Source: Pseudoxanthomonas mexicana
GTDB taxonomy: Bacteria; Pseudomonadota; Gammaproteobacteria; Xanthomonadales; Xanthomonadaceae
Length of the DNA: 64,000 nucleotides
Assembly (NCBI RefSeq): GCF_010093385.1
Contig: NZ_PDWV01000004.1
Coordinates: 62,001-126,000, forward strand
Direction of reading: 5' to 3'
The position numbers and the translations under genes are program-made. Positions 1 to 64,000 of this stretch are shown piece after piece (the first letter of the stretch is position 1; the number at the start of each line of letters is the position of its first letter). The notes under the pieces are model-generated. The model saw only the letters and a program-made list of their open reading frames with translations, did no database searches and was not told where the DNA came from.

Positions 1-168
1 CTCGATGTTGACGTGGCGGGTATCGCGTTCGGCTTCCTGCACATCGATGTACAGGCGCAGCGTGGCGCCACCGGGTGCCGGCAGGTACTCGATGCCGAGC
101 AGCTCCACGCCCAGGGACTGGACGGTCGGTGCCAGCAGGTTGGCGATGTCGTTGGCCTTCTCGCTCAC
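1..168 (-). CDS. rimP: Ribosome maturation factor RimP, N-terminal part (cut by window edge)
   Basis: RimP binds the 30S subunit during its assembly. Only the first 56 codons are present; the gene runs off the left edge. The translated segment contains LLAPTVQSLGVELLGIEYLP followed by APGGATLRLYIDV, which is the characteristic start of the RimP N-terminal domain. I chose the GTG at 168 (VSEKANDIA...) because it gives the usual RimP N-terminus; no strong ribosome binding site is visible. It lies downstream of the initiator tRNA on the same strand. In relatives nusA and infB follow, which would be outside this window. Confidence 0.85.
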   Translation of the reverse strand, partial: MSEKANDIANLLAPTVQSLGVELLGIEYLPAPGGATLRLYIDVQEAERDTRHVNIE

Positions 169-210
169 GGATTCGATGCCGTTGTCGGGGATGGTGCGGT
201 ACGGGTCGCG

Positions 211-241
211 AAAACAGACAAGGGGCCCGATGGGCCCCTTG
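211..241 (-). terminator. Rho-independent terminator after the initiator tRNA
   Basis: Perfect 10-bp inverted repeat: arms CAAGGGGCCC at 219-228 and GGGCCCCTTG at 232-241, with a 3-nt loop. Read on the minus strand the stem is followed by TCTGTTTT. It sits between the tRNA and rimP, so it probably ends the tRNA transcript while rimP starts from its own promoter or by read-through. Confidence 0.75.
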
Positions 242-306
242 TCCGATACGCTGGATGTCGGTGCAACGACGGGAACATGCGTCGTTGCGTGCCCAGGTTC
301 TTCGTC

Positions 307-327
307 GGCCGCCTGGTGAAGGCGGCC
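307..327 (-). other. Stem-loop just downstream of the tRNA CCA end
   Basis: GGCCGCC at 307-313 pairs with GGCGGCC at 321-327 around a 7-nt loop. It starts 11 nt past the tRNA 3' end in the direction of transcription. It has no U-tract, so it is more likely a processing or pausing structure than a terminator. Function is inferred only from position. Confidence 0.4.
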
Positions 328-338
328 TCGGATAAACA

Positions 339-415
339 TGGTAGCGGGGGCAGGATTTGAACCTGCGACCTTCGGGTTATGAGCCCGACGAGCTGCCAGA
401 CTGCTCCACCCCGCA
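339..415 (-). tRNA. Initiator tRNA-fMet (anticodon CAU)
   Basis: A 77-nt cloverleaf with CCA encoded at 341-339. The anticodon stem and loop read TCGGG-CTCATAA-CCCGA, so the three consecutive G:C pairs typical of initiator tRNA are present. Acceptor positions 1 and 72 are T and T, a mismatch, and mismatched 1:72 is the second initiator hallmark (E. coli has C:A). The T arm reads GGTTCAAATCC. It sits between nuoN and rimP and has its own promoter at 427-455. Confidence 0.95.
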
Positions 416-426
416 GCAGAGGCGAG

Positions 427-455
427 ATTATGATGAATGCGCCGATTTATTGCAA
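427..455 (-). promoter_or_regulatory. Sigma-70 promoter for the initiator tRNA
   Basis: On the minus strand TTGCAA (450-455) and CATAAT (427-432) are separated by exactly 17 nt. The predicted start of transcription is about 5 nt before the tRNA 5' end at 415. This is a strong, well-spaced match, so the tRNA need not depend on read-through from the nuo operon. Confidence 0.7.
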
Positions 456-539
456 GCCTTGCGGACTATCGGCGTGGGGCATCGCATTCATCGCGCGTTG
501 CCGGCCCTGGGTGGACCGGCGGCTCCCCGGGTAACGTGA

Positions 540-2003
540 TCAGCCTGCGAACGCCAGCTTGCACCACGCCATGATCGGGTTCCAGGCGATGCCCAGCGCC
601 AGCAGCGCCAGTGCGTTGACGCCGAACACCAGCGGCACCACGCGATCCTTGCGCGCGGGCGGTATTTCGCCCACGGGTTCGTCGAAGTACATCACCTTGA
701 TCACGCGCAGGTAGTAGAACGCACCGATCACCGCGCCCAGCACGCCGACGATGGCCAGCCACAGGAAACCGCCGTTGACGGCCGCGCCCAGCACCACCAG
801 CTTGGCCCAGAAGCCGAGGAACGGCGGCACGCCGGCCAGCGAGGCCATCACGCACAGTACCAGACCGGCCTGCCACGGGTTGCGCGCGTTCAGGCCCTTG
901 AAGTCGTCGATCCGGTCGGCTTCGAAACCCTGGCGCGACAGCACGATGATCGCGCCGAACGCCGCCGCCGACAGGATGGCGTAGCTGATCGCGTAGAACA
1001 GCGCGGCGGAGTAGCCGACTTCGCCGCCGCCGGCGAAGCCGACCAGCAGGAAGCCGACATGCGACACCGTGGCATACGCCAGCATGCGCTTGAGGTTGGT
1101 CTGCGCGATCGCGATGACGTTGCCGATCACCAGCGATGCGGCGGCCAGGCCGGCCAGCAGCCACTGCCACTGCGCCGCGGCCGGGCCCACGCCGTCCTGC
1201 AGCAGGCGGAACGCCATGCCGAAGGCGGCCAGCTTCGGCGCCGCGCTGATGAACAGCGTCACCGGTGTCGGTGCGCCCTGGTAGACGTCCGGCAGCCACA
1301 TGTGGAACGGCGCCGCGCCCAGCTTGAACGCCACGCCCGCCACCATGAACACCACGCCGGTGAGCAGCAGCAGGCGCTGGTCGCCGCCACCGCCGAGCGC
1401 GGTGCCCGTGGCGTCGAAGATCGCCGGCAGATGCAGCGAACCGGTTGCGCCGTACACCAGCGACATGCCATACAGCAGCAGACCCGAAGCCAGCGAGCCC
1501 AGCACGATGTACTTCATCGCCGCCTCGGTGGCCAGCCCGTCGTCGCGGTTCAGCGCGACCAGGGCATACGAGCACAGCGCCAACAGTTCAAGGCCCAGGT
1601 AGACCATGACCAGGCTGCCGGCGGACACCATCATCATCATGCCGGCGGTGGCGAACATCACCAGCACCGGCGCCTCGCCCGGATACAGGTTGCGCTCGCG
1701 CAGGTACGGCCAGCCATACACCAGCGACAGCGCACTGACCGCGACGATCACCACCTTGCTGACATCGGCCAGCGTGTCGCGCACGAACATGCCGCTGAAC
1801 ACGCTGCCCTGCCCGCCCACGCCCGTGGCCAGCATCCAGACCACGACGACCATGACGACCAGCGCCAGAGCATGGGTGATGAAGCGGCGGGCGTTGTCCA
1901 GGAACAGGTCGAGCATCAGCAGGGCGAACGCCCCCGCGATCAGGGTCAGCTCGGGCAGCAGCGGCTGCAGGTCGGCGGCGGAGATGGGCATCGGCGTCGT
2001 CAT
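540..2003 (-). CDS. nuoN: NADH-quinone oxidoreductase subunit N
   Basis: A 487-residue, highly hydrophobic antiporter-like membrane subunit of respiratory complex I, involved in proton pumping. About fourteen membrane segments can be seen as hydrophobic runs. Family landmarks include LGLELLALCSYALVAL near residue 140, KYIVLGSLASGLLLYG near 165, and FKLGAAPFHMWLPDVYQGAP near 230, which carries the conserved lysine and the HxWLPD element of Mrp-like antiporters. It is the last gene of the operon, 9 nt after nuoM. Length is normal for the family (about 485). No clear terminator is visible between its stop and the tRNA promoter. Confidence 0.97.
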   Translation of the reverse strand: MTTPMPISAADLQPLLPELTLIAGAFALLMLDLFLDNARRFITHALALVVMVVVVWMLATGVGGQGSVFSGMFVRDTLADVSKVVIVAVSALSLVYGWPYLRERNLYPGEAPVLVMFATAGMMMMVSAGSLVMVYLGLELLALCSYALVALNRDDGLATEAAMKYIVLGSLASGLLLYGMSLVYGATGSLHLPAIFDATGTALGGGGDQRLLLLTGVVFMVAGVAFKLGAAPFHMWLPDVYQGAPTPVTLFISAAPKLAAFGMAFRLLQDGVGPAAAQWQWLLAGLAAASLVIGNVIAIAQTNLKRMLAYATVSHVGFLLVGFAGGGEVGYSAALFYAISYAILSAAAFGAIIVLSRQGFEADRIDDFKGLNARNPWQAGLVLCVMASLAGVPPFLGFWAKLVVLGAAVNGGFLWLAIVGVLGAVIGAFYYLRVIKVMYFDEPVGEIPPARKDRVVPLVFGVNALALLALGIAWNPIMAWCKLAFAG

Positions 2004-2012
2004 GGTTCTTCC

Positions 2013-3523
2013 TTACAGCTTGCTGTTGGCGAGCTGCATCGCCAGTTGCGCGATCGACGGCTCCATCAGGTCCGTCAGCGGCTTGGGATACACGCCCAGC
2101 GCCAGCACGCAGGCGGCGAAACCGCCCAGCACCAGCGCCTCGCGCAGGGACACGTCCTTCAGTTCGGCCACGTGCGCGTTGGCGACGTCGCCCAGGATGA
2201 CCCGCTTCACCAGCCACAGCGTGTAGGCCGCACCGATCACCAGCGTGGTGGCGGCGAAGAAGGCGATCAGCGGATGCTGCTGGAAGCTGGCCAGGATCAC
2301 CATGAACTCGCCGACGAACCCGCTGGTGCCCGGCAGGCCGGAATTGGCCATGCCGAACAGGATGAAGAACGCGCCGAACCAGGGCATCGTGTTGATGACG
2401 CCACCGTAGTCCTTGATCATGCGGGTGTGCATGCGGTCGTAGAGCACGCCGACGCAGGTGAACATGGCGCCGGAGATGAAACCGTGGCTGATCATCTGCA
2501 CCATCGCGCCCTGCAGGCCCAGACGCGCGCCGTCCAGGTTGCCGTAGTCGCGCACCAGGCTGAAAGCGATGAAGATGCCCAGCGTCACGAAGCCCATATG
2601 CGAGACCGACGAATAGGCGATCAGCTTCTTCATGTCGTCCTGCACCAGCGCCACCAGGCCCACGTACTCCACCGCGATCAGCGACAGCACGATGACGAAC
2701 ATGGCCCACTCATGGCCGGCATCCGGCACGATCGGCAGGCTGAAGCGCAGCAGGCCGTAGCCGCCGATCTTCAGGGCGATCGCCGCCAGGATCCCCGACC
2801 CCGCGGTCGGGGCCTCCACGTGCGCATCCGGCAGCCAGGTGTGCACCGGGAACATCGGGATCTTCACCGCGAACGCGATCAGGAAGGCGAAGAACAGCCA
2901 CGTCTGTTCCTTCGCGGTCAGCGGCATCGCGTACAGGTCGGCCAGCTGGAAGCTGCCGCCCTTGATGTACAGGTACACCAGGCCGACCAGCATCAGCACG
3001 AGCCCAGGAACGTGTACAGGAAGAACTTCAGCGACGCATAGATGCGGCGTGGACCGCCCCAGACGCCGATGATCAGGAACATCGGGATCAGCATCGCCTC
3101 GAAGAACACGTAGAACAGCACCGCGTCGCTGGCCGCGAAGATGCCGTTGGTCAGGCCTTCCAGGATCAGGAACGCGGCCACGTACTGGGCCACGCGCTTG
3201 TTCACCGACCCCCACGCGCCAGCCAGCGTCAGCACCGTGATCAGCGTGTTGAGCAGCAGCAGGGCGACGGCGATACCGTCGGCCCCCAGGTTGTAGTGGA
3301 TGTCGAAGCTCGGGATCCAGGCGTGGCTCTCGATGAACTGCAGGCCCGGATTCGCATAGTCGAAACCGCTCAGCAGCCCCAGGCTGAAGACGAAGGTCAG
3401 CACCGCCACGGCGAAGCCCAGCCAGCGGGCCGCGCCGGCGCGGGCATTGCCCAGCGCGAGCACCAGCGCGCCACCCAGGATGGGCAGCCAGATCAGAACA
3501 CTAAGCAGGGGCCAGTTCGACAC
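2013..3523 (-). pseudogene. nuoM: NADH-quinone oxidoreductase subunit M, interrupted by a one-base frameshift
   Basis: NuoM is the second antiporter-like proton-pumping subunit of complex I. The reading frame is split. An N-terminal piece (2993-3523, GTG start, 176 residues, beginning MSNWPLLSVLIW) ends FFLYTFLGSC-stop. The rest continues in another frame from about 3000 down to 2013 (LMLVGLVYLYIKGG...). The expected junction is GS-VLMLVG, needing GGC TCG GTG CTG; the sequence reads ggctcgtgctg, so one G is missing near 2999/3000. Adding one base gives 503 residues, the normal length. Landmarks such as HTWLPDAHVEAPTAGS are intact. Either a sequencing error or a very recent mutation; the rest of the gene shows no decay. 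Confidence 0.9.
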
Positions 3524-3584
3524 GTTGTGGTATCCGTTGAGTTCTTCGCCAGGACGTCCCGCGGGGTGCGGTCACGTCAGGTCG

Positions 3585-5819
3585 TTACTGCCAAAACGTG
3601 ATGACCGCGCCCAGCAGCAGGATCAGGCCGACGATCATCGCGAACGCGTAGTGGTACAGGTAGCCGGACTGGGTCTTGCGCAGCAGCTGCGCGCCCAGGT
3701 CGACCAGCTTCGCCGTGCCGTTGACCGCGGCGCCGTCGATCACGTGGCTGTCGATCGCGCGCGACACCTTGCCCAGCTTGACGCCGCCGCCCGCGAAGCC
3801 GTTGATCCACAGGTGGTCAGCCCAGTACTTCTTGTCCAGGATATTGGTCAGGAAAGCGCCCACCGAGCTGTTGCGGATCTTGCCCGGCAGTTCGGGCTTG
3901 AACAGGTACAGGAAGGTGGCCAACAAGAAGCCGCCCAGCGCCAGCCAGAACGGCGGCATCTGCATGCCGTGGATCGCGTAGCCGACGGGACCGTGCCAGA
4001 ACTCTTCCTTCAACGACATCACGGTGTCGCGCGCCGAGATGGCCGTGGTCGGATCCAGGCGCAGGAAGTCGATCGCGCCGAGGAAGAATGGCGTGGCCTC
4101 GTGGTGCCCGGTCCAGTCCGTGCCGAACAGCATCGGGCCGATGGTGAAGAAGCCGATGAAGATGGAGGGAATCGCCAGCAGCACCAGCGGCACCGTCACC
4201 ACCCACGGGGACTCGTGCGGCTCGTGCGCACCGTGGTGCCCATGACCGTGGTCATCGTGCGCATGGTCGTCGTGCGCGTCGTGCCCGTGGGTATGGTCGT
4301 CATGCGCATCGCGGAAGCGCTCCTTGCCATGGAACGTCAGGTACAGAAGGCGGAAGCTGTAGAAGCTGGTGACGAACACGCCCAGCAGCACCGCCCAGTA
4401 ACCGTAACTGGCGATCCATTCGCTCGGGCCCTGGTAACCCTGCGCGGCCATCACGCCCATCTCGGCCACCTTCTCGCCCACCTCGTGCGCCACGTGCTGG
4501 TGATGCTTGGCCGCCTCGATGATGGTGTCCTTCGAGTAGAAGCCGGAGAAGAACGGCGTGCCGACCAAGGCCAGCGTGCCGATCAGGCTGGTGATCCAGG
4601 TGATGGGCATGTACTTGCGCAGGCCACCCATCTTCCGCATGTCCTGCTCGTGGTGCATGCCGATGATGACCGAGCCGGCTGCGAGGAACAGCAGCGCCTT
4701 AAAGAAGGCGTGCGTCATCAGGTGGAACACGGCCGCCGAGTAGGCCGACACGCCCAGCGCCACCGTCATGTAGCCCAGCTGCGACAGCGTGGAGTACGCC
4801 ACCACGCGCTTGATGTCGTTCTGCACGATGCCGATCAGGCCAGTGAACAGCGCGGTGGTGGCGCCGATGAACAGCACGAAGTCCAGGGCCGTCTGCGACA
4901 GCTCGAACAACGGCGACATGCGCGCCACCATGAAGATGCCGGCCGTCACCATCGTCGCGGCGTGGATCAGCGCGGAGATCGGGGTGGGGCCTTCCATCGA
5001 ATCCGGCAGCCACACGTGCAACGGCACCTGGGCCGACTTGCCCATCGCGCCGATGAAAAGGCAGATGCAGGTCAGCGTGGCCATCGACCAGATCACCGGC
5101 TGGTCCAGCACCTGCCAGGTCTGGCCGAACATCGTCACGGCCCCGCTCCACACCGGCACGGCCTTGCCCGCCAGCAGCGTGGCATTGGCGAACACGGTGG
5201 CGTAGTCCAGGGTGCCGAACATCAGCAGCACGCAGCCGATGCCCAGCAGGAAGCCGAAGTCGCCCACGCGATTGACCAGGAAGGCCTTCATGTTGGCGAA
5301 GATCGCCGTGGGCCGCTTGAACCAGAAGCCGATCAGCAGGTACGACACCAGGCCGACCGCTTCCCAGCCGAAGAACAGCTGCAGGAAGTTGTTGCTCATC
5401 ACCAGCATCAGCATGCTGAAGGTGAACAGCGAGATGTAGCTGAAGAAGCGCTGGTAGCCCGGGTCTTCCGCCATGTAGCCGATCGTGTACAGGTGGACGA
5501 GCATCGACACGAAGGTCACCACGACCATCATCATCGCCGTCAGCTTGTCGATCATGAAGCCGACGTGGCCGGTGTAGTTGCCGACCTCGAAGAACGTGTA
5601 CAGGTTCTCGTTGAACGGCGACGCGCCCTGCACCACCAGCTGGTACAGCACCCAGCAGGACAGCGCGCAGCTGACCGCCACGCCCAGGATGGTGGCCGTG
5701 TGTGCGCCCGCACGGCCGACCAGGCGGCCGAACAGGCCGGCGATGATCGAGCCCAGCAGCGGCGCCAGCACGATGGCCAGCAGCACGTTCTTGGAGAGGG
5801 GGACTTCCATACCGGTCAT
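3585..5819 (-). CDS. nuoL: NADH-quinone oxidoreductase subunit L, with His/Asp-rich loop
   Basis: A 744-residue membrane subunit, the largest antiporter-like component of complex I, at the distal end of the membrane arm, carrying the long lateral helix. Landmarks include FGWEAVGLVSYLLIGFW and HVWLPDSMEGPTPISALIHA in the pump core. Residues about 503-536 form an unusual loop with 13 histidines and many aspartates (DAHDDHTHGHDAHDDHAHD onward), just before the last helices. The start at 5819 was preferred over the ATG three codons downstream because an AAAGG lies about 12 nt upstream; either is possible. It starts 7 nt after the nuoK stop. Confidence 0.97.
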   Translation of the reverse strand: MTGMEVPLSKNVLLAIVLAPLLGSIIAGLFGRLVGRAGAHTATILGVAVSCALSCWVLYQLVVQGASPFNENLYTFFEVGNYTGHVGFMIDKLTAMMMVVVTFVSMLVHLYTIGYMAEDPGYQRFFSYISLFTFSMLMLVMSNNFLQLFFGWEAVGLVSYLLIGFWFKRPTAIFANMKAFLVNRVGDFGFLLGIGCVLLMFGTLDYATVFANATLLAGKAVPVWSGAVTMFGQTWQVLDQPVIWSMATLTCICLFIGAMGKSAQVPLHVWLPDSMEGPTPISALIHAATMVTAGIFMVARMSPLFELSQTALDFVLFIGATTALFTGLIGIVQNDIKRVVAYSTLSQLGYMTVALGVSAYSAAVFHLMTHAFFKALLFLAAGSVIIGMHHEQDMRKMGGLRKYMPITWITSLIGTLALVGTPFFSGFYSKDTIIEAAKHHQHVAHEVGEKVAEMGVMAAQGYQGPSEWIASYGYWAVLLGVFVTSFYSFRLLYLTFHGKERFRDAHDDHTHGHDAHDDHAHDDHGHGHHGAHEPHESPWVVTVPLVLLAIPSIFIGFFTIGPMLFGTDWTGHHEATPFFLGAIDFLRLDPTTAISARDTVMSLKEEFWHGPVGYAIHGMQMPPFWLALGGFLLATFLYLFKPELPGKIRNSSVGAFLTNILDKKYWADHLWINGFAGGGVKLGKVSRAIDSHVIDGAAVNGTAKLVDLGAQLLRKTQSGYLYHYAFAMIVGLILLLGAVITFWQ

Positions 5820-5826
5820 CGGTGCA

Positions 5827-6132
5827 TCAGCCTTTGAGCGTATCGACTTCGGCCACGTTGATCGTGCGCCGCGTGCGGAACAGGGTGACCAGGATCGCCA
5901 GGCCGATGGCGGCCTCGGCCGCGGCCACGGTGAGGATGAAGAACACGAAGATCTGACCGGCGGCGTCGCCCAGTTCGCGCGAGAAGGCGACGAAGTTGAT
6001 GTTGACCGACAGCAGCATCAGCTCGATCGACATCAGCAGGACGATGACGTTCTTCCGGTTCAGGAAGATGCCGGCCAGGCTGATGCAGAACAGCACCGCG
6101 CCGAGCGCCAGCAGATGGCCTACGGAAATCAT
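5827..6132 (-). CDS. nuoK: NADH-quinone oxidoreductase subunit K
   Basis: A 101-residue membrane subunit homologous to MrpC/ND4L. Three hydrophobic helices are visible, with the conserved glutamates in helix 2 ([18 protein letters not shown]) and helix 3 ([14 protein letters not shown]) that sit on the hydrophilic axis used for proton transfer. Length matches the family. Its ATG overlaps the nuoJ stop by 4 nt (ATGA), and nuoL follows 7 nt later, as expected for translationally coupled complex I genes. Confidence 0.97.
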
Positions 6133-6782
6133 GCCTTGCCCTCCCCTTCCGCCGGCGCACTGGCCGGCACGTCACGCACCGGCTTCTCGGCCGGCATGGA
6201 CACCATGCGGATGCGGTCGCTCGCCTTCACGCGCGACTGCTCGGCCGGGTCCTGCGCCTTGGTGCCGGTGCGCTTGCGCAGCGTCAGCATCACCGCGGCC
6301 ACGACGGCCACGGTCAGGATGACGGCGGCGAACTCGAACGGCAGCAGGAACTCGGTGAACAGCGTGCGCGCCAGCCAGGCGGTATTGGATACCTCCGCGG
6401 CGGCCGATGCGGCATTGTCCGGGAACGGCGTGGCCGTGCGCGCCTTGATGCCGATCAGCACCAGCATCTGGCCCAGCATCACCACGGCGACCAGCAGGCC
6501 GATCGGGAGGAACTTCACCCAGCCCTCGCGGATCTTCACGATGTCGATGTCCAGCATCATCACCACGAACAGGAACAGCACCATCACCGCGCCCACATAG
6601 ACGAGGATCAGGGCCACGCCCAGGAACTCCGCGCCCACCAGCAGCCAGGTGCAGGCCACCGAGAAGAACGTCAGGATGAGGCACAGCACGGCATGCACCG
6701 GGTTGCGCACGCTGATCACCGCGCCGGCGGCGACGACCGCGACGGTGGCGAAGGCGTAGAAACTGATCAGGACCCAATCCAT
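6129..6782 (-). CDS. nuoJ: NADH-quinone oxidoreductase subunit J
   Basis: A 217-residue subunit (ND6 type) with five predicted membrane helices and a hydrophilic tail. The start [16 protein letters not shown] at 6782 is chosen because it begins the first helix directly and follows the nuoI stop by 10 nt. The frame stays open further upstream, but that part overlaps nuoI. The conserved helix-3 region containing [20 protein letters not shown] is present near residues 55-75. The C-terminal 40 residues are charged and poorly conserved. Coupled to nuoK by a 4-nt overlap. Confidence 0.96.
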
Positions 6783-6792
6783 GCTTCGGACC

Positions 6793-7281
6793 TCAACGGA
6801 AGGCGGCGTCGGCGGCGCGGCGCTCGGCGATCTCGGCTTCCAGCCGGTCGCCGATCGCCAGCAGCTGCGGCTTGGTGACGATGTTCTGCCCGCGCTTGTC
6901 GAAGTGGTACTCCAGCACGTGCGTTTCCACGATCGAGTCCACCGGGCAGCTTTCCTCGCAGAAGCCGCAGTAGATGCACTTGAACAGGTCGATGTCGTAG
7001 CGCGTGGTACGGCGGGTGCCGTCCTCGCGCGGAGCCGAGTCGATGGTGATCGCCAGCGCGGGGCACACGGCCTCACACAGCTTGCACGCGATGCAGCGCT
7101 CCTCGCCGTTCGGATACCGGCGCAGCGCGTGCAGGCCGCGGAAGCGAGGCGACTGCGGGAACTTCTCCATCGGGTACATCAGCGTGTACTTCGGCTTGAA
7201 GGTGTACTTCAGCGTCAGCCACAGGCCCTGGAGCAGCTCCAGCAGCATCAGGCTCTTGAAGTAGTGCACAACCTTGCTCAT
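6793..7281 (-). CDS. nuoI: NADH-quinone oxidoreductase subunit I
   Basis: A 162-residue peripheral subunit carrying two [4Fe-4S] clusters (N6a and N6b) that pass electrons toward NuoB. Both ferredoxin motifs are intact: cysteines 63, 66, 69 and 73 in [12 protein letters not shown], and 102, 105, 108 and 112 in [12 protein letters not shown]. The N-terminal amphipathic stretch ([20 protein letters not shown]) is the part that anchors the protein to the membrane arm in structural studies of the family. It begins 3 nt after the nuoH stop. Confidence 0.97.
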
Positions 7282-7284
7282 GTC

Positions 7285-8376
7285 TTACACACCCTTCTCG
7301 AACACGCCGAAGAACACCAGCAACGCCGTCACCGCGATCCAGAAGATCGTGAGCGGGATGAACACCTTCCAGCCCAGGCGCATGATCTGGTCGTAGCGGT
7401 AACGCGGGAAGCTGGCGCGGAACCAGATGTACGCACTGGCGAAGAACAGCACCTTCAGCAGCAGCCACGGCCAGCCGCCGGTCCAGATCCAGTCGATCCA
7501 CGGCGACACGTCGGCGGTGATCCAGCCCTGCAGCGGGCTGAGCCAGCCACCCAGGAAGAACAGCGACACCAGGAAGCTGACCAGGATCATGTTGGCGTAT
7601 TCGGCCAGGAAGAACAGCGCGAACGCCGCACCCGAATACTCGACCATGTGGCCGGCGACGATCTCAGACTCGCCTTCCACCACGTCGAACGGCGAGCGGT
7701 TGGTCTCGGCGACGCCGGACACCCAGTACACGATGAACAGCGGGAACAGCGGCAGCCAGAACCACTCGAAGAAGCCGGCGTTGCCGGACTGCGCCATGAC
7801 GATGTCGGTCAGGTTCAGGCTGCCGGCGGCGATCAGCACGCCCACCAGCGCGAAGCCCATCGCGATCTCGTAGCTGACGACCTGCGCGGCCGAGCGCATG
7901 GCGCCGAGGAAGGCGTACTTCGAGTTCGACGCCCAGCCCGCGATGATGATGCCGTACACGCCCAGCGAGGTCATCGCCAGCAGGTACAACAGGCCGGCGT
8001 TGGCGTTGGACAGCACCAGCTGGTAGTCGAACGGCACCACCGCCCACGCGGCGAACGCCGGGGCCAGCACGATCAGCGGCGCGATCACGTACATCGCCTT
8101 CTGCGCACTGCTGGGCTGGATGATTTCCTTGAACAGCAGTTTGAAGACGTCGGCGAAGGCCTGGAAGATGCCCATGCCCACGTACATCGGACCGTGGCGC
8201 ACGTGCATCCAGCCGATCAGCTTACGTTCCCAGACCACGTAGAACGCGACCGAGATGATCACCGGCATGGCGATCGCCAGGATCTTCAGCACGATCCACA
8301 GCACCATGCCGATGTCGCCCAGCCCGAAGAACCACTCGCGCAAGGGACCGACAGCGTTGATCAGGAGTTCGTTCAT
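7285..8376 (-). CDS. nuoH: NADH-quinone oxidoreductase subunit H
   Basis: A 363-residue membrane subunit that forms most of the quinone-binding site together with NuoB and NuoD. About eight hydrophobic helices are visible. Family signatures include [18 protein letters not shown] near residue 50 and [20 protein letters not shown] near residue 230, the glutamate-rich loop that couples quinone chemistry to the pumps. Length is slightly above the E. coli protein (325) because of an extended loop. Its ATG overlaps the nuoG stop by 4 nt. Confidence 0.97.
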
Positions 8377-10607
8377 GCGCTCACCACCGTCACGCGTCCG
8401 GCACCCAGCGGCGCCGTGGCGCCGTAGCCGCTTTCGATCCAGGCGGCACCCGCGGCGACGCGGGCGTCCACCACCACCGCCAACGCAGCGGTGCCGATGC
8501 CGTTGCCGACCTTGGCGACCTGCCCATCGGCCACGCCGGCGGCCTGCGCGTCGGCCGGGTTCAACACGATGCGGGCGCCGACATTCAGCGGATGCGCCTG
8601 CAGCGCTTCCGCCCGGCGGACCGTACCGTCGGTCCGGTAGATCGCCGCGCTGACGGCCAGTTCCAAGCCTTGGGCACTGGCCGCAGGTGCTGCGGATTTC
8701 GCGATGGCGACGGGCTTGGTGTTGCTGATTGCGTCGCGCATCCCGGCCGCATCGGTGAACTCGAAACCGGCCAGCTGCAGTTCGCCCCCCAGGGCGCGCA
8801 ACACCTTCCAGCCCTCGCGGGCCTCACCCGGCAGCTTGCCGGAGGCCTGGGTGTGCTGGTTCTTGCCATCGAGATTGGTCAGCGTAGCCTCGACCTCGGG
8901 CAGCGCGCCGATCGGCAGGATCACGTCCGCGACGTCGCGCGTGGACGTGCAGGCGAAATGGCTGAAGGCCACGACCTTCGCTGATGCCAACGCCTTGGTG
9001 GCGGCCGGCGTGTCGGCGAAATCCAGGCCCGGCTCGATGCCGTAGATGACGTAGGCGCTGCGCGGCTCGGCGAACATGCCGGCCACATCGCGACCGCTCG
9101 GCAGCACGCCATGGCGCGCCAGGCCGACGGCATTGGCACCCTGCGGAATGCGGCACAGCGAGGCGCCCGTCGCGGCGGCGAAGTCGTCTGCGGCGGAACG
9201 CATGGCGGCGGCCTGCGGATGGTTCTCGGCAATGCCGCCGACGATCACCACGGCACGATTGGCGGCCTTGGCGACATCGCGCAACGCGGCGTCATTGAGG
9301 GCGCCGGCCAGCTGCGATGGCGCGACGATGCGCTTGCCGGCGATGCTGAAGGCGAAGTCGAAATCGACCGGATTGACCACGTGCACCTTGGCGCCCTTGC
9401 GGACGGCCTTGCGGATGCGCTGGTGCAGCAGCGGCAACTCATGGCGGATGTGGGTGCCGAACAGCACGATGACATCGGCCTGCTCGATCTCCGCCAGCGG
9501 CAGCGCGAACGGCTCAGCGACGGCACCGTCGGAGAAGTCGCGGTTGTTGATGCGGTGGTCCAGGTTGCCGGTGCCCAGGCCTTCGGCCAGCCTGGCCAGC
9601 AGGCCGCCCTCCTCGTTCGACACGGCCGGATGCACCAGCACGCCGAGGCTGTCGCCACGATTCGCGCGCAGGATCTCGGCCGCGGCGGACAGGCCTTCCG
9701 CCCACGACACTTCGCGCCACTCGCCATTGACCTTCTGCAGCGGCTTCACTGCGCGGTCCTCGGCATACAGGCCCTGGTGCGAGTAGCGGTCGCGGTCGGA
9801 CAGCCAGCACTCGTTGACCGCCTCGTTCTCGCGCGGGACGGTACGCAGCACCTGGCCGCGGCGCGCGTGATGGAACAGGTTGGAGCCCATCGCATCGTGG
9901 AAGCCGACGGATTCGCGCGCGATCAGTTCCCACGGACGGGCGCGGAACTGGAACACCTTGTTGGTCAGCGCACCCACCGGGCAGACGTCGATGACGTTGC
10001 CGGAAAGTTCGGTGGTCAGCGGCTTGCCGTCGTAGGTGCCGATCTGCAGGTTCTCGCCGCGGTACATGCCGCCCAGCTCGTACGTGCCGGCCACGTCCGC
10101 GGTGAAGCGCACGCACCGCGTGCACTGGATGCAGCGGGTCATCTCGGTGGCGACCAGCGGACCGATGTCCTCGTCCGGCACCACGCGCTTGCGGTCCTGG
10201 AAGCGGCTGACCGAACGGCCATAGCCCAGCGACAGGTCCTGCAGTTCGCACTCGCCGCCCTGGTCGCAGATCGGGCAGTCCAGCGGATGGTTGATCAGCA
10301 GGAATTCCATCACGTTGCGCTGCGACTTCAGCGCCTTGTCGCTGCGCGTGGCGATCTTCATGCCATCCATCACCGGCGTGGCGCAGGCCGGTGCCGGCTT
10401 CGGCATCTTCTCCACTTCCACCAGGCACATGCGGCAGTTCGCTGCGATCGGCAGCTTCTCGTGGTAGCAGAAGCGCGGGATCGGGATGCCGGCCTTGTCG
10501 GCCGCCTGGATGATCATCGAACCCTTCGGTGCGGCCAGCTCCACGCCGTCGATGAAGACGGTGACGTGGTCCGGCGGCAGGTTCGGGTTGACGGGCTGCG
10601 CACTCAT
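8373..10607 (-). CDS. nuoG: NADH-quinone oxidoreductase subunit G
   Basis: A 744-residue peripheral-arm subunit with a molybdopterin-oxidoreductase fold that lacks the cofactor in this family. The N-terminus carries the iron-sulfur chain: a [2Fe-2S] site with cysteines 47, 58, 61 and 75 (N1b), His107 with cysteines 111, 114 and 120 (N5), and cysteines 159, 162 and 165 in CIQCTRC with a later VCPVGAL cysteine (N4). The remainder is less conserved. It overlaps nuoF and nuoH by 4 nt each. Confidence 0.97.
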
Positions 10608-11983
10608 GCGGCCACCTTGCTCTCAATGACCGTACCGGCGCGCTGGTCGTCGACCAGGAAGCGCTTGTTGACGATCGCGTATTCGAATTCGTTCCAGAAG
10701 TGGCGCAGGAAGCCCTGCACCGGCCATGCGGCGGCCTCGCCGAAGGCGCAGATGGTGTGGCCTTCGATCTGGCCGGCGGCCGCCTTCAGCATGTGCAGGT
10801 CGTCCAGCGTCGCCTTCTGTTCGGCGATGCGGGTCAGCATGCGGTACATCCAGCCGGTGCCTTCGCGGCACGGCGTGCACTGACCGCAGCTTTCCTTGTA
10901 GTAGAAGCGCGCGATGCGCTGGCACGCACGCACCATGCAGGTGGTGTCGTCCATCACGATGACGGCACCCGACCCCAGGCCGGAACCGGCCTTCTGGATG
11001 GCGTCGTAGTCCATCGTCAGGCCCATCATCACCTCGCCCGGCAGCACCGGCATCGAGGAACCGCCCGGAATGACGGCCTTCAGCTTGCGGCCTTCGCGCA
11101 TGCCGCCGCACAGCTCCAGCAGGTCGGCGAACGGCGTGCCCAGCCGGATATCATGGTTGCCCGGACGCGCGACGTGGCCGGACACCGAGAAGATCTTGCA
11201 GCCGCCGTTGTTCGGCTTGCCCAGGTTCATGAACCACTCGGCGCCATTGCGCACGATGGCGGGCACCGAGGCGTAGGTCTCGGTGTTGTTGATCGTGGTC
11301 GGCTTGCCGTACAGGCCGAAATTGGCCGGGAACGGCGGCTTGAAGCGCGGCTGGCCCTTCTTTCCTTCCAGCGACTCCATCAGCGCGGTCTCTTCGCCGC
11401 AGATGTAGGCACCCGCGCCCAGTGCGTTGTACAGGTCGATGTCCACGCCCGAACCGAGGATGTTCTTGCCCAGCCAGCCGTGCTTGTAGGCCTCGGCGGT
11501 GGCTTCTTCCAGGTGCTCGAACGGCTCGTGGTGGAACTCGCCGCGCAGGTAGTTGTAGCCCACGGTCGAACCGGTGGCGTAGCAGGCGATCGCCATGCCC
11601 TCGATCACCGCATGCGGGTTGTAGCGCAGGATGTCGCGGTCCTTGGCGGTGCCGGGCTCGGATTCATCCGAGTTGCAGAGGATGTACTTCTGCATGTCGC
11701 CCTTGGGCATGAAGCTCCACTTCAGGCCGGTCGGGAAACCCGCGCCGCCGCGGCCGCGCAGGCCGGACTGTTTGACCATCTCGACGACGTCGGCCGGCGG
11801 GATCTTCTCTTCGATGATCTTGCGCAGCGCGGCGTAACCGCCGGTCTTCAGGTAGTTCTCGTACGACCACGGCTTGTCGAAATGCAGCGTGGTGTAGACG
11901 GCCTGGTGCTCCTTGGGAGCCGGGCCGACCGGGCCGTAGCCTTCTGAACCATGCTTGTTTGAATCTGGGGAATGGCCTGCCAT
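10604..11983 (-). CDS. nuoF: NADH-quinone oxidoreductase subunit F
   Basis: A 459-residue subunit that binds NADH and FMN and oxidises NADH at the tip of complex I. The glycine-rich nucleotide site [17 protein letters not shown] lies near residue 75, and [10 protein letters not shown] occurs further on. The N3 [4Fe-4S] ligands are seen in [13 protein letters not shown] near residue 370, with the fourth cysteine in [10 protein letters not shown]. The first 25 residues ([15 protein letters not shown]...) extend beyond the E. coli protein. It starts 4 nt after the nuoE stop. Confidence 0.97.
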
Positions 11984-11987
11984 GTGC

Positions 11988-12515
11988 TTACTCCAGCCCG
12001 TCCAGCAGCTCGTCGACCTTCGCCGGCGTCAGCTTCTCGTGGTAATGGCCGTTGATGACCACGACCGGCGCGCCGCAGCACGCGGCCACGCACTCTTCTT
12101 CGCGCTTCAGGTACACGCGGCCGTCGGCCGTGGATTCGCCCAGCTTGCAGCCCAGCTTCTTCTCGGCGTGCGCGACCAGGTCCTGGGCGCCGTTGAGCCA
12201 GCAGCTGATGTTGGTGCAGAAGGCGACGTTGTTGCGGCCGACCTTCTCGGTCTCGAACATCGAGTAGAAACTGGCGACCTCGTAGGCCCACACCGGCGGC
12301 AGGTCCAGGTACTTGGCGACGGCGGCGATCAGTTCGTCGGTCAGCCAGCCGTTGTTCTGCTCCTGCGCGGCATGCAGGCCCTGCAGCACCGCAGAGCGCT
12401 TGCGGTCCGGCGGAAACTTGGTCAGCCAATGGTCGATGTGCGCGCGCGTCTTATCGCTCAACGCCACCAGCGGATCGACGTTCTGCGCCGCTTCGAAATT
12501 ACCCGTGGCCCTCAT
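11988..12515 (-). CDS. nuoE: NADH-quinone oxidoreductase subunit E
   Basis: A 175-residue thioredoxin-fold subunit with a single [2Fe-2S] cluster (N1a) close to the FMN of NuoF. The four cysteine ligands are visible as CTNISC in the middle of the protein and ECVAAC near residue 130. The helical N-terminal domain ([20 protein letters not shown]) matches the family. Coupled to nuoD by a 4-nt overlap and separated from nuoF by 4 nt. Confidence 0.97.
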
Positions 12516-13816
12516 CGGTCCACCTCACCAAAGACAAGATCATAGGTACCGATCATCGCGACGACGTCGGGGAGCATGTGGCCGCGCACGATCTCGTCCA
12601 TCGAGGACAGGTGCGCGAAGCCCGGCGCGCGCAGCTTCACGCGGAACGGCTTGTTGGCGCCGTCGGACACCAGATAGCAGCCGAACTCGCCCTTCGGCGC
12701 CTCGACCGCGGCATAAGTCTCGCCGGCCGGCACGCAGTAGCCTTCGCTGAAGAGCTTGAAGTGATGGATCAGCGCTTCCATGTCGTCCTTCATCTCCTCG
12801 CGCTTGGGAGGGGCGACCTTGAAGTTCTGCACCATGACCGGGCCCGGATTGGCCTTCAGCCACTGCACGCACTGCTTGATGATGCGGTTGGACTGGCGCA
12901 TCTCGGCCACGCGCACCAGATAACGGTCGTAGCAGTCGCCGTTCACTCCCACGGGGATGTCGAAATCGACCGCATCGTACTTCGCGTAGGGCTGCTTCTT
13001 GCGCAGGTCCCAGGCGACGCCGGAACCACGCAGCATCGCGCCGGTCATGCCCCAGGCGCGCGCCTGCTCCGGCGCGACCACGCCGATGCCGACGGTACGC
13101 TGCTTCCAGATGCGGTTGTCGGTGAGCAGCGTCTCGTACTCGTCGACGCGCTTGGGGAACTCGTTGGTGAAGTCTTCCAGGAAGTCCAGCAGCGAGCCTT
13201 CACGCGCCTGATTGAACTGCTTGAGCGCCTTGCCCTTGCGCCAGGGCGATTCCTTGTACTTCGGCATCCGGTCCGGCAGATCGCGGTAGACGCCGCCCGG
13301 CCGGTAATACGCCGCATGCATGCGCGCGCCGCTGACCGCTTCGTAGCAGTCCATCAGTTCTTCGCGCTCGCGAAAGGCGTACAGCATGACCGCCATCGCA
13401 CCCAGGTCGAGTGCGTTGGAGCCGACCCACATCAGGTGGTTCAGGATGCGGGTGATCTCGTCGAACATCGTGCGGATGTACTGCGCCCGCTCCGGCGCCT
13501 CGATGCCCAGCAGGGTCTCGATGGCACGCACGTAGGCGTGCTCGTTGCACATCATGGACACGTAGTCCAGGCGATCCATGTAGCCGATCGACTGGTTGAA
13601 CGGCTTGGACTCGGCCAGCTTCTCGGTGCCCCGGTGCAGCAGGCCCACGTGCGGGTCGGCACGGACGATGGTTTCACCGTCCATTTCCAGGATCAGGCGC
13701 AGCACGCCATGCGCGGCCGGATGCTGCGGGCCGAAATTCAGCGTGTAGTTGCGGATCTCCTGCTTGGCTTCGGCAGGGTTGCTGGCGAACGCAGTGCCGG
13801 ATTGCGGATTGCTCAT
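12512..13816 (-). CDS. nuoD: NADH-quinone oxidoreductase subunit D
   Basis: A 434-residue 49-kDa-type subunit that together with NuoB and NuoH forms the quinone site; it derives from the large subunit of [NiFe] hydrogenases but has no metal centre. Diagnostic stretches include [16 protein letters not shown] near residue 30, with the histidine at the quinone head group, and [14 protein letters not shown] near residue 60. It is a separate gene here, not fused to nuoC as in E. coli. Overlaps nuoC and nuoE by 4 nt each. Confidence 0.97.
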
Positions 13817-14538
13817 GCCTTGCCCTCACGCGCGGCGGCTTCGCCAGCGGCGGTCTGGTAGCGCGCGTCGTCGCGGATCACGCGCGGCACGCCGACGCGC
13901 GGCTCGACCGAGGTGACCGGCTCGTACACCACGCGCTTCTTCTCTTCGTCGTAGCGGACTTCAACGTTGCCGATCAGCGGGAAGTCCTTGCGGAACGGAT
14001 GGCCGACGAAACCGTAGTCGGTCAGGATGCGGCGCAGGTCCGGGTGACCCTCGAAGATGATGCCGTACAGGTCGAAGGCCTCGCGTTCGAACCAGTTCAG
14101 GCCCGGCCACACGTCGCAGAGCGAGGCGACGACCGGCAGGCCGTCGTCCGGCGCGAAGCAGCGCACGCGCACGCGGCGGTTGTGCTGGTAGGACAGCAGG
14201 TGCAGCACCACGGCGAAGCGATTGGGGCGGGCGGCGTCGCGCGGACGCTGTTCCCAGTTGAAGCGGCCCGGACCGAAGCCCTCGACGCCACGACTGAAGC
14301 CCTCGGACGACACGTCGGCGGTATCCCACTCGGCGCTGCCGTAGCCCAGGTAGTCCACGCCGCTGATGTCGACGGCCTGCTCGAAGCCGAATTCGTCGCG
14401 CAGGGCCAGCGCCACGGCGTGCCAGGACGCGGACGGCACTTCCAGGGTGATTTCGCCGCGCGGCTCGGCGACGCTGACCGTCGCGTCGCTGAAACGCGCG
14501 CGCAACCGGTCGGTGAAGTTTGCAGCTTGCTCAGCCAT
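13813..14538 (-). CDS. nuoC: NADH-quinone oxidoreductase subunit C
   Basis: A 241-residue 30-kDa-type subunit of the peripheral arm. The family signature is seen as [20 protein letters not shown] followed by [20 protein letters not shown] around residues 145-185. The C-terminal tail is charged and variable, and an insertion near residues 75-100 ([19 protein letters not shown]) is longer than in E. coli-type proteins. It starts 44 nt after nuoB, the largest gap in the upstream half of the operon. Confidence 0.96.
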
Positions 14539-14582
14539 GGGGCGTGGCGTGCTCTAGAGAAAGGGATCGGGGGAGAGACGGA

Positions 14583-15137
14583 TCAGCGTGCGATGGTCTG
14601 CGTGCGCCAGATCTTCTTCTGCAACTGCAGGATGCCGTACACCAGCGCTTCGGCCGTGGGCGGGCAACCGGGCACGTACACGTCCACCGGCACCACGCGG
14701 TCGCAGCCGCGCACCACCGAGTACGAGTAGTGGTAGTAGCCACCGCCGTTGGCGCAGCTGCCCATCGAGATGACCCATTTGGGGTCGGGCATCTGGTCGT
14801 AGACCTTGCGCAGCGCCGGGGCCATCTTGTTGACCAGCGTGCCGGCCACGATCATCACGTCGGACTGGCGCGGCGACGGGCGGAACACCACGCCGTAACG
14901 GTCCAGGTCCAGGCGCGAGGTGCCGGCGTGCATCATCTCCACCGCACAGCAGGCCAGGCCGAACGTCATCGGCCACATCGAACCGGTGCGCGCCCAGTTC
15001 ATCAGCGCGTCGACGCTGGTGGTCACGTAGCCCTTTTCCAGCAGCGGGTTGTCGCCTTCGGGGCGCAGGATGTCGTCCACCCGCCCTTCCGGGATCGGGT
15101 TGTTCATCAGACGGTCGACGGTCTGGATCACTCCCAT
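14583..15137 (-). CDS. nuoB: NADH-quinone oxidoreductase subunit B
   Basis: A 184-residue subunit holding the terminal [4Fe-4S] cluster N2, which donates electrons to quinone. The unusual adjacent cysteine pair is at residues 63-64 in [13 protein letters not shown], and the other ligands are in GSCANGGG and [10 protein letters not shown]. The start [14 protein letters not shown] at 15137 overlaps the nuoA stop by 10 nt; the upstream open frame lies wholly within nuoA and was not used. Confidence 0.97.
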
Positions 15138-15484
15138 TCGAGCGCTCCCTTCTTCCAAACGTAAACGAAGCCGAGGAACAGCATGCCCACGAACAGGCCC
15201 ATCGTGACCAGCGCACGCGGACCCAGCTCCTGGAACACCAGCGTCCACGGAACAATGAAGATGATTTCCAGATCGAACACGATGAACTGGATGGCGATCA
15301 GGTAGTAGCGCACGTCGAACTTCATGCGCGCGTCCTCGAAGGCCTCGAAGCCGCATTCGTACGGGGACAGCTTCTGCGCGTCGGGACGACGCGGACCGAG
15401 GAAGCGTCCGGCCACCATCAGCGCGATGCCGATGCCGGTGGCGACGATCAGGAACAACAGGGTGGGCAGGTAATTGGCCAGCAC
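15128..15484 (-). CDS. nuoA: NADH-quinone oxidoreductase subunit A
   Basis: A 118-residue membrane subunit (ND3 type) with three helices; the loop containing [20 protein letters not shown] carries the cysteine that marks the active/deactive switch in the family. The GTG at 15484 is chosen because it starts the first helix ([18 protein letters not shown]), gives the family length, and is preceded by a purine-rich AAGAAGAGAC. The open frame upstream encodes only low-complexity residues. It is the first gene of the operon, with a leader of roughly 175 nt after the predicted promoter. Confidence 0.95.
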
Positions 15485-15664
15485 TCGCTTGTCTCTTCTT
15501 GTCCTATCCGCCGACGCGCGGGGGCGCGGTCCGGCATGCATCGGGCTCGCATCGCAGGCCTGGCCGCGTCGCTTGTGGCGACCGGCCCGCAGCGAAACCG
15601 CCCGGACCCACCTTCCGCGGGCGCCCTTCCGCAGCACGTACCGGGCATCCGATGAATCGGCGGG

Positions 15665-15694
15665 ATTGTAACGGTTTGTGAACTAGCTAGTAAA
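15665..15694 (-). promoter_or_regulatory. nuoA: Candidate promoter of the nuo operon
   Basis: On the minus strand TTTACT (15689-15694) and TACAAT (15665-15670) are separated by 18 nt. This is the best sigma-70-like match between the upstream terminator and nuoA and lies in a locally AT-rich stretch. It would give an untranslated leader of about 175 nt, long for this genome. Not proven; additional promoters are possible. Confidence 0.5.
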
Positions 15695-15730
15695 CGATTA
15701 CCCGCGCTTTTTAAGCTTGCCGGCAAAAGA

Positions 15731-15757
15731 AAAAACCCGCCGTAAGGCGGGTTTTTT
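15731..15757 (-). terminator. Rho-independent terminator after tRNA-Leu
   Basis: CCCGCC (15736-15741) pairs with GGCGGG (15746-15751) around a GTAA loop, flanked by A and T runs on the two sides, so it could act in both directions. On the minus strand it ends the tRNA-Leu transcript and separates it from the nuo operon. Confidence 0.85.
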
Positions 15758-15793
15758 GTGTCGGGAACGACGCTGCCGCCGACCCGCCGGTGT

Positions 15794-15878
15794 TGGTGCC
15801 CAAGAGGGGACTCGAACCCCTACGACTTTCGTCGCTACCACCTCAAGGTAGTGCGTCTACCAATTCCGCCACCTGGGC
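15794..15878 (-). tRNA. tRNA-Leu (anticodon GAG)
   Basis: An 85-nt class II tRNA with the extended variable arm typical of leucine tRNA and an encoded CCA (15796-15794). The anticodon stem-loop reads CTACC-TTGAGGT-GGTAG, giving anticodon GAG, and the T arm contains GGTTCGAGTCC. It lies between secG and the nuo operon on the same strand and has a terminator 40 nt downstream. Confidence 0.95.
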
Positions 15879-15912
15879 ATTGAAACCTGCGCGACGCCTG
15901 TCGCGTCCCGCC

Positions 15913-15918
15913 ATTGTA
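15913..15918 (-). promoter_or_regulatory. Possible -10 element for tRNA-Leu
   Basis: TACAAT on the minus strand lies 35 nt before the tRNA 5' end. The -35 position overlaps the secG 3' end and is a poor match (GTCGCA), so this is a weak call; the tRNA may be co-transcribed with secG instead. Confidence 0.3.
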
Positions 15919-15925
15919 TCCGGGC

Positions 15926-16372
15926 TCAGCCGCCTTGCGACGGGGTTACCGGAGGCTGCTCGGACGCAGGCGCGGCCTGCTGCGGCGCAGCGGGCGCATT
16001 GCCGGCCGGCGCGGCAGGCGCCTGCTGGATCGGCGTGCTCGGCACGGTCGACGGCTTGGGCAGGTCACCCACCGGCGCTTCGGCCGCTGCAGGCAGCTGC
16101 GACATCACGCCGAGGTTCTGCTGCGCGGCCGGACGTGCGCTGTGCGTGGCATACCAGGCCATGAACAGGCTGATACCGAAGAACGCGATGGCCAGCCATT
16201 TGGTGCTCTTGGAGAGGAAGTTGGACGCGCCGCGCGCACCGAACACCGTACCGGAGGCACCCGCACCGAAGCCGGAGCCGGCCTGTGCGCCGGAACCACG
16301 CTGCATCAGCACCAGCGCGATGATGGCGATGGCCACCAGCACGTACACCACATTCAGGATCAACATCCACAT
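15926..16372 (-). CDS. secG: Preprotein translocase subunit SecG
   Basis: A 148-residue inner-membrane subunit of SecYEG that assists SecA-driven export. Two hydrophobic helices are visible (LILNVVYVLVAIAIIALVLM and the segment around WLAIAFFGISLFMAWYAT), with the conserved loop QRGSGAQAGSGFGAGASGTVFG between them. Residues from about 85 on are a Pro/Ala/Gln-rich tail, longer than in E. coli SecG (110 residues) and of unknown use. It lies 58 nt downstream of tpiA, a pairing common in proteobacteria. Confidence 0.95.
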   Translation of the reverse strand: MWMLILNVVYVLVAIAIIALVLMQRGSGAQAGSGFGAGASGTVFGARGASNFLSKSTKWLAIAFFGISLFMAWYATHSARPAAQQNLGVMSQLPAAAEAPVGDLPKPSTVPSTPIQQAPAAPAGNAPAAPQQAAPASEQPPVTPSQGG

Positions 16373-16383
16373 TTGGAATCAGT

Positions 16384-16419
16384 CTCAACCGGTTGAGTCG
16401 TCGGCCCCCTGCGGGGCCG
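16384..16419 (-). other. Palindrome and stem-loop between tpiA and secG
   Basis: Two adjacent structures: a perfect 14-nt palindrome CTCAACCGGTTGAG (16384-16397), and a stem with arms CGGCCCC (16402-16408) and GGGGCCG (16413-16419). Neither is followed by a U-tract on the minus strand, so they may modulate the secG/tpiA ratio through mRNA processing rather than stop transcription. Role inferred only. Confidence 0.4.
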
Positions 16420-16430
16420 GTCTTGCCGGG

Positions 16431-17189
16431 TCAGCCCCGGCCGGCCGCCGCTCGCGCGATGGCCAGGAAATCCCGGGCGACCAGCGAAGCACCGCCCACC
16501 AGCCCTCCATCGACATCAGGCTGCGAGAACAGTTCCGCGGCGTTGTCGGGCTTGACGCTGCCCCCGTACAGGAGGGGCAACGAATCGGCGATTCTAGCAT
16601 CGCGCGCGGCCACTTCGCCACGGATGAAGGCATGCACGGCCTGCGCCTGGGCCGGGGTGGCGGTCAGCCCGGTGCCGATGGCCCAGACCGGCTCGTAAGC
16701 GATGACGGCACGTTCGAAGGCCTGCGGGCCCGCCAGGTCGAATACGGCTTCCAGCTGCTTGAGGATGCGGAACTCGGTCTGCCCGTCCCTGCGCTGCTGC
16801 TCGGTCTCACCCACGCAGAGCACCGGGATCAGGCCTGCGTGCTTGGCCGCGACGAACTTGCGGGCCACGAATTCGCTGCTCTCGTTGTGGTATTGCCGGC
16901 GCTCGGAATGGCCCACCAGGCCATAGCGTGCACCCACGTCGACCAGCATCGACGCCGAGACTTCGCCGGTATAGGCGCCCTTCTCGTTGCTGCTGACGTC
17001 CTGCGCGCCGAAGGCCACGCCACGGTCGCCGTAATCCTCGATCAGTTCGCCCAGATAGGGCAGCGGCGGCAGGACCAGCACGTCCACCCCCTCCAGCGGC
17101 AGGCCCGCGACCAGTTCGTCCATCAGCGCCGTGGCGAATTGACGGGTGCCATGGAGCTTCCAGTTGCCGGCCACGAGCTTGCGACGCAT
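16431..17189 (-). CDS. tpiA: Triosephosphate isomerase
   Basis: A 252-residue TIM-barrel enzyme interconverting dihydroxyacetone phosphate and glyceraldehyde 3-phosphate in glycolysis and gluconeogenesis. All catalytic elements are present: the N-terminal lysine in AGNWKLHG, the histidine in GHSERR, and the glutamate in AYEPVWAIGTG; the phosphate-binding GGSVKPDNA follows near the C-terminus. A TAGACT element about 35 nt upstream and an AGGA near the start suggest its own promoter. Divergent from the short-chain dehydrogenase. Confidence 0.98.
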   Translation of the reverse strand: MRRKLVAGNWKLHGTRQFATALMDELVAGLPLEGVDVLVLPPLPYLGELIEDYGDRGVAFGAQDVSSNEKGAYTGEVSASMLVDVGARYGLVGHSERRQYHNESSEFVARKFVAAKHAGLIPVLCVGETEQQRRDGQTEFRILKQLEAVFDLAGPQAFERAVIAYEPVWAIGTGLTATPAQAQAVHAFIRGEVAARDARIADSLPLLYGGSVKPDNAAELFSQPDVDGGLVGGASLVARDFLAIARAAAGRG

Positions 17190-17260
17190 AAGACCAATTC
17201 CTGTCCAGTTCGGGGCCGCGCAGTCTAGCCGATGTTGGGCAACGCACCTACCGGCCGCGC

Positions 17261-17266
17261 TATCTT
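17261..17266 (+). promoter_or_regulatory. -10 element close to the SDR start codon
   Basis: TATCTT ends 9 nt before the ATG at 17276, so the mRNA would carry only a few untranslated bases. No ribosome binding site is visible in the short interval. Consistent with near-leaderless initiation, a pattern seen at several other starts in this window. Confidence 0.4.
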
Positions 17267-17275
17267 TCCCGTCCT

Positions 17276-18109
17276 ATGTCCGCACAGGCGTCGTCCATGC
17301 CCTCTGCCTCCCCTGCCCCGCCTCCGGGCTATGCGCTGGTGACCGGCGCTTCCAGCGGCATCGGCGAACGGATCGCACGCGAGTATGCGCGCCGGGGCGT
17401 GCCACTGGTGCTCACCGCCCGGCGCGCGGATCGGCTGCATGCCCGGGCGGAGGAGCTGCGGGCACAGGTGGCGGTGGAAGTGGTGGCCGCCGACCTGGCC
17501 GAACCCGCCGCGCCGGCCGGCCTGGTGGAGGAACTGGATCGGCGCGGGGTGCGGATCCGCATCCTGGTCAACAACGCCGGCTACGGCATGCCGGGACGCT
17601 ACCGCAGCAGCGACTGGGCCGACCACGCCGCGTTCATGCAGGTGATGACCACCGCCGTATGCGAGCTCACCTGGCGGCTGCTGCCCGCGATCCGCGCCGA
17701 CGGACGGGGACGGATCCTCAACGTCGCATCATTCGCCGCCCTGATGCCGGCCGCCGACGGGCAGACCCTGTACGCACCGGCCAAAAGTTTCCTGCTGAAG
17801 TTCAGCGAAGCACTGGCACTGGAGAACGCCGACCGCGGCGTCCACGTCACCGCGCTCTGCCCGGGTTTCACCTATTCCGAATTCCACGATGTCACCGGCA
17901 CGCGCGCCCGCATGCGGGTGTCGCCGGGGATGTGGCTGCAGGCCGAGGACGTGGCGTGCGCCGGCATCGACGGCAACGAGCGCGGCCAGGTGCTGGTGGT
18001 GCCCGGATGGCGCTACCGGGTGCTGCACGCCATCGTGAAAATGCTGCCGCACCGCGTGGCGATGGGGATGATGGCGCGCAACTCGCGCAAGGTTCGCCCG
18101 CTCGACTGA
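17276..18109 (+). CDS. Short-chain dehydrogenase/reductase, substrate unknown
   Basis: A 277-residue classical SDR enzyme with an NAD(P)-binding Rossmann fold. TGASSGIG at residues 23-30 binds the cofactor, NNAG is at 99-102, and the catalytic Ser152, Tyr166 and Lys170 (YAPAK) are all present. The overall pattern resembles the DltE/YqjQ-like group of SDRs (SDR family NAD(P)-dependent oxidoreductases), with a C-terminal helix region (YRVLHAIVKMLPHRVAMGMM) typical of that group. The arginine after the first glycine motif strand (LTARRADRL) favours NADPH. It stands alone, divergent from tpiA and convergent with the oxygenase gene. Confidence 0.85.
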   Translation: MSAQASSMPSASPAPPPGYALVTGASSGIGERIAREYARRGVPLVLTARRADRLHARAEELRAQVAVEVVAADLAEPAAPAGLVEELDRRGVRIRILVNNAGYGMPGRYRSSDWADHAAFMQVMTTAVCELTWRLLPAIRADGRGRILNVASFAALMPAADGQTLYAPAKSFLLKFSEALALENADRGVHVTALCPGFTYSEFHDVTGTRARMRVSPGMWLQAEDVACAGIDGNERGQVLVVPGWRYRVLHAIVKMLPHRVAMGMMARNSRKVRPLD

Positions 18110-18125
18110 ATGGCCGGAAACGCAC

Positions 18126-18145
18126 GACGCCGGCAAGCCGGCGTC
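18126..18145. terminator. Hairpin between convergent genes
   Basis: Perfect 9-bp inverted repeat GACGCCGGC / GCCGGCGTC around a 2-nt centre, lying 16 nt after the SDR stop and 32 nt from the end of the oxygenase gene. There is no T-run on either side, so a bidirectional terminator role is inferred from position. Confidence 0.45.
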
Positions 18146-18177
18146 ATGGGATGCAAGTATCGCGGGAAGTGGCGCGC

Positions 18178-19116
18178 TTACTTCAGCTTGATCTCGCGCA
18201 GGCGCTCTTCCAGATAGCCCTGCGCGGTGATCGGCTCGGGGTAGCGCTTCGGGTTGTCGGGCGTGATCGTGGACGGCAGTACGTCGATCAGGAAATCCGG
18301 ATTCGGGTGCAGGAAGAACGGCACCGAGTAACGCGGCTGGCGTGCCTGTTCGCCCGGGGGATTGGTCACGCGGTGGGTGGTGGACGGGTACACGTGGTTG
18401 GTCAGGCGCTGCAGCATGTCGCCGATGTTGACCACGATGGTGTCGGCATCGGACGTGAACGGCACCCACTCGCCCTTCTTTGAGAGCACTTCCAGGCCCG
18501 CGGCGCTGGCGCCCACCAGCAGCGTGATGAGGTTGATGTCCTCGTGCGCGCCGGCGCGCACGTTGGGGATGTCGTCGGCGGTGATCGGCGGGTAGTGGAT
18601 CGGGCGCAGGATCGAGTTGCCGGAATCGGTCTTGTCGGCGAAATAATCTTCCGGCAGGCCGATGTGCAGGGCCAGGGCCGACAGCACGCGCGAACCCAGC
18701 TGGTCCAGCGCCTGGTACAGGCCGTAGCCGTGCTCGCGGAAGCCGGGCACTTCGGCCGGCCACAGGTTCGGCGGCATCACGTCGCGGTATTCGGAATCCC
18801 CGGGAATCTCGCGGCCGATATGCCAGAACTCCTTCAGGTCGAAGTGCTTGGAGTCCTTCGCAGTCTCCACGCCGAACGGCGTGTAGCCGCGCGCGCCGCC
18901 GCCGCCGGGCACGTGGTACTTCTTCTTCACCTCATCCGGCAGCGCGAAGAAACGCTTGAACACGTCGTACGCGGCATCGATCTGCGCCTGCGGGATGCCG
19001 TGGTTGCGAATGCCGGCGAAGCCCCATTCGCGATAGGCCGCACCGAGTTCTGCGACGAACGCATCGCGGTCGGTATCGAAACGGGTGATGTCCAGCGTAG
19101 GGATTCGGGCGCTCAT
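18178..19116 (-). CDS. Isopenicillin N synthase-like Fe(II)/2-oxoglutarate oxygenase
   Basis: A 312-residue cupin-fold dioxygenase of the isopenicillin N synthase/plant DIOX-like family. The N-terminal DIOX_N domain (IPTLDITRFD... WGFAGIRNHGI) is followed by the 2OG-FeII domain. The iron ligands are His191, Asp193 (HEDINLITLL) and His248 (THRVTNP), and the 2-oxoglutarate-binding R-x-S is Arg262/Ser264 (PRYSVPFF). I use the ATG at 19116 because GGAG lies 8-11 nt upstream and the sequence before it is not conserved-looking. Substrate is unknown; despite the family name there is no sign of beta-lactam synthesis here. 74 nt downstream of glmM. Confidence 0.88.
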   Translation of the reverse strand: MSARIPTLDITRFDTDRDAFVAELGAAYREWGFAGIRNHGIPQAQIDAAYDVFKRFFALPDEVKKKYHVPGGGGARGYTPFGVETAKDSKHFDLKEFWHIGREIPGDSEYRDVMPPNLWPAEVPGFREHGYGLYQALDQLGSRVLSALALHIGLPEDYFADKTDSGNSILRPIHYPPITADDIPNVRAGAHEDINLITLLVGASAAGLEVLSKKGEWVPFTSDADTIVVNIGDMLQRLTNHVYPSTTHRVTNPPGEQARQPRYSVPFFLHPNPDFLIDVLPSTITPDNPKRYPEPITAQGYLEERLREIKLK

Positions 19117-19190
19117 GCAATCTGCTCCAGCAGGGAAAAGGCGCGGGAGGCCATGGGACCATCGCCGCGCCGAAAGTTCATTGATCCGGC

Positions 19191-20536
19191 TCAAGCCGCG
19201 GCGGCGGCGCGCACGGCGTCGGCGAGCGTTTCCAGCGTGCTCTTCACCAGCGCGTCGTCATCGGCTTCGACCGTGACACGCACGACCGGCTCGGTGCCGG
19301 AGGGACGCAGGAACGCGCGACCGCGCCCGGACACCGCCGCCTGCGCCTGCATCAGCGCGGCCTGCACGCTGGGGGCTTCGGTGGGCTTGGCGCCGTTGGC
19401 CAGCTTCACGTTGATGGTCTTCTGCGGCAGCATGGTCAGCCCGTCCAGGGCGTCGCGCAGCGTCTGCCGGCGGCGGCGCAGGGCTTCCAGCACCTGCAGC
19501 GCGGCGATGATGGCATCGCCCGTGGTGGTGCGGTCCAGGCACAGCAGGTGTCCGGAGGCTTCGCCGCCCAGCACCGCATTCCCTTCGACCAACGCCTGAT
19601 GCACGTAGCGGTCGCCCACCTTGGTGCGGACGAACGGGATTTCCAGCTTGGCGAGTGCGCGCTCCAGGCCGTAGTTGGTCATCAGCGTGCCGACCACGGG
19701 CCCACGCAGGCGGCCGCTGGCCTGCCAGTCGCGCGCCAGCAGGTAGATCAGCTGGTCGCCATCCACCGGTACGCCATCGGCGTCGGCCATCAGCACGCGG
19801 TCGCCGTCACCGTCGAAAGCGACGCCGAGGTGGGCACCGGTCTCGCGTACCTTGGCGGCGAGACTCTCCACATGCATCGAACCCACGCCGTCGTTGATGT
19901 TGACGCCGTTGGGCTCGGCACCGATGGTGATCACGTCGGCGCCCAGCTCGCGGAACAGCAGCGGCGCGATGTGGTACGTGGCGCCGTGCGCGCAGTCCAG
20001 CACCACCTTCAGCCCCTTCAGGTCGAAGCGGCGCGGCACGCTGGCCTTGCAGAATTCCATGTAGCGACCGACCGCGTCGCGCGTGCGGATCGCCTTGCCC
20101 AGCTTCTCGGACTCGGCGGTGAAGAACGGCGCATCGATCGCGGCCTCGATGGCCAGCTCCGTCGCCTCATCCAGCTTCTCGCCCTCGGCGGAGAAGAACT
20201 TGATGCCGTTGTCGTAGTGCGGGTTATGCGAGGCACTGATGACGATGCCGGCATCGGCGCCCAGCGTGCGTGTCAGGAACGCGACCGCCGGCGTGGGCAT
20301 CGGTCCCATCAGCTGTACGTCGGCGCCTGCGGCCACCAGGCCGGCCTCGAGCGCGGCTTCGAACATGTAGCCGGAGATGCGGGTGTCCTTGCCGATCACC
20401 ACGACCGGACGCGCACCGCCCGCCTTCTCGCACAGCACGCGGCCCAGGGCATTGCCCAGGCGCAGCACGAAATCGGCGGAAATGGGGCTGGTGCCGACGC
20501 GGCCACGGATGCCGTCGGTTCCGAAGTATTTGCGGC

Positions 20537-20540
<4 letters not shown>
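19191..20540 (-). CDS. glmM: Phosphoglucosamine mutase
   Basis: A 449-residue enzyme converting glucosamine 6-phosphate to glucosamine 1-phosphate for UDP-GlcNAc, the precursor of peptidoglycan and lipopolysaccharide. The N-terminal [14 protein letters not shown] is diagnostic. The phosphorylated serine is Ser104 in ISASHNP, the metal-binding loop DGDGDR is near residue 245, and the sugar-phosphate site RPSGTEP is close to the C-terminus. Length is as expected. Its start overlaps the accD stop by 4 nt, so translation is probably coupled to accD. Confidence 0.98.
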
Positions 20541-21430
<890 letters not shown>

Positions 21431-21517
21431 GCGTGGTCTTGCTGCCTGCCCCGGGAGGGGCCCAATGGATGAGCGCGGCAGTTTAGCTCAGTCGTCCATG
21501 CACAGCCGTACGGTGGG

Positions 21518-22315
21518 TCAGGCGTCCAGCGCCGCGCGCAGCGGCGCCAGGAAGGCCGAGGCGCGCGAGGGGGCGTCGGTACCGGCCTCGGCCAAGGCCG
21601 CCACCAGCGCGCTGCCGACCACCACGCCATCGGCATCGGTCGCCATCGCGCAGGCGCTGTCGGCATCCCGGATGCCGAAGCCCGCCACCACGGGGACGCG
21701 GGAGCCCGCCTGCAGCTGCTTCAGCCGTTCGCCCGCCGCGGCCGTGTCCAGGCGATCGGACGCGCCCGTCACGCCCGCGAAACTGACGTAGTACAGATAC
21801 CCCTGCGCGGTGTCGCACAGCATCCGCAGGCGTTCCGGCGAGGTGGTCGGCGACGCCAGCGCGATCAGGACCAGCCCTTCACGGTTGAACACCGCGCGCG
21901 TCTCTTCGGCCTCTTCCGGCGGCAAGTCGACCAGCAGCACGCCGTCGACGCCGGCCGCGACCGCTTCACGGGCGAAACGCTCGGCCCCATGGATCTCCAC
22001 CGGGTTCAGGTAACCCATCAGCACGATGGGCGTGGTGTCGTCCTGCTGGCGGAACACCTCCACCGCCTCCAGTACGTAGCGCAGTCCCGCGCCGCGGGCC
22101 AGCGCACGCTCGGAGCTGCGCTGGATGACGGGTCCGTCGGCCATCGGATCGGAGAACGGCACGCCCAGTTCGATCACATCCGCACCGGCATCGACCAGCG
22201 CATGCATCACCGGGACCGTGGATTCCAGCGAGGGATCGCCGGCGGTGATGAACGGCACCAGCGCCTTGCGGCCGGCGGCCTTGAGGGTGGCGAATTTCTG
22301 TTCGAAACGGGTCAT
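21518..22315 (-). CDS. trpA: Tryptophan synthase alpha subunit
   Basis: A 265-residue TIM-barrel enzyme that cleaves indoleglycerol phosphate to indole, which is channelled to TrpB. The catalytic Glu49 and Asp60 are present in VIELGVPFSDPMADGPVIQ, and the flexible loop with YYVSFAGVTGASD near residue 175 is typical. It lies 60 nt downstream of trpB with a stem-loop between them, and is probably expressed from the TrpI-controlled trpB promoter. Confidence 0.98.
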   Translation of the reverse strand: MTRFEQKFATLKAAGRKALVPFITAGDPSLESTVPVMHALVDAGADVIELGVPFSDPMADGPVIQRSSERALARGAGLRYVLEAVEVFRQQDDTTPIVLMGYLNPVEIHGAERFAREAVAAGVDGVLLVDLPPEEAEETRAVFNREGLVLIALASPTTSPERLRMLCDTAQGYLYYVSFAGVTGASDRLDTAAAGERLKQLQAGSRVPVVAGFGIRDADSACAMATDADGVVVGSALVAALAEAGTDAPSRASAFLAPLRAALDA

Positions 22316-22345
22316 CGGAAATATCCTGCAGGTCGGGCTTGTAAG

Positions 22346-22366
22346 CCCTCCCCTTCAAGGGGAGGG
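22346..22366 (-). other. Stem-loop between trpB and trpA
   Basis: CCCTCCCCTT (22346-22355) and AAGGGGAGGG (22357-22366) form a perfect 10-nt inverted repeat around one base. On the minus strand it lies 9 nt after the trpB stop and 31 nt before the trpA start. No U-tract follows, so it is more likely an mRNA-stabilising or spacer repeat than a terminator. It may be a genome-wide intergenic repeat, which cannot be tested here. Confidence 0.5.
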
Positions 22367-22375
22367 AGCAAAGCG

Positions 22376-23587
22376 TCAGAGCGAGATGCCTTCACGCGCG
22401 GCGATGGTGTGCACGTCCTTGTCGCCACGGCCGGACAGGTTGCACAGCACCAACTGGTCCTTGGGCAGCTCGCGCGCCAGTTTGATTGCCTGGGCGACGG
22501 CGTGGCTGGATTCCAGCGCCGGCAGGATGCCCTCGGTGCGGGTCAGGCGGTGGAACGCGGCCAGCGCTTCCTCGTCGGTGACGCCGACATACTCCGCGCG
22601 TCCACTGTCCTTCAGGAAGGCGTGCTCCGGCCCGACGCCCGGGTAGTCCAGGCCGGCAGAGATGGAATGGGTTTCGATGATCTGCCCATCGTCGTCGCAG
22701 ATCACGTAGGTGCGGTTTCCGTGCAGCACGCCGATGCGTCCCGCTGACAGCGAGGACGCATGGCGGCCGGTCTCGATGCCGTCGCCGGCTGCCTCGGCGC
22801 CGACGATGCGCACGCCCGGATCATTGAGGAAGGCGTGGAACAGGCCGATCGCGTTGCTGCCGCCGCCGACGCAGGCGGTGATGGCATCGGGCAGGCGGCC
22901 GTAGTCGGACAGCATCTGCGCCCTCGCCTCGCGGCCGACCACGGCGTTGAAGTCGCGGACCATGCGCGGATACGGGTCCGGACCGGCGACGGTGCCGATG
23001 ATGTAGAACGTGTCGTGCACGTTCGTCACCCAGTCGCGCATGGCTTCGTTCAGCGCGTCCTTCAGCGTCGCCGAGCCGCTGGTCACCGGCACCACGGTCG
23101 CGCCGAGCAGCTTCATCCGGTAGACATTGATCTTCTGGCGCTCGATGTCGGTGGCGCCCATGTAGACCACGCATTCCAGCCCCAGCCGGGTGGCGACGGT
23201 GGCGCTGGCCACCCCGTGCTGGCCCGCACCGGTCTCGGCGATGATCCGCTTCTTGCCCATCCGGCTGGCCAGCAGCGCCTGCCCGATGGTGTTGTTGATC
23301 TTGTGCGCGCCGGTGTGGTTCAGGTCCTCCCGCTTCAACAGGATCTGCGCGCCGCCGACTTCGCGGCTCAGGCGCTCGGCGTGGTAGATCGGGCTGGGCC
23401 GGCCGACGTAATGCTTGAGATCCTTTTCGAAGGCGGCGATGAAGGCCGGATCGCCGCGGGCGGCGTCATACGCCGAGGCCAGCTCCGGCAGCGGCCCGAT
23501 CAGCGTTTCGGCGACGAAACGTCCGCCATGGCGGCCGAAGTGGCCATGGGCATCCGGATAGGCGTGGAAGTCGGTGGCAGACGGCAT
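22376..23587 (-). CDS. trpB: Tryptophan synthase beta subunit
   Basis: A 403-residue pyridoxal phosphate enzyme that joins indole and serine to make tryptophan. The Schiff-base lysine is Lys96 in HTGAHKINN, and the phosphate-binding glycine-rich loop is [10 protein letters not shown] near residue 240. Conserved GRFGRHGG-type residues near the N-terminus appear as [15 protein letters not shown]. Length is normal. It is transcribed divergently from the LysR gene at 23683, with 95 bp between start codons, the arrangement known for trpBA and trpI in Pseudomonas. Confidence 0.98.
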
Positions 23588-23616
23588 GATCGGGTCCGGG
23601 GAAATCGATGCTTCAC

Positions 23617-23645
23617 GTTATCGCACAGCGACCTTCGGGAACATC
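23617..23645 (-). promoter_or_regulatory. trpB: Candidate trpBA promoter
   Basis: GATAAC (23617-23622) is a fair -10 element; the -35 at a 17-nt spacing is GATGTT (23640-23645), a poor match, as expected for a promoter that needs an activator. Transcription would start about 23610. The palindrome at 23664-23680 would then be centred near -62. Confidence 0.45.
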
Positions 23646-23663
23646 GACTATTCGGGCTTGATT

Positions 23664-23680
23664 CGTGAGTTAAACTCACG
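23664..23680. promoter_or_regulatory. LysR-type operator, probable TrpI binding site
   Basis: Perfect palindrome CGTGAGTTaAACTCACG with 8-nt arms, containing the LysR-family T-N11-A signature (T at 23666, A at 23678) and a GTGAG-N5-CTCAC core. It is centred about -62 from the predicted trpBA start, and also covers the region just before the regulator's own ATG at 23683, so binding could both activate trpBA and repress trpI. Confidence 0.65.
23671..23676 (+). promoter_or_regulatory. trpI: -10 element of trpI, 6 nt before the start codon
   Basis: TAAACT ends exactly 6 nt before the ATG at 23683, so the transcript would begin at or next to the start codon (leaderless). It lies inside the operator palindrome, so TrpI bound there would block its own promoter. 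No good -35 match is present. Confidence 0.45.
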
Positions 23681-23682
23681 CG

Positions 23683-24573
23683 ATGGCCCGACCGCTGCCG
23701 TCACTGAATGCCCTCCGTGCCTTCGAAGCCGCCGCCCGCCTGGGCAGCGTCAGCCAGGCGGCCGGGGAACTGCACGTCACCCACGGCGCGGTCAGCCGCC
23801 ATATCCGTGCGCTCGAAGATGCACTGGGCCGTCCGCTGTTCGTCCGTGATGGGCGGGGCCTGGCCCTGACCAGCGACGGCCAGCGCCTGCGCGACAGCGC
23901 GGGCGAAGCGTTCGGTGTACTGCAGGCAGGCTGGACCGCGTTGCAGCGCGGTCCGCGCGCGGCGGCGCTGGAGCTGGGCTGCCCGGGCAGCCTGCTGGCG
24001 CGCTGGGTGATCCCCCGCCTGGAGCGCCTGGCGGCGGACCTGCCCGACCTGACCCTCCATCTGTCCGCGCAGGAAGGCGGCATCGACCTCGCGGCCGCGG
24101 GGCTGGATGCCGCCCTGCTGCTGGGCGAAGCGCCGTGGCCCGCGGGTTGGCAGGTCTGGCCGCTGGCGCCCGAGCGGATCGGCCCGGTGCTCAGTCCGCG
24201 CCACGCACGGTTCGACGTCCTGCGCGATGGGCCACCGCGCACGCTGCTGGACGAACCGCTGCTGCACACCGCCTCGCGGCCGCAGGCGTGGCCGCGCTGG
24301 CTGGCGTCGCACCAGCTGACGGACGCGCCACGCCTCGGCACCGGTTTCGATCACCTGACGTATCTGCTGGAAGCGGCGGTCGCGGGGCTGGGCGTCGCCA
24401 TCGCGCCGCGCGAACTGGTGCAGGTCGACCTCGACAGCGGCCGACTCGTCGCACCGTGGGGGTTCGCCGACACCGGCGGAACCTGGGCGCTGTGCGCGGC
24501 GCGCGGCAATCCCGATGCGCGCATTCCCCTGCTGGCCGACTGGCTGCGCCGCGATCTGCTGTCCGCAGATTAG
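23683..24573 (+). CDS. trpI: LysR-family regulator, TrpI-type activator of trpBA
   Basis: A 296-residue LysR-type regulator. The N-terminal winged helix-turn-helix reads PSLNALRAFEAAARLGSVSQ then AAGELHVTHGAVSRHIRALE, followed by LFVRDGRGLALT; this closely follows Pseudomonas TrpI from memory. Residues about 90-290 form the effector domain. In Pseudomonas TrpI senses indoleglycerol phosphate and activates trpBA; the divergent position next to trpBA supports the same role here. Its stop codon overlaps the convergent trpF stop by 4 nt. The alternative is a GcvA-type regulator, which has a similar N-terminus, but the context favours TrpI. Confidence 0.8.
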   Translation: MARPLPSLNALRAFEAAARLGSVSQAAGELHVTHGAVSRHIRALEDALGRPLFVRDGRGLALTSDGQRLRDSAGEAFGVLQAGWTALQRGPRAAALELGCPGSLLARWVIPRLERLAADLPDLTLHLSAQEGGIDLAAAGLDAALLLGEAPWPAGWQVWPLAPERIGPVLSPRHARFDVLRDGPPRTLLDEPLLHTASRPQAWPRWLASHQLTDAPRLGTGFDHLTYLLEAAVAGLGVAIAPRELVQVDLDSGRLVAPWGFADTGGTWALCAARGNPDARIPLLADWLRRDLLSAD

Positions 24574-25202
24574 CCGCGGGTGTCGGCGATGCGGACCGCG
24601 TCGACGAAGCGCCGCATCTTCTCCGGATCCTTCTCGCCGGGCGCGGTCTCGATCCCGCTGGACACGTCCACTCCCCACGGATGTGCGGTGCGCAGCGCAA
24701 GCCCGACGTTGTCGGGCGACAGGCCTCCGGCCAGCAGGCACGGCCGGTCGGTGACCTCCGGCATCTGCCGCCAGTCGAACCGCTGTCCGCTGCCTCCCTG
24801 CTCGCCGGCCGCGTGACCGTCGAACAGGAAACCGCTCGCGTTCGGGTAGGCCGCCAGGCTGGCGAAGGCGCCCCCTTCCTGCCCGCCCATCGCGATCGCC
24901 TTCCAGAACGGCCGATGGAACGAACCGGCGAACGCGTCGTCCTCGCCGCCGTGGAACTGCAGCACGTCCGGCTGCAGGGATTCGACGATCTGCTCAATCT
25001 CGGTCCGCGGATTGTCCATCACCAGCGCCACCACGCCGATTTCCTCCGGGACCAGGTCGCGCAGCATGCGCGCCTGGCCCAGCAGCAGCCGGCGCGGGCT
25101 GCGCGGCGCGAACACCAGGCCGATGTAGTCCGCACCCAGCTCCACCGCCAGGCGGACATCCTCGGCGCGGGTCAGCCCGCAGAACTTGATGCGCGTATGC
25201 AT
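24570..25202 (-). CDS. trpF: Phosphoribosylanthranilate isomerase
   Basis: A 210-residue TIM-barrel enzyme catalysing the Amadori rearrangement of phosphoribosylanthranilate in tryptophan synthesis. The catalytic cysteine is Cys8 in IKFCGLT, the general acid aspartate is in FLFDGHAAGE near residue 128, and the phosphate-binding LAGGLSPDN and GVDVSSGIE motifs follow. It is the last gene of a truA-trpF string (22 nt gap) and converges on trpI with overlapping stop codons, leaving no space for a terminator. Confidence 0.97.
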   Translation of the reverse strand: MHTRIKFCGLTRAEDVRLAVELGADYIGLVFAPRSPRRLLLGQARMLRDLVPEEIGVVALVMDNPRTEIEQIVESLQPDVLQFHGGEDDAFAGSFHRPFWKAIAMGGQEGGAFASLAAYPNASGFLFDGHAAGEQGGSGQRFDWRQMPEVTDRPCLLAGGLSPDNVGLALRTAHPWGVDVSSGIETAPGEKDPEKMRRFVDAVRIADTRG

Positions 25203-25224
25203 GGCGGAAGGGTAACCCGGCGGC

Positions 25225-26028
25225 TCAGCCGATGGCGGCAGGCAGGGTCACTTCCGACGGCAGGCCCCATTCGGCCGGATACAGCGGACTGACGAACACC
25301 AGGCCGTCCGGCGGCGCGGTCGGCCCGGCGACGGTGCGGTCGCGACCGGTCAGCAGTTCACCGATCCAGCCCTCCGGCCGTTCGCCGCGCCCCACCACCA
25401 GCAGCGAACCGACGATGTTGCGCACCATGTGATGCAGGAACGCATTGGCCTGCACCTCGACGACCACGCGCTCGCCCTGGCGCACAACGGAGATCGCGTG
25501 CAGGTTGCGCATCGCGTGCGGCGACTGGCAGTGCACGGTGCGGAAGGCGCTGAAATCGTTCTCGCCGACCAGCACCTGGGCGGCACGGTGCATGGCGTCG
25601 GCGTCCAGCGGCATCCTTTCCCAGCTCAGGTATTGGCGCTCCAGCGCCGGGCGCGCCAGCCGGTTCACCAGCGTGTAGCGATAGCGCCGCGCGCGCGCGG
25701 AGAACCGCGCATGGAAATCATCGGCCACGGGTTGGCACCAGCGTACGCAGACCGCCGGCGGCAGGCGCGCCGTGGCGCCCAGCAACCAGCCGCGCGGCGT
25801 GCGCGCGGCATCGCTGTCGAAGTGGACGACCTGGCACTGCGCATGCACCCCGGCATCGGTACGGCCGGCGCAGATGGTGTCCACCTGGGCGTCGGCTACC
25901 GACGACAGTGCGCCTTCCAGCGCCGCCTGCACCGTGCTGGTGTCGTCGGGCGTGCCGGACTTGCTCAGCCGTTGCCATCCCAGAAAACCGCCGCCGTCGT
26001 ACTCGACGCCCAGCGCGTAGCGCGTCAC
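25225..26028 (-). CDS. truA: tRNA pseudouridine(38-40) synthase
   Basis: A 267-residue enzyme that isomerises uridines 38-40 in the tRNA anticodon stem-loop. The catalytic aspartate lies in [11 protein letters not shown] near residue 55, and [11 protein letters not shown] and [14 protein letters not shown] are typical TruA stretches. The start is GTG (26028), giving [12 protein letters not shown], the usual N-terminus. It sits 18 nt after fimV and 22 nt before trpF, matching the fimV-truA-trpF order known in Pseudomonas. Confidence 0.97.
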
Positions 26029-26046
26029 GACATCACTCCGCGCCCG

Positions 26047-27789
26047 TCATCCGATCTCGCGCAGCAGCTGCAGCGCCTCGTCGCGCGCCGCCGCGTCGTG
26101 GCGGGCGGCGACCTCGTTCAACAGATCGCGCGCGGTCGCCACATCGCCCAGGTCCAGATAGGCCACCGCCAGTTCCAGTCGATCACGACCGGCAGGCGCC
26201 TGCGGCGAGGTCACCGGAGCAGCAGGCGCCGTGCCGCCGCCGGCATGCCAGGTGGGGCCCGTCGCAGGTGCAGGCTTCGGCGATGATGTGGGCGCTGCGG
26301 CGACCGGCACGCTGACCGCCGGCTCGAGCACCGGACTGGGCGCGGGCTCCGCTTCCGGCGTGGCCGCCTGCGGTATCGCGGCGGCCAGTTCCGCGGCACG
26401 GCTGTCCGCCGGCGCATGGCCGAACACGGGGTTGCGGGGCACCGGTGCTGGCGCAATGCGCTGGCGGCGCTGCGCGAAACCCCACGCCAGCGCCCCGACG
26501 AACAGCAGGCCGAAGCCCGCCCACGCCCAGACCGGGACGCCGCCCTCGCTGCCATTGCCCTGCGCCAGGCGCTGCTGCGCCGCGGCGAGGTCGCTGTCCT
26601 TCATGGCCAGCAGCTTCTCCTGCTGGGCCTTGAGCTTTTCCAGTTCCGCCACCTGCGAGCGCAGTTCCTGCACCTCGGCTTCCCGCGCGGCCAGGTCTTC
26701 CTTCGATTGCTGCAGCTGTTCGTTCGCCAACATCTCGCCCTCACCGCCGGCACTCACGCCGGACTGCGTTCCAGAACCCGACGTGCCAGCGGCCGCGGGA
26801 GCGATTTCAAGGCGCGCGTCGGCCACAGGCGCGGTGCGCGGTGCCGGCGGCGCGGTCGTCGCCGCAGGCGCGGGCTCGACCACCGCGGCCGGCTGCGGGA
26901 TCGGCGCGCGCGCGCGTCGCCACTCGGCGATCTGGCTGCGGACCAGAGCGGCGGCCTCGTCCTCGAGGATGGTCTGCGCCTCGGCCGACTCCGGCACACG
27001 CAGCACCGCGCCCTGCTTGAGCAGGTTGATGTTGCCGTTGATGAAGGCCTCGGGGTTGGCGCGCAGCAGCGCGACCATGGCCTGGTCCAGGGTGTAGCCC
27101 TGCGCGCGCGCCAGCGGCGCGGCCACCTGCGACAGCGATTGTCCACGGCGCACGGGCGCCAGCGCATCGCCCGGCGCGACCTGCGGGGCCGGCGCAGCGG
27201 CAACAGGTGCGGGCGCGGGCGCGCGAGGTGGCGCGGGCAGCGGTGCCCGTTCGGCCGGGACGGATTCCGGCGGGGTGGCCACGACAGGCTGGGCAGGCCG
27301 GGCAATGGTATCCGTGGGCGCGGCGACCGGCGCATCGATTACCGGCTGACCGGTCGCCGCCAGCGTGCCCGGCGCGCTGACCAGCGCGGAGTACTCGCGT
27401 ACCAGACGGCCCTGACCCCAGTCGACTTCAATCAGGAAATTGACCGCCGGCACATCCACCGGCGTGCGGCTGGTGACGCGCACGACCGGACGGCCGGCTT
27501 CATCCAGCGCGACGCTGAAGTCCAGTTCGTTGACCAGCCCCTGCGGGCGCGGCAGACCTACGCGCTCGAACGTCGTCGGCGACGCCAGACGCGCACGCAG
27601 CTGCTCCAGCTCGCCCGGCTCGCTGGAAATGATCGGAATCTCGGCCAGCAGCGGCTGGCCGGGTTGCGATTTGACCTTGATCTCCCCCAGGCCGAGCGCG
27701 AGGGCGGCATTGCTCAGCAATGCCAGCCCCAGCCCGATCATGCCGGCCAGGCGGAGTCTTGCCGTCCGAGGTCTGTGCTTCGGTTTCAC
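26047..27789 (-). CDS. fimV: FimV-like pilus assembly / polar hub protein
   Basis: A 580-residue protein related to FimV, which binds peptidoglycan and helps place type IV pili and polar complexes. In order: a signal peptide ending near ALLSNAALA, a FimV N-terminal domain (LGLGEIKVKSQPGQPLLAEI and following, about residues 30-135), a Pro/Ala-rich linker, a LysM domain starting VRRGQSLSQVA near residue 220, a coiled coil (EDLAAREAEVQELRSQVAEL onward), one membrane helix (VPVWAWAGFGLLFVGALAWG), and a C-terminal TPR-like FimV motif (LAVAYLDLGDVATARDLL). GTG at 27789 follows GGGGAAGGG. Shorter than P. aeruginosa FimV (about 920). Confidence 0.88.
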   Translation of the reverse strand: MKPKHRPRTARLRLAGMIGLGLALLSNAALALGLGEIKVKSQPGQPLLAEIPIISSEPGELEQLRARLASPTTFERVGLPRPQGLVNELDFSVALDEAGRPVVRVTSRTPVDVPAVNFLIEVDWGQGRLVREYSALVSAPGTLAATGQPVIDAPVAAPTDTIARPAQPVVATPPESVPAERAPLPAPPRAPAPAPVAAAPAPQVAPGDALAPVRRGQSLSQVAAPLARAQGYTLDQAMVALLRANPEAFINGNINLLKQGAVLRVPESAEAQTILEDEAAALVRSQIAEWRRARAPIPQPAAVVEPAPAATTAPPAPRTAPVADARLEIAPAAAGTSGSGTQSGVSAGGEGEMLANEQLQQSKEDLAAREAEVQELRSQVAELEKLKAQQEKLLAMKDSDLAAAQQRLAQGNGSEGGVPVWAWAGFGLLFVGALAWGFAQRRQRIAPAPVPRNPVFGHAPADSRAAELAAAIPQAATPEAEPAPSPVLEPAVSVPVAAAPTSSPKPAPATGPTWHAGGGTAPAAPVTSPQAPAGRDRLELAVAYLDLGDVATARDLLNEVAARHDAAARDEALQLLREIG

Positions 27790-27827
27790 GGCCCTTCCCC
27801 ATGTTTCCCGGGCACGACTATAGCCGC

Positions 27828-28853
27828 TCAGCCGCCGTTCGCCACCAGTTCGGCCAATTGCACGGCGTTCAGGGCCGCGCCCTTGCGGATGTTGTCGGCC
27901 ACCACCCATAGGTTCAGCCCACGCGGATGCGAGAAGTCCTCGCGGATGCGGCCGACGAATACCGGGTCGCGGCCGGACGCGTGGGTGACCGGTGTCGGAT
28001 AGCCACCTGCCTTGTGCTCGTCCACCACTTCCACGCCGGGGGCGGCGCGCAACAGCTCGCGGGCCTGTTCCGGTGAAATCTTCTTCTTCGTCTCGATGTT
28101 GACCGCTTCGGAGTGGCCATAGAACACCGGCACGCGCACGGCGGTGGGATTCACCTGGATGCTGTCGTCCTCGAGGATCTTGCGCGTCTCCCAGACCAGC
28201 TTCATCTCTTCCTTGGTATAGCCGTTGGCTAGGAACTCGTCGATGTGCGGGATGAGGTTGAAGGCGATCTGCGCCTGGAACTTCTTCGGCTCGATGTCCT
28301 GGAAGGCCAGCAGCTGCGCGGTCTGGCGGCCGAGTTCCTCCAGGCCGGAGCGACCGGCGCCGGACACCGACTGGTAGGTGGCCACGTTGATGCGTTCGAT
28401 GCCGTATTCGCGATGGATCGGCGCCAGCACCGGCATCAGCTGCATGGTCGAGCAGTTGGGGTTGGCGATGATGCCGCGCGGACGGTTCTTGGCCGCATGC
28501 GGGTTGACCTCCGACACCACCAGCGGCACGTCGGCGTCGTAGCGGAAGGTCGAGGAGTTGTCGATTACCACCGCACCGGCGGCGGCGAACTTCGGTGCGT
28601 ATTCCTTCGATACGCTGCCGCCGGCCGAGAACAGGGCGATGTCCACGCCGGTGGGGTCGAAGGTTTCCAGGTCGAGCACGTCGACCTTCTGACCCTTGAA
28701 ATCGACCTGGGTGCCGGCGGAACGCGCCGAGGCCAGCAGGACGAGCTTGCCGACCGGAAAGTCGCGTTCGGCCAGGATGGACAGCATGGTTTCGCCGACG
28801 GCGCCGGTGGCGCCCACGATGGCGACGGTGAAGCTACGGTTCTGGTTGCTCAT
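27828..28853 (-). CDS. asd: Aspartate-semialdehyde dehydrogenase
   Basis: A 341-residue enzyme reducing aspartyl phosphate to aspartate semialdehyde, the branch point to lysine, diaminopimelate, threonine and methionine. The N-terminal nucleotide loop VGATGAVGE is at residues 13-21, and the catalytic cysteine is Cys134 in NPNCSTMQL. The later RVPVFYGHSEAVNIE stretch contains the histidine region used in substrate binding. It belongs to the shorter USG-1/asd type found in Pseudomonas and Gram-positives rather than the E. coli type. It precedes fimV by 38 nt. Confidence 0.97.
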   Translation of the reverse strand: MSNQNRSFTVAIVGATGAVGETMLSILAERDFPVGKLVLLASARSAGTQVDFKGQKVDVLDLETFDPTGVDIALFSAGGSVSKEYAPKFAAAGAVVIDNSSTFRYDADVPLVVSEVNPHAAKNRPRGIIANPNCSTMQLMPVLAPIHREYGIERINVATYQSVSGAGRSGLEELGRQTAQLLAFQDIEPKKFQAQIAFNLIPHIDEFLANGYTKEEMKLVWETRKILEDDSIQVNPTAVRVPVFYGHSEAVNIETKKKISPEQARELLRAAPGVEVVDEHKAGGYPTPVTHASGRDPVFVGRIREDFSHPRGLNLWVVADNIRKGAALNAVQLAELVANGG

Positions 28854-28928
28854 GGAAGATGGTTTTCGCGAAAAGGGAGTGAAGACAGCGGACAGGAAGG
28901 CTGTGTTCGGGGAACCTGCGGGCGTGCC

Positions 28929-29969
28929 TCAGGCTCCCTGTCGTTTGGCGATGATGGTGTTGTTGGTCGAGGTCGTAGCCAGCGCATCCGGATTGACCGG
29001 CGACGGCGGATGGCCCGCGTCCGGCCCTTCGCCCAGCGCGGCGATCAGGTTGTCCACCGCCAGCGAGACCATGGCGCGACGCGTGGCCAGGCTGGCACTG
29101 GCGATGTGCGGGGTCAGCACCACGTTGCGCAGGGCCAGCAGTTCGGGACTCACAGCGGGCTCGCCTTCGTACACGTCCAGGCCGGCGGCAGCCAGGCGGC
29201 CGTTCGACAGTGCATCGGCGAGCGCGACTTCATCGACGATGCCGCCCCGCGCGATGTTCACCAGCGTCGCAGTGGGCTTCATCTTCGCCAGCGCCGCGGC
29301 ATCGACCAGGTGGTGGACCTGTGCCGAGTAAGGCAGCACCAGGATCACGTGGTCGGCCTGGACCAGCAGATCGTCGAAGCCGGCATAGGTCGCGCCGCAC
29401 TCACGCTCGACGAGCTCCGGCAGGCGGCTACGGTTGTGGTACAGCACGCGCATACCAAAGCCGCGTGCACGACGGGCGATCCCCTGCCCGATCCGGCCCA
29501 TGCCGACGATGCCCAGCGTGCTGCCGTGCAGGTCCGCGCCCAGCAGCGTACCGAACGACCACTGCTGCCACTGGCCTTCGCGCAGCCAGCGTTCGGCCTC
29601 GGTGATGCGGCGCGCGGTCGCCATCAGCAATGCGAAACCGAAGTCGGCGGTGGTCTCGGTCAGCACGTCCGGCGTGTTGGTCGCGACGATACCGGCCTGC
29701 GTCAGTGCCGCGATATCCAGGTTGTTGTAGCCCACGCCCACGTTGGCGATGGCGCGCAGCCGCTCCGCACCGGCGATTTCCCGGGGGCCGACGCGTTCGT
29801 TCAAGGTCACCAGCGCGCCGACGCTGTCGCGCAATGCTTCGGCGATGGCCTCGGGACTGTGTTCGGTAACGTCGGCCGTCGCCTGCACGTCGAAATGTGC
29901 CGCCAGCCGTCCGACGATGTCGTCGACCAGCGGCTGCGACACCCAGACGCGCGGCCGCAGCTCAGCCAT
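28929..29969 (-). CDS. D-isomer-specific 2-hydroxyacid dehydrogenase (GhrB-like)
   Basis: A 346-residue NAD(P)H-dependent dehydrogenase, most like glyoxylate/hydroxypyruvate reductases. The cofactor loop [20 protein letters not shown] lies near residue 155. The catalytic Arg is in [10 protein letters not shown], the Glu in DVYEGEP, and the His in [11 protein letters not shown]. An Arg-rich segment after the loop (YHNRSRLP) favours NADPH. The ATG at 29969 overlaps the aroC stop by 8 nt, which favours it over an ATG 13 codons upstream inside aroC. The C-terminal 25 residues ([15 protein letters not shown]...) are a nonconserved tail. Exact substrate unknown. Confidence 0.88.
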
Positions 29970-31065
29970 CGACGCTGCCGGGAACGTAGGGCGGCACGTC
30001 GCCGACATCGCCGCACTGCGCGCGATGGCGCAACGCCTGGTCCATCAGCACCAGCGCCATCATCGCCTCGGCGATGGGCGTGGCGCGGATACCCACGCAG
30101 GGGTCGTGCCGGCCGGTGGTGACGACGTCCACGGTATGGCCGTCCACGTCCACCGTCGCGCCCGGCAGGCGCCGGCTGGAGGTCGGCTTAAGGACGATGG
30201 AGGCGGTGACCTGCTGGCCGGTGGAAATGCCGCCGAGGATGCCGCCGGCATGATTGGACAGGAACCCGGCCGGCGTCATCAGGTCCCGATGCTCGGTGCC
30301 CTTCTGCGTGACCGCGGCGAAACCGTCGCCGATCTCCACCCCCTTCACCGCGTTGATGCTCATCAGCGCGGCGGCGAGGTCGCCGTCCAGCTTGCCGTAG
30401 ATCGGCTCGCCCCAGCCCGCCGGCACGCCGTCGGCGACGACATTGACGCGCGCGCCGATGGAATCGCCCGACTTGCGCAGCGCATCCATGTAGGTTTCCA
30501 GTGCCGGCACCTGCGCCGCATGCGGCCAGAAGAACGGGTTGTCCTCCACCGCGTTCCAGTCGAAGCCGTCGGGCGTTATCGGCCCGAGCTGCGACAGGTA
30601 ACCGCGAACCGTCACGCCGAACCGCTGCCGCAGCCACTTCTTAGCGATCACGCCCGCCGCGACGCGCATCGTGGTCTCGCGCGCGGACGAGCGGCCGCCG
30701 CCGCGCGGGTCGCGGATGCCGTACTTCTGCCAGTAGGTGTAATCGGCGTGGCCGGGGCGGAACTGCCGCGCGATGTCGGCGTAGTCCTTGCTGCGCTGGT
30801 CGGTATTGCGGATCAGCAGCGCGATCGGCGTGCCGGTGGTGCGACCCTCGTACACGCCGCTCAGGATCTCCACCTCGTCGGCCTCGCGCCGCGCAGACGT
30901 GTGCCGCGACTTGCCGGTGGCCCGGCGCTCCAGGTCGTGGCGGAACTCCTCAGGCGCGATCTCCAGCCCGGGCGGGCAGCCGTCGACCACGCAGCCGATC
31001 GCCGGCCCGTGCGATTCGCCGAACGTGGTGACCGTGAGGAGTTTTCCGAAACTGTTGCTGCTCAA
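29962..31065 (-). CDS. aroC: Chorismate synthase
   Basis: A 367-residue enzyme that converts EPSP to chorismate using reduced FMN, the last common step to aromatic amino acids, folate and quinones. Diagnostic parts are [20 protein letters not shown] at residues 5-24, [20 protein letters not shown] with [18 protein letters not shown] near residue 130, and [17 protein letters not shown] near the C-terminus. Length is normal. The overlap with the dehydrogenase gene suggests co-transcription. Confidence 0.98.
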
Positions 31066-31205
31066 GCGCCGCTCCGCGGATGGGAACTACCGGTGCCGGG
31101 CCATCAAGCATCGCATACCGGCCACCCTATTGTGCAGTGCGCCAACGCAAGCCGCGACGGTTGCAGGCGCAACTGCTGCGGGCGCGGCAGGGCGGTTCCG
31201 GCGCT

Positions 31206-32135
31206 CTATTTGCGAGCGGCGGCCAACGCGGCGATGCGTGCGTTGTGGCGGATCAGCTCGGCGCATTCGACGGCGAAGATGCCCATCTGGCCGACCTTGA
31301 ACTCGATCCAGGCGAAGTCGACGTCGGGCAGCAGTTTCACCAGCGCATGCTCGGACTCGCCCACTTCGCAGATCAGCAGGCCGTCCTGGCTGAGGTGCAG
31401 CGGCGCATCGCGCAGGATCTTCAGCACCAGGTCCAGGCCATCGTCGCCGGCGCGCAGGCCCAGCTCCGGCTCGAAGGAGTATTCCTTCGGCAGTGCGTCG
31501 GTCTCGTCGTTGGTGACGTAGGGCGGATTGGTGACGATCAGGTCGTAGTGGCGCCCGGTCAGGCCGGCGAACAGGTCGGATTTGACCAGTTGCACGTTGT
31601 CCGCATGCAGGCGGGTCTTTTTCTCGGCCGCCAGCGCCAGTGCATCGTCGCTGATGTCGACGCCGTCGACCTGCCAGTCCGGGTGGTAATGGCCCATGGC
31701 GATGGCGATGCAACCCGAGCCGGTGCACAGGTCGAGCGCACGGTTCACCTCGCGGCCGCCCAGCCAGGGCTCGAAGCCCGCTTCGATCAGCTCTGCGATC
31801 GGCGAGCGCGGCACCAGCGCACGTGCGTCGCTCTTGAAGCTCAGGCCGGCGAACCAGGCCTCTCCGGTCAGATAGGCCACCGGAATGCGCTCGTTCACCC
31901 GACGCTCGAACAGCGCCAGCACCTGCGCCTTTTCCGGTGCGGTGACGCGCGCCTGGCCGTAGGCGGGGCCCAGGTCCGGCGGCAGGTGCAGCGTGTGCAG
32001 CACCAGGTGCGAGGCCTCGTCCAGGGCGTTGTCGTAGCTGTGGCCGAAGGTCAGCCCGGCCGCATTGAAGCGGCTGGCGCCGTAGCGGATCAGGTCGATG
32101 ATGGTGTGGAGTTCGGCGGCGACGTCGGCGGTCAT
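31206..32135 (-). CDS. prmB: Ribosomal protein uL3 glutamine methyltransferase PrmB
   Basis: A 309-residue SAM-dependent methyltransferase that modifies a glutamine of ribosomal protein L3. The SAM-binding region is [17 protein letters not shown] near residue 135 and the catalytic NPPY is in [14 protein letters not shown]. The N-terminal helical domain ([20 protein letters not shown]) distinguishes PrmB from its paralogue PrmC. I start it at the ATG at 32135 ([12 protein letters not shown]); the upstream extension is unlike the family. It is divergent from the SCO1-like gene with 136 bp between them. Confidence 0.94.
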
Positions 32136-32271
32136 GGCAAGGCTGGGGAAGACGCCGGAACGGCGAGGGCCGCCGATTATAGAGGCTGCCCCGGTATCAT
32201 GGCCTCCTCCTGCCGTCCATGCCGGCCACGGTCCAACGGCCACGCCCCTTCATCGCGGGACTTCCACGCAC

Positions 32272-32925
32272 ATGTTCAACAAGAAGATCGGCCTCATCCT
32301 CGTCCTGGCGCTGGCCGCCGGCCTGGGCCTGCTGGCCGCACAGAAATTCTTCGGCCCGGTCACGCCCGCGACCCGGTGGCCCGCCACCCAGACGGTCACC
32401 CTGTTCCCGCAGGCGCGCCCGCTGCCGCCGTTCTCGCTGCGCCAGTCCGACGGAACCCAACTGGCCGATGGCGAACTGAAAGGCCACTGGACGCTGGTGT
32501 TCATCGGCTTCACCTTCTGCCCGGACATCTGTCCCACCACCCTGGCCGAACTGGCCCAGGCGCAGGCCCAGTGGAAGGACCTGCCCGATTCCACGCGCCC
32601 GCGCGTGCTGTTCGTGTCGGTGGACCCGGAGCGCGACACGCCCACCCGCATCGGCGAGTACGCCCACGCCTTCCATCCCGACACGCTGGCGGCCACAGCC
32701 GACGTCCCGACGCTGGAGAACTTCGCCAAGTCGCTGGGCTTCGTGTTCATGAAGGTGCCCGGCCAGGGCTACGACCAGAATCCGAACGACTACAGCATGG
32801 ACCACTCCTCGGCGATCGCCGTTCTGGACCCCCAAGGCCAGCTCGCCGGCCTGATCCGGCCGCCCTTCCAGCCCAAGGCGATCGCCGCCGACATGCGCGC
32901 GCTGACCGGGGCCTCGTCCAAATGA
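32272..32925 (+). CDS. SCO1/SenC-family copper chaperone
   Basis: A 217-residue membrane-anchored thioredoxin-fold protein of the SCO family, which delivers copper to the CuA site of cytochrome c oxidase or keeps its cysteines reduced. An N-terminal helix ([20 protein letters not shown]) anchors it to the inner membrane. The copper-binding residues are intact: Cys83 and Cys87 in [10 protein letters not shown], and His178 in [19 protein letters not shown] is also typical. It overlaps psd by 4 nt (ATGA). No cytochrome oxidase genes lie nearby. Confidence 0.92.
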
Positions 32926-33767
32926 GCCTGCTCACGTCGCTGACGTATGTCCTGCCCCACCGCTTCCTGTCCTCGCTGGCGCGCCGGCTGGCGTATTCCA
33001 CGTCGCCGGGCACCAAGCAATGGCTGATCGACACGGTGACACGGAAGTTCGACGTCGACCTGTCCGAGGCCGCCGAGCCCGATCCGCGCGCCTATCCCAG
33101 CTTCAATGCCTTCTTCACCCGCGCACTGAAGCCCGGGGCCCGCGTGGCCGATCCCGATCCACGCGCTCTGCTGATGCCCGCCGACGGGCACGTCAGCCAG
33201 TGCGGCGCCATCGAGGACGGCCGCATCTTCCAGGCCAAGGGACAATCGTTCACGGCCGCCGAACTGCTGGGCGACGCCACAGCCGCGGAGCCGTTCCGCA
33301 ACGGCCTGTTCGCTACCGTCTACCTGTCGCCGCGCGACTACCACCGCGTGCACATGCCGTGGACCGGCACGTTGCGCGAAACCGTGCATGTGCCCGGCCG
33401 CCTGTTCAGCGTGGGCACCGATGCGGTGGCGAACGTGCCGCGCCTGTTCGCCCGCAACGAGCGGCTGGTCTGCCACTTCGACACCGACTTCGGCCCGATG
33501 GTGTCGGTGATGGTCGGCGCACTGCTGGTCTCCGGCGTGGAAACCGTGTGGAGCGGCGAGGAAATCCCCGCCTACGGCACCGCGATCACGCGCAAGGATT
33601 ACCGTGGCAAGGGCATCACGCTGGAGCGGTTCGCGGAGATGGCGCGCTTCAACTACGGCTCGACGGTGATCGTGCTGCTGCCGCCGGGCGTGGCGATGCT
33701 GTCGCCCGAGTTGAAGGCGGAATCGCCGGTGAGGCTGGGTCAGCGACTCGCGATGCGCATCGAGTGA
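32922..33767 (+). CDS. psd: Phosphatidylserine decarboxylase proenzyme
   Basis: A 281-residue inner-membrane enzyme that makes phosphatidylethanolamine. The proenzyme cleaves itself at a GST serine to create the pyruvoyl group; here that site is Gly246-Ser247-Thr248 in [14 protein letters not shown]. The residue before it is Tyr instead of the usual Leu (LGST), while the cleavage residues are kept. The [10 protein letters not shown] and [11 protein letters not shown]-type motif ([16 protein letters not shown]) are intact. The N-terminal [20 protein letters not shown] matches the proteobacterial form. Coupled to the SCO1-like gene. Confidence 0.96.
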
Positions 33768-33799
33768 GCACTTCATCGCCGCCGGAGTGCGCGCGCGCG

Positions 33800-34207
33800 T
33801 TAATGGTCAGCAGGACTGAGGTACCCCTGCTCTTCCAGCAACCCGACCATCTGGTCCCGGTCGTACCCTTCCAGCTTGGCGTTGGCCGTCACGATGACGG
33901 GAACCCGCTTCGCGCCGAGCCGATGCAACTCCTGGCGATGCGCCGTCGACGTATCCGCCGGCCGCTCCACGTAATTCAGGCCCAGCTCGCGAAGTAACTT
34001 CCGCGTCTTCTCGCAGCCGCCGCACGCCTCGAGCGAATAGAACGCAATCTGTCCTGCATGCGGGAGGTAGAGCGCATAGTCGCCATGGGTGACGACGAGA
34101 TCGCTCGATTTTGCGAGTTTGTGTGCGCTGTAGACGCGCCCGGCCCCCAACCCTGCGAGAAGCGCCGCCACCACCACGATGACGGGAGTCATTCCTTTCA
34201 GTTTCAC
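33800..34207 (-). CDS. Membrane-anchored glutaredoxin-like protein with CGGC motif
   Basis: A 135-residue protein with an N-terminal helix (PVIVVVAALLAGLGAGRVYS) and a short periplasm-facing glutaredoxin/thioredoxin-like domain. The redox motif is Cys62-Gly-Gly-Cys65 in SLEACGGCEKTRKLL, and the cis-proline is in KRVPVIVTANAKLEG. I chose the GTG at 34207 because GGAGG lies 5 nt upstream; GTG 34213 and ATG 34192 are alternatives. It follows the eight-cysteine secreted protein gene with 49 nt between them on the same strand, suggesting the two are expressed together. Partner and redox direction are unknown. Confidence 0.75.
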   Translation of the reverse strand: MKLKGMTPVIVVVAALLAGLGAGRVYSAHKLAKSSDLVVTHGDYALYLPHAGQIAFYSLEACGGCEKTRKLLRELGLNYVERPADTSTAHRQELHRLGAKRVPVIVTANAKLEGYDRDQMVGLLEEQGYLSPADH

Positions 34208-34221
34208 AGGCACCTCCCGAA

Positions 34222-34243
34222 GCCGCGGGGACGGCCCCGCGGC
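34222..34243 (-). other. GC-rich stem-loop between the Cys-rich and redoxin genes
   Basis: GCCGCGGGG (34222-34230) pairs with CCCCGCGGC (34235-34243) around a 4-nt loop. It lies 13 nt past the Cys-rich gene's stop and ends just before the redoxin ribosome binding site. Without a U-tract it may reduce, rather than stop, expression of the downstream gene. Confidence 0.5.
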
Positions 34244-34256
34244 GTGTCGCTCCGGA

Positions 34257-34478
34257 TCAGGGGACTTCGCAGTTGCCGCAGGTGATGAAGCGGCATGTAT
34301 TCAGGCTGGTTCGGCACTGCGCGGGCGTGTATTGCCCACCCTGCATGCAGATCCTGTAGGACTGATCACATGCCAGCCAGCATTCGGTACACGGATCGTC
34401 GGCCTTCGAAGTGAATGAGAATCCAAGCACCAAAGCAGCCGCACACGCAGACGAGAGCACGAACGTCTTGATAGACAT
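34257..34478 (-). CDS. Small secreted eight-cysteine protein, family not recognised
   Basis: A 73-residue protein with a clear Sec signal peptide (MSIKTFVLSSACAAALVLGF, cleavage probably after SKA). The mature part of about 48 residues contains eight cysteines in the spacing C-x2-C-x3-C-x6-C-x10-C-x6-C-x4-C-x2-C. Such density suggests either four disulfide bonds or metal binding. The start at 34478 is supported by an AAGGAG 7-12 nt upstream. I do not recognise the family. The redoxin directly downstream could act on its disulfides; this is inference from gene order only. Confidence 0.7.
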   Translation of the reverse strand: MSIKTFVLSSACAAALVLGFSFTSKADDPCTECWLACDQSYRICMQGGQYTPAQCRTSLNTCRFITCGNCEVP

Positions 34479-34612
34479 GACTATCTCCTTGTGATGGAAG
34501 CGCTGACGAATCAGCAGTGCCTGTGTACTCCCATCGCGCGCCCACGAATGCGCCGGGCCGCACATTTCCTGGGCGCCACGTCACGCGGGCCCTTCATCGC
34601 GATCAGTTCATT

Positions 34613-34637
34613 CGTTTATGTACAAGCGTTTACGTAC
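34613..34637 (-). repeat. Tandem direct repeat upstream of the Cys-rich gene
   Basis: CGTTTATGTAC (34613-34623) and CGTTTACGTAC (34627-34637) repeat with one mismatch and a 14-nt period. They lie about 135-160 bp upstream of the Cys-rich start, in the AT-richest part of a 279-bp gene-free stretch (34479-34757). Candidate regulator site; nothing else was identified in that stretch. Confidence 0.4.
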
Positions 34638-34757
34638 GGTGAGCGGACACCGAGATGATAGAAGATGTCCGAAAGCGGAGCATGCGCGGTCATGGGACAT
34701 GATGCATCGCCGACACCTAGGCATTACCACTGCCACCACATTGTCTGGAAGTCACCC

Positions 34758-36338
34758 TTACTTCTTGCAGCTTTCCAGCTTCAGTTCCTGCCCCGGCCGC
34801 ACCGCGTACGCCGGCGCCCTCAGGTTGTTCGCGCGCGCCAGCTTCTTCAGTTCGCACTGGAACCGTTGTGAGATGCGCCCCAGCGTGTCGCCCTTGGCCA
34901 CGCGGTACTCGCGCACCTGCTTCGCCTTCGGCTCGGCCGGCTTCGGCTCGCCGGTCGCCACCGTGGTGGGAACGCCGGCCACCGGCGTGACGTCGCCGAC
35001 GGCCACGTTGCCGGCCCGCGCGCCCCTCCGGATCGCGGCGGCCGGATCGGCGCTCACCAGCGTCCGGGCGAGCTCCGCGCGCGGTCCGTTCACGCAATGC
35101 CGGCTGTAGAGGCCGACGATGCGGGCATTGGCCTTCAGCGTGGTGCCGGCCGGGATCCACGCTTCCGGCTGGTAACGCGGATTGAGGTTGCGCAGCGTGC
35201 GCATGTGGCCCTCGCGCGTGCCGCCGTTGCCCAGGCAGATGGTCAGTTCGTAGATGGATGCATCGCGCGCCAGTTTCAGCGGTGCCGGCTGCGCAGTGAC
35301 CTTCGGGAACTCCAGCCCGTACTGGCGCGGGTGCAGGAACAGCCACGCGGCCGCGATCACCATCGGTACGTAGTCGCGCGTTTCGCCGGGGAACTGGCTG
35401 TAGACCACGTCGTCCCAGAAGCCCAGGCCGCTGTTCTCGCGATACACGCGCGCGGCGCGGCCCTCGCCACCGTTGTAGGCGGCCAGCGCCAGTTCGATGT
35501 TGTTGTTGAGGCTGCGCATGCGTTCGTTCATGTAGGCGGCGCTGGCCTGGCCCGATGCGTACGGGTCGTACCGGGTGTCGAAGCCGCTGGCGTCGCGCCC
35601 CAGCCCGAAGCGTGCGCCGGTATGGAACATGAACTGCATGGGCCCCGCCGCGCCGGCGCGCGAGGTGGAATGCACGCGGCCGTTGGACTCCTTGGCCATG
35701 ATGCCGAACAGCAGCGCCTCCGGCAGCCCGCTGCGCTCCCACGCCGGGTACAGTTCGGCGCGCATGTTCTGGTAGTTCTCGTAGCTGTCGATCAACGCCG
35801 GCCGCATGTCGGTCAGCCAGCGACGGATGCCGGCCTGCACGGCCGGGTTGTACTCGACCATGCGATCGAATGCGTGCCGCTGGTCGTTGAGCAGCGCCGC
35901 GGTGCGCGCGGTCTCCGGCACCCCCGTGCCCGCCGCCACCGCATGGTCGGTACCGTCATCCAGTGCATCGATGGCATCGCCCTCGCCTTCGCCCTCCGCG
36001 CCCTGCGCATCGGCGTTGCCCTTCAGCAGGCGCTTGTAGGTGGCCAGCAGCGTCGGCACCTGGCATCCGCGCTGCTGTACGCACGCCGCCAGCACGTCTT
36101 CCATGTCCTCCAGCGCGGCATCGCTCTCCGTGGCCCCGCGTGGATCGCTGTTGGCCACCAGCACCAGGCCATCGCGATAGCGTTTCTCCGCGGCGGCCAT
36201 GCGCTGTTCCAGCGCCTCCGCAGCGGCGCGATCGCGCGCCGAGACGCGCTGTGCCAGCGAAACGGGCGACACCAACAGCAGGGAGAGGACGGCCGCGACG
36301 GGCCAGTGACGCAGACAGGCAGGAACCGCAAACGACAT
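34758..36338 (-). CDS. Membrane-bound lytic transglycosylase, MltD-like
   Basis: A 526-residue murein hydrolase. A signal peptide (HWPVAAVLSLLLVSPVSLAQ) is followed by a helical region to about residue 190. The SLT domain has its catalytic glutamate in LLFGIMAKESNGRVHSTSRA and the supporting GPMQFMFHTGARFGL and LALAAYNGGEGRAARVY. Near residue 360 there is a LysM-like stretch (ASIYELTICLGNGGT), and a full LysM domain (REYRVAKGDTLGRISQRFQC) closes the C-terminus. Unlike E. coli MltD there is no lipobox cysteine, so it is probably periplasmic. Divergent from the HerA-like gene. Confidence 0.88.
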   Translation of the reverse strand: MSFAVPACLRHWPVAAVLSLLLVSPVSLAQRVSARDRAAAEALEQRMAAAEKRYRDGLVLVANSDPRGATESDAALEDMEDVLAACVQQRGCQVPTLLATYKRLLKGNADAQGAEGEGEGDAIDALDDGTDHAVAAGTGVPETARTAALLNDQRHAFDRMVEYNPAVQAGIRRWLTDMRPALIDSYENYQNMRAELYPAWERSGLPEALLFGIMAKESNGRVHSTSRAGAAGPMQFMFHTGARFGLGRDASGFDTRYDPYASGQASAAYMNERMRSLNNNIELALAAYNGGEGRAARVYRENSGLGFWDDVVYSQFPGETRDYVPMVIAAAWLFLHPRQYGLEFPKVTAQPAPLKLARDASIYELTICLGNGGTREGHMRTLRNLNPRYQPEAWIPAGTTLKANARIVGLYSRHCVNGPRAELARTLVSADPAAAIRRGARAGNVAVGDVTPVAGVPTTVATGEPKPAEPKAKQVREYRVAKGDTLGRISQRFQCELKKLARANNLRAPAYAVRPGQELKLESCKK

Positions 36339-36441
36339 CAGGCATGCATCCAGAGTGTGAGTCGGGAGGGTAGCCCCCGCCGCATACCGTGGGCAAGGCA
36401 GGACGTCGCATTCCTTTATCCCCCAGGCGGTTGCCAGCGGC

Positions 36442-36447
36442 TAGAAT
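36442..36447 (+). promoter_or_regulatory. -10 element of the HerA-like operon
   Basis: TAGAAT lies 27 nt before the ATG at 36475, and a GAGG ribosome binding site lies between (36464-36467). No clear -35 was found. Confidence 0.4.
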
Positions 36448-36474
36448 TCCCGCCATCACCACGCGAGGTTGCAC

Positions 36475-37977
<1,503 letters not shown>

Positions 37978-37983
37978 TCGCGC

Positions 37984-38382
37984 ATGACGTGGCGCTCCGC
38001 ACCCCTGGCTTGCCTGTTGCCGCTGGCGGTATCCGCCGCCAATCCGACGCCCTCGACCTTCGCAGGCACCTTTTTCGGCAGCCTGCCGGCGGCGTCCTGC
38101 ACATCGCAGGACGTGCTGCTCGACCTGGGTGCCGACGGCCGCTACGTGCTGGAAGCGCACTGCCAGGACGACCTGCAGGCGTTACCCAAGCGCGCCGGCC
38201 ACTGGTCGGTGACGTGGAACGGCACCTGCGTGCAGCTCACGCCGGACAACGACAGGCTTCCGCAGGCGTTCGCCATCCACGACGACGATCTGCTGGTGCT
38301 GACCTCAGGCAGCTGCATCGAGCCGGTCGAGGATCCGCGCGGACGCACGCTCCGACGCGCGGAAAGCGCCGGGGAGCGCTGA
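37984..38382 (+). CDS. Secreted NlpE-N-terminal-like protein
   Basis: A 132-residue protein with a short signal peptide ([19 protein letters not shown]). The mature part has the pattern [20 protein letters not shown] and [12 protein letters not shown], resembling the beta-barrel N-terminal domain of the outer-membrane lipoprotein NlpE, including an SC cysteine where NlpE has a Cys pair. There is no lipobox, so it should be soluble in the periplasm. Four cysteines remain in the mature form. Function is unknown; resemblance is judged by eye. It sits between the HerA-like gene and greB. Confidence 0.65.
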
Positions 38383-38383
38383 G

Positions 38384-38887
38384 GTGTCGCGCTGGCGACC
38401 GCCGGGCGAGAAAAGCACCGCCCTGATCACCCGCGAGGGCCACGACCGCCTCAAGGCGGAACTGGATGATCTGTGGCGCGTCAGGCGCCCGGAGGTGGTG
38501 AAAGCGCTGGCCGCCGCCGCCGCGGAGGGAGACCGCTCCGAGAACGCGGAATACACCTATCGCAAGAAACAACTGGGCGAGATCGACCGCCGCGTGCGCT
38601 ATCTGAGCAGGCGCCTGGAAGTGCTGCGCGTGGTCGACACCGCGCCCAGCGATCCGGAGGCCGTGTTCTTCGGCGCCACCGTCGAGCTGGAGAACCTCAC
38701 CAGCGGCGAGGCGTCGCGCTACCGGATCGTGGGCCCCGACGAGACCGACGCGGCCCGCGGCTGGATCAGCATCGACTCGCCGATGGCGCGCGCGCTGCTC
38801 AAGAAACGCATCGACGACGAGTTTTCCGTGGCGCTGCCTGGCGGTGTCACCCGTTTCGTCCTGGTGGACGTCAGCTACGCCAGCTGA
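38384..38887 (+). CDS. greB: Transcription elongation factor GreB
   Basis: A 167-residue factor that enters the secondary channel of RNA polymerase and stimulates cleavage of backtracked RNA. The acidic tip of the N-terminal coiled coil is seen in [20 protein letters not shown] near residues 50-70, followed by [11 protein letters not shown], which is the GreB rather than GreA version. The C-terminal FKBP-like domain includes [17 protein letters not shown]. It starts with GTG one nt after the preceding stop, so translation is likely coupled. Confidence 0.94.
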
Positions 38888-38890
38888 CCG

Positions 38891-39718
38891 CTACAGGGGC
38901 GGCGGGTAAACGCGCCCTTCCCGCAGCGGCCGGAAGTAGCCCTCCTGCGCATAGAACGCCTCGCCCTGCCCCGCGTGCCAGCCGGGAATGCCAGCCAACG
39001 GCAGCGGGCGCAGTTCCGACGGCGCGGCAAGGATCCCACCGGCCGCAATCGATGCGGCCACGCGCGCGACAGCACCGGCCGGATCGCCCGGCACCACCAG
39101 ACACTTGCCGACCAGCAGGCGCCCCGGCACCAGCGACTGTTCCATCAGTGCATGCCCGACGACCGCCACGACGGCGACGCCGCCATCGTGCCAGCGTTCT
39201 GCGCTCGCATGGAACAGCGCCGTCCAGTCGTGCCGGTCCCAGAGATCCAGCAGCGACGGGTCGGATACCTGCACGATGACGCCGGATTCATCGAACTGGG
39301 TCAGGGCCTGCTGGGCCGGACTGCGCTCGCTCGTTCCCATCCGTGCGATATGTCGGCATTGCTGCTGGTTGAGGGCGTGCTTGAGGGCCGGATGACGCAT
39401 CCAGACCATCGCGTTGAACAGGTCGTGCCAGTTTTCCGGCCGCGTGGCGATGCGCCCGCGTGCGATACGCTCTTCGTAATGCAGTCCGTCGGTGAGCAGG
39501 GCCGCATCCTGCCTTGCGAAGCGAGGCCCGGATGCCGGCATGCGCGCATTGAGGGCTTCGATCTCCGGCCACCGCGCGGCTGCCGCCAGATCGAGGAGGT
39601 CGCCGTACTCCCCGAACAAGGGATGCCGGAAAGACGCGGCATCCACATCCTCACGCAGGGGGGCGACAAAGCGACGCCGGCCACCGCCGGCGTGGGCGTC
39701 CGTCGCCGGTGCGGTCAC
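38891..39718 (-). CDS. DUF3025 family protein
   Basis: A 275-residue cytoplasmic protein of the uncharacterised DUF3025 family, recognised by the central [20 protein letters not shown] and the downstream RHIARMG...[16 protein letters not shown] stretches. No signal peptide, membrane helix or known catalytic motif is visible. It overlaps the rimO stop by 4 nt, so it is probably translated from the rimO mRNA, and it converges on greB with a 3-nt gap. Function unknown. Confidence 0.8.
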
Positions 39719-41076
39719 AGCACCTTGACGTCGAGCGGCCTGCCTGTCGCGGCGACGATGGCGTCACCGAATAGGTCGTGCTCGTCGCTCTCGGTGATCT
39801 CCACGTCGACGAACTGGCCGACGCGAAGGCCGGCTTCGCCGCCGTTCTGGATGTGCACCAGGCCGTCGATCTCCGGCGCATCCGCCTTGGAACGCGCCAC
39901 GGCGATGTCGTCTTCGATCAGATCCACGAGGCACTGCTGCACGGTGCCGATCTTGGCTTCGAGGCGTGCGGCGGAGATTTCCGCCTGCCTCTCCATGAAG
40001 CGCGCCAGGCGCTCCTGCTTGACCTCTTCCGGCACCGGGTGCGGCAGCAGGTTCGCGGCCGCGCCTTCCACCGGCGAATAGGCGAACGCGCCCACGCGGT
40101 CCAGCTGCGCTTCGTCGAGGAACTGCAGCAGTTCCTCGAACTCCTGGTCCGTCTCGCCGGGGAAGCCGACGATGAAGGTAGAACGCAGGGTGATGTCCGG
40201 GCAGATCGAGCGCCAGCGCTTCACCCGCTCCAGCGTCTTGTCGACGGCGCCGGGGCGCTTCATCAACTTGAGAATGCGCGGACTGGCGTGCTGGAAAGGA
40301 ATATCCAGGTAAGGCAGCACCTTGCCTTCGGCCATCAGCGGGACCACGTCGTCGACGTGCGGATAAGGATAGACGTAGTGCATGCGCACCCAGGCATCGA
40401 GTTCGCCCAGGCCTTCGCACAAGGCTTTCATGCGCGTCTGGTACGCCTTGCCGCGCCATTCGCGTTCGGCGTACTTCAGGTCCACGCCGTAGGCGGAGGT
40501 GTCCTGCGAGACCACCAGCAGTTCCTTCACGCCACCGCGCACCAGCCGCTCGGCCTCGCGCAGCACGTCGTCGACCGGCCGCGACACCAGGTCGCCACGC
40601 ATCGACGGAATGATGCAGAAGCTGCAGCGATGATTGCAGCCTTCGGAGATCTTCAGGTACGCGTAATGGCGCGGCGTGAGCTTGACGCCGTAGTCCGGGA
40701 CCAGGTCGACGAAGGGGTCGTGCTTCGGCGGCAGCGCTTCGTGCAGGGCCTCCATCACGCTCTGATAGTCCTGCGGACCGCTGATCGCCAGCACGTCGGG
40801 GTGCTGCTCGCGGATCTGTTCCGGGCGCTTGCCCAGGCAGCCGGTGACGATGACCTTGCCGTTCTGGTTCATCGCCTCGCCGATGGCGTCCAGCGACTCG
40901 GCCACCGCGGAGTCGATGAAGCCGCAGGTGTTCACCACCACCACGTCCGCCGCGTCGTAGGTCGGCACGATGTCGTATCCCTCCACGCGGAGCTGGGTGA
41001 GGATGCGTTCGGAATCAACCAGGGCCTTCGGGCAGCCGAGGCTGACGAAGCCCACCTTGGGGTTCTGCAGGGACAT
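39715..41076 (-). CDS. rimO: Ribosomal protein uS12 methylthiotransferase RimO
   Basis: A 453-residue radical SAM enzyme that adds a methylthio group to an aspartate of ribosomal protein S12. The N-terminal MTTase domain begins [20 protein letters not shown] and has further cysteines in VVNTCGFID and VTGCLGKR. The radical SAM cluster is in [19 protein letters not shown] near residue 150, and a TRAM domain closes the protein. The ATG at 41076 gives the normal N-terminus; the open frame extends upstream without similarity. Confidence 0.96.
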
Positions 41077-41224
41077 GGGAAGTACGGCGGCGGCGTGTAC
41101 GGGGCCGCGGATTATAGCCCCGTGCATCGGTGGCCTCCGCCAGCTCGTTCAGGCGGAGCGGTCCGTACGCCGCGCGGCTGCCGGCCCGCCTACACTAGCC
41201 ATCCCCCACGACAGGAGCGCCTCC

Positions 41225-41884
41225 ATGGGCCACTGGCTGCCTTTCGAGTCCCCTCACGGCCGCATCCATGCCTGGCGGGCCGATCCCGCCGGAACGCCAT
41301 GTGGCGCGCTGGTCGTGGTGCAGGAGATCTTCGGTGTCAATCCGCACATCCGCACGGTGGCGGAAGGCTTCGCGCGCGAGGGCTACGTGGTGCTGGCGCC
41401 GGCCTACTTCGACCCGGTGGAAACCGGCGTGGAACTGGACTACGACGCCGACGGCATCGCACGCGGGAAGGCGCTGATCACCGCCCTGGGCCTGGAGCGC
41501 GCCGTGGACATCACCCGCGCCGCGGCCGACGCGCTGGCGGGCCACGGCAAGATCGGCACCGGGGGCTATTGCTGGGGCGGCACGGTCGCCCTGCTGGCCG
41601 CGCTGCGGCTGGGCCTGCCTTCGGTGAGCTACTACGGCGCGCGCAACCTGCCTTTCCTCGATGAAACGCCGCGGGCACCGGTGATGTTCCATTTCGGCGA
41701 TCGCGATGCCTCCATCCCGCCGGCGATGGTGCAGGCCCACCGGGATGCGCTGCCGCAGATGGAGATCTTCACCTACCCGGCAGGCCATGGCTTCAACTGC
41801 GACCTGCGGGCCGACTACGATCCGGCCAGCGCACGCCTTGCCCGCGAACGCACGCTGGACTTCTTCGCACGGAACCTCGCATGA
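41225..41884 (+). CDS. Dienelactone hydrolase family protein
   Basis: A 219-residue alpha/beta hydrolase. The catalytic triad of the family appears as Cys116 in GGYCWGGT, an aspartate in FGDRDASIP (159-161) and His188 in PAGHGFNCD. The glutamate of QEIFGVNPHIR, which positions the nucleophile in dienelactone hydrolase, is also present. There are no aromatic ring-cleavage genes nearby, so the physiological substrate is unknown. An AGGAG precedes the start. It overlaps the HIT gene by 4 nt. Confidence 0.9.
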   Translation: MGHWLPFESPHGRIHAWRADPAGTPCGALVVVQEIFGVNPHIRTVAEGFAREGYVVLAPAYFDPVETGVELDYDADGIARGKALITALGLERAVDITRAAADALAGHGKIGTGGYCWGGTVALLAALRLGLPSVSYYGARNLPFLDETPRAPVMFHFGDRDASIPPAMVQAHRDALPQMEIFTYPAGHGFNCDLRADYDPASARLARERTLDFFARNLA

Positions 41885-42288
41885 CCGACTTCGTCCTTGA
41901 CCCGCGCCTGGCCGCCGACACCGCCTTCATCGCCGACGGCCCGCTGTCGCAGGTGCGCCTGATGGACGACACGCGCTTTCCCTGGCTGGTGCTGGTGCCC
42001 CGCGTGAACGGCGTCAGCGAATGGCTGGACCTGGACGGTGGCCAGCAGCGCCTGCTGCTGGCTGAGATCAACCAGGCCGGTCAGCTGATCCGTGCGCAAC
42101 CGGGTGTGGAGAAGCTCAACATCGGCGCCCTGGGCAACATCGTGCGCCAGTTGCATGTCCACCTTATCGGTCGGCATGAGGGCGACCTGGCATGGCCGGG
42201 CCCCGTGTGGGGCCAGGGGGCCGCCGTGAGACATGCGCCGGCCGCGCTGGCCACACAGATCGACGCCTGGCGCAGGCGCTTGCGCTGA
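41881..42288 (+). CDS. HIT-family nucleotide hydrolase/transferase
   Basis: A 135-residue histidine-triad protein. The active-site strand reads NIVRQLHVHLIGR near residues 85-97: the two C-terminal histidines of the HxHxH motif are present and the first is replaced by glutamine, as in a known proteobacterial branch of the family. Members hydrolyse dinucleoside polyphosphates or AMP conjugates; the substrate here is not known. Start and upstream stop overlap as ATGA, so it is coupled to the dienelactone hydrolase. Confidence 0.88.
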   Translation: MTDFVLDPRLAADTAFIADGPLSQVRLMDDTRFPWLVLVPRVNGVSEWLDLDGGQQRLLLAEINQAGQLIRAQPGVEKLNIGALGNIVRQLHVHLIGRHEGDLAWPGPVWGQGAAVRHAPAALATQIDAWRRRLR

Positions 42289-42300
42289 GCCTGCGCCGGG

Positions 42301-42873
42301 TCAGGTGCGGGGCAGGGTGACGCCCGTCTGGCCTTGGTACTTGCCGCCGCGGTCCTTGTAGCTGGTTTCGCACACGTCGTCGGCATCGGACTGGAAGCAC
42401 AGCATCTGAGCCACGCCTTCATTGGCGTAGATGCGCGCCGGCAGCGGCGTGGTGTTGCTGAACTCCAGCGTCACGTGGCCTTCCCACTCCGGCTCCAGCG
42501 GGGTAACGTTGACGATGATGCCGCACCGCGCATAGGTGCTCTTGCCCAGGCACACCACCAGCGTATCGCGCGGGATGCGGAAGAACTCCACCGTGCGCGC
42601 CAAGGCGAAGCTGTTGGGCGGGATGATGCATTCGTCCGCCTCGATGTCCACGAAACTCTTCGGGTCGAAGTGCTTCGGGTCCACGATAGTGGAATTGATG
42701 TTGGTGAAGACCTTGAACTCGCGCGAGCAGCGCACGTCGTAACCGTAGCTGGACGTACCGTAGCTGACGATGCGCTGGCCATTGACCTGCTTCACCTGGC
42801 CGGGCTCGAACGGCTCGATCATGCCCTGCTGTTCGGCCATGCGGCGGATCCAACGATCGCTCTTGATGCTCAT
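42301..42873 (-). CDS. dcd: dCTP deaminase
   Basis: A 190-residue trimeric enzyme that deaminates dCTP to dUTP for thymidylate synthesis. Typical parts are [20 protein letters not shown] at the start, [16 protein letters not shown] near residue 45, the catalytic glutamate region [19 protein letters not shown] near residue 138, and [13 protein letters not shown] at the C-terminus. The ATG at 42873 follows an AGGA and gives the family length; the longer upstream frame is not conserved. It lies 97 nt downstream of mrp. Confidence 0.97.
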
Positions 42874-42970
42874 GCAAATCCTGGTCTGGTGGGGCGAAGG
42901 CCGCGCGGTCGGCGCGCGGCGGACGGGGAATTGTAGGGCGGGCCCCGGCCCGCCGTCTTCGGCCGGCCGG

Positions 42971-43834
42971 TCAGACCAGCGACGAGGCGATGGGCACCGA
43001 CGCCCGCGGCCGCTGTGCCAGCGTGGCCGCCATGACCCGTGCCGTCTGCCGGTAGGCCTGCGCCACCGCCGAGTTGGGCGCCGCAACCACGACCGGCAGG
43101 CCGGCGTCGCCCTGCTCGCGGATGGCGATGTCCAGCGGCAGCGAGCCCAGCAGCGGCACGCCGTACTGCGCCGCCATCCGCTCCCCGCCGCCCTGGCCGA
43201 ACAGGTGCTCCACGTGGCCGCAGTTCGAACAGGTATGAACGGCCATGTTCTCGACGATGCCCAGCACCGGCACCTCGACCTTCTCGAACATCTTCAGCGC
43301 CTTCTTCGCATCCAGTGTGGCGATGTCCTGGGGCGTGGTGACGATGACGGCGCCCGCCACCGGGATCTTCTGCGCCAGGGTCAGCTGGATGTCGCCCGTA
43401 CCCGGCGGCAGGTCGATCAGCAGGTAGTCCAGGTCGCCCCACAACGTGTCGTTGAACAGCTGCATCAGCGCCGAGGTGGCCATCGGCCCGCGCCAGATCA
43501 TCGGCGTGTCCTGGTCGACCAGCAGGCCGATGGACATGGCCTCCACCCCGAACGCCCGCATCGGCTCGATCGACTTGTTGTCCGGGCTGTCCGGTCGCCC
43601 CGACAGGCCCAGCATGGCCGGAATGCTGGGGCCGTAGACATCGGCATCCAGCAGCCCCACCCGGGCGCCCTCGGCACCCAGGGCCAGGGCCAGGTTGTCC
43701 GCCGTGGTCGACTTCCCTACCCCGCCCTTGCCGGAACCGACCGCGATGACGTTGCGGACCCGGGGGTGGGGGGTGAGGTTGGCTTGGACGGCGTGGGATC
43801 GCGGACGGTTAAAGTTTTCTTTTAATTCATGCAC
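42971..43834 (-). CDS. mrp: Iron-sulfur cluster carrier ATPase Mrp/ApbC
   Basis: A 287-residue P-loop ATPase that binds and transfers [4Fe-4S] clusters. The deviant Walker A is [11 protein letters not shown] starting at residue 33, followed by [10 protein letters not shown] and [10 protein letters not shown]. The CxxC used for cluster binding is in [12 protein letters not shown] near residue 205. It lacks the N-terminal MIP18/DUF59 domain of E. coli Mrp. The first nine codons are unusually AT-rich and have no ribosome binding site, but no other start is available in frame. The dcd-mrp order is shared with Pseudomonas. Confidence 0.94.
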
Positions 43835-43964
43835 TTGAATGAATTTCGCGCCACAGTCAAGGCGCTATTGTCGCACTGCGCCACCCGTCCCGAAACCTGA
43901 ACGGTTCGCTCATGACCGTGACGGCAGCATCACACGTCAGAAATGATTCTGTGATATGCGCAGC

Positions 43965-43985
43965 ACATTAATTCCGTGTTAATGT
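43965..43985 (+). promoter_or_regulatory. Inverted repeat upstream of the TonB receptor
   Basis: ACATTAA (43965-43971) and TTAATGT (43979-43985) are separated by 7 nt, about 93 bp before the receptor ATG, in the 243-bp interval between mrp and the receptor. A shorter repeat CAGAA-N4-TTCTG lies at 43938-43951. Candidate operator; it is not a Fur box by eye. Confidence 0.35.
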
Positions 43986-44077
43986 CAGCCCGCACGGACG
44001 CTTTTGCGCGGCCTGGGCCGATGGGAACGGTCCTCTTGCGAGCCGCATACACGTACGGATTTCTAGGGGATTCACCA

Positions 44078-46957
44078 ATGAACTACGGAAACGCGAAGGT
44101 GCTCCGGCGCCATCCGCTTGGCGCGGCACTGATTGCCGCCCTGCTGATCCCAGGGGCCGCATTTGCCCAAGATGCTGCCAGCGGCAGCCAAGAGGGCGAA
44201 ACGACCAACCTGGGCAAGGTCCAGGTTATCGGCTCGCGCATCAAGCGCTCGGAAATCGAGGGCCCATCGCCAGTCACGGTCATCACGGCCGAGCAGATCA
44301 AACAGGAAGGCTTCAACACGGTCGCCGAGGCAATCGACACGTTGAGTCAGAACACCGGCACCGTGCAAAACGACTTCAACGCTGCCGGCGGCTTCACGCC
44401 GAATGCGAGCCCGGTGAACCTGCGTGGCCTAGGCCCTGGCCGCACCCTGCTGCTGATCAACGGTCGCCGCGCAAACGACTATCCGTTCCCGTACAACGGC
44501 CGCAGCAACTTCCAGAATCTCAACAACATCCCCGCCGCCGCGGTGGAGCGCATCGAGATCCTTTCGGGAGGCGCATCGGCCGTCTACGGTTCCGACGCCG
44601 TTGCCGGTGTCGTCAACATCGTGTTGAAGACCAACTACGAAGGCAACATCCTGAAGGTCAAGGGCCAGACCTCGACCGATGGTGGCCGCGACATCGCTGA
44701 CATCCAGTGGGTGGGCGGCAAGGCTGGCGACAACTGGAGCGTGACGTACGCGTTCGAGTCCTACAATGCCGAAGCACTGTTCGGCTACCAGCGTGACTTC
44801 ATGGACTCGGCAGCCGACAACCCGGCGCCTCCCGGCACTTATCCGTTGGCCGCAGGCAATGGCCGCGGCGGCTACCAGCCGCCGATCGGCATCCAGATCC
44901 GTCGCCTGAGCAGCACCGGCGCCACCCAGGGCTACGTGCTGCCGGCTGGCCGCGACTGCTCAGCAAGCCCGCTGTACAGCTACCACTTCTATACCAGCTC
45001 CTCCACTGGCAACAACCTGGGGCCTGGGTGCGGTTATGACCGCTATCCCGCCGAGCAGACCGTCGCAAACGGCAGCAATGATCTTTCGGGCTACGTCTAC
45101 GGCACCTTCAACTTCACCGACAATCTCGAAGGCTGGGCCAGCGCGATGGCATTCCATTCGCGCAGCAAGCTGGGTGGCGGTGTAGAGCAGTGGTTCGGCG
45201 GCCCGCAGCCGCAAGGCAACTTCTACGATCCCGGCCTGGGCATCCGTGCCTATCCAATCCGTGCAATCACACCGGAATCGTACGGCGGCTCCGAAGGTAC
45301 TTTCCAGAAGTTCGAGGAAGATTCGCTCGACCTCGCCTTCGGCTTGCGCGGCACGTTCGCCGATCGCTTTGACTGGGAGTTCACTTTGGGTGGTGCCCAG
45401 TATGAAATCGTGCGCGACCGTCCGCGCATGACCGTCGCTGGCGCCACCAACTACTTCCTGGGCTCGCGCCTGGGGACCACCGGCCAGGGCGCTTACACCG
45501 GGCTATCGGGCATTCCGAATGGCTTGCCGGTTTACCGCCTGAACCTGGATCGCTTCTACGGCCCGATCTCGGCAGAGGACTATCGTTCGATGTCGACGCT
45601 GGTGCACTATGAGGCAGTGTCGCGCAACGTAGCCACCAGCTTCGTTCTGTCGGGTGACCTGTTCGAACTGCCTGCCGGGCCGCTTTCGTTCGCTGGCGTG
45701 GTCGAGGCCTCGCGCCAGAGCTACGACCTGGACAGCGACGCGCGCATCCTGCCGACCGTCCGCGAAATCTACAACTTGACCGGTACTGGCGGCGGAGGCG
45801 ATCGCAATCGCTATGCGGCCGGCGTCGAGTTCAAGGTACCGATCTTCAGCATGTTGACAGCCAGCCTGCAGGGCCGGTACGACAAGTACGATGACATTAC
45901 GGACGTCGATGACGCACGCACCTGGGGCGCCGGCCTGGAGTTCCGTCCGCTCGACAGCCTGCTGATCCGTGCCAACTACGCCACCAGCTTCAAGGCGCCG
46001 GACATGCACTATGTGTTCTCCGAGCCCAGCGGCTCGTTCGGCACGGTTACCGACTACTATCGGTGCTATCTCGATGGGCTGGGCACCAGTGATAACGTCT
46101 GCGGCAACTCCGGCGGCAACTATCGTTATTCGGTGTTCACCACATCCCAAGGCGCGCCTGAACTCAAGGAAGAAACGGGCAACTCCTGGACCGCTGGCTT
46201 CGTATGGGATGTCACCGACCAACTGTCGCTGGCGGCCGACTATTACGAAATCGAGCTCAACGACGTCGTGGCCGTGCAGAGCGGCACCGATATCCTGGCG
46301 GCGGAACTGGGCTGCAACACCGGCCTGTATCCCAATGGCACCGCTTATCCGCACGCTTCGGGCAGCGGCTACTGCCAGATCATTCAAGGACGCGTCAGCC
46401 GCAACCCTGAAACCAACGCACTGACCGAGATCCGTAGCGGGCCCATCAACCAGTCCTTCCTGGGCACAAAGGGAGTGGACGCCACTGTGCGTTACCGTTT
46501 CGATACGGACCGCTTCGGCGATTTCAGTGCCACGCTACAGTGGACGCATGTCCTGGAGCAGACCCAGAAGCTATCGGTGGACCAACCCCTGCAAAGCTAC
46601 CGAGATTGGAACAGCAATCTGGATAACCGCAGTCGCGTGCGTCTGACCATGAACTGGTCGAAGGACGATTGGATGGCGACAGTGTTCATGAATCGTCTGG
46701 GCAGCACGCCGATCTGGGACCCGGCCGTGCCGGAGGCCTATCCGGAATTCGATACACGGATCGGGCCGTTCATCACCTGGAACGCGAGTGTGGCAAAGGA
46801 CGTCACCGAAAAGCTGAACCTGCGCCTGTCGGTGGTCAACCTGTTCGACAACCATCATCCGGTTGACAAGACCAACTACACCTACCCCTATTACTGGCGC
46901 GGTTTCGACGCCATTGGTCGTCAGGTGGGCCTGGAAGCGACTTACAAGTTCAACTGA
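44078..46957 (+). CDS. TonB-dependent outer-membrane receptor
   Basis: A 959-residue outer-membrane transporter. Signal peptide HPLGAALIAALLIPGAAFAQ, then a short linker with VQVIGSRIKRSEIEGPSPVT, the plug domain (VITAEQIKQEGFNTVAEAID through VNLRGLGPGRTLLLINGRRA, to about residue 180), and a beta-barrel ending in LEATYKFN. The plug pattern is that of the large SRIKR group of receptors expanded in Xanthomonadaceae. The substrate cannot be read from sequence; the S9 peptidase directly downstream hints at peptides. ATG 44078 follows GGGGA. Codon choice is looser and less GC-rich than in neighbouring housekeeping genes. Confidence 0.92.
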   Translation: MNYGNAKVLRRHPLGAALIAALLIPGAAFAQDAASGSQEGETTNLGKVQVIGSRIKRSEIEGPSPVTVITAEQIKQEGFNTVAEAIDTLSQNTGTVQNDFNAAGGFTPNASPVNLRGLGPGRTLLLINGRRANDYPFPYNGRSNFQNLNNIPAAAVERIEILSGGASAVYGSDAVAGVVNIVLKTNYEGNILKVKGQTSTDGGRDIADIQWVGGKAGDNWSVTYAFESYNAEALFGYQRDFMDSAADNPAPPGTYPLAAGNGRGGYQPPIGIQIRRLSSTGATQGYVLPAGRDCSASPLYSYHFYTSSSTGNNLGPGCGYDRYPAEQTVANGSNDLSGYVYGTFNFTDNLEGWASAMAFHSRSKLGGGVEQWFGGPQPQGNFYDPGLGIRAYPIRAITPESYGGSEGTFQKFEEDSLDLAFGLRGTFADRFDWEFTLGGAQYEIVRDRPRMTVAGATNYFLGSRLGTTGQGAYTGLSGIPNGLPVYRLNLDRFYGPISAEDYRSMSTLVHYEAVSRNVATSFVLSGDLFELPAGPLSFAGVVEASRQSYDLDSDARILPTVREIYNLTGTGGGGDRNRYAAGVEFKVPIFSMLTASLQGRYDKYDDITDVDDARTWGAGLEFRPLDSLLIRANYATSFKAPDMHYVFSEPSGSFGTVTDYYRCYLDGLGTSDNVCGNSGGNYRYSVFTTSQGAPELKEETGNSWTAGFVWDVTDQLSLAADYYEIELNDVVAVQSGTDILAAELGCNTGLYPNGTAYPHASGSGYCQIIQGRVSRNPETNALTEIRSGPINQSFLGTKGVDATVRYRFDTDRFGDFSATLQWTHVLEQTQKLSVDQPLQSYRDWNSNLDNRSRVRLTMNWSKDDWMATVFMNRLGSTPIWDPAVPEAYPEFDTRIGPFITWNASVAKDVTEKLNLRLSVVNLFDNHHPVDKTNYTYPYYWRGFDAIGRQVGLEATYKFN

Positions 46958-46984
46958 TGTGTTGAGCGGCGTTGCGACATCTGG

Positions 46985-47010
46985 ACCCGGCGGCAACGCC
47001 GGGTCTTTTT
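46985..47010 (+). terminator. Rho-independent terminator after the TonB receptor
   Basis: CCCGGCG (46986-46992) pairs with CGCCGGG (46997-47003) around GCAA, followed by TCTTTTT. It lies 28 nt after the receptor stop and would separate its transcript from the peptidase gene, or attenuate read-through into it. Confidence 0.85.
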
Positions 47011-47087
47011 CTTCATGCGACCGCGATGCGCGGCGGCCTTCACTTCACAGCGGCGGCTCGACCTCCGCCTTTTCCAGGAACCTCAAG

Positions 47088-49082
47088 ATGATGCACAAGG
47101 GAGCACTTCTCGTTCTGGGCAGCCTTCTGTTGGGGGGCAACGCGCTCAGCGCGACGCCCCAGCCAGTCCGCGACTTCGTCAGCCATGCTACTTTCAGTAC
47201 GGCGAAGATTTCACCCACGGGCGAATATCTCGCCATCACGGTGGATCGAGGAGATCAGGACGTTCTTACCACGATGCGGACCAGCGACCTGAAGATTCTC
47301 AACGTCAGCCAGCTGCCAGACAAGAAGAGCGTGGGCTCATTCGAATGGGTCAGCCCAAACCGACTGATGTTTAACGCGGTACGCAAGATGGGCGGTTACG
47401 CACAGCCTTTCAATACGGGCGAATGGTTCGCCGTCAACGTTGACGGCTCGCAACCCCGCCCCTTGATTTTCTACGGCACCCAGGACACCACCCAGCGCGC
47501 GAAGACGGTAACGTCGGAACGCTTCAGCCTCATCGACACGCTCCGGGACGACGACCAGTTCGTCATCATGGACGTGCGTTCGCCGCGCTCCAGCGAAGGC
47601 GCGGGCACCGAGCTCGTAAAGCTCGACGTATTCAACGGCCGCCGGACCTCGCTGGGCCGTGCGCCCAAGGAAAACTGCAGCATCACCCTGGACGAGAACA
47701 AGCAAGCGCGCTTTGCGGTGTGTTCCTCCAGCCGCAACGAAGAAGGCGAGTTCGACGAGCGCACCGAGCTCTACCGCCGCGACGGCCGTGTCTGGACTCT
47801 CGTAAACGCCTCGAAGTCCGCAGGCAAGCACCTCGGAGTGATACATACGACCCGCAACGGCACGGTCTATGTCAGCCAGGACGACGGCATAGCGCCCGCC
47901 GCTCTGGGCACACTGGACACCGCCTCCGGAGAGTTCAAGCCTTTGTTCCAGGACCCGGCGGCCCAGATCAGCAACATCATCTGGTCGACCGACGACACCA
48001 CGCTCATCGGCGTCGTCACCGAGGCCGGGGCGCCTGCCGTGAAGCTGATCGACGAAGCGCACCCCGATGCCGAACTATACGCCTCTCTCGCCGCTGCGTT
48101 CGAAGGACAGTTGGTCGATTTCTCCAGCTATACCATGGACGGAAGGAAGATCATCGTCAGCGTCTACAGCGATCGTAATCCGGGCGAGCTTTACCTCTAC
48201 GACCGCGAAACTGGCAAAGCACGCTTCCTGATGAAGCGACTCCCGCAGCTCGATCCGTTGAATATGGCGTCGGTCGTGCCCTTCAATTTCATTGCGCGTG
48301 ACGGCAAGCACATCCACGGCTACCTGACGATTCCCAATGGTTCGAACGGCAAGAATCTTCCGCTCATCGTCAACCCGCATGGTGGCCCCATCGGTCCCCG
48401 CGACAATTGGGCGTTCAGCGGTGAAACGCAGCTGTTCGCGAGCCGGGGATATGCCGTGCTGCAGGTAAACTACCGCGGCTCGGGCGGCTACGGCCGCGGC
48501 TTCCAGAATGCGGGGCATCAGCAATGGGGCCAAGGCATCCAGAACGACATCATCGACGCCACCCAATGGGCAATCCAAAAAGGACATGCCGACAAGGACC
48601 GCATCTGCATCTACGGTGGGAGTTTCGGCGGTTACTCGTCGCTGATGGCGCCTATTCGTGCACCGGGCCTGTTCAAGTGCACGTTCGGCTACGTCGGCGT
48701 GTACGACGTCGAGATGATGTTCGAGAAGGGTGACATCCCCAGCACCGAGTCCGGCCAGCGCTATTTGCGCCGTACGCACGGCTCCGACAAGAAATTGTGG
48801 GCGGAGAACTCCCCCGCTAGGCGCGCAGCAGAGGTGAAGATCCCGGTCTACCTGGCCGCAGGTGCTCGCGATGTACGCACGCCGCCCGAGCAAACGGAGC
48901 TGATGAACAGGGCGCTGATCGCCGCTGGCAACGCACCGGAGGGCATGATCATCCAGTCTGGCGAAATGCACGGGTTCTATGATGTAGAAAACCGCGTGAA
49001 ACTCTATACGGAGATGCTGTCGTTCTTCGAGCGCCACATCGGTAATCCATCTGGCGCAAAGACGTCCACCGGAACTAAATGA
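47088..49082 (+). CDS. Secreted S9-family prolyl oligopeptidase
   Basis: A 664-residue serine peptidase. The signal peptide (ALLVLGSLLLGGNALSA) predicts export. The N-terminal beta-propeller-like half runs to about residue 400. The C-terminal alpha/beta hydrolase domain carries LIVNPHGGPIGPRDNWAFSG, the nucleophile in CIYGGSFGGYSSLMAP, the aspartate in AAGARDVRTPPEQ and the histidine in GEMHGFYD. These are the S9C (acylaminoacyl peptidase-like) signatures. I chose the first of the two ATGs at 47088/47091, which follows CTCAAG. It is one base-paired terminator away from the receptor. Confidence 0.92.
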   Translation: MMHKGALLVLGSLLLGGNALSATPQPVRDFVSHATFSTAKISPTGEYLAITVDRGDQDVLTTMRTSDLKILNVSQLPDKKSVGSFEWVSPNRLMFNAVRKMGGYAQPFNTGEWFAVNVDGSQPRPLIFYGTQDTTQRAKTVTSERFSLIDTLRDDDQFVIMDVRSPRSSEGAGTELVKLDVFNGRRTSLGRAPKENCSITLDENKQARFAVCSSSRNEEGEFDERTELYRRDGRVWTLVNASKSAGKHLGVIHTTRNGTVYVSQDDGIAPAALGTLDTASGEFKPLFQDPAAQISNIIWSTDDTTLIGVVTEAGAPAVKLIDEAHPDAELYASLAAAFEGQLVDFSSYTMDGRKIIVSVYSDRNPGELYLYDRETGKARFLMKRLPQLDPLNMASVVPFNFIARDGKHIHGYLTIPNGSNGKNLPLIVNPHGGPIGPRDNWAFSGETQLFASRGYAVLQVNYRGSGGYGRGFQNAGHQQWGQGIQNDIIDATQWAIQKGHADKDRICIYGGSFGGYSSLMAPIRAPGLFKCTFGYVGVYDVEMMFEKGDIPSTESGQRYLRRTHGSDKKLWAENSPARRAAEVKIPVYLAAGARDVRTPPEQTELMNRALIAAGNAPEGMIIQSGEMHGFYDVENRVKLYTEMLSFFERHIGNPSGAKTSTGTK

Positions 49083-49126
49083 GCGCAAGCGCGGTCTTCG
49101 TGTTTCGGCGCCATGACTTCCGAGAC

Positions 49127-49152
49127 GTGACCGGCGTGGAGCCGCCGGTCAC
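49127..49152 (+). terminator. Terminator-like hairpin after the S9 peptidase
   Basis: Perfect 10-bp stem GTGACCGGCG / CGCCGGTCAC with a 6-nt loop, 44 nt past the peptidase stop. No T-run follows, so termination is inferred from position and stem strength. Confidence 0.5.
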
Positions 49153-49191
49153 ACTCTAGGTCCAGCGACCAAGACACGTGTTGGAGTACAC

Positions 49192-50007
49192 ATGGGCAGC
49201 CTCAGGACGACTACTCTCTTGTTCTTGCTATTGGCAGCCCTTGCCTGCGCGCCTGCCTCACATGCGGTGAAGCCACCGCCGGACCCGACGCGCGACGCGA
49301 TGATGCTCAGCGCCGGCTTCCTGACGGGGCATCCCGACCTGCGCTACCGCCTGCTTGGATTGAAGCGCTTCAAGGCGGGTGAATTCGAGGAGGCGTTCCG
49401 CTTCTATCAGCGCGCGGCCTACTACGGAGACAAGCCGTCCCAGGGCATGGTGGGCGAGATGCTCTGGAACGGTCAGGGCACGACGCAGGACCGGGCGCTC
49501 GCGTACGCGTGGATGGATCTGGCATCCGAGCGCGGTTACGCCGGTTTCATGGGCCTGCGGGAACGTTACTGGGAACAACTCACCGAGGACGAGCGCGCAC
49601 GTGCCGTTGAGGAAGGCCAGGCGGTCTACGCACGGTTCGGTGACGAAGCCGCGCAGCCGCGGTTGGCCACGGTGCTCAGGCGCGAGAAGCGCAGGTCAAC
49701 CGGAAGCCGGACCGGCTTCACCGGCAACCTGCAGATCCATATACCGGGCCCGGGCGGGTTCATCCCCATCGATGGCAGCAAGTTTTACGACGACCGTTAC
49801 TGGGACCCCAAGCAGTACCAGGCGTGGCATGACGAGATCTGGATGAAGCCGCGCATCGGCCGGGTCTCCGTAGGCAGCGTGGAACAGGTCTCCGGCACGC
49901 CGCCGCCCGCGTCGCGTATCCCGGCCACGGTGCCGCAGCAGGACGCCCAGGAGCCCGAAACGCCCGAAGCCGACGATACCGATCTCGGCACTCGAAAGGA
50001 CGGCTGA
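49192..50007 (+). CDS. Secreted Sel1-like repeat protein
   Basis: A 271-residue exported protein with signal peptide TTLLFLLLAALACAPASHAV. Residues about 55-115 form one or two Sel1/TPR-like repeats (GEFEEAFRFYQRAAYYGDKP, then MLWNGQGTTQDRALAYAWMD). The C-terminal half is unlike any family I know, with an acidic, Pro/Glu-rich tail. Such proteins act as adaptors. A GGAG precedes the start. It may be a separate unit from the peptidase because of the hairpin at 49127-49152. Function unknown. Confidence 0.7.
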   Translation: MGSLRTTTLLFLLLAALACAPASHAVKPPPDPTRDAMMLSAGFLTGHPDLRYRLLGLKRFKAGEFEEAFRFYQRAAYYGDKPSQGMVGEMLWNGQGTTQDRALAYAWMDLASERGYAGFMGLRERYWEQLTEDERARAVEEGQAVYARFGDEAAQPRLATVLRREKRRSTGSRTGFTGNLQIHIPGPGGFIPIDGSKFYDDRYWDPKQYQAWHDEIWMKPRIGRVSVGSVEQVSGTPPPASRIPATVPQQDAQEPETPEADDTDLGTRKDG

Positions 50008-50030
50008 ACAGACTTCTTCCATACCCCACC

Positions 50031-50054
50031 GGATGCGGTATAACTGCCGCATCC
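50031..50054 (+). promoter_or_regulatory. Palindrome enclosing a -10 element upstream of the DUF2147 gene
   Basis: GGATGCGG (50031-50038) and CCGCATCC (50047-50054) flank TATAACTG, so a TATAAC -10 box (50039-50044) is enclosed by the arms. This fits an operator over the promoter. The alternative is a terminator stem for the Sel1 gene, but no T-run follows. Confidence 0.45.
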
Positions 50055-50100
50055 CGGCGGCGTCGCCGTCGGGCCTGACCTGAATCCCTGGGAGGGGAAT

Positions 50101-50541
50101 ATGCGCAAGACCCTGATGGCCGCCTGCCTGGCCGCTCCGTTGATGGCCCTGTCGCTGGTGGCCTCCGCCGCCGACCCGGTGGTCGGCCGCTGGAAGACCA
50201 TCGACAGCGAGACCGGCAAGCCCAAGTCCTTCGTCGAGATCACCCAGGCCGCCAACGGCACGATCAGCGGCCGCATCGTCGAACTGATCAATCCGAGCAA
50301 GCCGAACCCGACCTGCGACAAGTGCAAGGACGACCGCCGCAACAAGCCGATCACCGGCATGGAGATCATCCGTGGCATGAAGGCCGAGGGCGGCGGCGAG
50401 TACGCCGGCGGCACCATCCTCAAGCCCGACGAGGGCAAGGTGTACAAGTCGAAGATGGAGCTGGTCGACGGCGGCAAGAAGCTGGAGGTGTCCGGCTGCA
50501 TCGCCTTCATCTGCAAATCGCAGACCTGGATCCGCCAGTAA
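50101..50541 (+). CDS. Secreted DUF2147 protein
   Basis: A 146-residue exported protein with signal peptide LMAACLAAPLMALSLVASAA. The mature part matches DUF2147: VVGRWKTIDSETGKPKSFVE, GRIVELINP and a C-terminal WIRQ. A CDKCKDDRRNKPI segment and CIAFICKSQTW give four cysteines. Family function is unknown; members are lipocalin-like beta-barrels found in the envelope of proteobacteria. The start follows GGGAGGGGA, a strong ribosome binding site, and the promoter is probably at 50039. Confidence 0.85.
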   Translation: MRKTLMAACLAAPLMALSLVASAADPVVGRWKTIDSETGKPKSFVEITQAANGTISGRIVELINPSKPNPTCDKCKDDRRNKPITGMEIIRGMKAEGGGEYAGGTILKPDEGKVYKSKMELVDGGKKLEVSGCIAFICKSQTWIRQ

Positions 50542-50563
50542 GCGTCGCGCTCCCTTTTTTATC

Positions 50564-50588
50564 GCGGGCCCGGTCATGCCGGGCCCGC
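50564..50588 (+). terminator. Terminator-like hairpin after the DUF2147 gene
   Basis: Perfect 10-bp stem GCGGGCCCGG / CCGGGCCCGC with a 5-nt loop, 22 nt past the stop. A run of six T precedes the stem rather than follows it; downstream is only TGCGTTT. Likely a terminator before metG, with moderate certainty. Confidence 0.5.
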
Positions 50589-50651
50589 TGCGTTTCCGGC
50601 ACCGGAAAGGTCCCTCGCCGGTCCATGCGATAATCGCCATCCCCCGTCACG

Positions 50652-52724
50652 ATGCCCGTCATGAGCCGCACCGCCCTGGTCACCAATGCCCTGCCCTACG
50701 CCAACGGCCCCCTCCATCTGGGCCACCTGGTGGGCTACATCCAGGGCGACATCTGGGTACGCGCGCGGCGGATGCGGGGCGACACGGTGCACTTCGTCTG
50801 CGCCGACGACACCCATGGCACGCCCATCATGCTGGCGGCGGAAAAGGCCGGCGTCACGCCCGAGGCCTTCATCGCCGGCATCCAGGCCAGCCATGAGCGC
50901 GACTTCGCGGCGTTCGGCGTCGCGTTCGACCACTACGACTCGACCAACTCCGCCGCCAACCGCGAACTGACGGAACTGTTCTACCAGCGCCTCGATGCCG
51001 GCGGACACATCAGCCGCCGCACGGTCGCGCAGTTCTACGATCCGGCCAAGGGCATGTTCCTGCCCGACCGCTACATCAAGGGCATCTGCCCCAACTGCGG
51101 ATCGGCCGACCAGTACGGCGACAACTGCGAAGTCTGTGGCGCCACCTATGCGCCCACCGACCTGAAGGAGCCGAAGTCCATCCTGTCGGGCAGCACGCCG
51201 GAGATCCGTGATTCGGAACACTATTTTTTCGAAGTCGGCCGCTTCGAGGCCTTCCTGCGCGAATGGCTGGCCGGCGATGTCGCCCTGCCGGGTGTGAAGG
51301 CCAAGCTGCGCGAGTGGCTGGATGCCGAAGGCGGCCTGCGCGCGTGGGACATCTCGCGCGATGCGCCCTACTTCGGCTTCGAGATTCCCGGTGCGCCCGG
51401 CAAGTACTTCTATGTCTGGCTGGATGCGCCCATCGGCTACCTGAGCAGCTTCCGCACCCTGTGCGCGCAGCGCGGCCTCGACTTCGCGTCACATCTCGAT
51501 GCCGGTACCGATGTGGAGCTGCACCACTTCATCGGCAAGGACATCGTCAATTTCCATGGCCTGTTCTGGCCGGCCGTGCTGCATGGCACCGGCCATCGTG
51601 CGCCCACGCGCCTGCACGTCAACGGTTACCTGACTGTAAATGGGGCCAAGATGTCGAAGGGTCGTGGCACTTTCATCATGGCGCGCACCTACTTGGATGT
51701 CGGCTTAGAGCCGGAAGCACTGCGCTATTACTTCGCGGCAAAGGGTAATGGTCAGGTGGAAGACCTCGATCTGAGCTTCAGCGACTTCATCGCCCGCGTG
51801 AACGCGGACCTGGTCGGCAAGTTCGTCAACCTGGCCAGCCGCTGCGCCGGCTTCATCGACAAGCGCTTCGCCGGCAGGCTGGCCGATGCCCTGCCCGACC
51901 CAGCCATGTACCAGCGCTTCGTGGACGCTCTGGGGCCGATCGCGGAGGCCTACGAGCGCAACGAGCCGGCCACGGCGCTGCGCTTGACCATGGCGCTGGC
52001 CGACGAGGCCAACAAGTACATCGACGAGACCAAGCCCTGGGTGATCGCCAAGCAGGAAGGTGCCGATGCCGAACTGCAGGCGGTGTGCACGCAGGGCCTG
52101 AACCTGTTCCGCATCCTCGCCGCCGCGCTCAAGCCGGTACTGCCGCGGACCAGCGCGGAGGCCGAGGCCTTCCTCGGCGCGCCGGTCGAATCCTGGACGG
52201 ACGTCGCCGCGCCCCTGCAGGCGCACACCATCCAGCCTTACTCGCCCCTGTTCACCCGTATCGACCCGAAACTGATCGACGCCATGACCGACGCTTCCAA
52301 GGACACCCTGGCCGCCGCGCCCGCACCTGCTGCCCCCGTGAAGAAGGCCGAGACCAAGCCCGCCACACCGACCGAGCCGAAGGATGCGACGGGCACCATC
52401 GGCATCGAGGATTTCGCCAGGCTCGACCTGCGGATCGGCCAGGTGCTGGAATGCGGCTTCGTGGAAGGTTCCGACAAGCTGCTGCGCTTCCTGCTGGATG
52501 CCGGCGAGCTGGGCCAGCGACAGATCTTCTCCGGGATCCGCGCCAGTTACGGCGAACCGGAAGCACTGGTGGGCCGCAAGGTGGTGTTCATCGCCAACCT
52601 CGCGCCGCGCAAGATGCGGTTCGGCGTGAGCGAGGGCATGATCCTGTCGGCCGGCTTCGACGGCGGCGCGCTGGCGCTGCTCGATGCCGATGCCGGCGCC
52701 CTGCCCGGCATGCCCGTGCGCTGA
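50652..52724 (+). CDS. metG: Methionyl-tRNA synthetase
   Basis: A 690-residue enzyme charging tRNA-Met and initiator tRNA. The HIGH signature appears as [16 protein letters not shown] near residue 20, and the KMSKS loop as KMSKGRGTF near residue 335. The zinc knuckle has CPNC and CEVC near residues 140-165. After an Ala/Pro/Lys linker (residues about 555-585) a C-terminal tRNA-binding domain of the Trbp111 type begins [27 protein letters not shown] -10 lies at 50629. The ATG three codons later is an equal start candidate. Confidence 0.97.
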
Positions 52725-52746
52725 CGCGCTGACAGCCGTTGCGGCG

Positions 52747-53160
52747 ATGAACGCCGATCTCGTCGAACGCCTCGATCGCCTGTTGCCGCAGACCCAAGGC
52801 GGCCAGTGCGGTTTCGATGGCTGTCGTCCGTATGCCGAGGCGATGGCGCGTGGCGAGGCCGGCATCGACCACTGCCCGCCCGGCGGCGATGCCGGCGCGC
52901 GCGCGCTGGCGAGACTGCTGCAGGTACCCGTGCTTCCCTACGACCGCCGCCGTGGCGCGCACAAGCCGCCCCTCGTGGCGGTGGTGGTGGAAGCCGACTG
53001 CATCGGCTGCACCAAGTGCATCCAGGCCTGCCCGGTGGACGCCATCATCGGGGGCGCCAAGCACATGCACGTGGTCATCGATCCGCTGTGCACGGGATGC
53101 GAGCTGTGCGTGCCCGCATGCCCGGTGGACTGCATCGTGATGGTGCCCGCAGCGCCCTGA
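52747..53160 (+). CDS. rnfB: Solitary RnfB-like iron-sulfur protein
   Basis: A 137-residue protein like the electron-carrying part of RnfB. The N-terminal FeS domain ([20 protein letters not shown]) has Cys21, Cys26 and Cys43, but the usual first cysteine is glycine (Gly18). Two ferredoxin motifs are complete: cysteines 85, 88, 91, 95 and 115, 118, 121, 125. The N-terminal membrane helix of full RnfB is absent, so it should be soluble. No rnfA, C, D, G or E lies nearby. The ATG at 52747 is used because it starts the conserved region. It follows metG by 22 nt. Confidence 0.85.
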
Positions 53161-53167
53161 TGCAGCG

Positions 53168-54103
53168 TCAGCGCGTGCCGGCCTTGCAGGCGGAACAGAT
53201 GCGTTCCCCCTGGTAGCCGCGGGCGCGCAGCTTTTCGACCACCCCGTCGTCGCCCAGCAGGTGCAGTGCGCCGACGACCACCAGCGCGTCGTCATCGCCC
53301 GGCTGGGTGAGGATCTGCTGGATCCTGGGCACCCATGCGTCATTGCGCTCGACGTTGATGCGCCGGTAGAGACGCGGGTACTGGCGCTTCATGTCCGCGG
53401 CCATGCCGCTCCAGAGCCCTTCGGCATCGCCGCGGCGCCAAGCCTGGTGCAGACGCTCGGTTTCGGCCGAGCCCTTCTCCGCCTGGTCCAGTGCCTCGAC
53501 GATGAACTGGCGCTGCTCGGTGGCCTCCATGCCGTCTAGCACGCCGATCTGCTCCTGCGCGCGTTCGAGGCCCGCGGCGGGCTTGCCGGCCGCCTTCGCC
53601 TTGTCCATGAAATGGTTGTCCAGGCCAAGCTTGGGATCCAGGCCCTGTCGCGTCATCTCGACGATGCTGATGGTCAGGCCGACGAACCACGGTTCGAAAC
53701 TGTCGAAGGACGCCACCGGCATGCCGTTCTTGCCGGCCCATCCTTCGAGCCGACGCCAGGTGGCGGCATCCAGTTCCTGCTGCAGCGTGTTGCCGTCGGT
53801 GCGCAATGCTGCCTGCAGCATCATCTGGGGCATGGCAGGCGACTGCATTTCCTCGGGCGCCAACTCGAACATCAGGCGCTCGGCATCGGCGAACGCCGCC
53901 TCCACCTCCGGCGACAGCGGATAGTCGCCCGGACGCAGCAGGTGGAACGACCCCAACAGATAGACGGCGTTGTCCTTGTCCGACACTTTCCACAGCAATG
54001 GCACCGGCGCCCCAGTCGCCTTCGGCGCATCTGCGGCAAGGACGGATGCGCTGCCCAGCAGCGCGGTCACGACGAGGGCTTTCAGCGAACGGCGCAGCAG
54101 CAT
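53168..54103 (-). CDS. TraB/GumN family exported protein
   Basis: A 311-residue protein of the TraB/GumN (PbgX-like) family. It has a signal peptide (SLKALVVTALLGSASVLAAD). The paired GxxH motifs of the family are LLGSFHLLRPGDYPL near residue 55 and VVVGALHLLGDDG near residue 285; these are proposed metal/proteolytic sites related to Tiki proteases. The ATG at 54103 is chosen because it begins the signal peptide; the longer frame overlaps the lipoprotein gene. It lies 10 nt after that gene and converges on rnfB. Substrate unknown. Confidence 0.85.
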   Translation of the reverse strand: MLLRRSLKALVVTALLGSASVLAADAPKATGAPVPLLWKVSDKDNAVYLLGSFHLLRPGDYPLSPEVEAAFADAERLMFELAPEEMQSPAMPQMMLQAALRTDGNTLQQELDAATWRRLEGWAGKNGMPVASFDSFEPWFVGLTISIVEMTRQGLDPKLGLDNHFMDKAKAAGKPAAGLERAQEQIGVLDGMEATEQRQFIVEALDQAEKGSAETERLHQAWRRGDAEGLWSGMAADMKRQYPRLYRRINVERNDAWVPRIQQILTQPGDDDALVVVGALHLLGDDGVVEKLRARGYQGERICSACKAGTR

Positions 54104-54113
54104 CGGTCTTCCT

Positions 54114-55052
54114 TCAGAGCACTTTGATGGGTTTGGCATACGCTTTCTCGCCCGCGTCGACCAGCAGGTCGAGCCGGTTCTCGGCAGGCGGCAGCGGACA
54201 GGTCGCATATGGGGTGAATGCGCACGGCGGGTTGTAAGCGCGATTGAAGTCCAGCACCACCTTGCCATCGCGCGGCGGCTCCGCATCGAGGAAGCGGCCC
54301 GCCGGATAGCTGCCGTGTCCGCTGGTGCGGTCGGCAAAGACGAAGAACAGCGGACCTTCCGGCGAACCCAGCGCTTCGAGCCTGAACATCTTGCCCTCGC
54401 GCTCGAACTCCACCGCGCCCGGATTGGGCGACTCGTTCGCCACGCCGATCACGTCGACGATGGTGAGCGTCTTGCCGGGGGGATGCGGAACGTAGCGGCC
54501 TTCGACGCGCCACGCTTCCTGCAGGGGCCAGTAGTCCAGGCCGACGAACCGCGTGCGCGATTCGGCATCGGCGTGCTTGACGCGCAGCGCGTGACGACCG
54601 CCGCGCTCGATCACCGACAGCGCGCCCTTGCCTTCGTCGAAACCGATCACGCCCGGCGTTGCATCGCGGTCGCTCTGCAGTTCGATACGGCCCTTCAGCG
54701 GCTCGCCGTTGAGTGTCAGCTCCACGCCGCGTTCGGGAGTGAAGAAGATGCGGCCCTCCTGCTGGGCCACCATGCCCATCTTCGGCGGCCCCACGACCAG
54801 CTTGATGCCGCTGGCAGGCCCGCTGCCGATGAAGTGCGACTTCAGTTCGATCCAGTGCAGGCCCACCAGGCTGGTCCAGCCATCCGGCGCCAGGAGCTGG
54901 CTTTTGCGCTCTTCGCGCCAGGCTGCGTTGTCGGCGAGGAAGCGGGCATCGACGACCTTGCCGGCGGCGTCGCCGCTCGTGTCGCCATCGCCGCACCCTG
55001 CCAGCACCCCCAGCAGCATGGCCATCCCCAGCCATCCTGTCTTCATCCCCAT
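54114..55052 (-). CDS. DUF1684 lipoprotein
   Basis: A 312-residue predicted lipoprotein. The lipobox LAGC at residues 17-20 puts Cys20 at the mature N-terminus. The mature part matches DUF1684: WREERKSQLLAPDGWTSLVG, FFVFADRTSGHGSYPAGRFL, and VVLDFNRAYNPPCAFTPYAT followed by CPLPPAENRL. The family is uncharacterised, though the conserved NPPCAF...C pattern suggests a metal or active site. It begins one nt after the mutL stop and is followed by the TraB/GumN-like gene, so the three are probably one transcript. Confidence 0.86.
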   Translation of the reverse strand: MGMKTGWLGMAMLLGVLAGCGDGDTSGDAAGKVVDARFLADNAAWREERKSQLLAPDGWTSLVGLHWIELKSHFIGSGPASGIKLVVGPPKMGMVAQQEGRIFFTPERGVELTLNGEPLKGRIELQSDRDATPGVIGFDEGKGALSVIERGGRHALRVKHADAESRTRFVGLDYWPLQEAWRVEGRYVPHPPGKTLTIVDVIGVANESPNPGAVEFEREGKMFRLEALGSPEGPLFFVFADRTSGHGSYPAGRFLDAEPPRDGKVVLDFNRAYNPPCAFTPYATCPLPPAENRLDLLVDAGEKAYAKPIKVL

Positions 55053-55053
55053 G

Positions 55054-56859
55054 TCAACGTCCTCGCAGGAACCAGCGGTCGATCTCGTTCAAGGAAAAGC
55101 GCGCCCAGGTCGGGCGGCCGTGGTTGCATTGGCCCGAGCGCTCGGTGATCTCCATCTCGCGCAGCAGGGCATTCATTTCCGGCAGCGTCAGGCGCCGGTT
55201 GGCGCGTACCGCGCCGTGGCAGGCCATGGTGGCCAGCAGCTCATCGCGCGCGGCCGCCACGCGACGGCTCTCGCCGTGCTCGCGCAGGTCGGCCAACGCG
55301 TCGCGCAGCAGCGCCTCGGGGTCGGCGTTGGACAGCAGCGCGGGAATGCTGCGCACGCTGAGGGATTGCGGGCCGCTGCGGGTGATGTCGAAGCCCAGCG
55401 CGGCCAGCGTGGCCGCCTCGCGCTCGGCCACGTCGGCCTCGCGCTCGGCGACGGCCAGCGACATGGGCACCAGCAGCGGCTGCGCCCGCAGGCCGATGCC
55501 GTCGTGCGCCTGCTTCAGTTTTTCGTAGCCGATGCGCTCGTGCGCGGCATGCATGTCGACCACGATCAGGCCGTCCGCGTTCTCCGCCAGGATGTAGATG
55601 CCGTGCAGCTGGGCTATGGCGAAACCCAGCGGCGGGACGCCGTCCGCATCGTTGGCCGGCATCATCGGCATGGAAGGCGCGGCGTGGCCCGCAAGCGATC
55701 CCGGTGACGCATCGGGTGCCGGCGCGTAGAGCGCGGCGTAGGCAGCGGGGGCTTCGGCCACCGACAGGCCCAGTGGCGACTGCTGCGTCGGCATCCATGC
55801 GGACGGCACCGCCCCCATCGCACGCGGTGCGAACGGCGCGGCCGCGACATCCTGCGGCGCGATGCCTGCGCGCGTTTCCGCGAGCGCCTCGTGCAGCGTG
55901 CGGTAGACGAAGTCGTGCACCAGCCGCGTATCGCGGAAGCGCACCTCGTGCTTGGCCGGGTGCACGTTCACGTCGACACGGGTGGGGTCGAGTTCCAGGA
56001 ACAGCACGTAGGCCGGCTGGCGACCATGGAACAGCACGTCCTGGTAGGCCATCTTCACCGCGTGCGCGATGTTGCGGTCGCGCACCGAACGCCCGTTGAC
56101 GTAGACGTACTGCTGGTCGGCACTGGCACGCGAGTAGCTGGGTTGCGCGATCCACCCGTGCAGGCGCAGGCCGGCCGCCGCATGGTCGACACGCAAGGCG
56201 CTGCGCGAGAAGTCCTCGCCCAGCGTTTCGTCCAGGCGCACAAGGGATTCCAGTTCGTCCGGCTTGTAGCGCCGGGACGGGCGTCCGTTGTGCGACACGC
56301 GCAGTTCGATGTCGGGCCGCGCCAGCGCCAGCGAGCGCAGCCATTCCTCGATGTGGCCCAGCTCGGTGCGCTCGGCGCGCAGGAACTTGCGCCGCGCCGG
56401 CACGTTGTAGAACAGCTCCCGCACCTCCACGGTGGTGCCGATGCCGTGCGGCTTGGGGACCACCGGCCCCACCTTGCCGCCTTCCACCTGCAGCGAGGCA
56501 CCGTGCTCGTCCTGGAGGCGTCGCGAGGGCAGCGAGAAGCGGCTGACCGAGGCGATCGACGGCAGCGCCTCGCCACGGAAGCCCAGGGTGGCCACCGCTT
56601 CCAGATCGTCGAGCGAGGCGATCTTGCTGGTCGCATGGCGCGACACCGCCAACGGCAGCTCTTCCGGCGCGATGCCGCCGCCATCGTCGCGGATGCGGAT
56701 CAGGCGCACGCCGCCTTCCTCCAGATCGATGTCAACGCGCCGCGCACCGGCGTCCAGCGCGTTCTCCACCAGCTCCTTGACCACGGAAGCAGGCCGTTCG
56801 ACGACTTCGCCGGCGGCGATCTGGTTGATGAGGGTGTCGGGAAGCTGGCGGATCGGCAC
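55054..56859 (-). CDS. mutL: DNA mismatch repair protein MutL, endonuclease type
   Basis: A 601-residue GHKL ATPase that links MutS to strand removal. N-terminal motifs [33 protein letters not shown] and [10 protein letters not shown] are intact. The C-terminal domain carries [12 protein letters not shown] starting at Asp435, which matches the metal-binding endonuclease motif DQHA(x)2E(x)4E apart from Met for Gln, plus ACHGAVRAN and QCNHGRP near the end. E. coli MutL lacks these, so this one probably nicks DNA itself. GTG start. A linker of about 60 residues is Ala/Pro-rich. Confidence 0.95.
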
Positions 56860-56925
56860 GTGCTGGCGGCGCGGTGGCGCCGTCCGAGGGGGATCAGCCG
56901 TGATGATAGCCGAGCGCGTGCGGAA

Positions 56926-58494
56926 TCAGGGCGCGCCGGCCGCCCCACCCGCGGCGACGGTCCGTGCTTCGGCCTCGGCCTGCGCACGCGCGGCGAACAG
57001 CGTGCCGGGCGGCGGCTGGCGGGTGAAGTAGGACTGGATGCCGTCCAGCACCGCGCTGGCGACCTTGCGCTGGTGCGCGGGATCGAACAGGCGCTTCTCT
57101 TCGTCGGGGTTGGAGATGAAACCCGTCTCCACCAGCATCGCCGGCATGTCCGAATTGCGCAGCACTTCGAAGTTGGCGAACTCGATCTGCGGCTTGTGGG
57201 TCTTGCCCAGCCCTTTCAGCGAGGTCAGCACATGGCCGGCCGCATCCTGCGAGGCCTTCATGTGGCCGCTCTGGGCCAGGTCCAGCAGCACGTTGGACAG
57301 CGTGTCCCGGGTCAGGCGCACGCCGCCGACCAGGTCCGAGGCGTTTTCCTTGTCGGCCAGCCAGCGCGCGTGCTGCGAGGACGCGCCCCGCAACGACAGC
57401 ACGTAGACCGACGAGCCCCAGGCGCTGCGGTTCTCGGCCGCGTCGGCATGGATGGAGACGAACATGTCCGCCTTCGCCGCGCGCGCCTTGCGGGCGCGCT
57501 GGGGGCGCTCGACATAGACGTCGTTGTCGCGGACCAGGTAGGCCTTCATGCCGGGCGTGGCGTTGATCTGGCGCGCCAGTTCCTTGGAAATGGCCAGCAC
57601 CGCGTGCTTTTCGTAACGGCCACTGGGACCGATGGCGCCGGGATCCTGGCCTCCGTGGCCCGGATCGATCGCGATGACCAGCGGACGCGCGCCGGTGGCG
57701 GCCATGGCGGGCGGTTTCGGCGATTCGGCGACTGCTGCAGAAGGCGCCTGGGCCGATGCCCCCGTCGCGACAGGCGCGGGCTGACCGGTGGCGATGGTGT
57801 AGGCGGGGCGCTCGCTGGAGGTAGCCGGGGCCGGGATGGGCGTGCTCTGGCCGTTGAGGATGGCCTGCGGCGAAGGCGACAGGGCCCCCTGCGTCGGTGC
57901 GGCCGCCGCGGGTGCGGGTGTTGTGCCCGCCCGCACCCCCTGCGCAGTCAGCAGCGCCGTGGCGCGGGCTGCGTCGGTCTGGGTCGACCCTGGGACCGCG
58001 GTCGGCGACGCGGAGGGCGCCGCCGTCGCGACTACCGCCTGCGGAGGCGTGGCCTGCGCAGGCGTGGCGGGGGGCGGTGCGGGCGCGGCCGGGCCGTCGC
58101 CCGGCCACTCGATCACCAGGCGCGATACGCCCGCCACCTGTTCCATGCGAGGCTTCAGCGCGGCGACTGGCGATGCCAGGTCGAAGACGATGCGCAAAGT
58201 GTCGGCATCCGGCTGCCCGGTGCGCACGGCGCGCACGATGCCCGTGGGCGCTGGCAGTCGCAGGCCGGCCTTCGCCTTCGAGGCAGGCAGGTCGACGGCC
58301 AGCCGGTCGGGACCTTGCAGGCTCAGCGTCTTGTATTGCCCGGCGCCCGCCAGCTGGATCTCCGCGCGCGTCCCGGTGCTGCCCTGGTTCACCGAAATGC
58401 CGGTGACCTCACCTGCCCACAGGGCGAAGGGCGCTGAAGCGAGCAGGCCCGCAAGGGCCAGGCGCAGCATGGTGGTGGGGGTCCCCGGGCTCAT
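56926..58494 (-). CDS. amiC: N-acetylmuramoyl-L-alanine amidase with AMIN domain
   Basis: A 522-residue periplasmic amidase that splits septal peptidoglycan during division. Signal peptide LRLALAGLLASAPFALWA, AMIN domain (VTGISVNQGSTGTRAEIQLA onward, to about 130) for septal targeting, a long Pro/Ala/Thr linker (about 135-265), then the Amidase_3 domain with zinc ligands in IDPGHGGQDPGAIG, a glutamate before KHAVLAISKELA, and VSIHADAAENR. The regulatory-helix insertion is present. ATG at 58494 is supported by a leaderless promoter; ATG 58470 is the alternative. Could be called amiB by position next to mutL. Confidence 0.92.
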   Translation of the reverse strand: MSPGTPTTMLRLALAGLLASAPFALWAGEVTGISVNQGSTGTRAEIQLAGAGQYKTLSLQGPDRLAVDLPASKAKAGLRLPAPTGIVRAVRTGQPDADTLRIVFDLASPVAALKPRMEQVAGVSRLVIEWPGDGPAAPAPPPATPAQATPPQAVVATAAPSASPTAVPGSTQTDAARATALLTAQGVRAGTTPAPAAAAPTQGALSPSPQAILNGQSTPIPAPATSSERPAYTIATGQPAPVATGASAQAPSAAVAESPKPPAMAATGARPLVIAIDPGHGGQDPGAIGPSGRYEKHAVLAISKELARQINATPGMKAYLVRDNDVYVERPQRARKARAAKADMFVSIHADAAENRSAWGSSVYVLSLRGASSQHARWLADKENASDLVGGVRLTRDTLSNVLLDLAQSGHMKASQDAAGHVLTSLKGLGKTHKPQIEFANFEVLRNSDMPAMLVETGFISNPDEEKRLFDPAHQRKVASAVLDGIQSYFTRQPPPGTLFAARAQAEAEARTVAAGGAAGAP

Positions 58495-58501
58495 GCCGCG
58501 G

Positions 58502-58530
58502 ATTCAAGCACCATCGCCTCACAAATGCAA
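58502..58530 (-). promoter_or_regulatory. amiC: Leaderless promoter of amiC
   Basis: TTGCAT (58525-58530) and TTGAAT (58502-58507) are separated by 17 nt on the minus strand, and only 7 nt separate the -10 from the ATG at 58494. Transcription would begin at the start codon itself. Confidence 0.55.
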
Positions 58531-58569
58531 GGCGTTTTCCCTTAATAATCCGTGACCTGCCGGATGTTC

Positions 58570-59052
58570 CTAATCGGACTGGAGAGATGAGGCCGTTAAC
58601 TCACCTTCCGTAGCCACGCGCTCCAGCCACTGCTGTCCTTGGGGCGAGGCCGCCACCAGGCGCGCCGCCCGGCCGTTGCCCTCCACCGAAAGGTCTACCT
58701 GCAGATCGGCCGGTGGCAACGCCGCCCCGCCGCGCTCCGGCCACTCCACCAGCCAGAGCACGGCCGCCCCTTCGTCCAACCCGAGGAATTCCAGCTCCCC
58801 CGCGTCACCGATGCGGTACAGGTCCAGATGCCAGGCTTCTCCGCCTTCCACGGGATAGCGTTCCACCAGCGTGTAGGTGGGGCTGCGGATGGCGCCCGCC
58901 ACGCCCAGGGCGCGCAGCAGGGCGCGGGCAACGGTGGACTTGCCGGCGCCCAGGTCGCCGCGCAGGTGCACGACGGCGACCGCAGGACGCGTGCGTGCCA
59001 GGGCCTGGCCCAGCGCCTCGGTGGCGTCGGTGTCGGGAAGGAACAGGTGCAT
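58570..59052 (-). CDS. tsaE: tRNA threonylcarbamoyladenosine biosynthesis ATPase TsaE
   Basis: A 160-residue ATPase that works with TsaB, TsaD and TsaC to make t6A37 in tRNA. The Walker A is GDLGAGKST at residues 32-40, followed by SPTYTLVERYP (switch region) and HLDLYRI and EWPERGG, all typical. Length is normal. No ribosome binding site is visible; a TAGAAT ends 6 nt before the ATG, suggesting a leaderless mRNA. It lies between amiC and nnrD, as in other gammaproteobacteria. Confidence 0.96.
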   Translation of the reverse strand: MHLFLPDTDATEALGQALARTRPAVAVVHLRGDLGAGKSTVARALLRALGVAGAIRSPTYTLVERYPVEGGEAWHLDLYRIGDAGELEFLGLDEGAAVLWLVEWPERGGAALPPADLQVDLSVEGNGRAARLVAASPQGQQWLERVATEGELTASSLQSD

Positions 59053-59058
59053 GTGGCG

Positions 59059-59064
59059 ATTCTA
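59059..59064 (-). promoter_or_regulatory. tsaE: -10 element of tsaE, 6 nt before the start codon
   Basis: TAGAAT on the minus strand lies at 59064-59059, with 6 nt before the ATG at 59052. No convincing -35 is present, so this is a weak promoter call supported mainly by matching geometry at neighbouring genes. Confidence 0.4.
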
Positions 59065-59100
59065 TGCGCTCAGGGCACGCATGACCGGTGAACGCACGAC

Positions 59101-60570
59101 TCAGGGGTTGGCCAGACGGCGCACGTGCGGAAGAAGGTCCGACGGCAGCAGCCCACGCTCGCCGTCCCAGGCAGCGGCATCACCCGCCAGTCCATGCAGC
59201 AGCGCGCCCGCGCTCGCCGCGTCGAAGGCCGACAGCCCCTGCGCGCGCAGCGAGGCGATGATGCCGGTCAGCAGGTCGCCCATACCCCCCACCGCCATGC
59301 CGGGGTTGCCTGCCGCCACGATGTGCGTCGCCTGCCCGCTTGCGACCAACGTACCTGCACCCTTCAGCACCACGACGGCCGCGTAGCGCTGTGCGATGGC
59401 CTGTGCGGCGCCGACGCGGTCGCGCTGGACGTCGGCCACGGTGCAGGCGAGCAGGCGTGCGGCTTCGCCCGGGTGTGGTGTGAGAACTGCATCCTGCAAA
59501 GGATGCGCTGTCGCGGACAACAGGTTCAGCGCATCCGCATCCACCACCAGTGGCAGGCCGCTGCGCAGTGCATGCTGGAACAGCGCCTGCCCCCACTCGC
59601 CCTGGCCCAGGCCGGGGCCGACGGCCACCACGCGGGCACGCGCGACCATGGGAATCAGATCGTCCGTGGCTTCGGCCGCACGCACCATCGCTTCGGGCCT
59701 GCGCGCGAGCAGTGCGGGCACGTGGGCCGGCCGCGTGGCCACGCTCACCAGGCCGGCCCCTGCACGCAAGGCGGCTTCGGCGCACAGCGCGATGGCGCCA
59801 CCACTGCCCTCATCGCCCCCGATGCACAGCACGTGGCCGGACTCGCCCTTGTGCGTATTGCGTCGCCGCGGCAACAGCCACGGCACCAGCGCATCGTGGT
59901 CGAGCAGCGAGGCGTCGGCGGGCACGCCTTCGAAGCTCTCCCCGGGAAGATCCAGCTCCTCCAGTGCGAGCTGACCGGTGTATTCCAGCGCATCGCCGGT
60001 GTGCAGTCCGACGTGCCTCACGATGAACTGCAGCGTGCGGGTCGCCAGCACGGCAGCGCCGGGCGCACTGCCGCGATCGGCATCCACGCCGCTGGGGCCG
60101 TCCAGAGCGAACACCGGCGCGGCCTGCGTGTTGATCGCCTCGATCAGGGCACGCGCCTCGCCCTCCGGCGCACGCGACAGGCCGATGCCGAACAGCGCGT
60201 CCACCACCAGGTCGGCATGCGGAAGCACGGCGTCGAACAGCGCGACCCGTCCGCCGGCGGCCACGTACTCGGTGCACGCGCGCTGCGCGACGGAATTTCC
60301 CGGTACGTGCGAACGCAGGTGCACCACATCCACGCTGCGTCCGGCGCGGTGCGCATGCCGGGCCAGCACGTAGCCATCACCGCCATTGCTGCCCGGCCCG
60401 CACACCACGACGATGCGCTGTGCCTCGGGCCAGTGCTGCAGCACGTGCTGCCACGCCACCTGTCCCGCGCGCTGCATCAGCACGTAGGCGTCGCCGCCGA
60501 GGGCGCGCGTGGCACGCTGGTCCAGCGCCCGCGCGGCTTGCGTGGAGTACAGGGGCCAGGTGCCGGACAT
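59101..60570 (-). CDS. nnrD: Bifunctional NAD(P)H-hydrate epimerase / ADP-dependent dehydratase
   Basis: A 489-residue repair enzyme (YjeF) that restores damaged NADHX and NADPHX. The N-terminal epimerase domain (about 1-215) carries VVCGPGSNGGDGYVLARHA and VVDALFGIGLSR. The C-terminal carbohydrate kinase-like dehydratase domain (about 225-489) has GDEGSGGAIALCAEAALRAG, VLTPHPGEAARLL and NPGMAVGGMGDLLTG, the catalytic GxGD region. Divergent from queG with only 67 bp between the start codons, and a -10 element 6 nt before its ATG. Confidence 0.95.
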   Translation of the reverse strand: MSGTWPLYSTQAARALDQRATRALGGDAYVLMQRAGQVAWQHVLQHWPEAQRIVVVCGPGSNGGDGYVLARHAHRAGRSVDVVHLRSHVPGNSVAQRACTEYVAAGGRVALFDAVLPHADLVVDALFGIGLSRAPEGEARALIEAINTQAAPVFALDGPSGVDADRGSAPGAAVLATRTLQFIVRHVGLHTGDALEYTGQLALEELDLPGESFEGVPADASLLDHDALVPWLLPRRRNTHKGESGHVLCIGGDEGSGGAIALCAEAALRAGAGLVSVATRPAHVPALLARRPEAMVRAAEATDDLIPMVARARVVAVGPGLGQGEWGQALFQHALRSGLPLVVDADALNLLSATAHPLQDAVLTPHPGEAARLLACTVADVQRDRVGAAQAIAQRYAAVVVLKGAGTLVASGQATHIVAAGNPGMAVGGMGDLLTGIIASLRAQGLSAFDAASAGALLHGLAGDAAAWDGERGLLPSDLLPHVRRLANP

Positions 60571-60576
60571 GGCCGG

Positions 60577-60630
60577 ATTCTAGGTCCGCGCAAGGTTGCG
60601 GGGAAGTGAAGCCGGCCGGCCTCCTATAAT
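60577..60630. promoter_or_regulatory. Compact divergent leaderless promoters of nnrD and queG
   Basis: Minus strand: TAGAAT (60582-60577) ends 6 nt before the nnrD ATG at 60570, with TTCCCC at a 17-nt spacing (60605-60600). Plus strand: a perfect TATAAT (60625-60630) ends 7 nt before the queG ATG at 60638. Both transcripts would start at or next to the start codon within a 67-bp interval that has no ribosome binding site. Confidence 0.55.
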
Positions 60631-60637
60631 CCCGCGC

Positions 60638-61717
60638 ATGCCCGTTCCCGGCCCCACTGCCGCCCTGCCCGATCCATCGCTGCTCGCGCAACGGGTCCGC
60701 GCGCTTGCGCGGGAGTTCGGCTTCCAGCGCTGCGGCATCGCCGGCATCGAACTGGGCGAGGACGAACAGCACCTGCGCGACTGGCTGTCGCAAGGGTTGT
60801 ACGGCTCGATGGACTGGATGGCCCAGCATGGCGACAAGCGGTCGCGCCCGCAGGAACTGATTCCCGGCACGCTGCGGGTGATCTCCGTGGGCCTGGACTA
60901 CGGCCGCAACGACAGCGACGACGCATGGGACACGCTGCAGGACGGCACACGCGCCTATGTCGCGCGCTATGCCCTGGGCCGCGACTATCACAAGCTGATG
61001 CGTCATCGCCTGCAGAAGCTGGCCGAACGGCTGCAGCAGGACGTGGGCGTGTTCGGATACCGCGTATTCGTGGATTCGGCGCCGGTGCTGGAGCGCGCGC
61101 TGGCCCGCAATGCCGGATTGGGCTGGATCGGCAAGCACACCTGCCTGATCGACAAGGATGGCGGCTCGTGGTTCTTCCTGGGCGAGATCTACGTCGACCT
61201 GCCGCTCCCTATCGATGCACCGGCCACGGCGCATTGCGGCACCTGCACGCGCTGCATCGAGGTCTGCCCCACGCAGGCGATCACCGCGCCGTACCGGCTG
61301 GACGCGCGCCGCTGCATCTCCTACCTGACCATCGAGCACGAGGGCGCGATTCCGGAAGACCTGCGGCCGGCCATCGGCAACCGCATCTTCGGCTGCGACG
61401 ATTGCCAGCTGGTCTGCCCCTGGAACAAGTTCGCCAGACGCACCGACGAACCCGACTTCCGCGCGCGCAACGACCTGGACGTGGCCACGCTGCCGCAGCT
61501 GTTCGCATGGAGCGAAGACGAATTCCTGCGCCGCACCGAAGGCTCCGCGATCCGCCGCAGCGGCCACGAACGCTGGCTGCGCAACATCGCCGTCGCGCTG
61601 GGCAATGCGCCGTCGACGCCCGATGTGGTCGCCTCGCTGGAAAGCCGCCGGGACGATCCTTCAGCCGTCGTGCGCGAGCATGTGGCCTGGGCGCTGCGCA
61701 GGCACCCACCTCTGTAG
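60638..61717 (+). CDS. queG: Epoxyqueuosine reductase
   Basis: A 359-residue cobalamin and iron-sulfur enzyme that reduces epoxyqueuosine to queuosine in tRNA. The N-terminal part includes GFQRCGIAGIELGEDEQHLR and YGSMDWMAQHGDKRS. Two [4Fe-4S] sites are seen in CGTCTRCIEVCPTQAI and the later CDDCQLVCPWNKFA, with LGWIGKHTCLI between. The C-terminus has a HEAT-like repeat (RSGHERWLRNIAVALGNAPS). ATG at 60638 is chosen from the leaderless -10; an upstream in-frame extension to 60596 is rejected. Its TAG stop lies inside the REP element. Confidence 0.95.
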   Translation: MPVPGPTAALPDPSLLAQRVRALAREFGFQRCGIAGIELGEDEQHLRDWLSQGLYGSMDWMAQHGDKRSRPQELIPGTLRVISVGLDYGRNDSDDAWDTLQDGTRAYVARYALGRDYHKLMRHRLQKLAERLQQDVGVFGYRVFVDSAPVLERALARNAGLGWIGKHTCLIDKDGGSWFFLGEIYVDLPLPIDAPATAHCGTCTRCIEVCPTQAITAPYRLDARRCISYLTIEHEGAIPEDLRPAIGNRIFGCDDCQLVCPWNKFARRTDEPDFRARNDLDVATLPQLFAWSEDEFLRRTEGSAIRRSGHERWLRNIAVALGNAPSTPDVVASLESRRDDPSAVVREHVAWALRRHPPL

Positions 61718-61877
61718 GAGCGACGTCAGTCGCGACCGCACGGACAGAATCAACGCAGCCCCCGCATCATGCGGGTCGACGTCAAGACATCCCGCGCAGA
61801 CCACCAGGACAGCGATCCGCATGATGCGCGACCAGTGACGCTTCACCCCACCTGTCGCGACTGACGTCGCTCCTACA
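61713..61877. repeat. REP doublet (BIME-like) between queG and pgi
   Basis: Two 24-nt arms, at 61713-61736 and 61854-61877, are perfect reverse complements. Each begins TGTAGGAGCGACGTCAGTCG and contains its own small hairpin, GCGAC-GTCA-GTCGC (61720-61733 in the left copy). The GTAG head and facing arrangement match REP elements described in Stenotrophomonas and relatives, which are moved by RAYT transposases; none is in this window. Inside, CGCATCATGCG and CGCATGATGCG form a second inverted pair. The left arm supplies the queG stop codon. Confidence 0.75.
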
Positions 61878-61904
61878 GGAAAGCTAGTGTCGGTAGGCGG
61901 CAAC

Positions 61905-63416
61905 TCACCCGCGCGCGGCGATCTCGGCCAGCAGCGCCCGGGTCACCGGATCCTTTGCCTCGGTTTCGCCCTTCAGCGCCGGCAGCAGGCCATTGGCCAA
62001 CTGCTTGCCGAGTTCCACGCCGAACTGGTCGAACGCGTTGATGCCCCACAGTACCGACTGCGCGTAGACGCTGTGCTCGTACATCGCGATCAGGCCGCCC
62101 AGCGCTTCCGGTGTCAGCGCATCCAGCAGGATCAGCGTGCTCGGTCGGCCGCCGGCGTAACTGCGGTGCGGATCGTCGCTGCGCTGCCCGTTCGCGAGCG
62201 CCTCGCTCTGGGCCAACAGGTTGGACAGCAGCGCCTGGTGGTTCTCGGCATACGGCGCGTCGCTGCTGACCGTGCCCACGAAATCCAGGGGCACGATGCC
62301 GGTGCCCTGATGCAGCGCCTGGAAGAAGCTGTGCTGCACATCCGTGCCTGCCCCGCCCCACCACACCGGCACGGTATCGACGCCGACCGGGGTGCCACCC
62401 AGCTTCACCGACTTGCCCAGGCTCTCCATGACCAGCTGCTGCAGATAGGCCGGCAGCAGCGCAAGGCGCTGGTCATAGGTCATCACGCCCGGCGCCGCAT
62501 GGCCCAGCACATTCCGGTTCCACACCGCCGTGAGCGCGTGGCGCACGGCGATGTTGTCGGCCAGCGGCGTGTTGACGGCATGCGCATCGAAGGCCGACGC
62601 ACCGGCCAGCAGACGCTCGAAACGGTCGAAGCCGATCGCCAGCGCGATCGGCAGGCCGACTGCGGACCACAGCGAATAGCGGCCGCCTACCCAGTCCCAC
62701 ATCGGCAGCACGCGTCCGGGGGCGATGTCGAAGGCCGCGGCGGCGCGCTCGGGATTCGCGCTGACGGCATACAGCCGCTCGCTGCCACCCAGCCAGTCGC
62801 GCAGGATGCGGCCATTAAGCAGGGTCTCCTGGGTGCTGAACGTCTTCGAGATCAGGATCGCCGCGGTACGCGCGGGGTCCAGCGGCGCCAGCGTGCGCTG
62901 CGCGGCGGCGCCATCGACGTTGGACAGGAAATGCACCCGGAAGCGCCCCGGCAGCGGATCGCGCAGCGCATCGGCCACCAGCCGCGGCCCCAGGTCGGAA
63001 CCGCCGATGCCGACGCTGACGATGTCGGTGACGTCGCTGGCCTCGAGCTGCGCGACCAGGCCCGCCATCCGCCCCCGCACCTGCAACGCGCTTTCGTGCG
63101 CCTCGCGCGCGACGGCGGTGTCGGAATGCCGCCCGCGCAGCGCGGTATGCAGTGCGGCCCGGTCTTCGGTGACGTTGACCTTCTCACCGTCGAACAGGCG
63201 GCGGAAAGCGGCGGCCAGGTCCGCCTGCCGCGCATGCTCCACGAGGGCCTGCCACGCGGACGCGTCGTAGGACTGGCGCGCGAAGTTGAAGTACAGGGGT
63301 CCGCTGCGCACGGCGTGCGCGGCCACGCGGTCGGGCTCGCGCGCCAGCAGATCGCTCAAGGGGGCGCCACGCAGGCGCGTGGCGTGGGACTGCAGCGCGT
63401 CGAAACCCTGGCTCAT
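61905..63416 (-). CDS. pgi: Glucose-6-phosphate isomerase
   Basis: A 503-residue enzyme interconverting glucose 6-phosphate and fructose 6-phosphate. Family signatures are [15 protein letters not shown] near residue 135, [27 protein letters not shown] near residue 265, and the C-terminal [20 protein letters not shown]. The catalytic glutamate is in [12 protein letters not shown], and the histidine in the segment [15 protein letters not shown]. Length is slightly below E. coli Pgi (549), as is common in this family branch. It lies one nt after the panD stop on the same strand. Confidence 0.97.
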
Positions 63417-63417
63417 G

Positions 63418-63798
63418 TCAGGCGGCCTGCTTGGGGATGCTGCGGTTGGTGTGGGTGATGCGGTTCTGGCCGTCCACGTACACCAGTGTGGGCTGGAACT
63501 GGTCGGCCTCCTGCTCGCTCATCGACGCGAACGCCGCGATGATGATCAGGTCGCCCACCTGCACGTGGCGCGCGGCGCCGCCGTTGAGCGAAATGATGCC
63601 GCTGCCCTCATCCGCGCGGATCGCATAGGTGGAGAAGCGCGCGCCGTTGGTGACGTCCCAGATGTGCACCTGTTCGAATTCGCGGATGCCGGTGGCGTCC
63701 AACAGCAGGCCGTCGATGGCGATGGAGCCTTCGTAGTTCAGCTCCGAATGGGTGACGGTCGCGCGGTGGATCTTGGTCTTGAGCAGGCTGAGGTGCAT
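63418..63798 (-). CDS. panD: Aspartate 1-decarboxylase proenzyme
   Basis: A 126-residue enzyme making beta-alanine for pantothenate and coenzyme A. It self-cleaves at Gly24-Ser25 in [10 protein letters not shown] to form a pyruvoyl group; this site is intact. [10 protein letters not shown] and [10 protein letters not shown] are conserved parts carrying residues of the active site. It follows panC by about 100 nt and precedes pgi, so panC-panD-pgi may be one transcript. Confidence 0.97.
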
Positions 63799-63900
63799 GG
63801 CGGGCGGAATCTGGATCGGGGGACGCGAAGTTTAGCCCCTTGCGCCTGGAGCGGCGTGCATCGTCGTGCAACACCGCGTCCGCCGCCGGCGCTGGCGCCG

Positions 63901-64000
63901 TCAGAACTCCAGGTTGTCGATCAGCCGCGTGCGCCCCAGCCTGGCCGCGATCAAGGCGACCCGTGCGCCGGGTTCGCCGTCGACCGGTTCGCTCAGGTCG
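63901..64000 (-). CDS. panC: Pantoate-beta-alanine ligase, C-terminal end (cut by window edge)
   Basis: Only the last 33 codons are present, ending ARLGRTRLIDNLEF and a TGA at 63903-63901. That ending is the usual C-terminus of PanC, and its place directly upstream of panD supports the call. PanC joins pantoate with the beta-alanine made by PanD. The rest of the gene lies outside the window. Confidence 0.85.
   Translation of the reverse strand, partial: DLSEPVDGEPGARVALIAARLGRTRLIDNLEF

Follow-up and report, generated by a model that had tools for sequence, protein, structure and literature searches.

Predicted leaderless promoters at amiC, tsaE, nnrD and queG of Pseudoxanthomonas mexicana, and a compact, putatively shared −10 region between nnrD and queG in its relatives

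INTRODUCTION

In Xanthomonas, which belongs to the same bacterial family as the host genome studied here, Schmidtke et al. in 2012 reportedly found about 14% of mRNAs to be leaderless, with no SD consensus. Given this shared family, a sizeable leaderless fraction is to be expected in our genome as well. In the TA-led genes described by Zheng et al. 2011 (PMC3160421), a TANNNT hexamer lies about 10 to 12 bp upstream of the start codon and no SD is present, with high-GC genomes retaining only TAnnnT; a search of that text gave no mention of Xanthomonas or Xylella. Bidirectional sigma70 promoters (Warman/Grainger; PMC10268837, PMC12825309) use a near-symmetric −10 on both strands, with starts 7 to 25 bp apart (18 bp being commonest), and, as set out in PMC10268837, follow a rule by which positions −7 and −11 are reciprocally paired and a T stands at −18. 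The word “leaderless” is absent from the text of both articles. Leaderless genes and bidirectional promoters are, as such, already known; a conserved fusion of the two was not found in the literature searched.

Of the genes described below, nnrD, tsaE and queG resemble the TA-led genes in having TANNNT ahead of the start and no SD, but, unlike in that per-genome survey, single orthologous promoters are traced across families, two of them back to back. In sequence geometry, the nnrD/queG pair of relatives resembles the Warman/Grainger promoters, with a near-symmetric predicted −10 on both strands; it differs from them in that each predicted +1 site coincides with the start codon of a protein gene and in that the layout persists across families.

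RESULTS

Four genes and their upstream elements. The window (the whole 64,000-nt stretch analysed, positions 62,001 to 126,000 of contig NZ_PDWV01000004.1, assembly GCF_010093385.1) carries queG divergent from a string of genes, nnrD-tsaE-amiC-mutL, inside which tsaE and amiC lie. An earlier note on this DNA placed a −10-like hexamer 6 or 7 nt before four start codons, saw no ribosome binding sites there, and gave the nnrD/queG interval its length; direct reading agrees on each point (Table 1), and none of amiC, tsaE, nnrD and queG is preceded by a suitably spaced SD core. A TANNNT about 6 to 7 nt before the start codon, as in TA-led genes, stands at nnrD, tsaE, queG and a trpI-like gene; the element at amiC does not begin with TA. 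The −10-like hexamers proposed for all four genes are thus confirmed, with the correction that the element at amiC is not a TANNNT and is of a kind without enrichment (see below). The amiC protein matches AmiA/B/C-type amidases below every curated NCBIfam cut-off, so the letter of its name is not settled.

Table 1. Genes and upstream elements in the window (positions are those of the window)
Feature	Position	Strand	Basis
queG, epoxyqueuosine reductase, predicted leaderless	60638..61717	+	TIGR00276, E=2.5e-150, above NCBIfam cut-off
Predicted −10 of queG, TATAAT, ATG 7 nt on	60625..60630	+	Direct reading; TANNNT at d6-8 in 30/30 genus loci
nnrD-queG divergent interval, 67 bp, split form with two separate predicted −10s	60571..60637	.	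Direct reading and genus comparison
Predicted −10 of nnrD, TAGAAT, ATG 6 nt on	60577..60582	-	Direct reading; 30/30 genus loci
nnrD, NAD(P)H-hydrate epimerase/dehydratase, predicted leaderless	59101..60570	-	TIGR00196 and TIGR00197, above NCBIfam cut-offs
Predicted −10 of tsaE, TAGAAT, ATG 6 nt on	59059..59064	-	Direct reading; 23/30 genus loci
tsaE, predicted leaderless	58570..59052	-	TIGR00150, above NCBIfam cut-off
−10-like element of amiC, TTGAAT, TGC just before, ATG 7 nt on	58502..58507	-	Direct reading and relatives
−35-like element of amiC, TTGCAT, 17 bp from the −10-like element	58525..58530	-	Direct reading; TTG(C/A)A at 17-bp spacing seen 35 times among the 45 relatives that carry the element
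amiC, N-acetylmuramoyl-L-alanine amidase, leader likely absent or of 1-2 nt	56926..58494	-	NF038267, E=8e-74, below its cut-off
TAAACT before a LysR gene earlier called trpI, ATG (23683) 6 nt on	23671..23676	+	Direct reading

Genome-wide signal. The earlier note held the consistent spacing to be unlikely by chance and proposed a genome-wide count of TANNNT, and that count bears it out. In a 1.01-Mb sample of the host genome, TANNNT ends at d=6 (6 nt before the start codon) in 31 and at d=7 in 9 of 649 called ATG starts (40/649), against one each at d=5 and d=8 and a background mean of 4.5 per offset over d=15-39; enrichment, whose lack was to count against leaderless starts, is thus present, with a Poisson P of ~2e-16 for the d=6 peak. 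Starts were called with our own simple gene finder rather than taken from annotation, and it puts the amiC start at 58470 instead of 58494. SD cores precede only 2 of these 40 genes, compared with 262 of the remaining 609 starts. Across this 1.01 Mb, hexamers of the amiC kind, TTnAnT, show no enrichment at such distances, with 1 at d=6 and none at d=7. Enrichment is weak in 200-kb samples from four relatives (6, 2, 4 and 4 at d=6 and 7 together, against 2.0, 1.5, 0.4 and 1.5).

Conservation of start-codon distance at nnrD and queG. The predicted nnrD and queG promoter layout is conserved across part of the Gammaproteobacteria. TANNNT stands at d6-8 before nnrD in 44/45 near, 26/29 far and 9/15 class-level orthologues, and before queG in 36/48, 23/31 and 7/21, respectively. 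Both genes have the geometry jointly in 48/70, 23/30 and 15/49 usable pairs, against 0.25, 0.17 and 0.54 in spacer shuffles; at class level, the geometry is missing from roughly half of the pairs (nnrD 24, queG 21 of 49 usable). These groups include relatives, and their loci are not independent; the following tallies count distinct spacers only: among 94 spacers of at least 33 bp, d=6 occurs in 54 for nnrD and 45 for queG, with 0 to 8 at other offsets, and over spacer lengths of 17 to 116 bp the paired distances are kept as (6,6) in 49, (7,6) in 21, (6,7) in 14 and (7,7) in 7 of 161. At nnrD, as at tsaE, coding conservation begins at the ATG, with third positions less conserved. The divergent order also matches that of E. 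coli (queG / nnr-tsaE-amiB); there, however, the annotated nnr and queG starts overlap, and neither is preceded by a −10-like hexamer at 6 to 7 nt.

Among the named loci, 5/80 were dropped (3 without both genes found, 2 with the genes non-adjacent), and 5 of the remaining 75 gave no usable start pair. The class sample draws on 86 new families with queG, of which 60 were taken from the highest queG score downwards, with nearer families over-represented as a result; 27 of its 82 loci were left out, the stretch examined having yielded no queG or no nnrD (5 of these had no match in the queG piece), and 6 of the other 55 gave no usable start pair. Second hits (L204 and L205) are excluded from the counts.

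A compact, putatively shared −10 region. In 40 of 48 near relatives, a single overlapping −10 pair lies between nnrD and queG, with the core ATT[CT]TATACT, and in 11 of 55 class-sample loci an interval of 17 to 20 bp holds a single symmetric TATNATA. Within the genus, 15 of 30 loci are of the split type (66, 67 or 115 bp) and 14 have the overlapping core. Judged by sequence geometry, the divergent starts of the relatives would be 18 to 25 bp apart, inside the 7-25 bp of bidirectional promoters with overlapping −10s; the window's own split pair, with predicted starts 68 bp apart, falls outside that definition. The 67-bp interval is the exception and a near-minimal, putatively shared promoter, often of 17 to 24 bp, is common among relatives, both of which the earlier note missed. 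At one locus with a 17-bp spacer (L185), positions read against the rule in PMC10268837 include the reciprocal −7T/−11A and the −18T; its predicted starts are 18 bp apart, and the −18T is the T of the opposite CAT. Core letters differ between lineages (TATCATA, ATTCTATACT, TATAAT+TACAAT), but each version stays −10-like and 6 to 7 nt from its start. The information content of the ten core positions follows by construction from the anchoring of loci on that core, leaving only the flanks informative. A −35 element in the compact form does not rise above shuffles (1.74 and 1.98 versus 2.26).

As a common genome-wide device, symmetric leaderless pairs were considered and rejected: in 56 genomes, CAT-N5-TATNATA-N5-ATG is present at 4 sites, below the 8 of the backward control, and of the four only the one at nnrD/queG has a long open frame on either side. 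Divergent CAT..ATG pairs with d6-7 hexamers on both sides number 3 of 2183 open pairs in the host's own genome and 1/470 in Rhodanobacter, and none in the sampled DNA of X. hortorum (0/366), S. rhizophila (0/373) and Lysobacter (0/284); across these five sampled genomes, shifted controls give 0, and no spacer is shorter than 41 bp.

tsaE and amiC. TANNNT precedes tsaE in 23 of 30 genus loci, yet in only 1/46 and 1/28 wider named loci. We had taken the latter to mean that the tsaE promoter is not conserved, a reading dropped after the genus search; as predicted here, it is limited to the genus in the samples studied. For amiC, a gene-specific element is found at 45 of 74 loci of related families, at 6 to 8 nt from the ATG in all 45 (5-9 being allowed; d=7 in 28, d=8 in 12), with a conserved TTAAGGGAAAA-like block farther upstream. 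−10 elements carry A at −11, where the amiC element has T; this second-position T is present in all 45 loci by construction, the search pattern being TTnA(A/C)T. The four genes, treated earlier as independent cases of equal status, are not equal: nnrD and queG form an old divergent pair that in relatives putatively shares one −10 region, tsaE is genus-limited, and amiC has another kind of element.

DISCUSSION

The earlier prediction of mRNAs beginning at the AUG is supported by the geometry, the d=6 enrichment, the scarcity of SD cores and the distances kept in orthologues, and nnrD, queG and tsaE are best interpreted as being transcribed without a leader; for amiC this is likely. From positions, conservation and enrichment we infer promoter activity, RNA starts and mode of translation: each gene would have its own sigma70-type promoter, whose −10 would set the RNA start at, or within 1 to 2 nt of, the start codon's A, so that messages without a leader would be translated by leaderless initiation. 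At tsaE and amiC, these would be additional promoters within the gene string. The nnrD/queG arrangement may descend from a compact bidirectional promoter, or interconvert with one: a single −10 region would serve both strands, each start codon would be a +1 site, and one polymerase-binding event would exclude the other. The lineage of the window would have split this region into two −10s 67 bp apart, with start-codon distances remaining at 6 to 7 nt. This overall explanation (leaderless sigma70-type promoters at four genes, with nnrD/queG derived from a compact bidirectional form) we consider highly probable. About evenly balanced is the broader proposal of an old Gammaproteobacterial minimal promoter, in which codons 17 to 24 bp apart serve as the +1 sites of a symmetric −10 (at 17 bp, with mutual −18T) and yield two mutually exclusive leaderless mRNAs; lineages that split the −10 would yet have kept both messages leaderless, in which case leaderlessness itself would be selected.

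It is extremely improbable that the hexamers are chance AT-rich sequence or an artefact of start calling, in which an in-frame TAG or TAA 12 nt upstream leaves the next ATG as the first available. Such a stop can indeed steer a start caller to that ATG, and in the host genome 20 of 31 hexamers at d=6 open with one, but the in-frame offsets d=3, 9 and 12 give only 0, 1 and 3; hexamers opening with the non-stop TAC or TAT also peak (11 at d=6 and 6 at d=7, against a mean of 2.6 at other offsets), the TATAAT of queG has no stop, and orthologue conservation and the spacer shuffles likewise argue against it. Real promoters with short leaders or upstream starts, and translation by other signals, are an unlikely account: the d=7 and d=8 variants, including those of amiC, would add 1 to 2 nt, but the sharp d=6 peak falls where +1 would coincide with the A, and SD cores are nearly absent from the d=6/7 class. 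The palindromic nnrD-queG core is strongly conserved in near relatives, which could also reflect a regulator's operator rather than a shared −10. A lone operator, however, would preserve letters and symmetry and not the distance to two codons, whereas here it is the letters that vary by lineage and the distances that stay, making this very improbable.

A further alternative concerns amiC and is doubtful: TTGCAA-N17-TGnTTGAAT could be a regulated or alternative promoter whose start is not necessarily leaderless. The second-position T (built into the search), the lack of genome-wide TTnAnT enrichment and the upstream conserved block all point that way, but the distance to the ATG is again confined to 6 to 8 nt, and the 17-bp spacer is canonical.

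If the leaderless, bidirectional reading is true, leaderlessness of a gene pair has been conserved long-term and through changes of architecture, and is not a mere by-product of compact spacing. The natural nnrD-queG series (17-20, 22-24 and 33-116 bp) would then be suited to tests of directional choice by polymerase where the promoter is symmetric, and start-codon predictions would differ from SD-based annotation. The putative leaderless class amounts to ~6% of sampled called ATG starts, and gene finders and expression designs should in that case treat it so.

The same geometry, as had been pointed out, recurs at the gene earlier called trpI, a name without confirmation: the gene is that of a LysR regulator, and it adjoins trpB.

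The nnrD/queG divergent pair

Within the window (part of a 3.97-Mb assembly of 115 contigs), the region from ~56.9 to ~61.7 kb is ordered amiC, tsaE, nnrD, and queG, with mutL located downstream of amiC. The earlier note had predicted that amiC, tsaE, nnrD, and queG are leaderless, each having a -10-like hexamer shortly before its start codon; when read directly from the sequence, its hexamers, their distances from the starts, and the 67-bp nnrD–queG interval are all right, as is the same geometry that it described for a gene called trpI. Among named loci, the closest QueG relatives come from Pseudoxanthomonas and Lysobacter; L069, from P. kalamensis, belongs to the window's genus.

Putative promoter elements and other located features (d, nt between hexamer end and start codon)
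Feature	Location	Element	Strand
amiC upstream		TTGAAT + 7 nt + ATG	minus
tsaE upstream		TAGAAT + 6 nt + ATG	minus
nnrD upstream		TAGAAT + 6 nt + ATG	minus
queG upstream		TATAAT + 7 nt + ATG	plus
Gene called trpI		TAAACT 6 nt before ATG	
Block upstream of amiC -35-like element	window 58525-58560	close to ATTATTAAGGGAAAA	
Central block of split nnrD/queG form	window 60597-60615	GGTTGCGGGGAAGTGAA	
Second divergent pair	L022:15558-15618	TAGAAT and TAAGCT, each 6 nt before ATG	
Third divergent pair	L017:4087-4140	both hexamers at d=6	

The interval between nnrD and queG occurs in several forms. The overlapping form lies between an nnrD and a queG start in 40/48 near named loci and, within the order sample, in 14/18 loci of the window's own family; ~22 to 24 bp separate the start codons, as in locus L071 (CAT cgcacgattctatacttggcac ATG), where a leftward TAGAAT and a rightward TATACT have two bases in common. 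The core is also visible in L084, L092, and L105, though these are among the eight near loci failing the test; their nnrD alignment began late. The split form, with two separate hexamers, accounts for 15 of the 30 loci from the window's genus (intervals of 66, 67, or 115 bp, window included), the overlapping core for 14, and L316 has neither; Rhodanobacteraceae mostly have 33 to 70 bp and two separate hexamers. At the class level, 11 of 55 adjacent nnrD–queG loci have compact spacers of 17 to 20 bp around one symmetric TATNATA (for example, the 17-bp spacer of L185, CAT gccggtatcatagcggt ATG, where d is 6 for either gene), a spread that suggests that the compact form is old, with split forms occurring at class level too (L254, L262, and L267). 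Fifteen genus loci largely preserve the central block of the split form (see the table), which sits close to where the -35 of each promoter would be.

With start codons picked by protein alignment alone, both genes have TANNNT at d=5 to 8 in 48/70 named, 23/30 order, and 15/49 class usable pairs, versus 0.25, 0.17, and 0.54 for shuffled spacers (maxima of 2, 2, and 4). The longer spacers, of at least 33 bp, leave the hexamers free to fall anywhere; among 94 distinct ones, the queG-strand hexamer lies at d=6 in 45 and at d=7 in 6, the nnrD-strand hexamer at d=6 in 54 and at d=7 in 8, with 0 to 5 at any other offset. When all 161 distinct spacers are considered, 49 have the distance pair (6,6), 21 have (7,6), 14 have (6,7), and 7 have (7,7), and 14 more have both hexamers within d=4 to 9; the distance to the codon is therefore retained while that between the promoters varies. 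Some observations count against the promoter reading: at the class level, roughly half of the pairs do not show this geometry, and in E. coli, which has the same gene order, the annotated start codons overlap, and there are no -10-like hexamers at this distance. Across 56 genomes, the exact symmetric pattern occurs at 4 sites, versus 8 for the control, and so shows no general enrichment; the arrangement is therefore a property of the nnrD/queG pair and not a general device.

Two other divergent pairs of this kind were observed in the window's genome (see the table): in one, 55 bp separate the genes for cardiolipin synthase and a PA0069-family radical SAM protein; in the other, 49 bp separate those for a gamma-carbonic-anhydrase-like protein and an aldehyde dehydrogenase.

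Proposed mechanism and relation to known promoters

At the usual sigma70 spacing, a -10 hexamer with 6 nt between its end and an ATG puts +1 on the A of that codon, and transcription of the predicted leaderless nnrD and queG would begin on, or within a nucleotide or two of, the A of each ATG. A 17-bp spacer between two such codons would set the predicted starts exactly 18 bp apart, the T of the opposite CAT serving as -18T. Bidirectional promoters are already known: according to PMC10268837, the commonest distance between their start sites is 18 bp, the class is defined by pairs 7 to 25 bp apart, and -7 and -11 are reciprocally paired, with T at -18. Spacers of 22 to 24 bp, with predicted starts 23 to 25 bp apart, fall at the edge of that definition. 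The window's copy (68 bp) falls outside it and should act as a pair of conventional divergent promoters. In the overlapping form, the two directions would be mutually exclusive, judging by the overlap itself; no -35 match above shuffles was found on either side of the compact form, whose promoters thus look -10-driven.

Genes without a leader that carry TANNNT at such a distance are likewise a known kind (PMC3160421). Searches of open-licence papers for the leaderless and bidirectional combination and for these genes yielded, by title and abstract, no paper on that combination; both ingredients of the nnrD/queG arrangement are known, and within this search their combination looks new.

Genome-wide enrichment of the hexamer

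A start-site study in Xanthomonas reportedly found a sizeable leaderless fraction. We sampled 60 stretches of the window's genome plus the window (1,012,943 bases), in which a simple gene finder of our own called 776 genes, 651 with ATG and 649 of these with enough upstream sequence. The enrichment that the earlier note proposed to look for is present: TANNNT lies at d=6 in 31 and d=7 in 9 of the 649 starts, versus one each at d=5 and d=8, a mean of 4.5 per offset at d=15 to 39, and 0.8 expected for d=6 and 7 together from internal Met codons. TAGAAT is the most frequent hexamer (10/40), and Shine-Dalgarno (SD) cores accompany 2/40 hexamer starts versus 262/609 others (Fisher P = 2e-7). This peak could possibly be an artefact of start calling, as TAG or TAA at d=6 is an in-frame stop, and such stops make up 20 of the 31 hexamers there; however, the other in-frame offsets (d=3, 9, and 12) hold just 0, 1, and 3 TAG/TAA stops, and nonstop hexamers peak as well (11 at d=6 and 6 at d=7). 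Other d=6/7 starts in this sample belong to genes that, by N-terminal sequence, resemble recN, xthA, tdk, and trpF.

In 200-kb samples of four relatives, d=6 and 7 sum to 6 (versus 2.0 expected) in X. hortorum, 4 (versus 0.4) in Lysobacter, and 4 (versus 1.5) in Rhodanobacter; the S. rhizophila sample alone is without signal (2 versus 1.5).

Conservation gene by gene

We scanned 80 named and 22 class-level loci for TANNNT at d=6 to 8, accepting as start codon any ATG or GTG that was in frame and close to the expected position. The hexamer precedes nnrD in 44/45 near, 26/29 far, and 9/15 class-level loci and queG in 36/48, 23/31, and 7/21, but tsaE in only 1/46 and 1/28 of the wider named loci and amiC in 2/45 and 1/9. 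Within the window's genus, nnrD and queG have it in 30/30 loci each and tsaE in 23/30, including all 15 most similar to the window; because in most of the wider named loci the end of nnrD occupies the region 5′ of tsaE, this genus seems to have gained the tsaE promoter. Conservation of third codon positions right after the ATG is 0.71 (versus 0.88 and 0.90) for nnrD and 0.69 (versus 0.82 and 0.90) for tsaE, the lower values expected of real starts; the queG N terminus is variable in this comparison. The hexamer precedes mutL in 10/34 near and 13/17 far named loci, so that its leaderless geometry seems to be gained and lost.

Upstream of amiC, a search at 5 to 9 nt located TTnA(A/C)T 6 to 8 nt before an ATG in 45 of 74 loci, most commonly as TTGAAT (22) or TTGACT (14); TTG(C/A)A occurs at 17-bp spacing from the hexamer 35 times, and TG precedes it in many loci. 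Judged by these motifs, amiC has a complete and conserved putative promoter, although the second base of its hexamer is T. Relatives also share the block upstream of its -35-like element.
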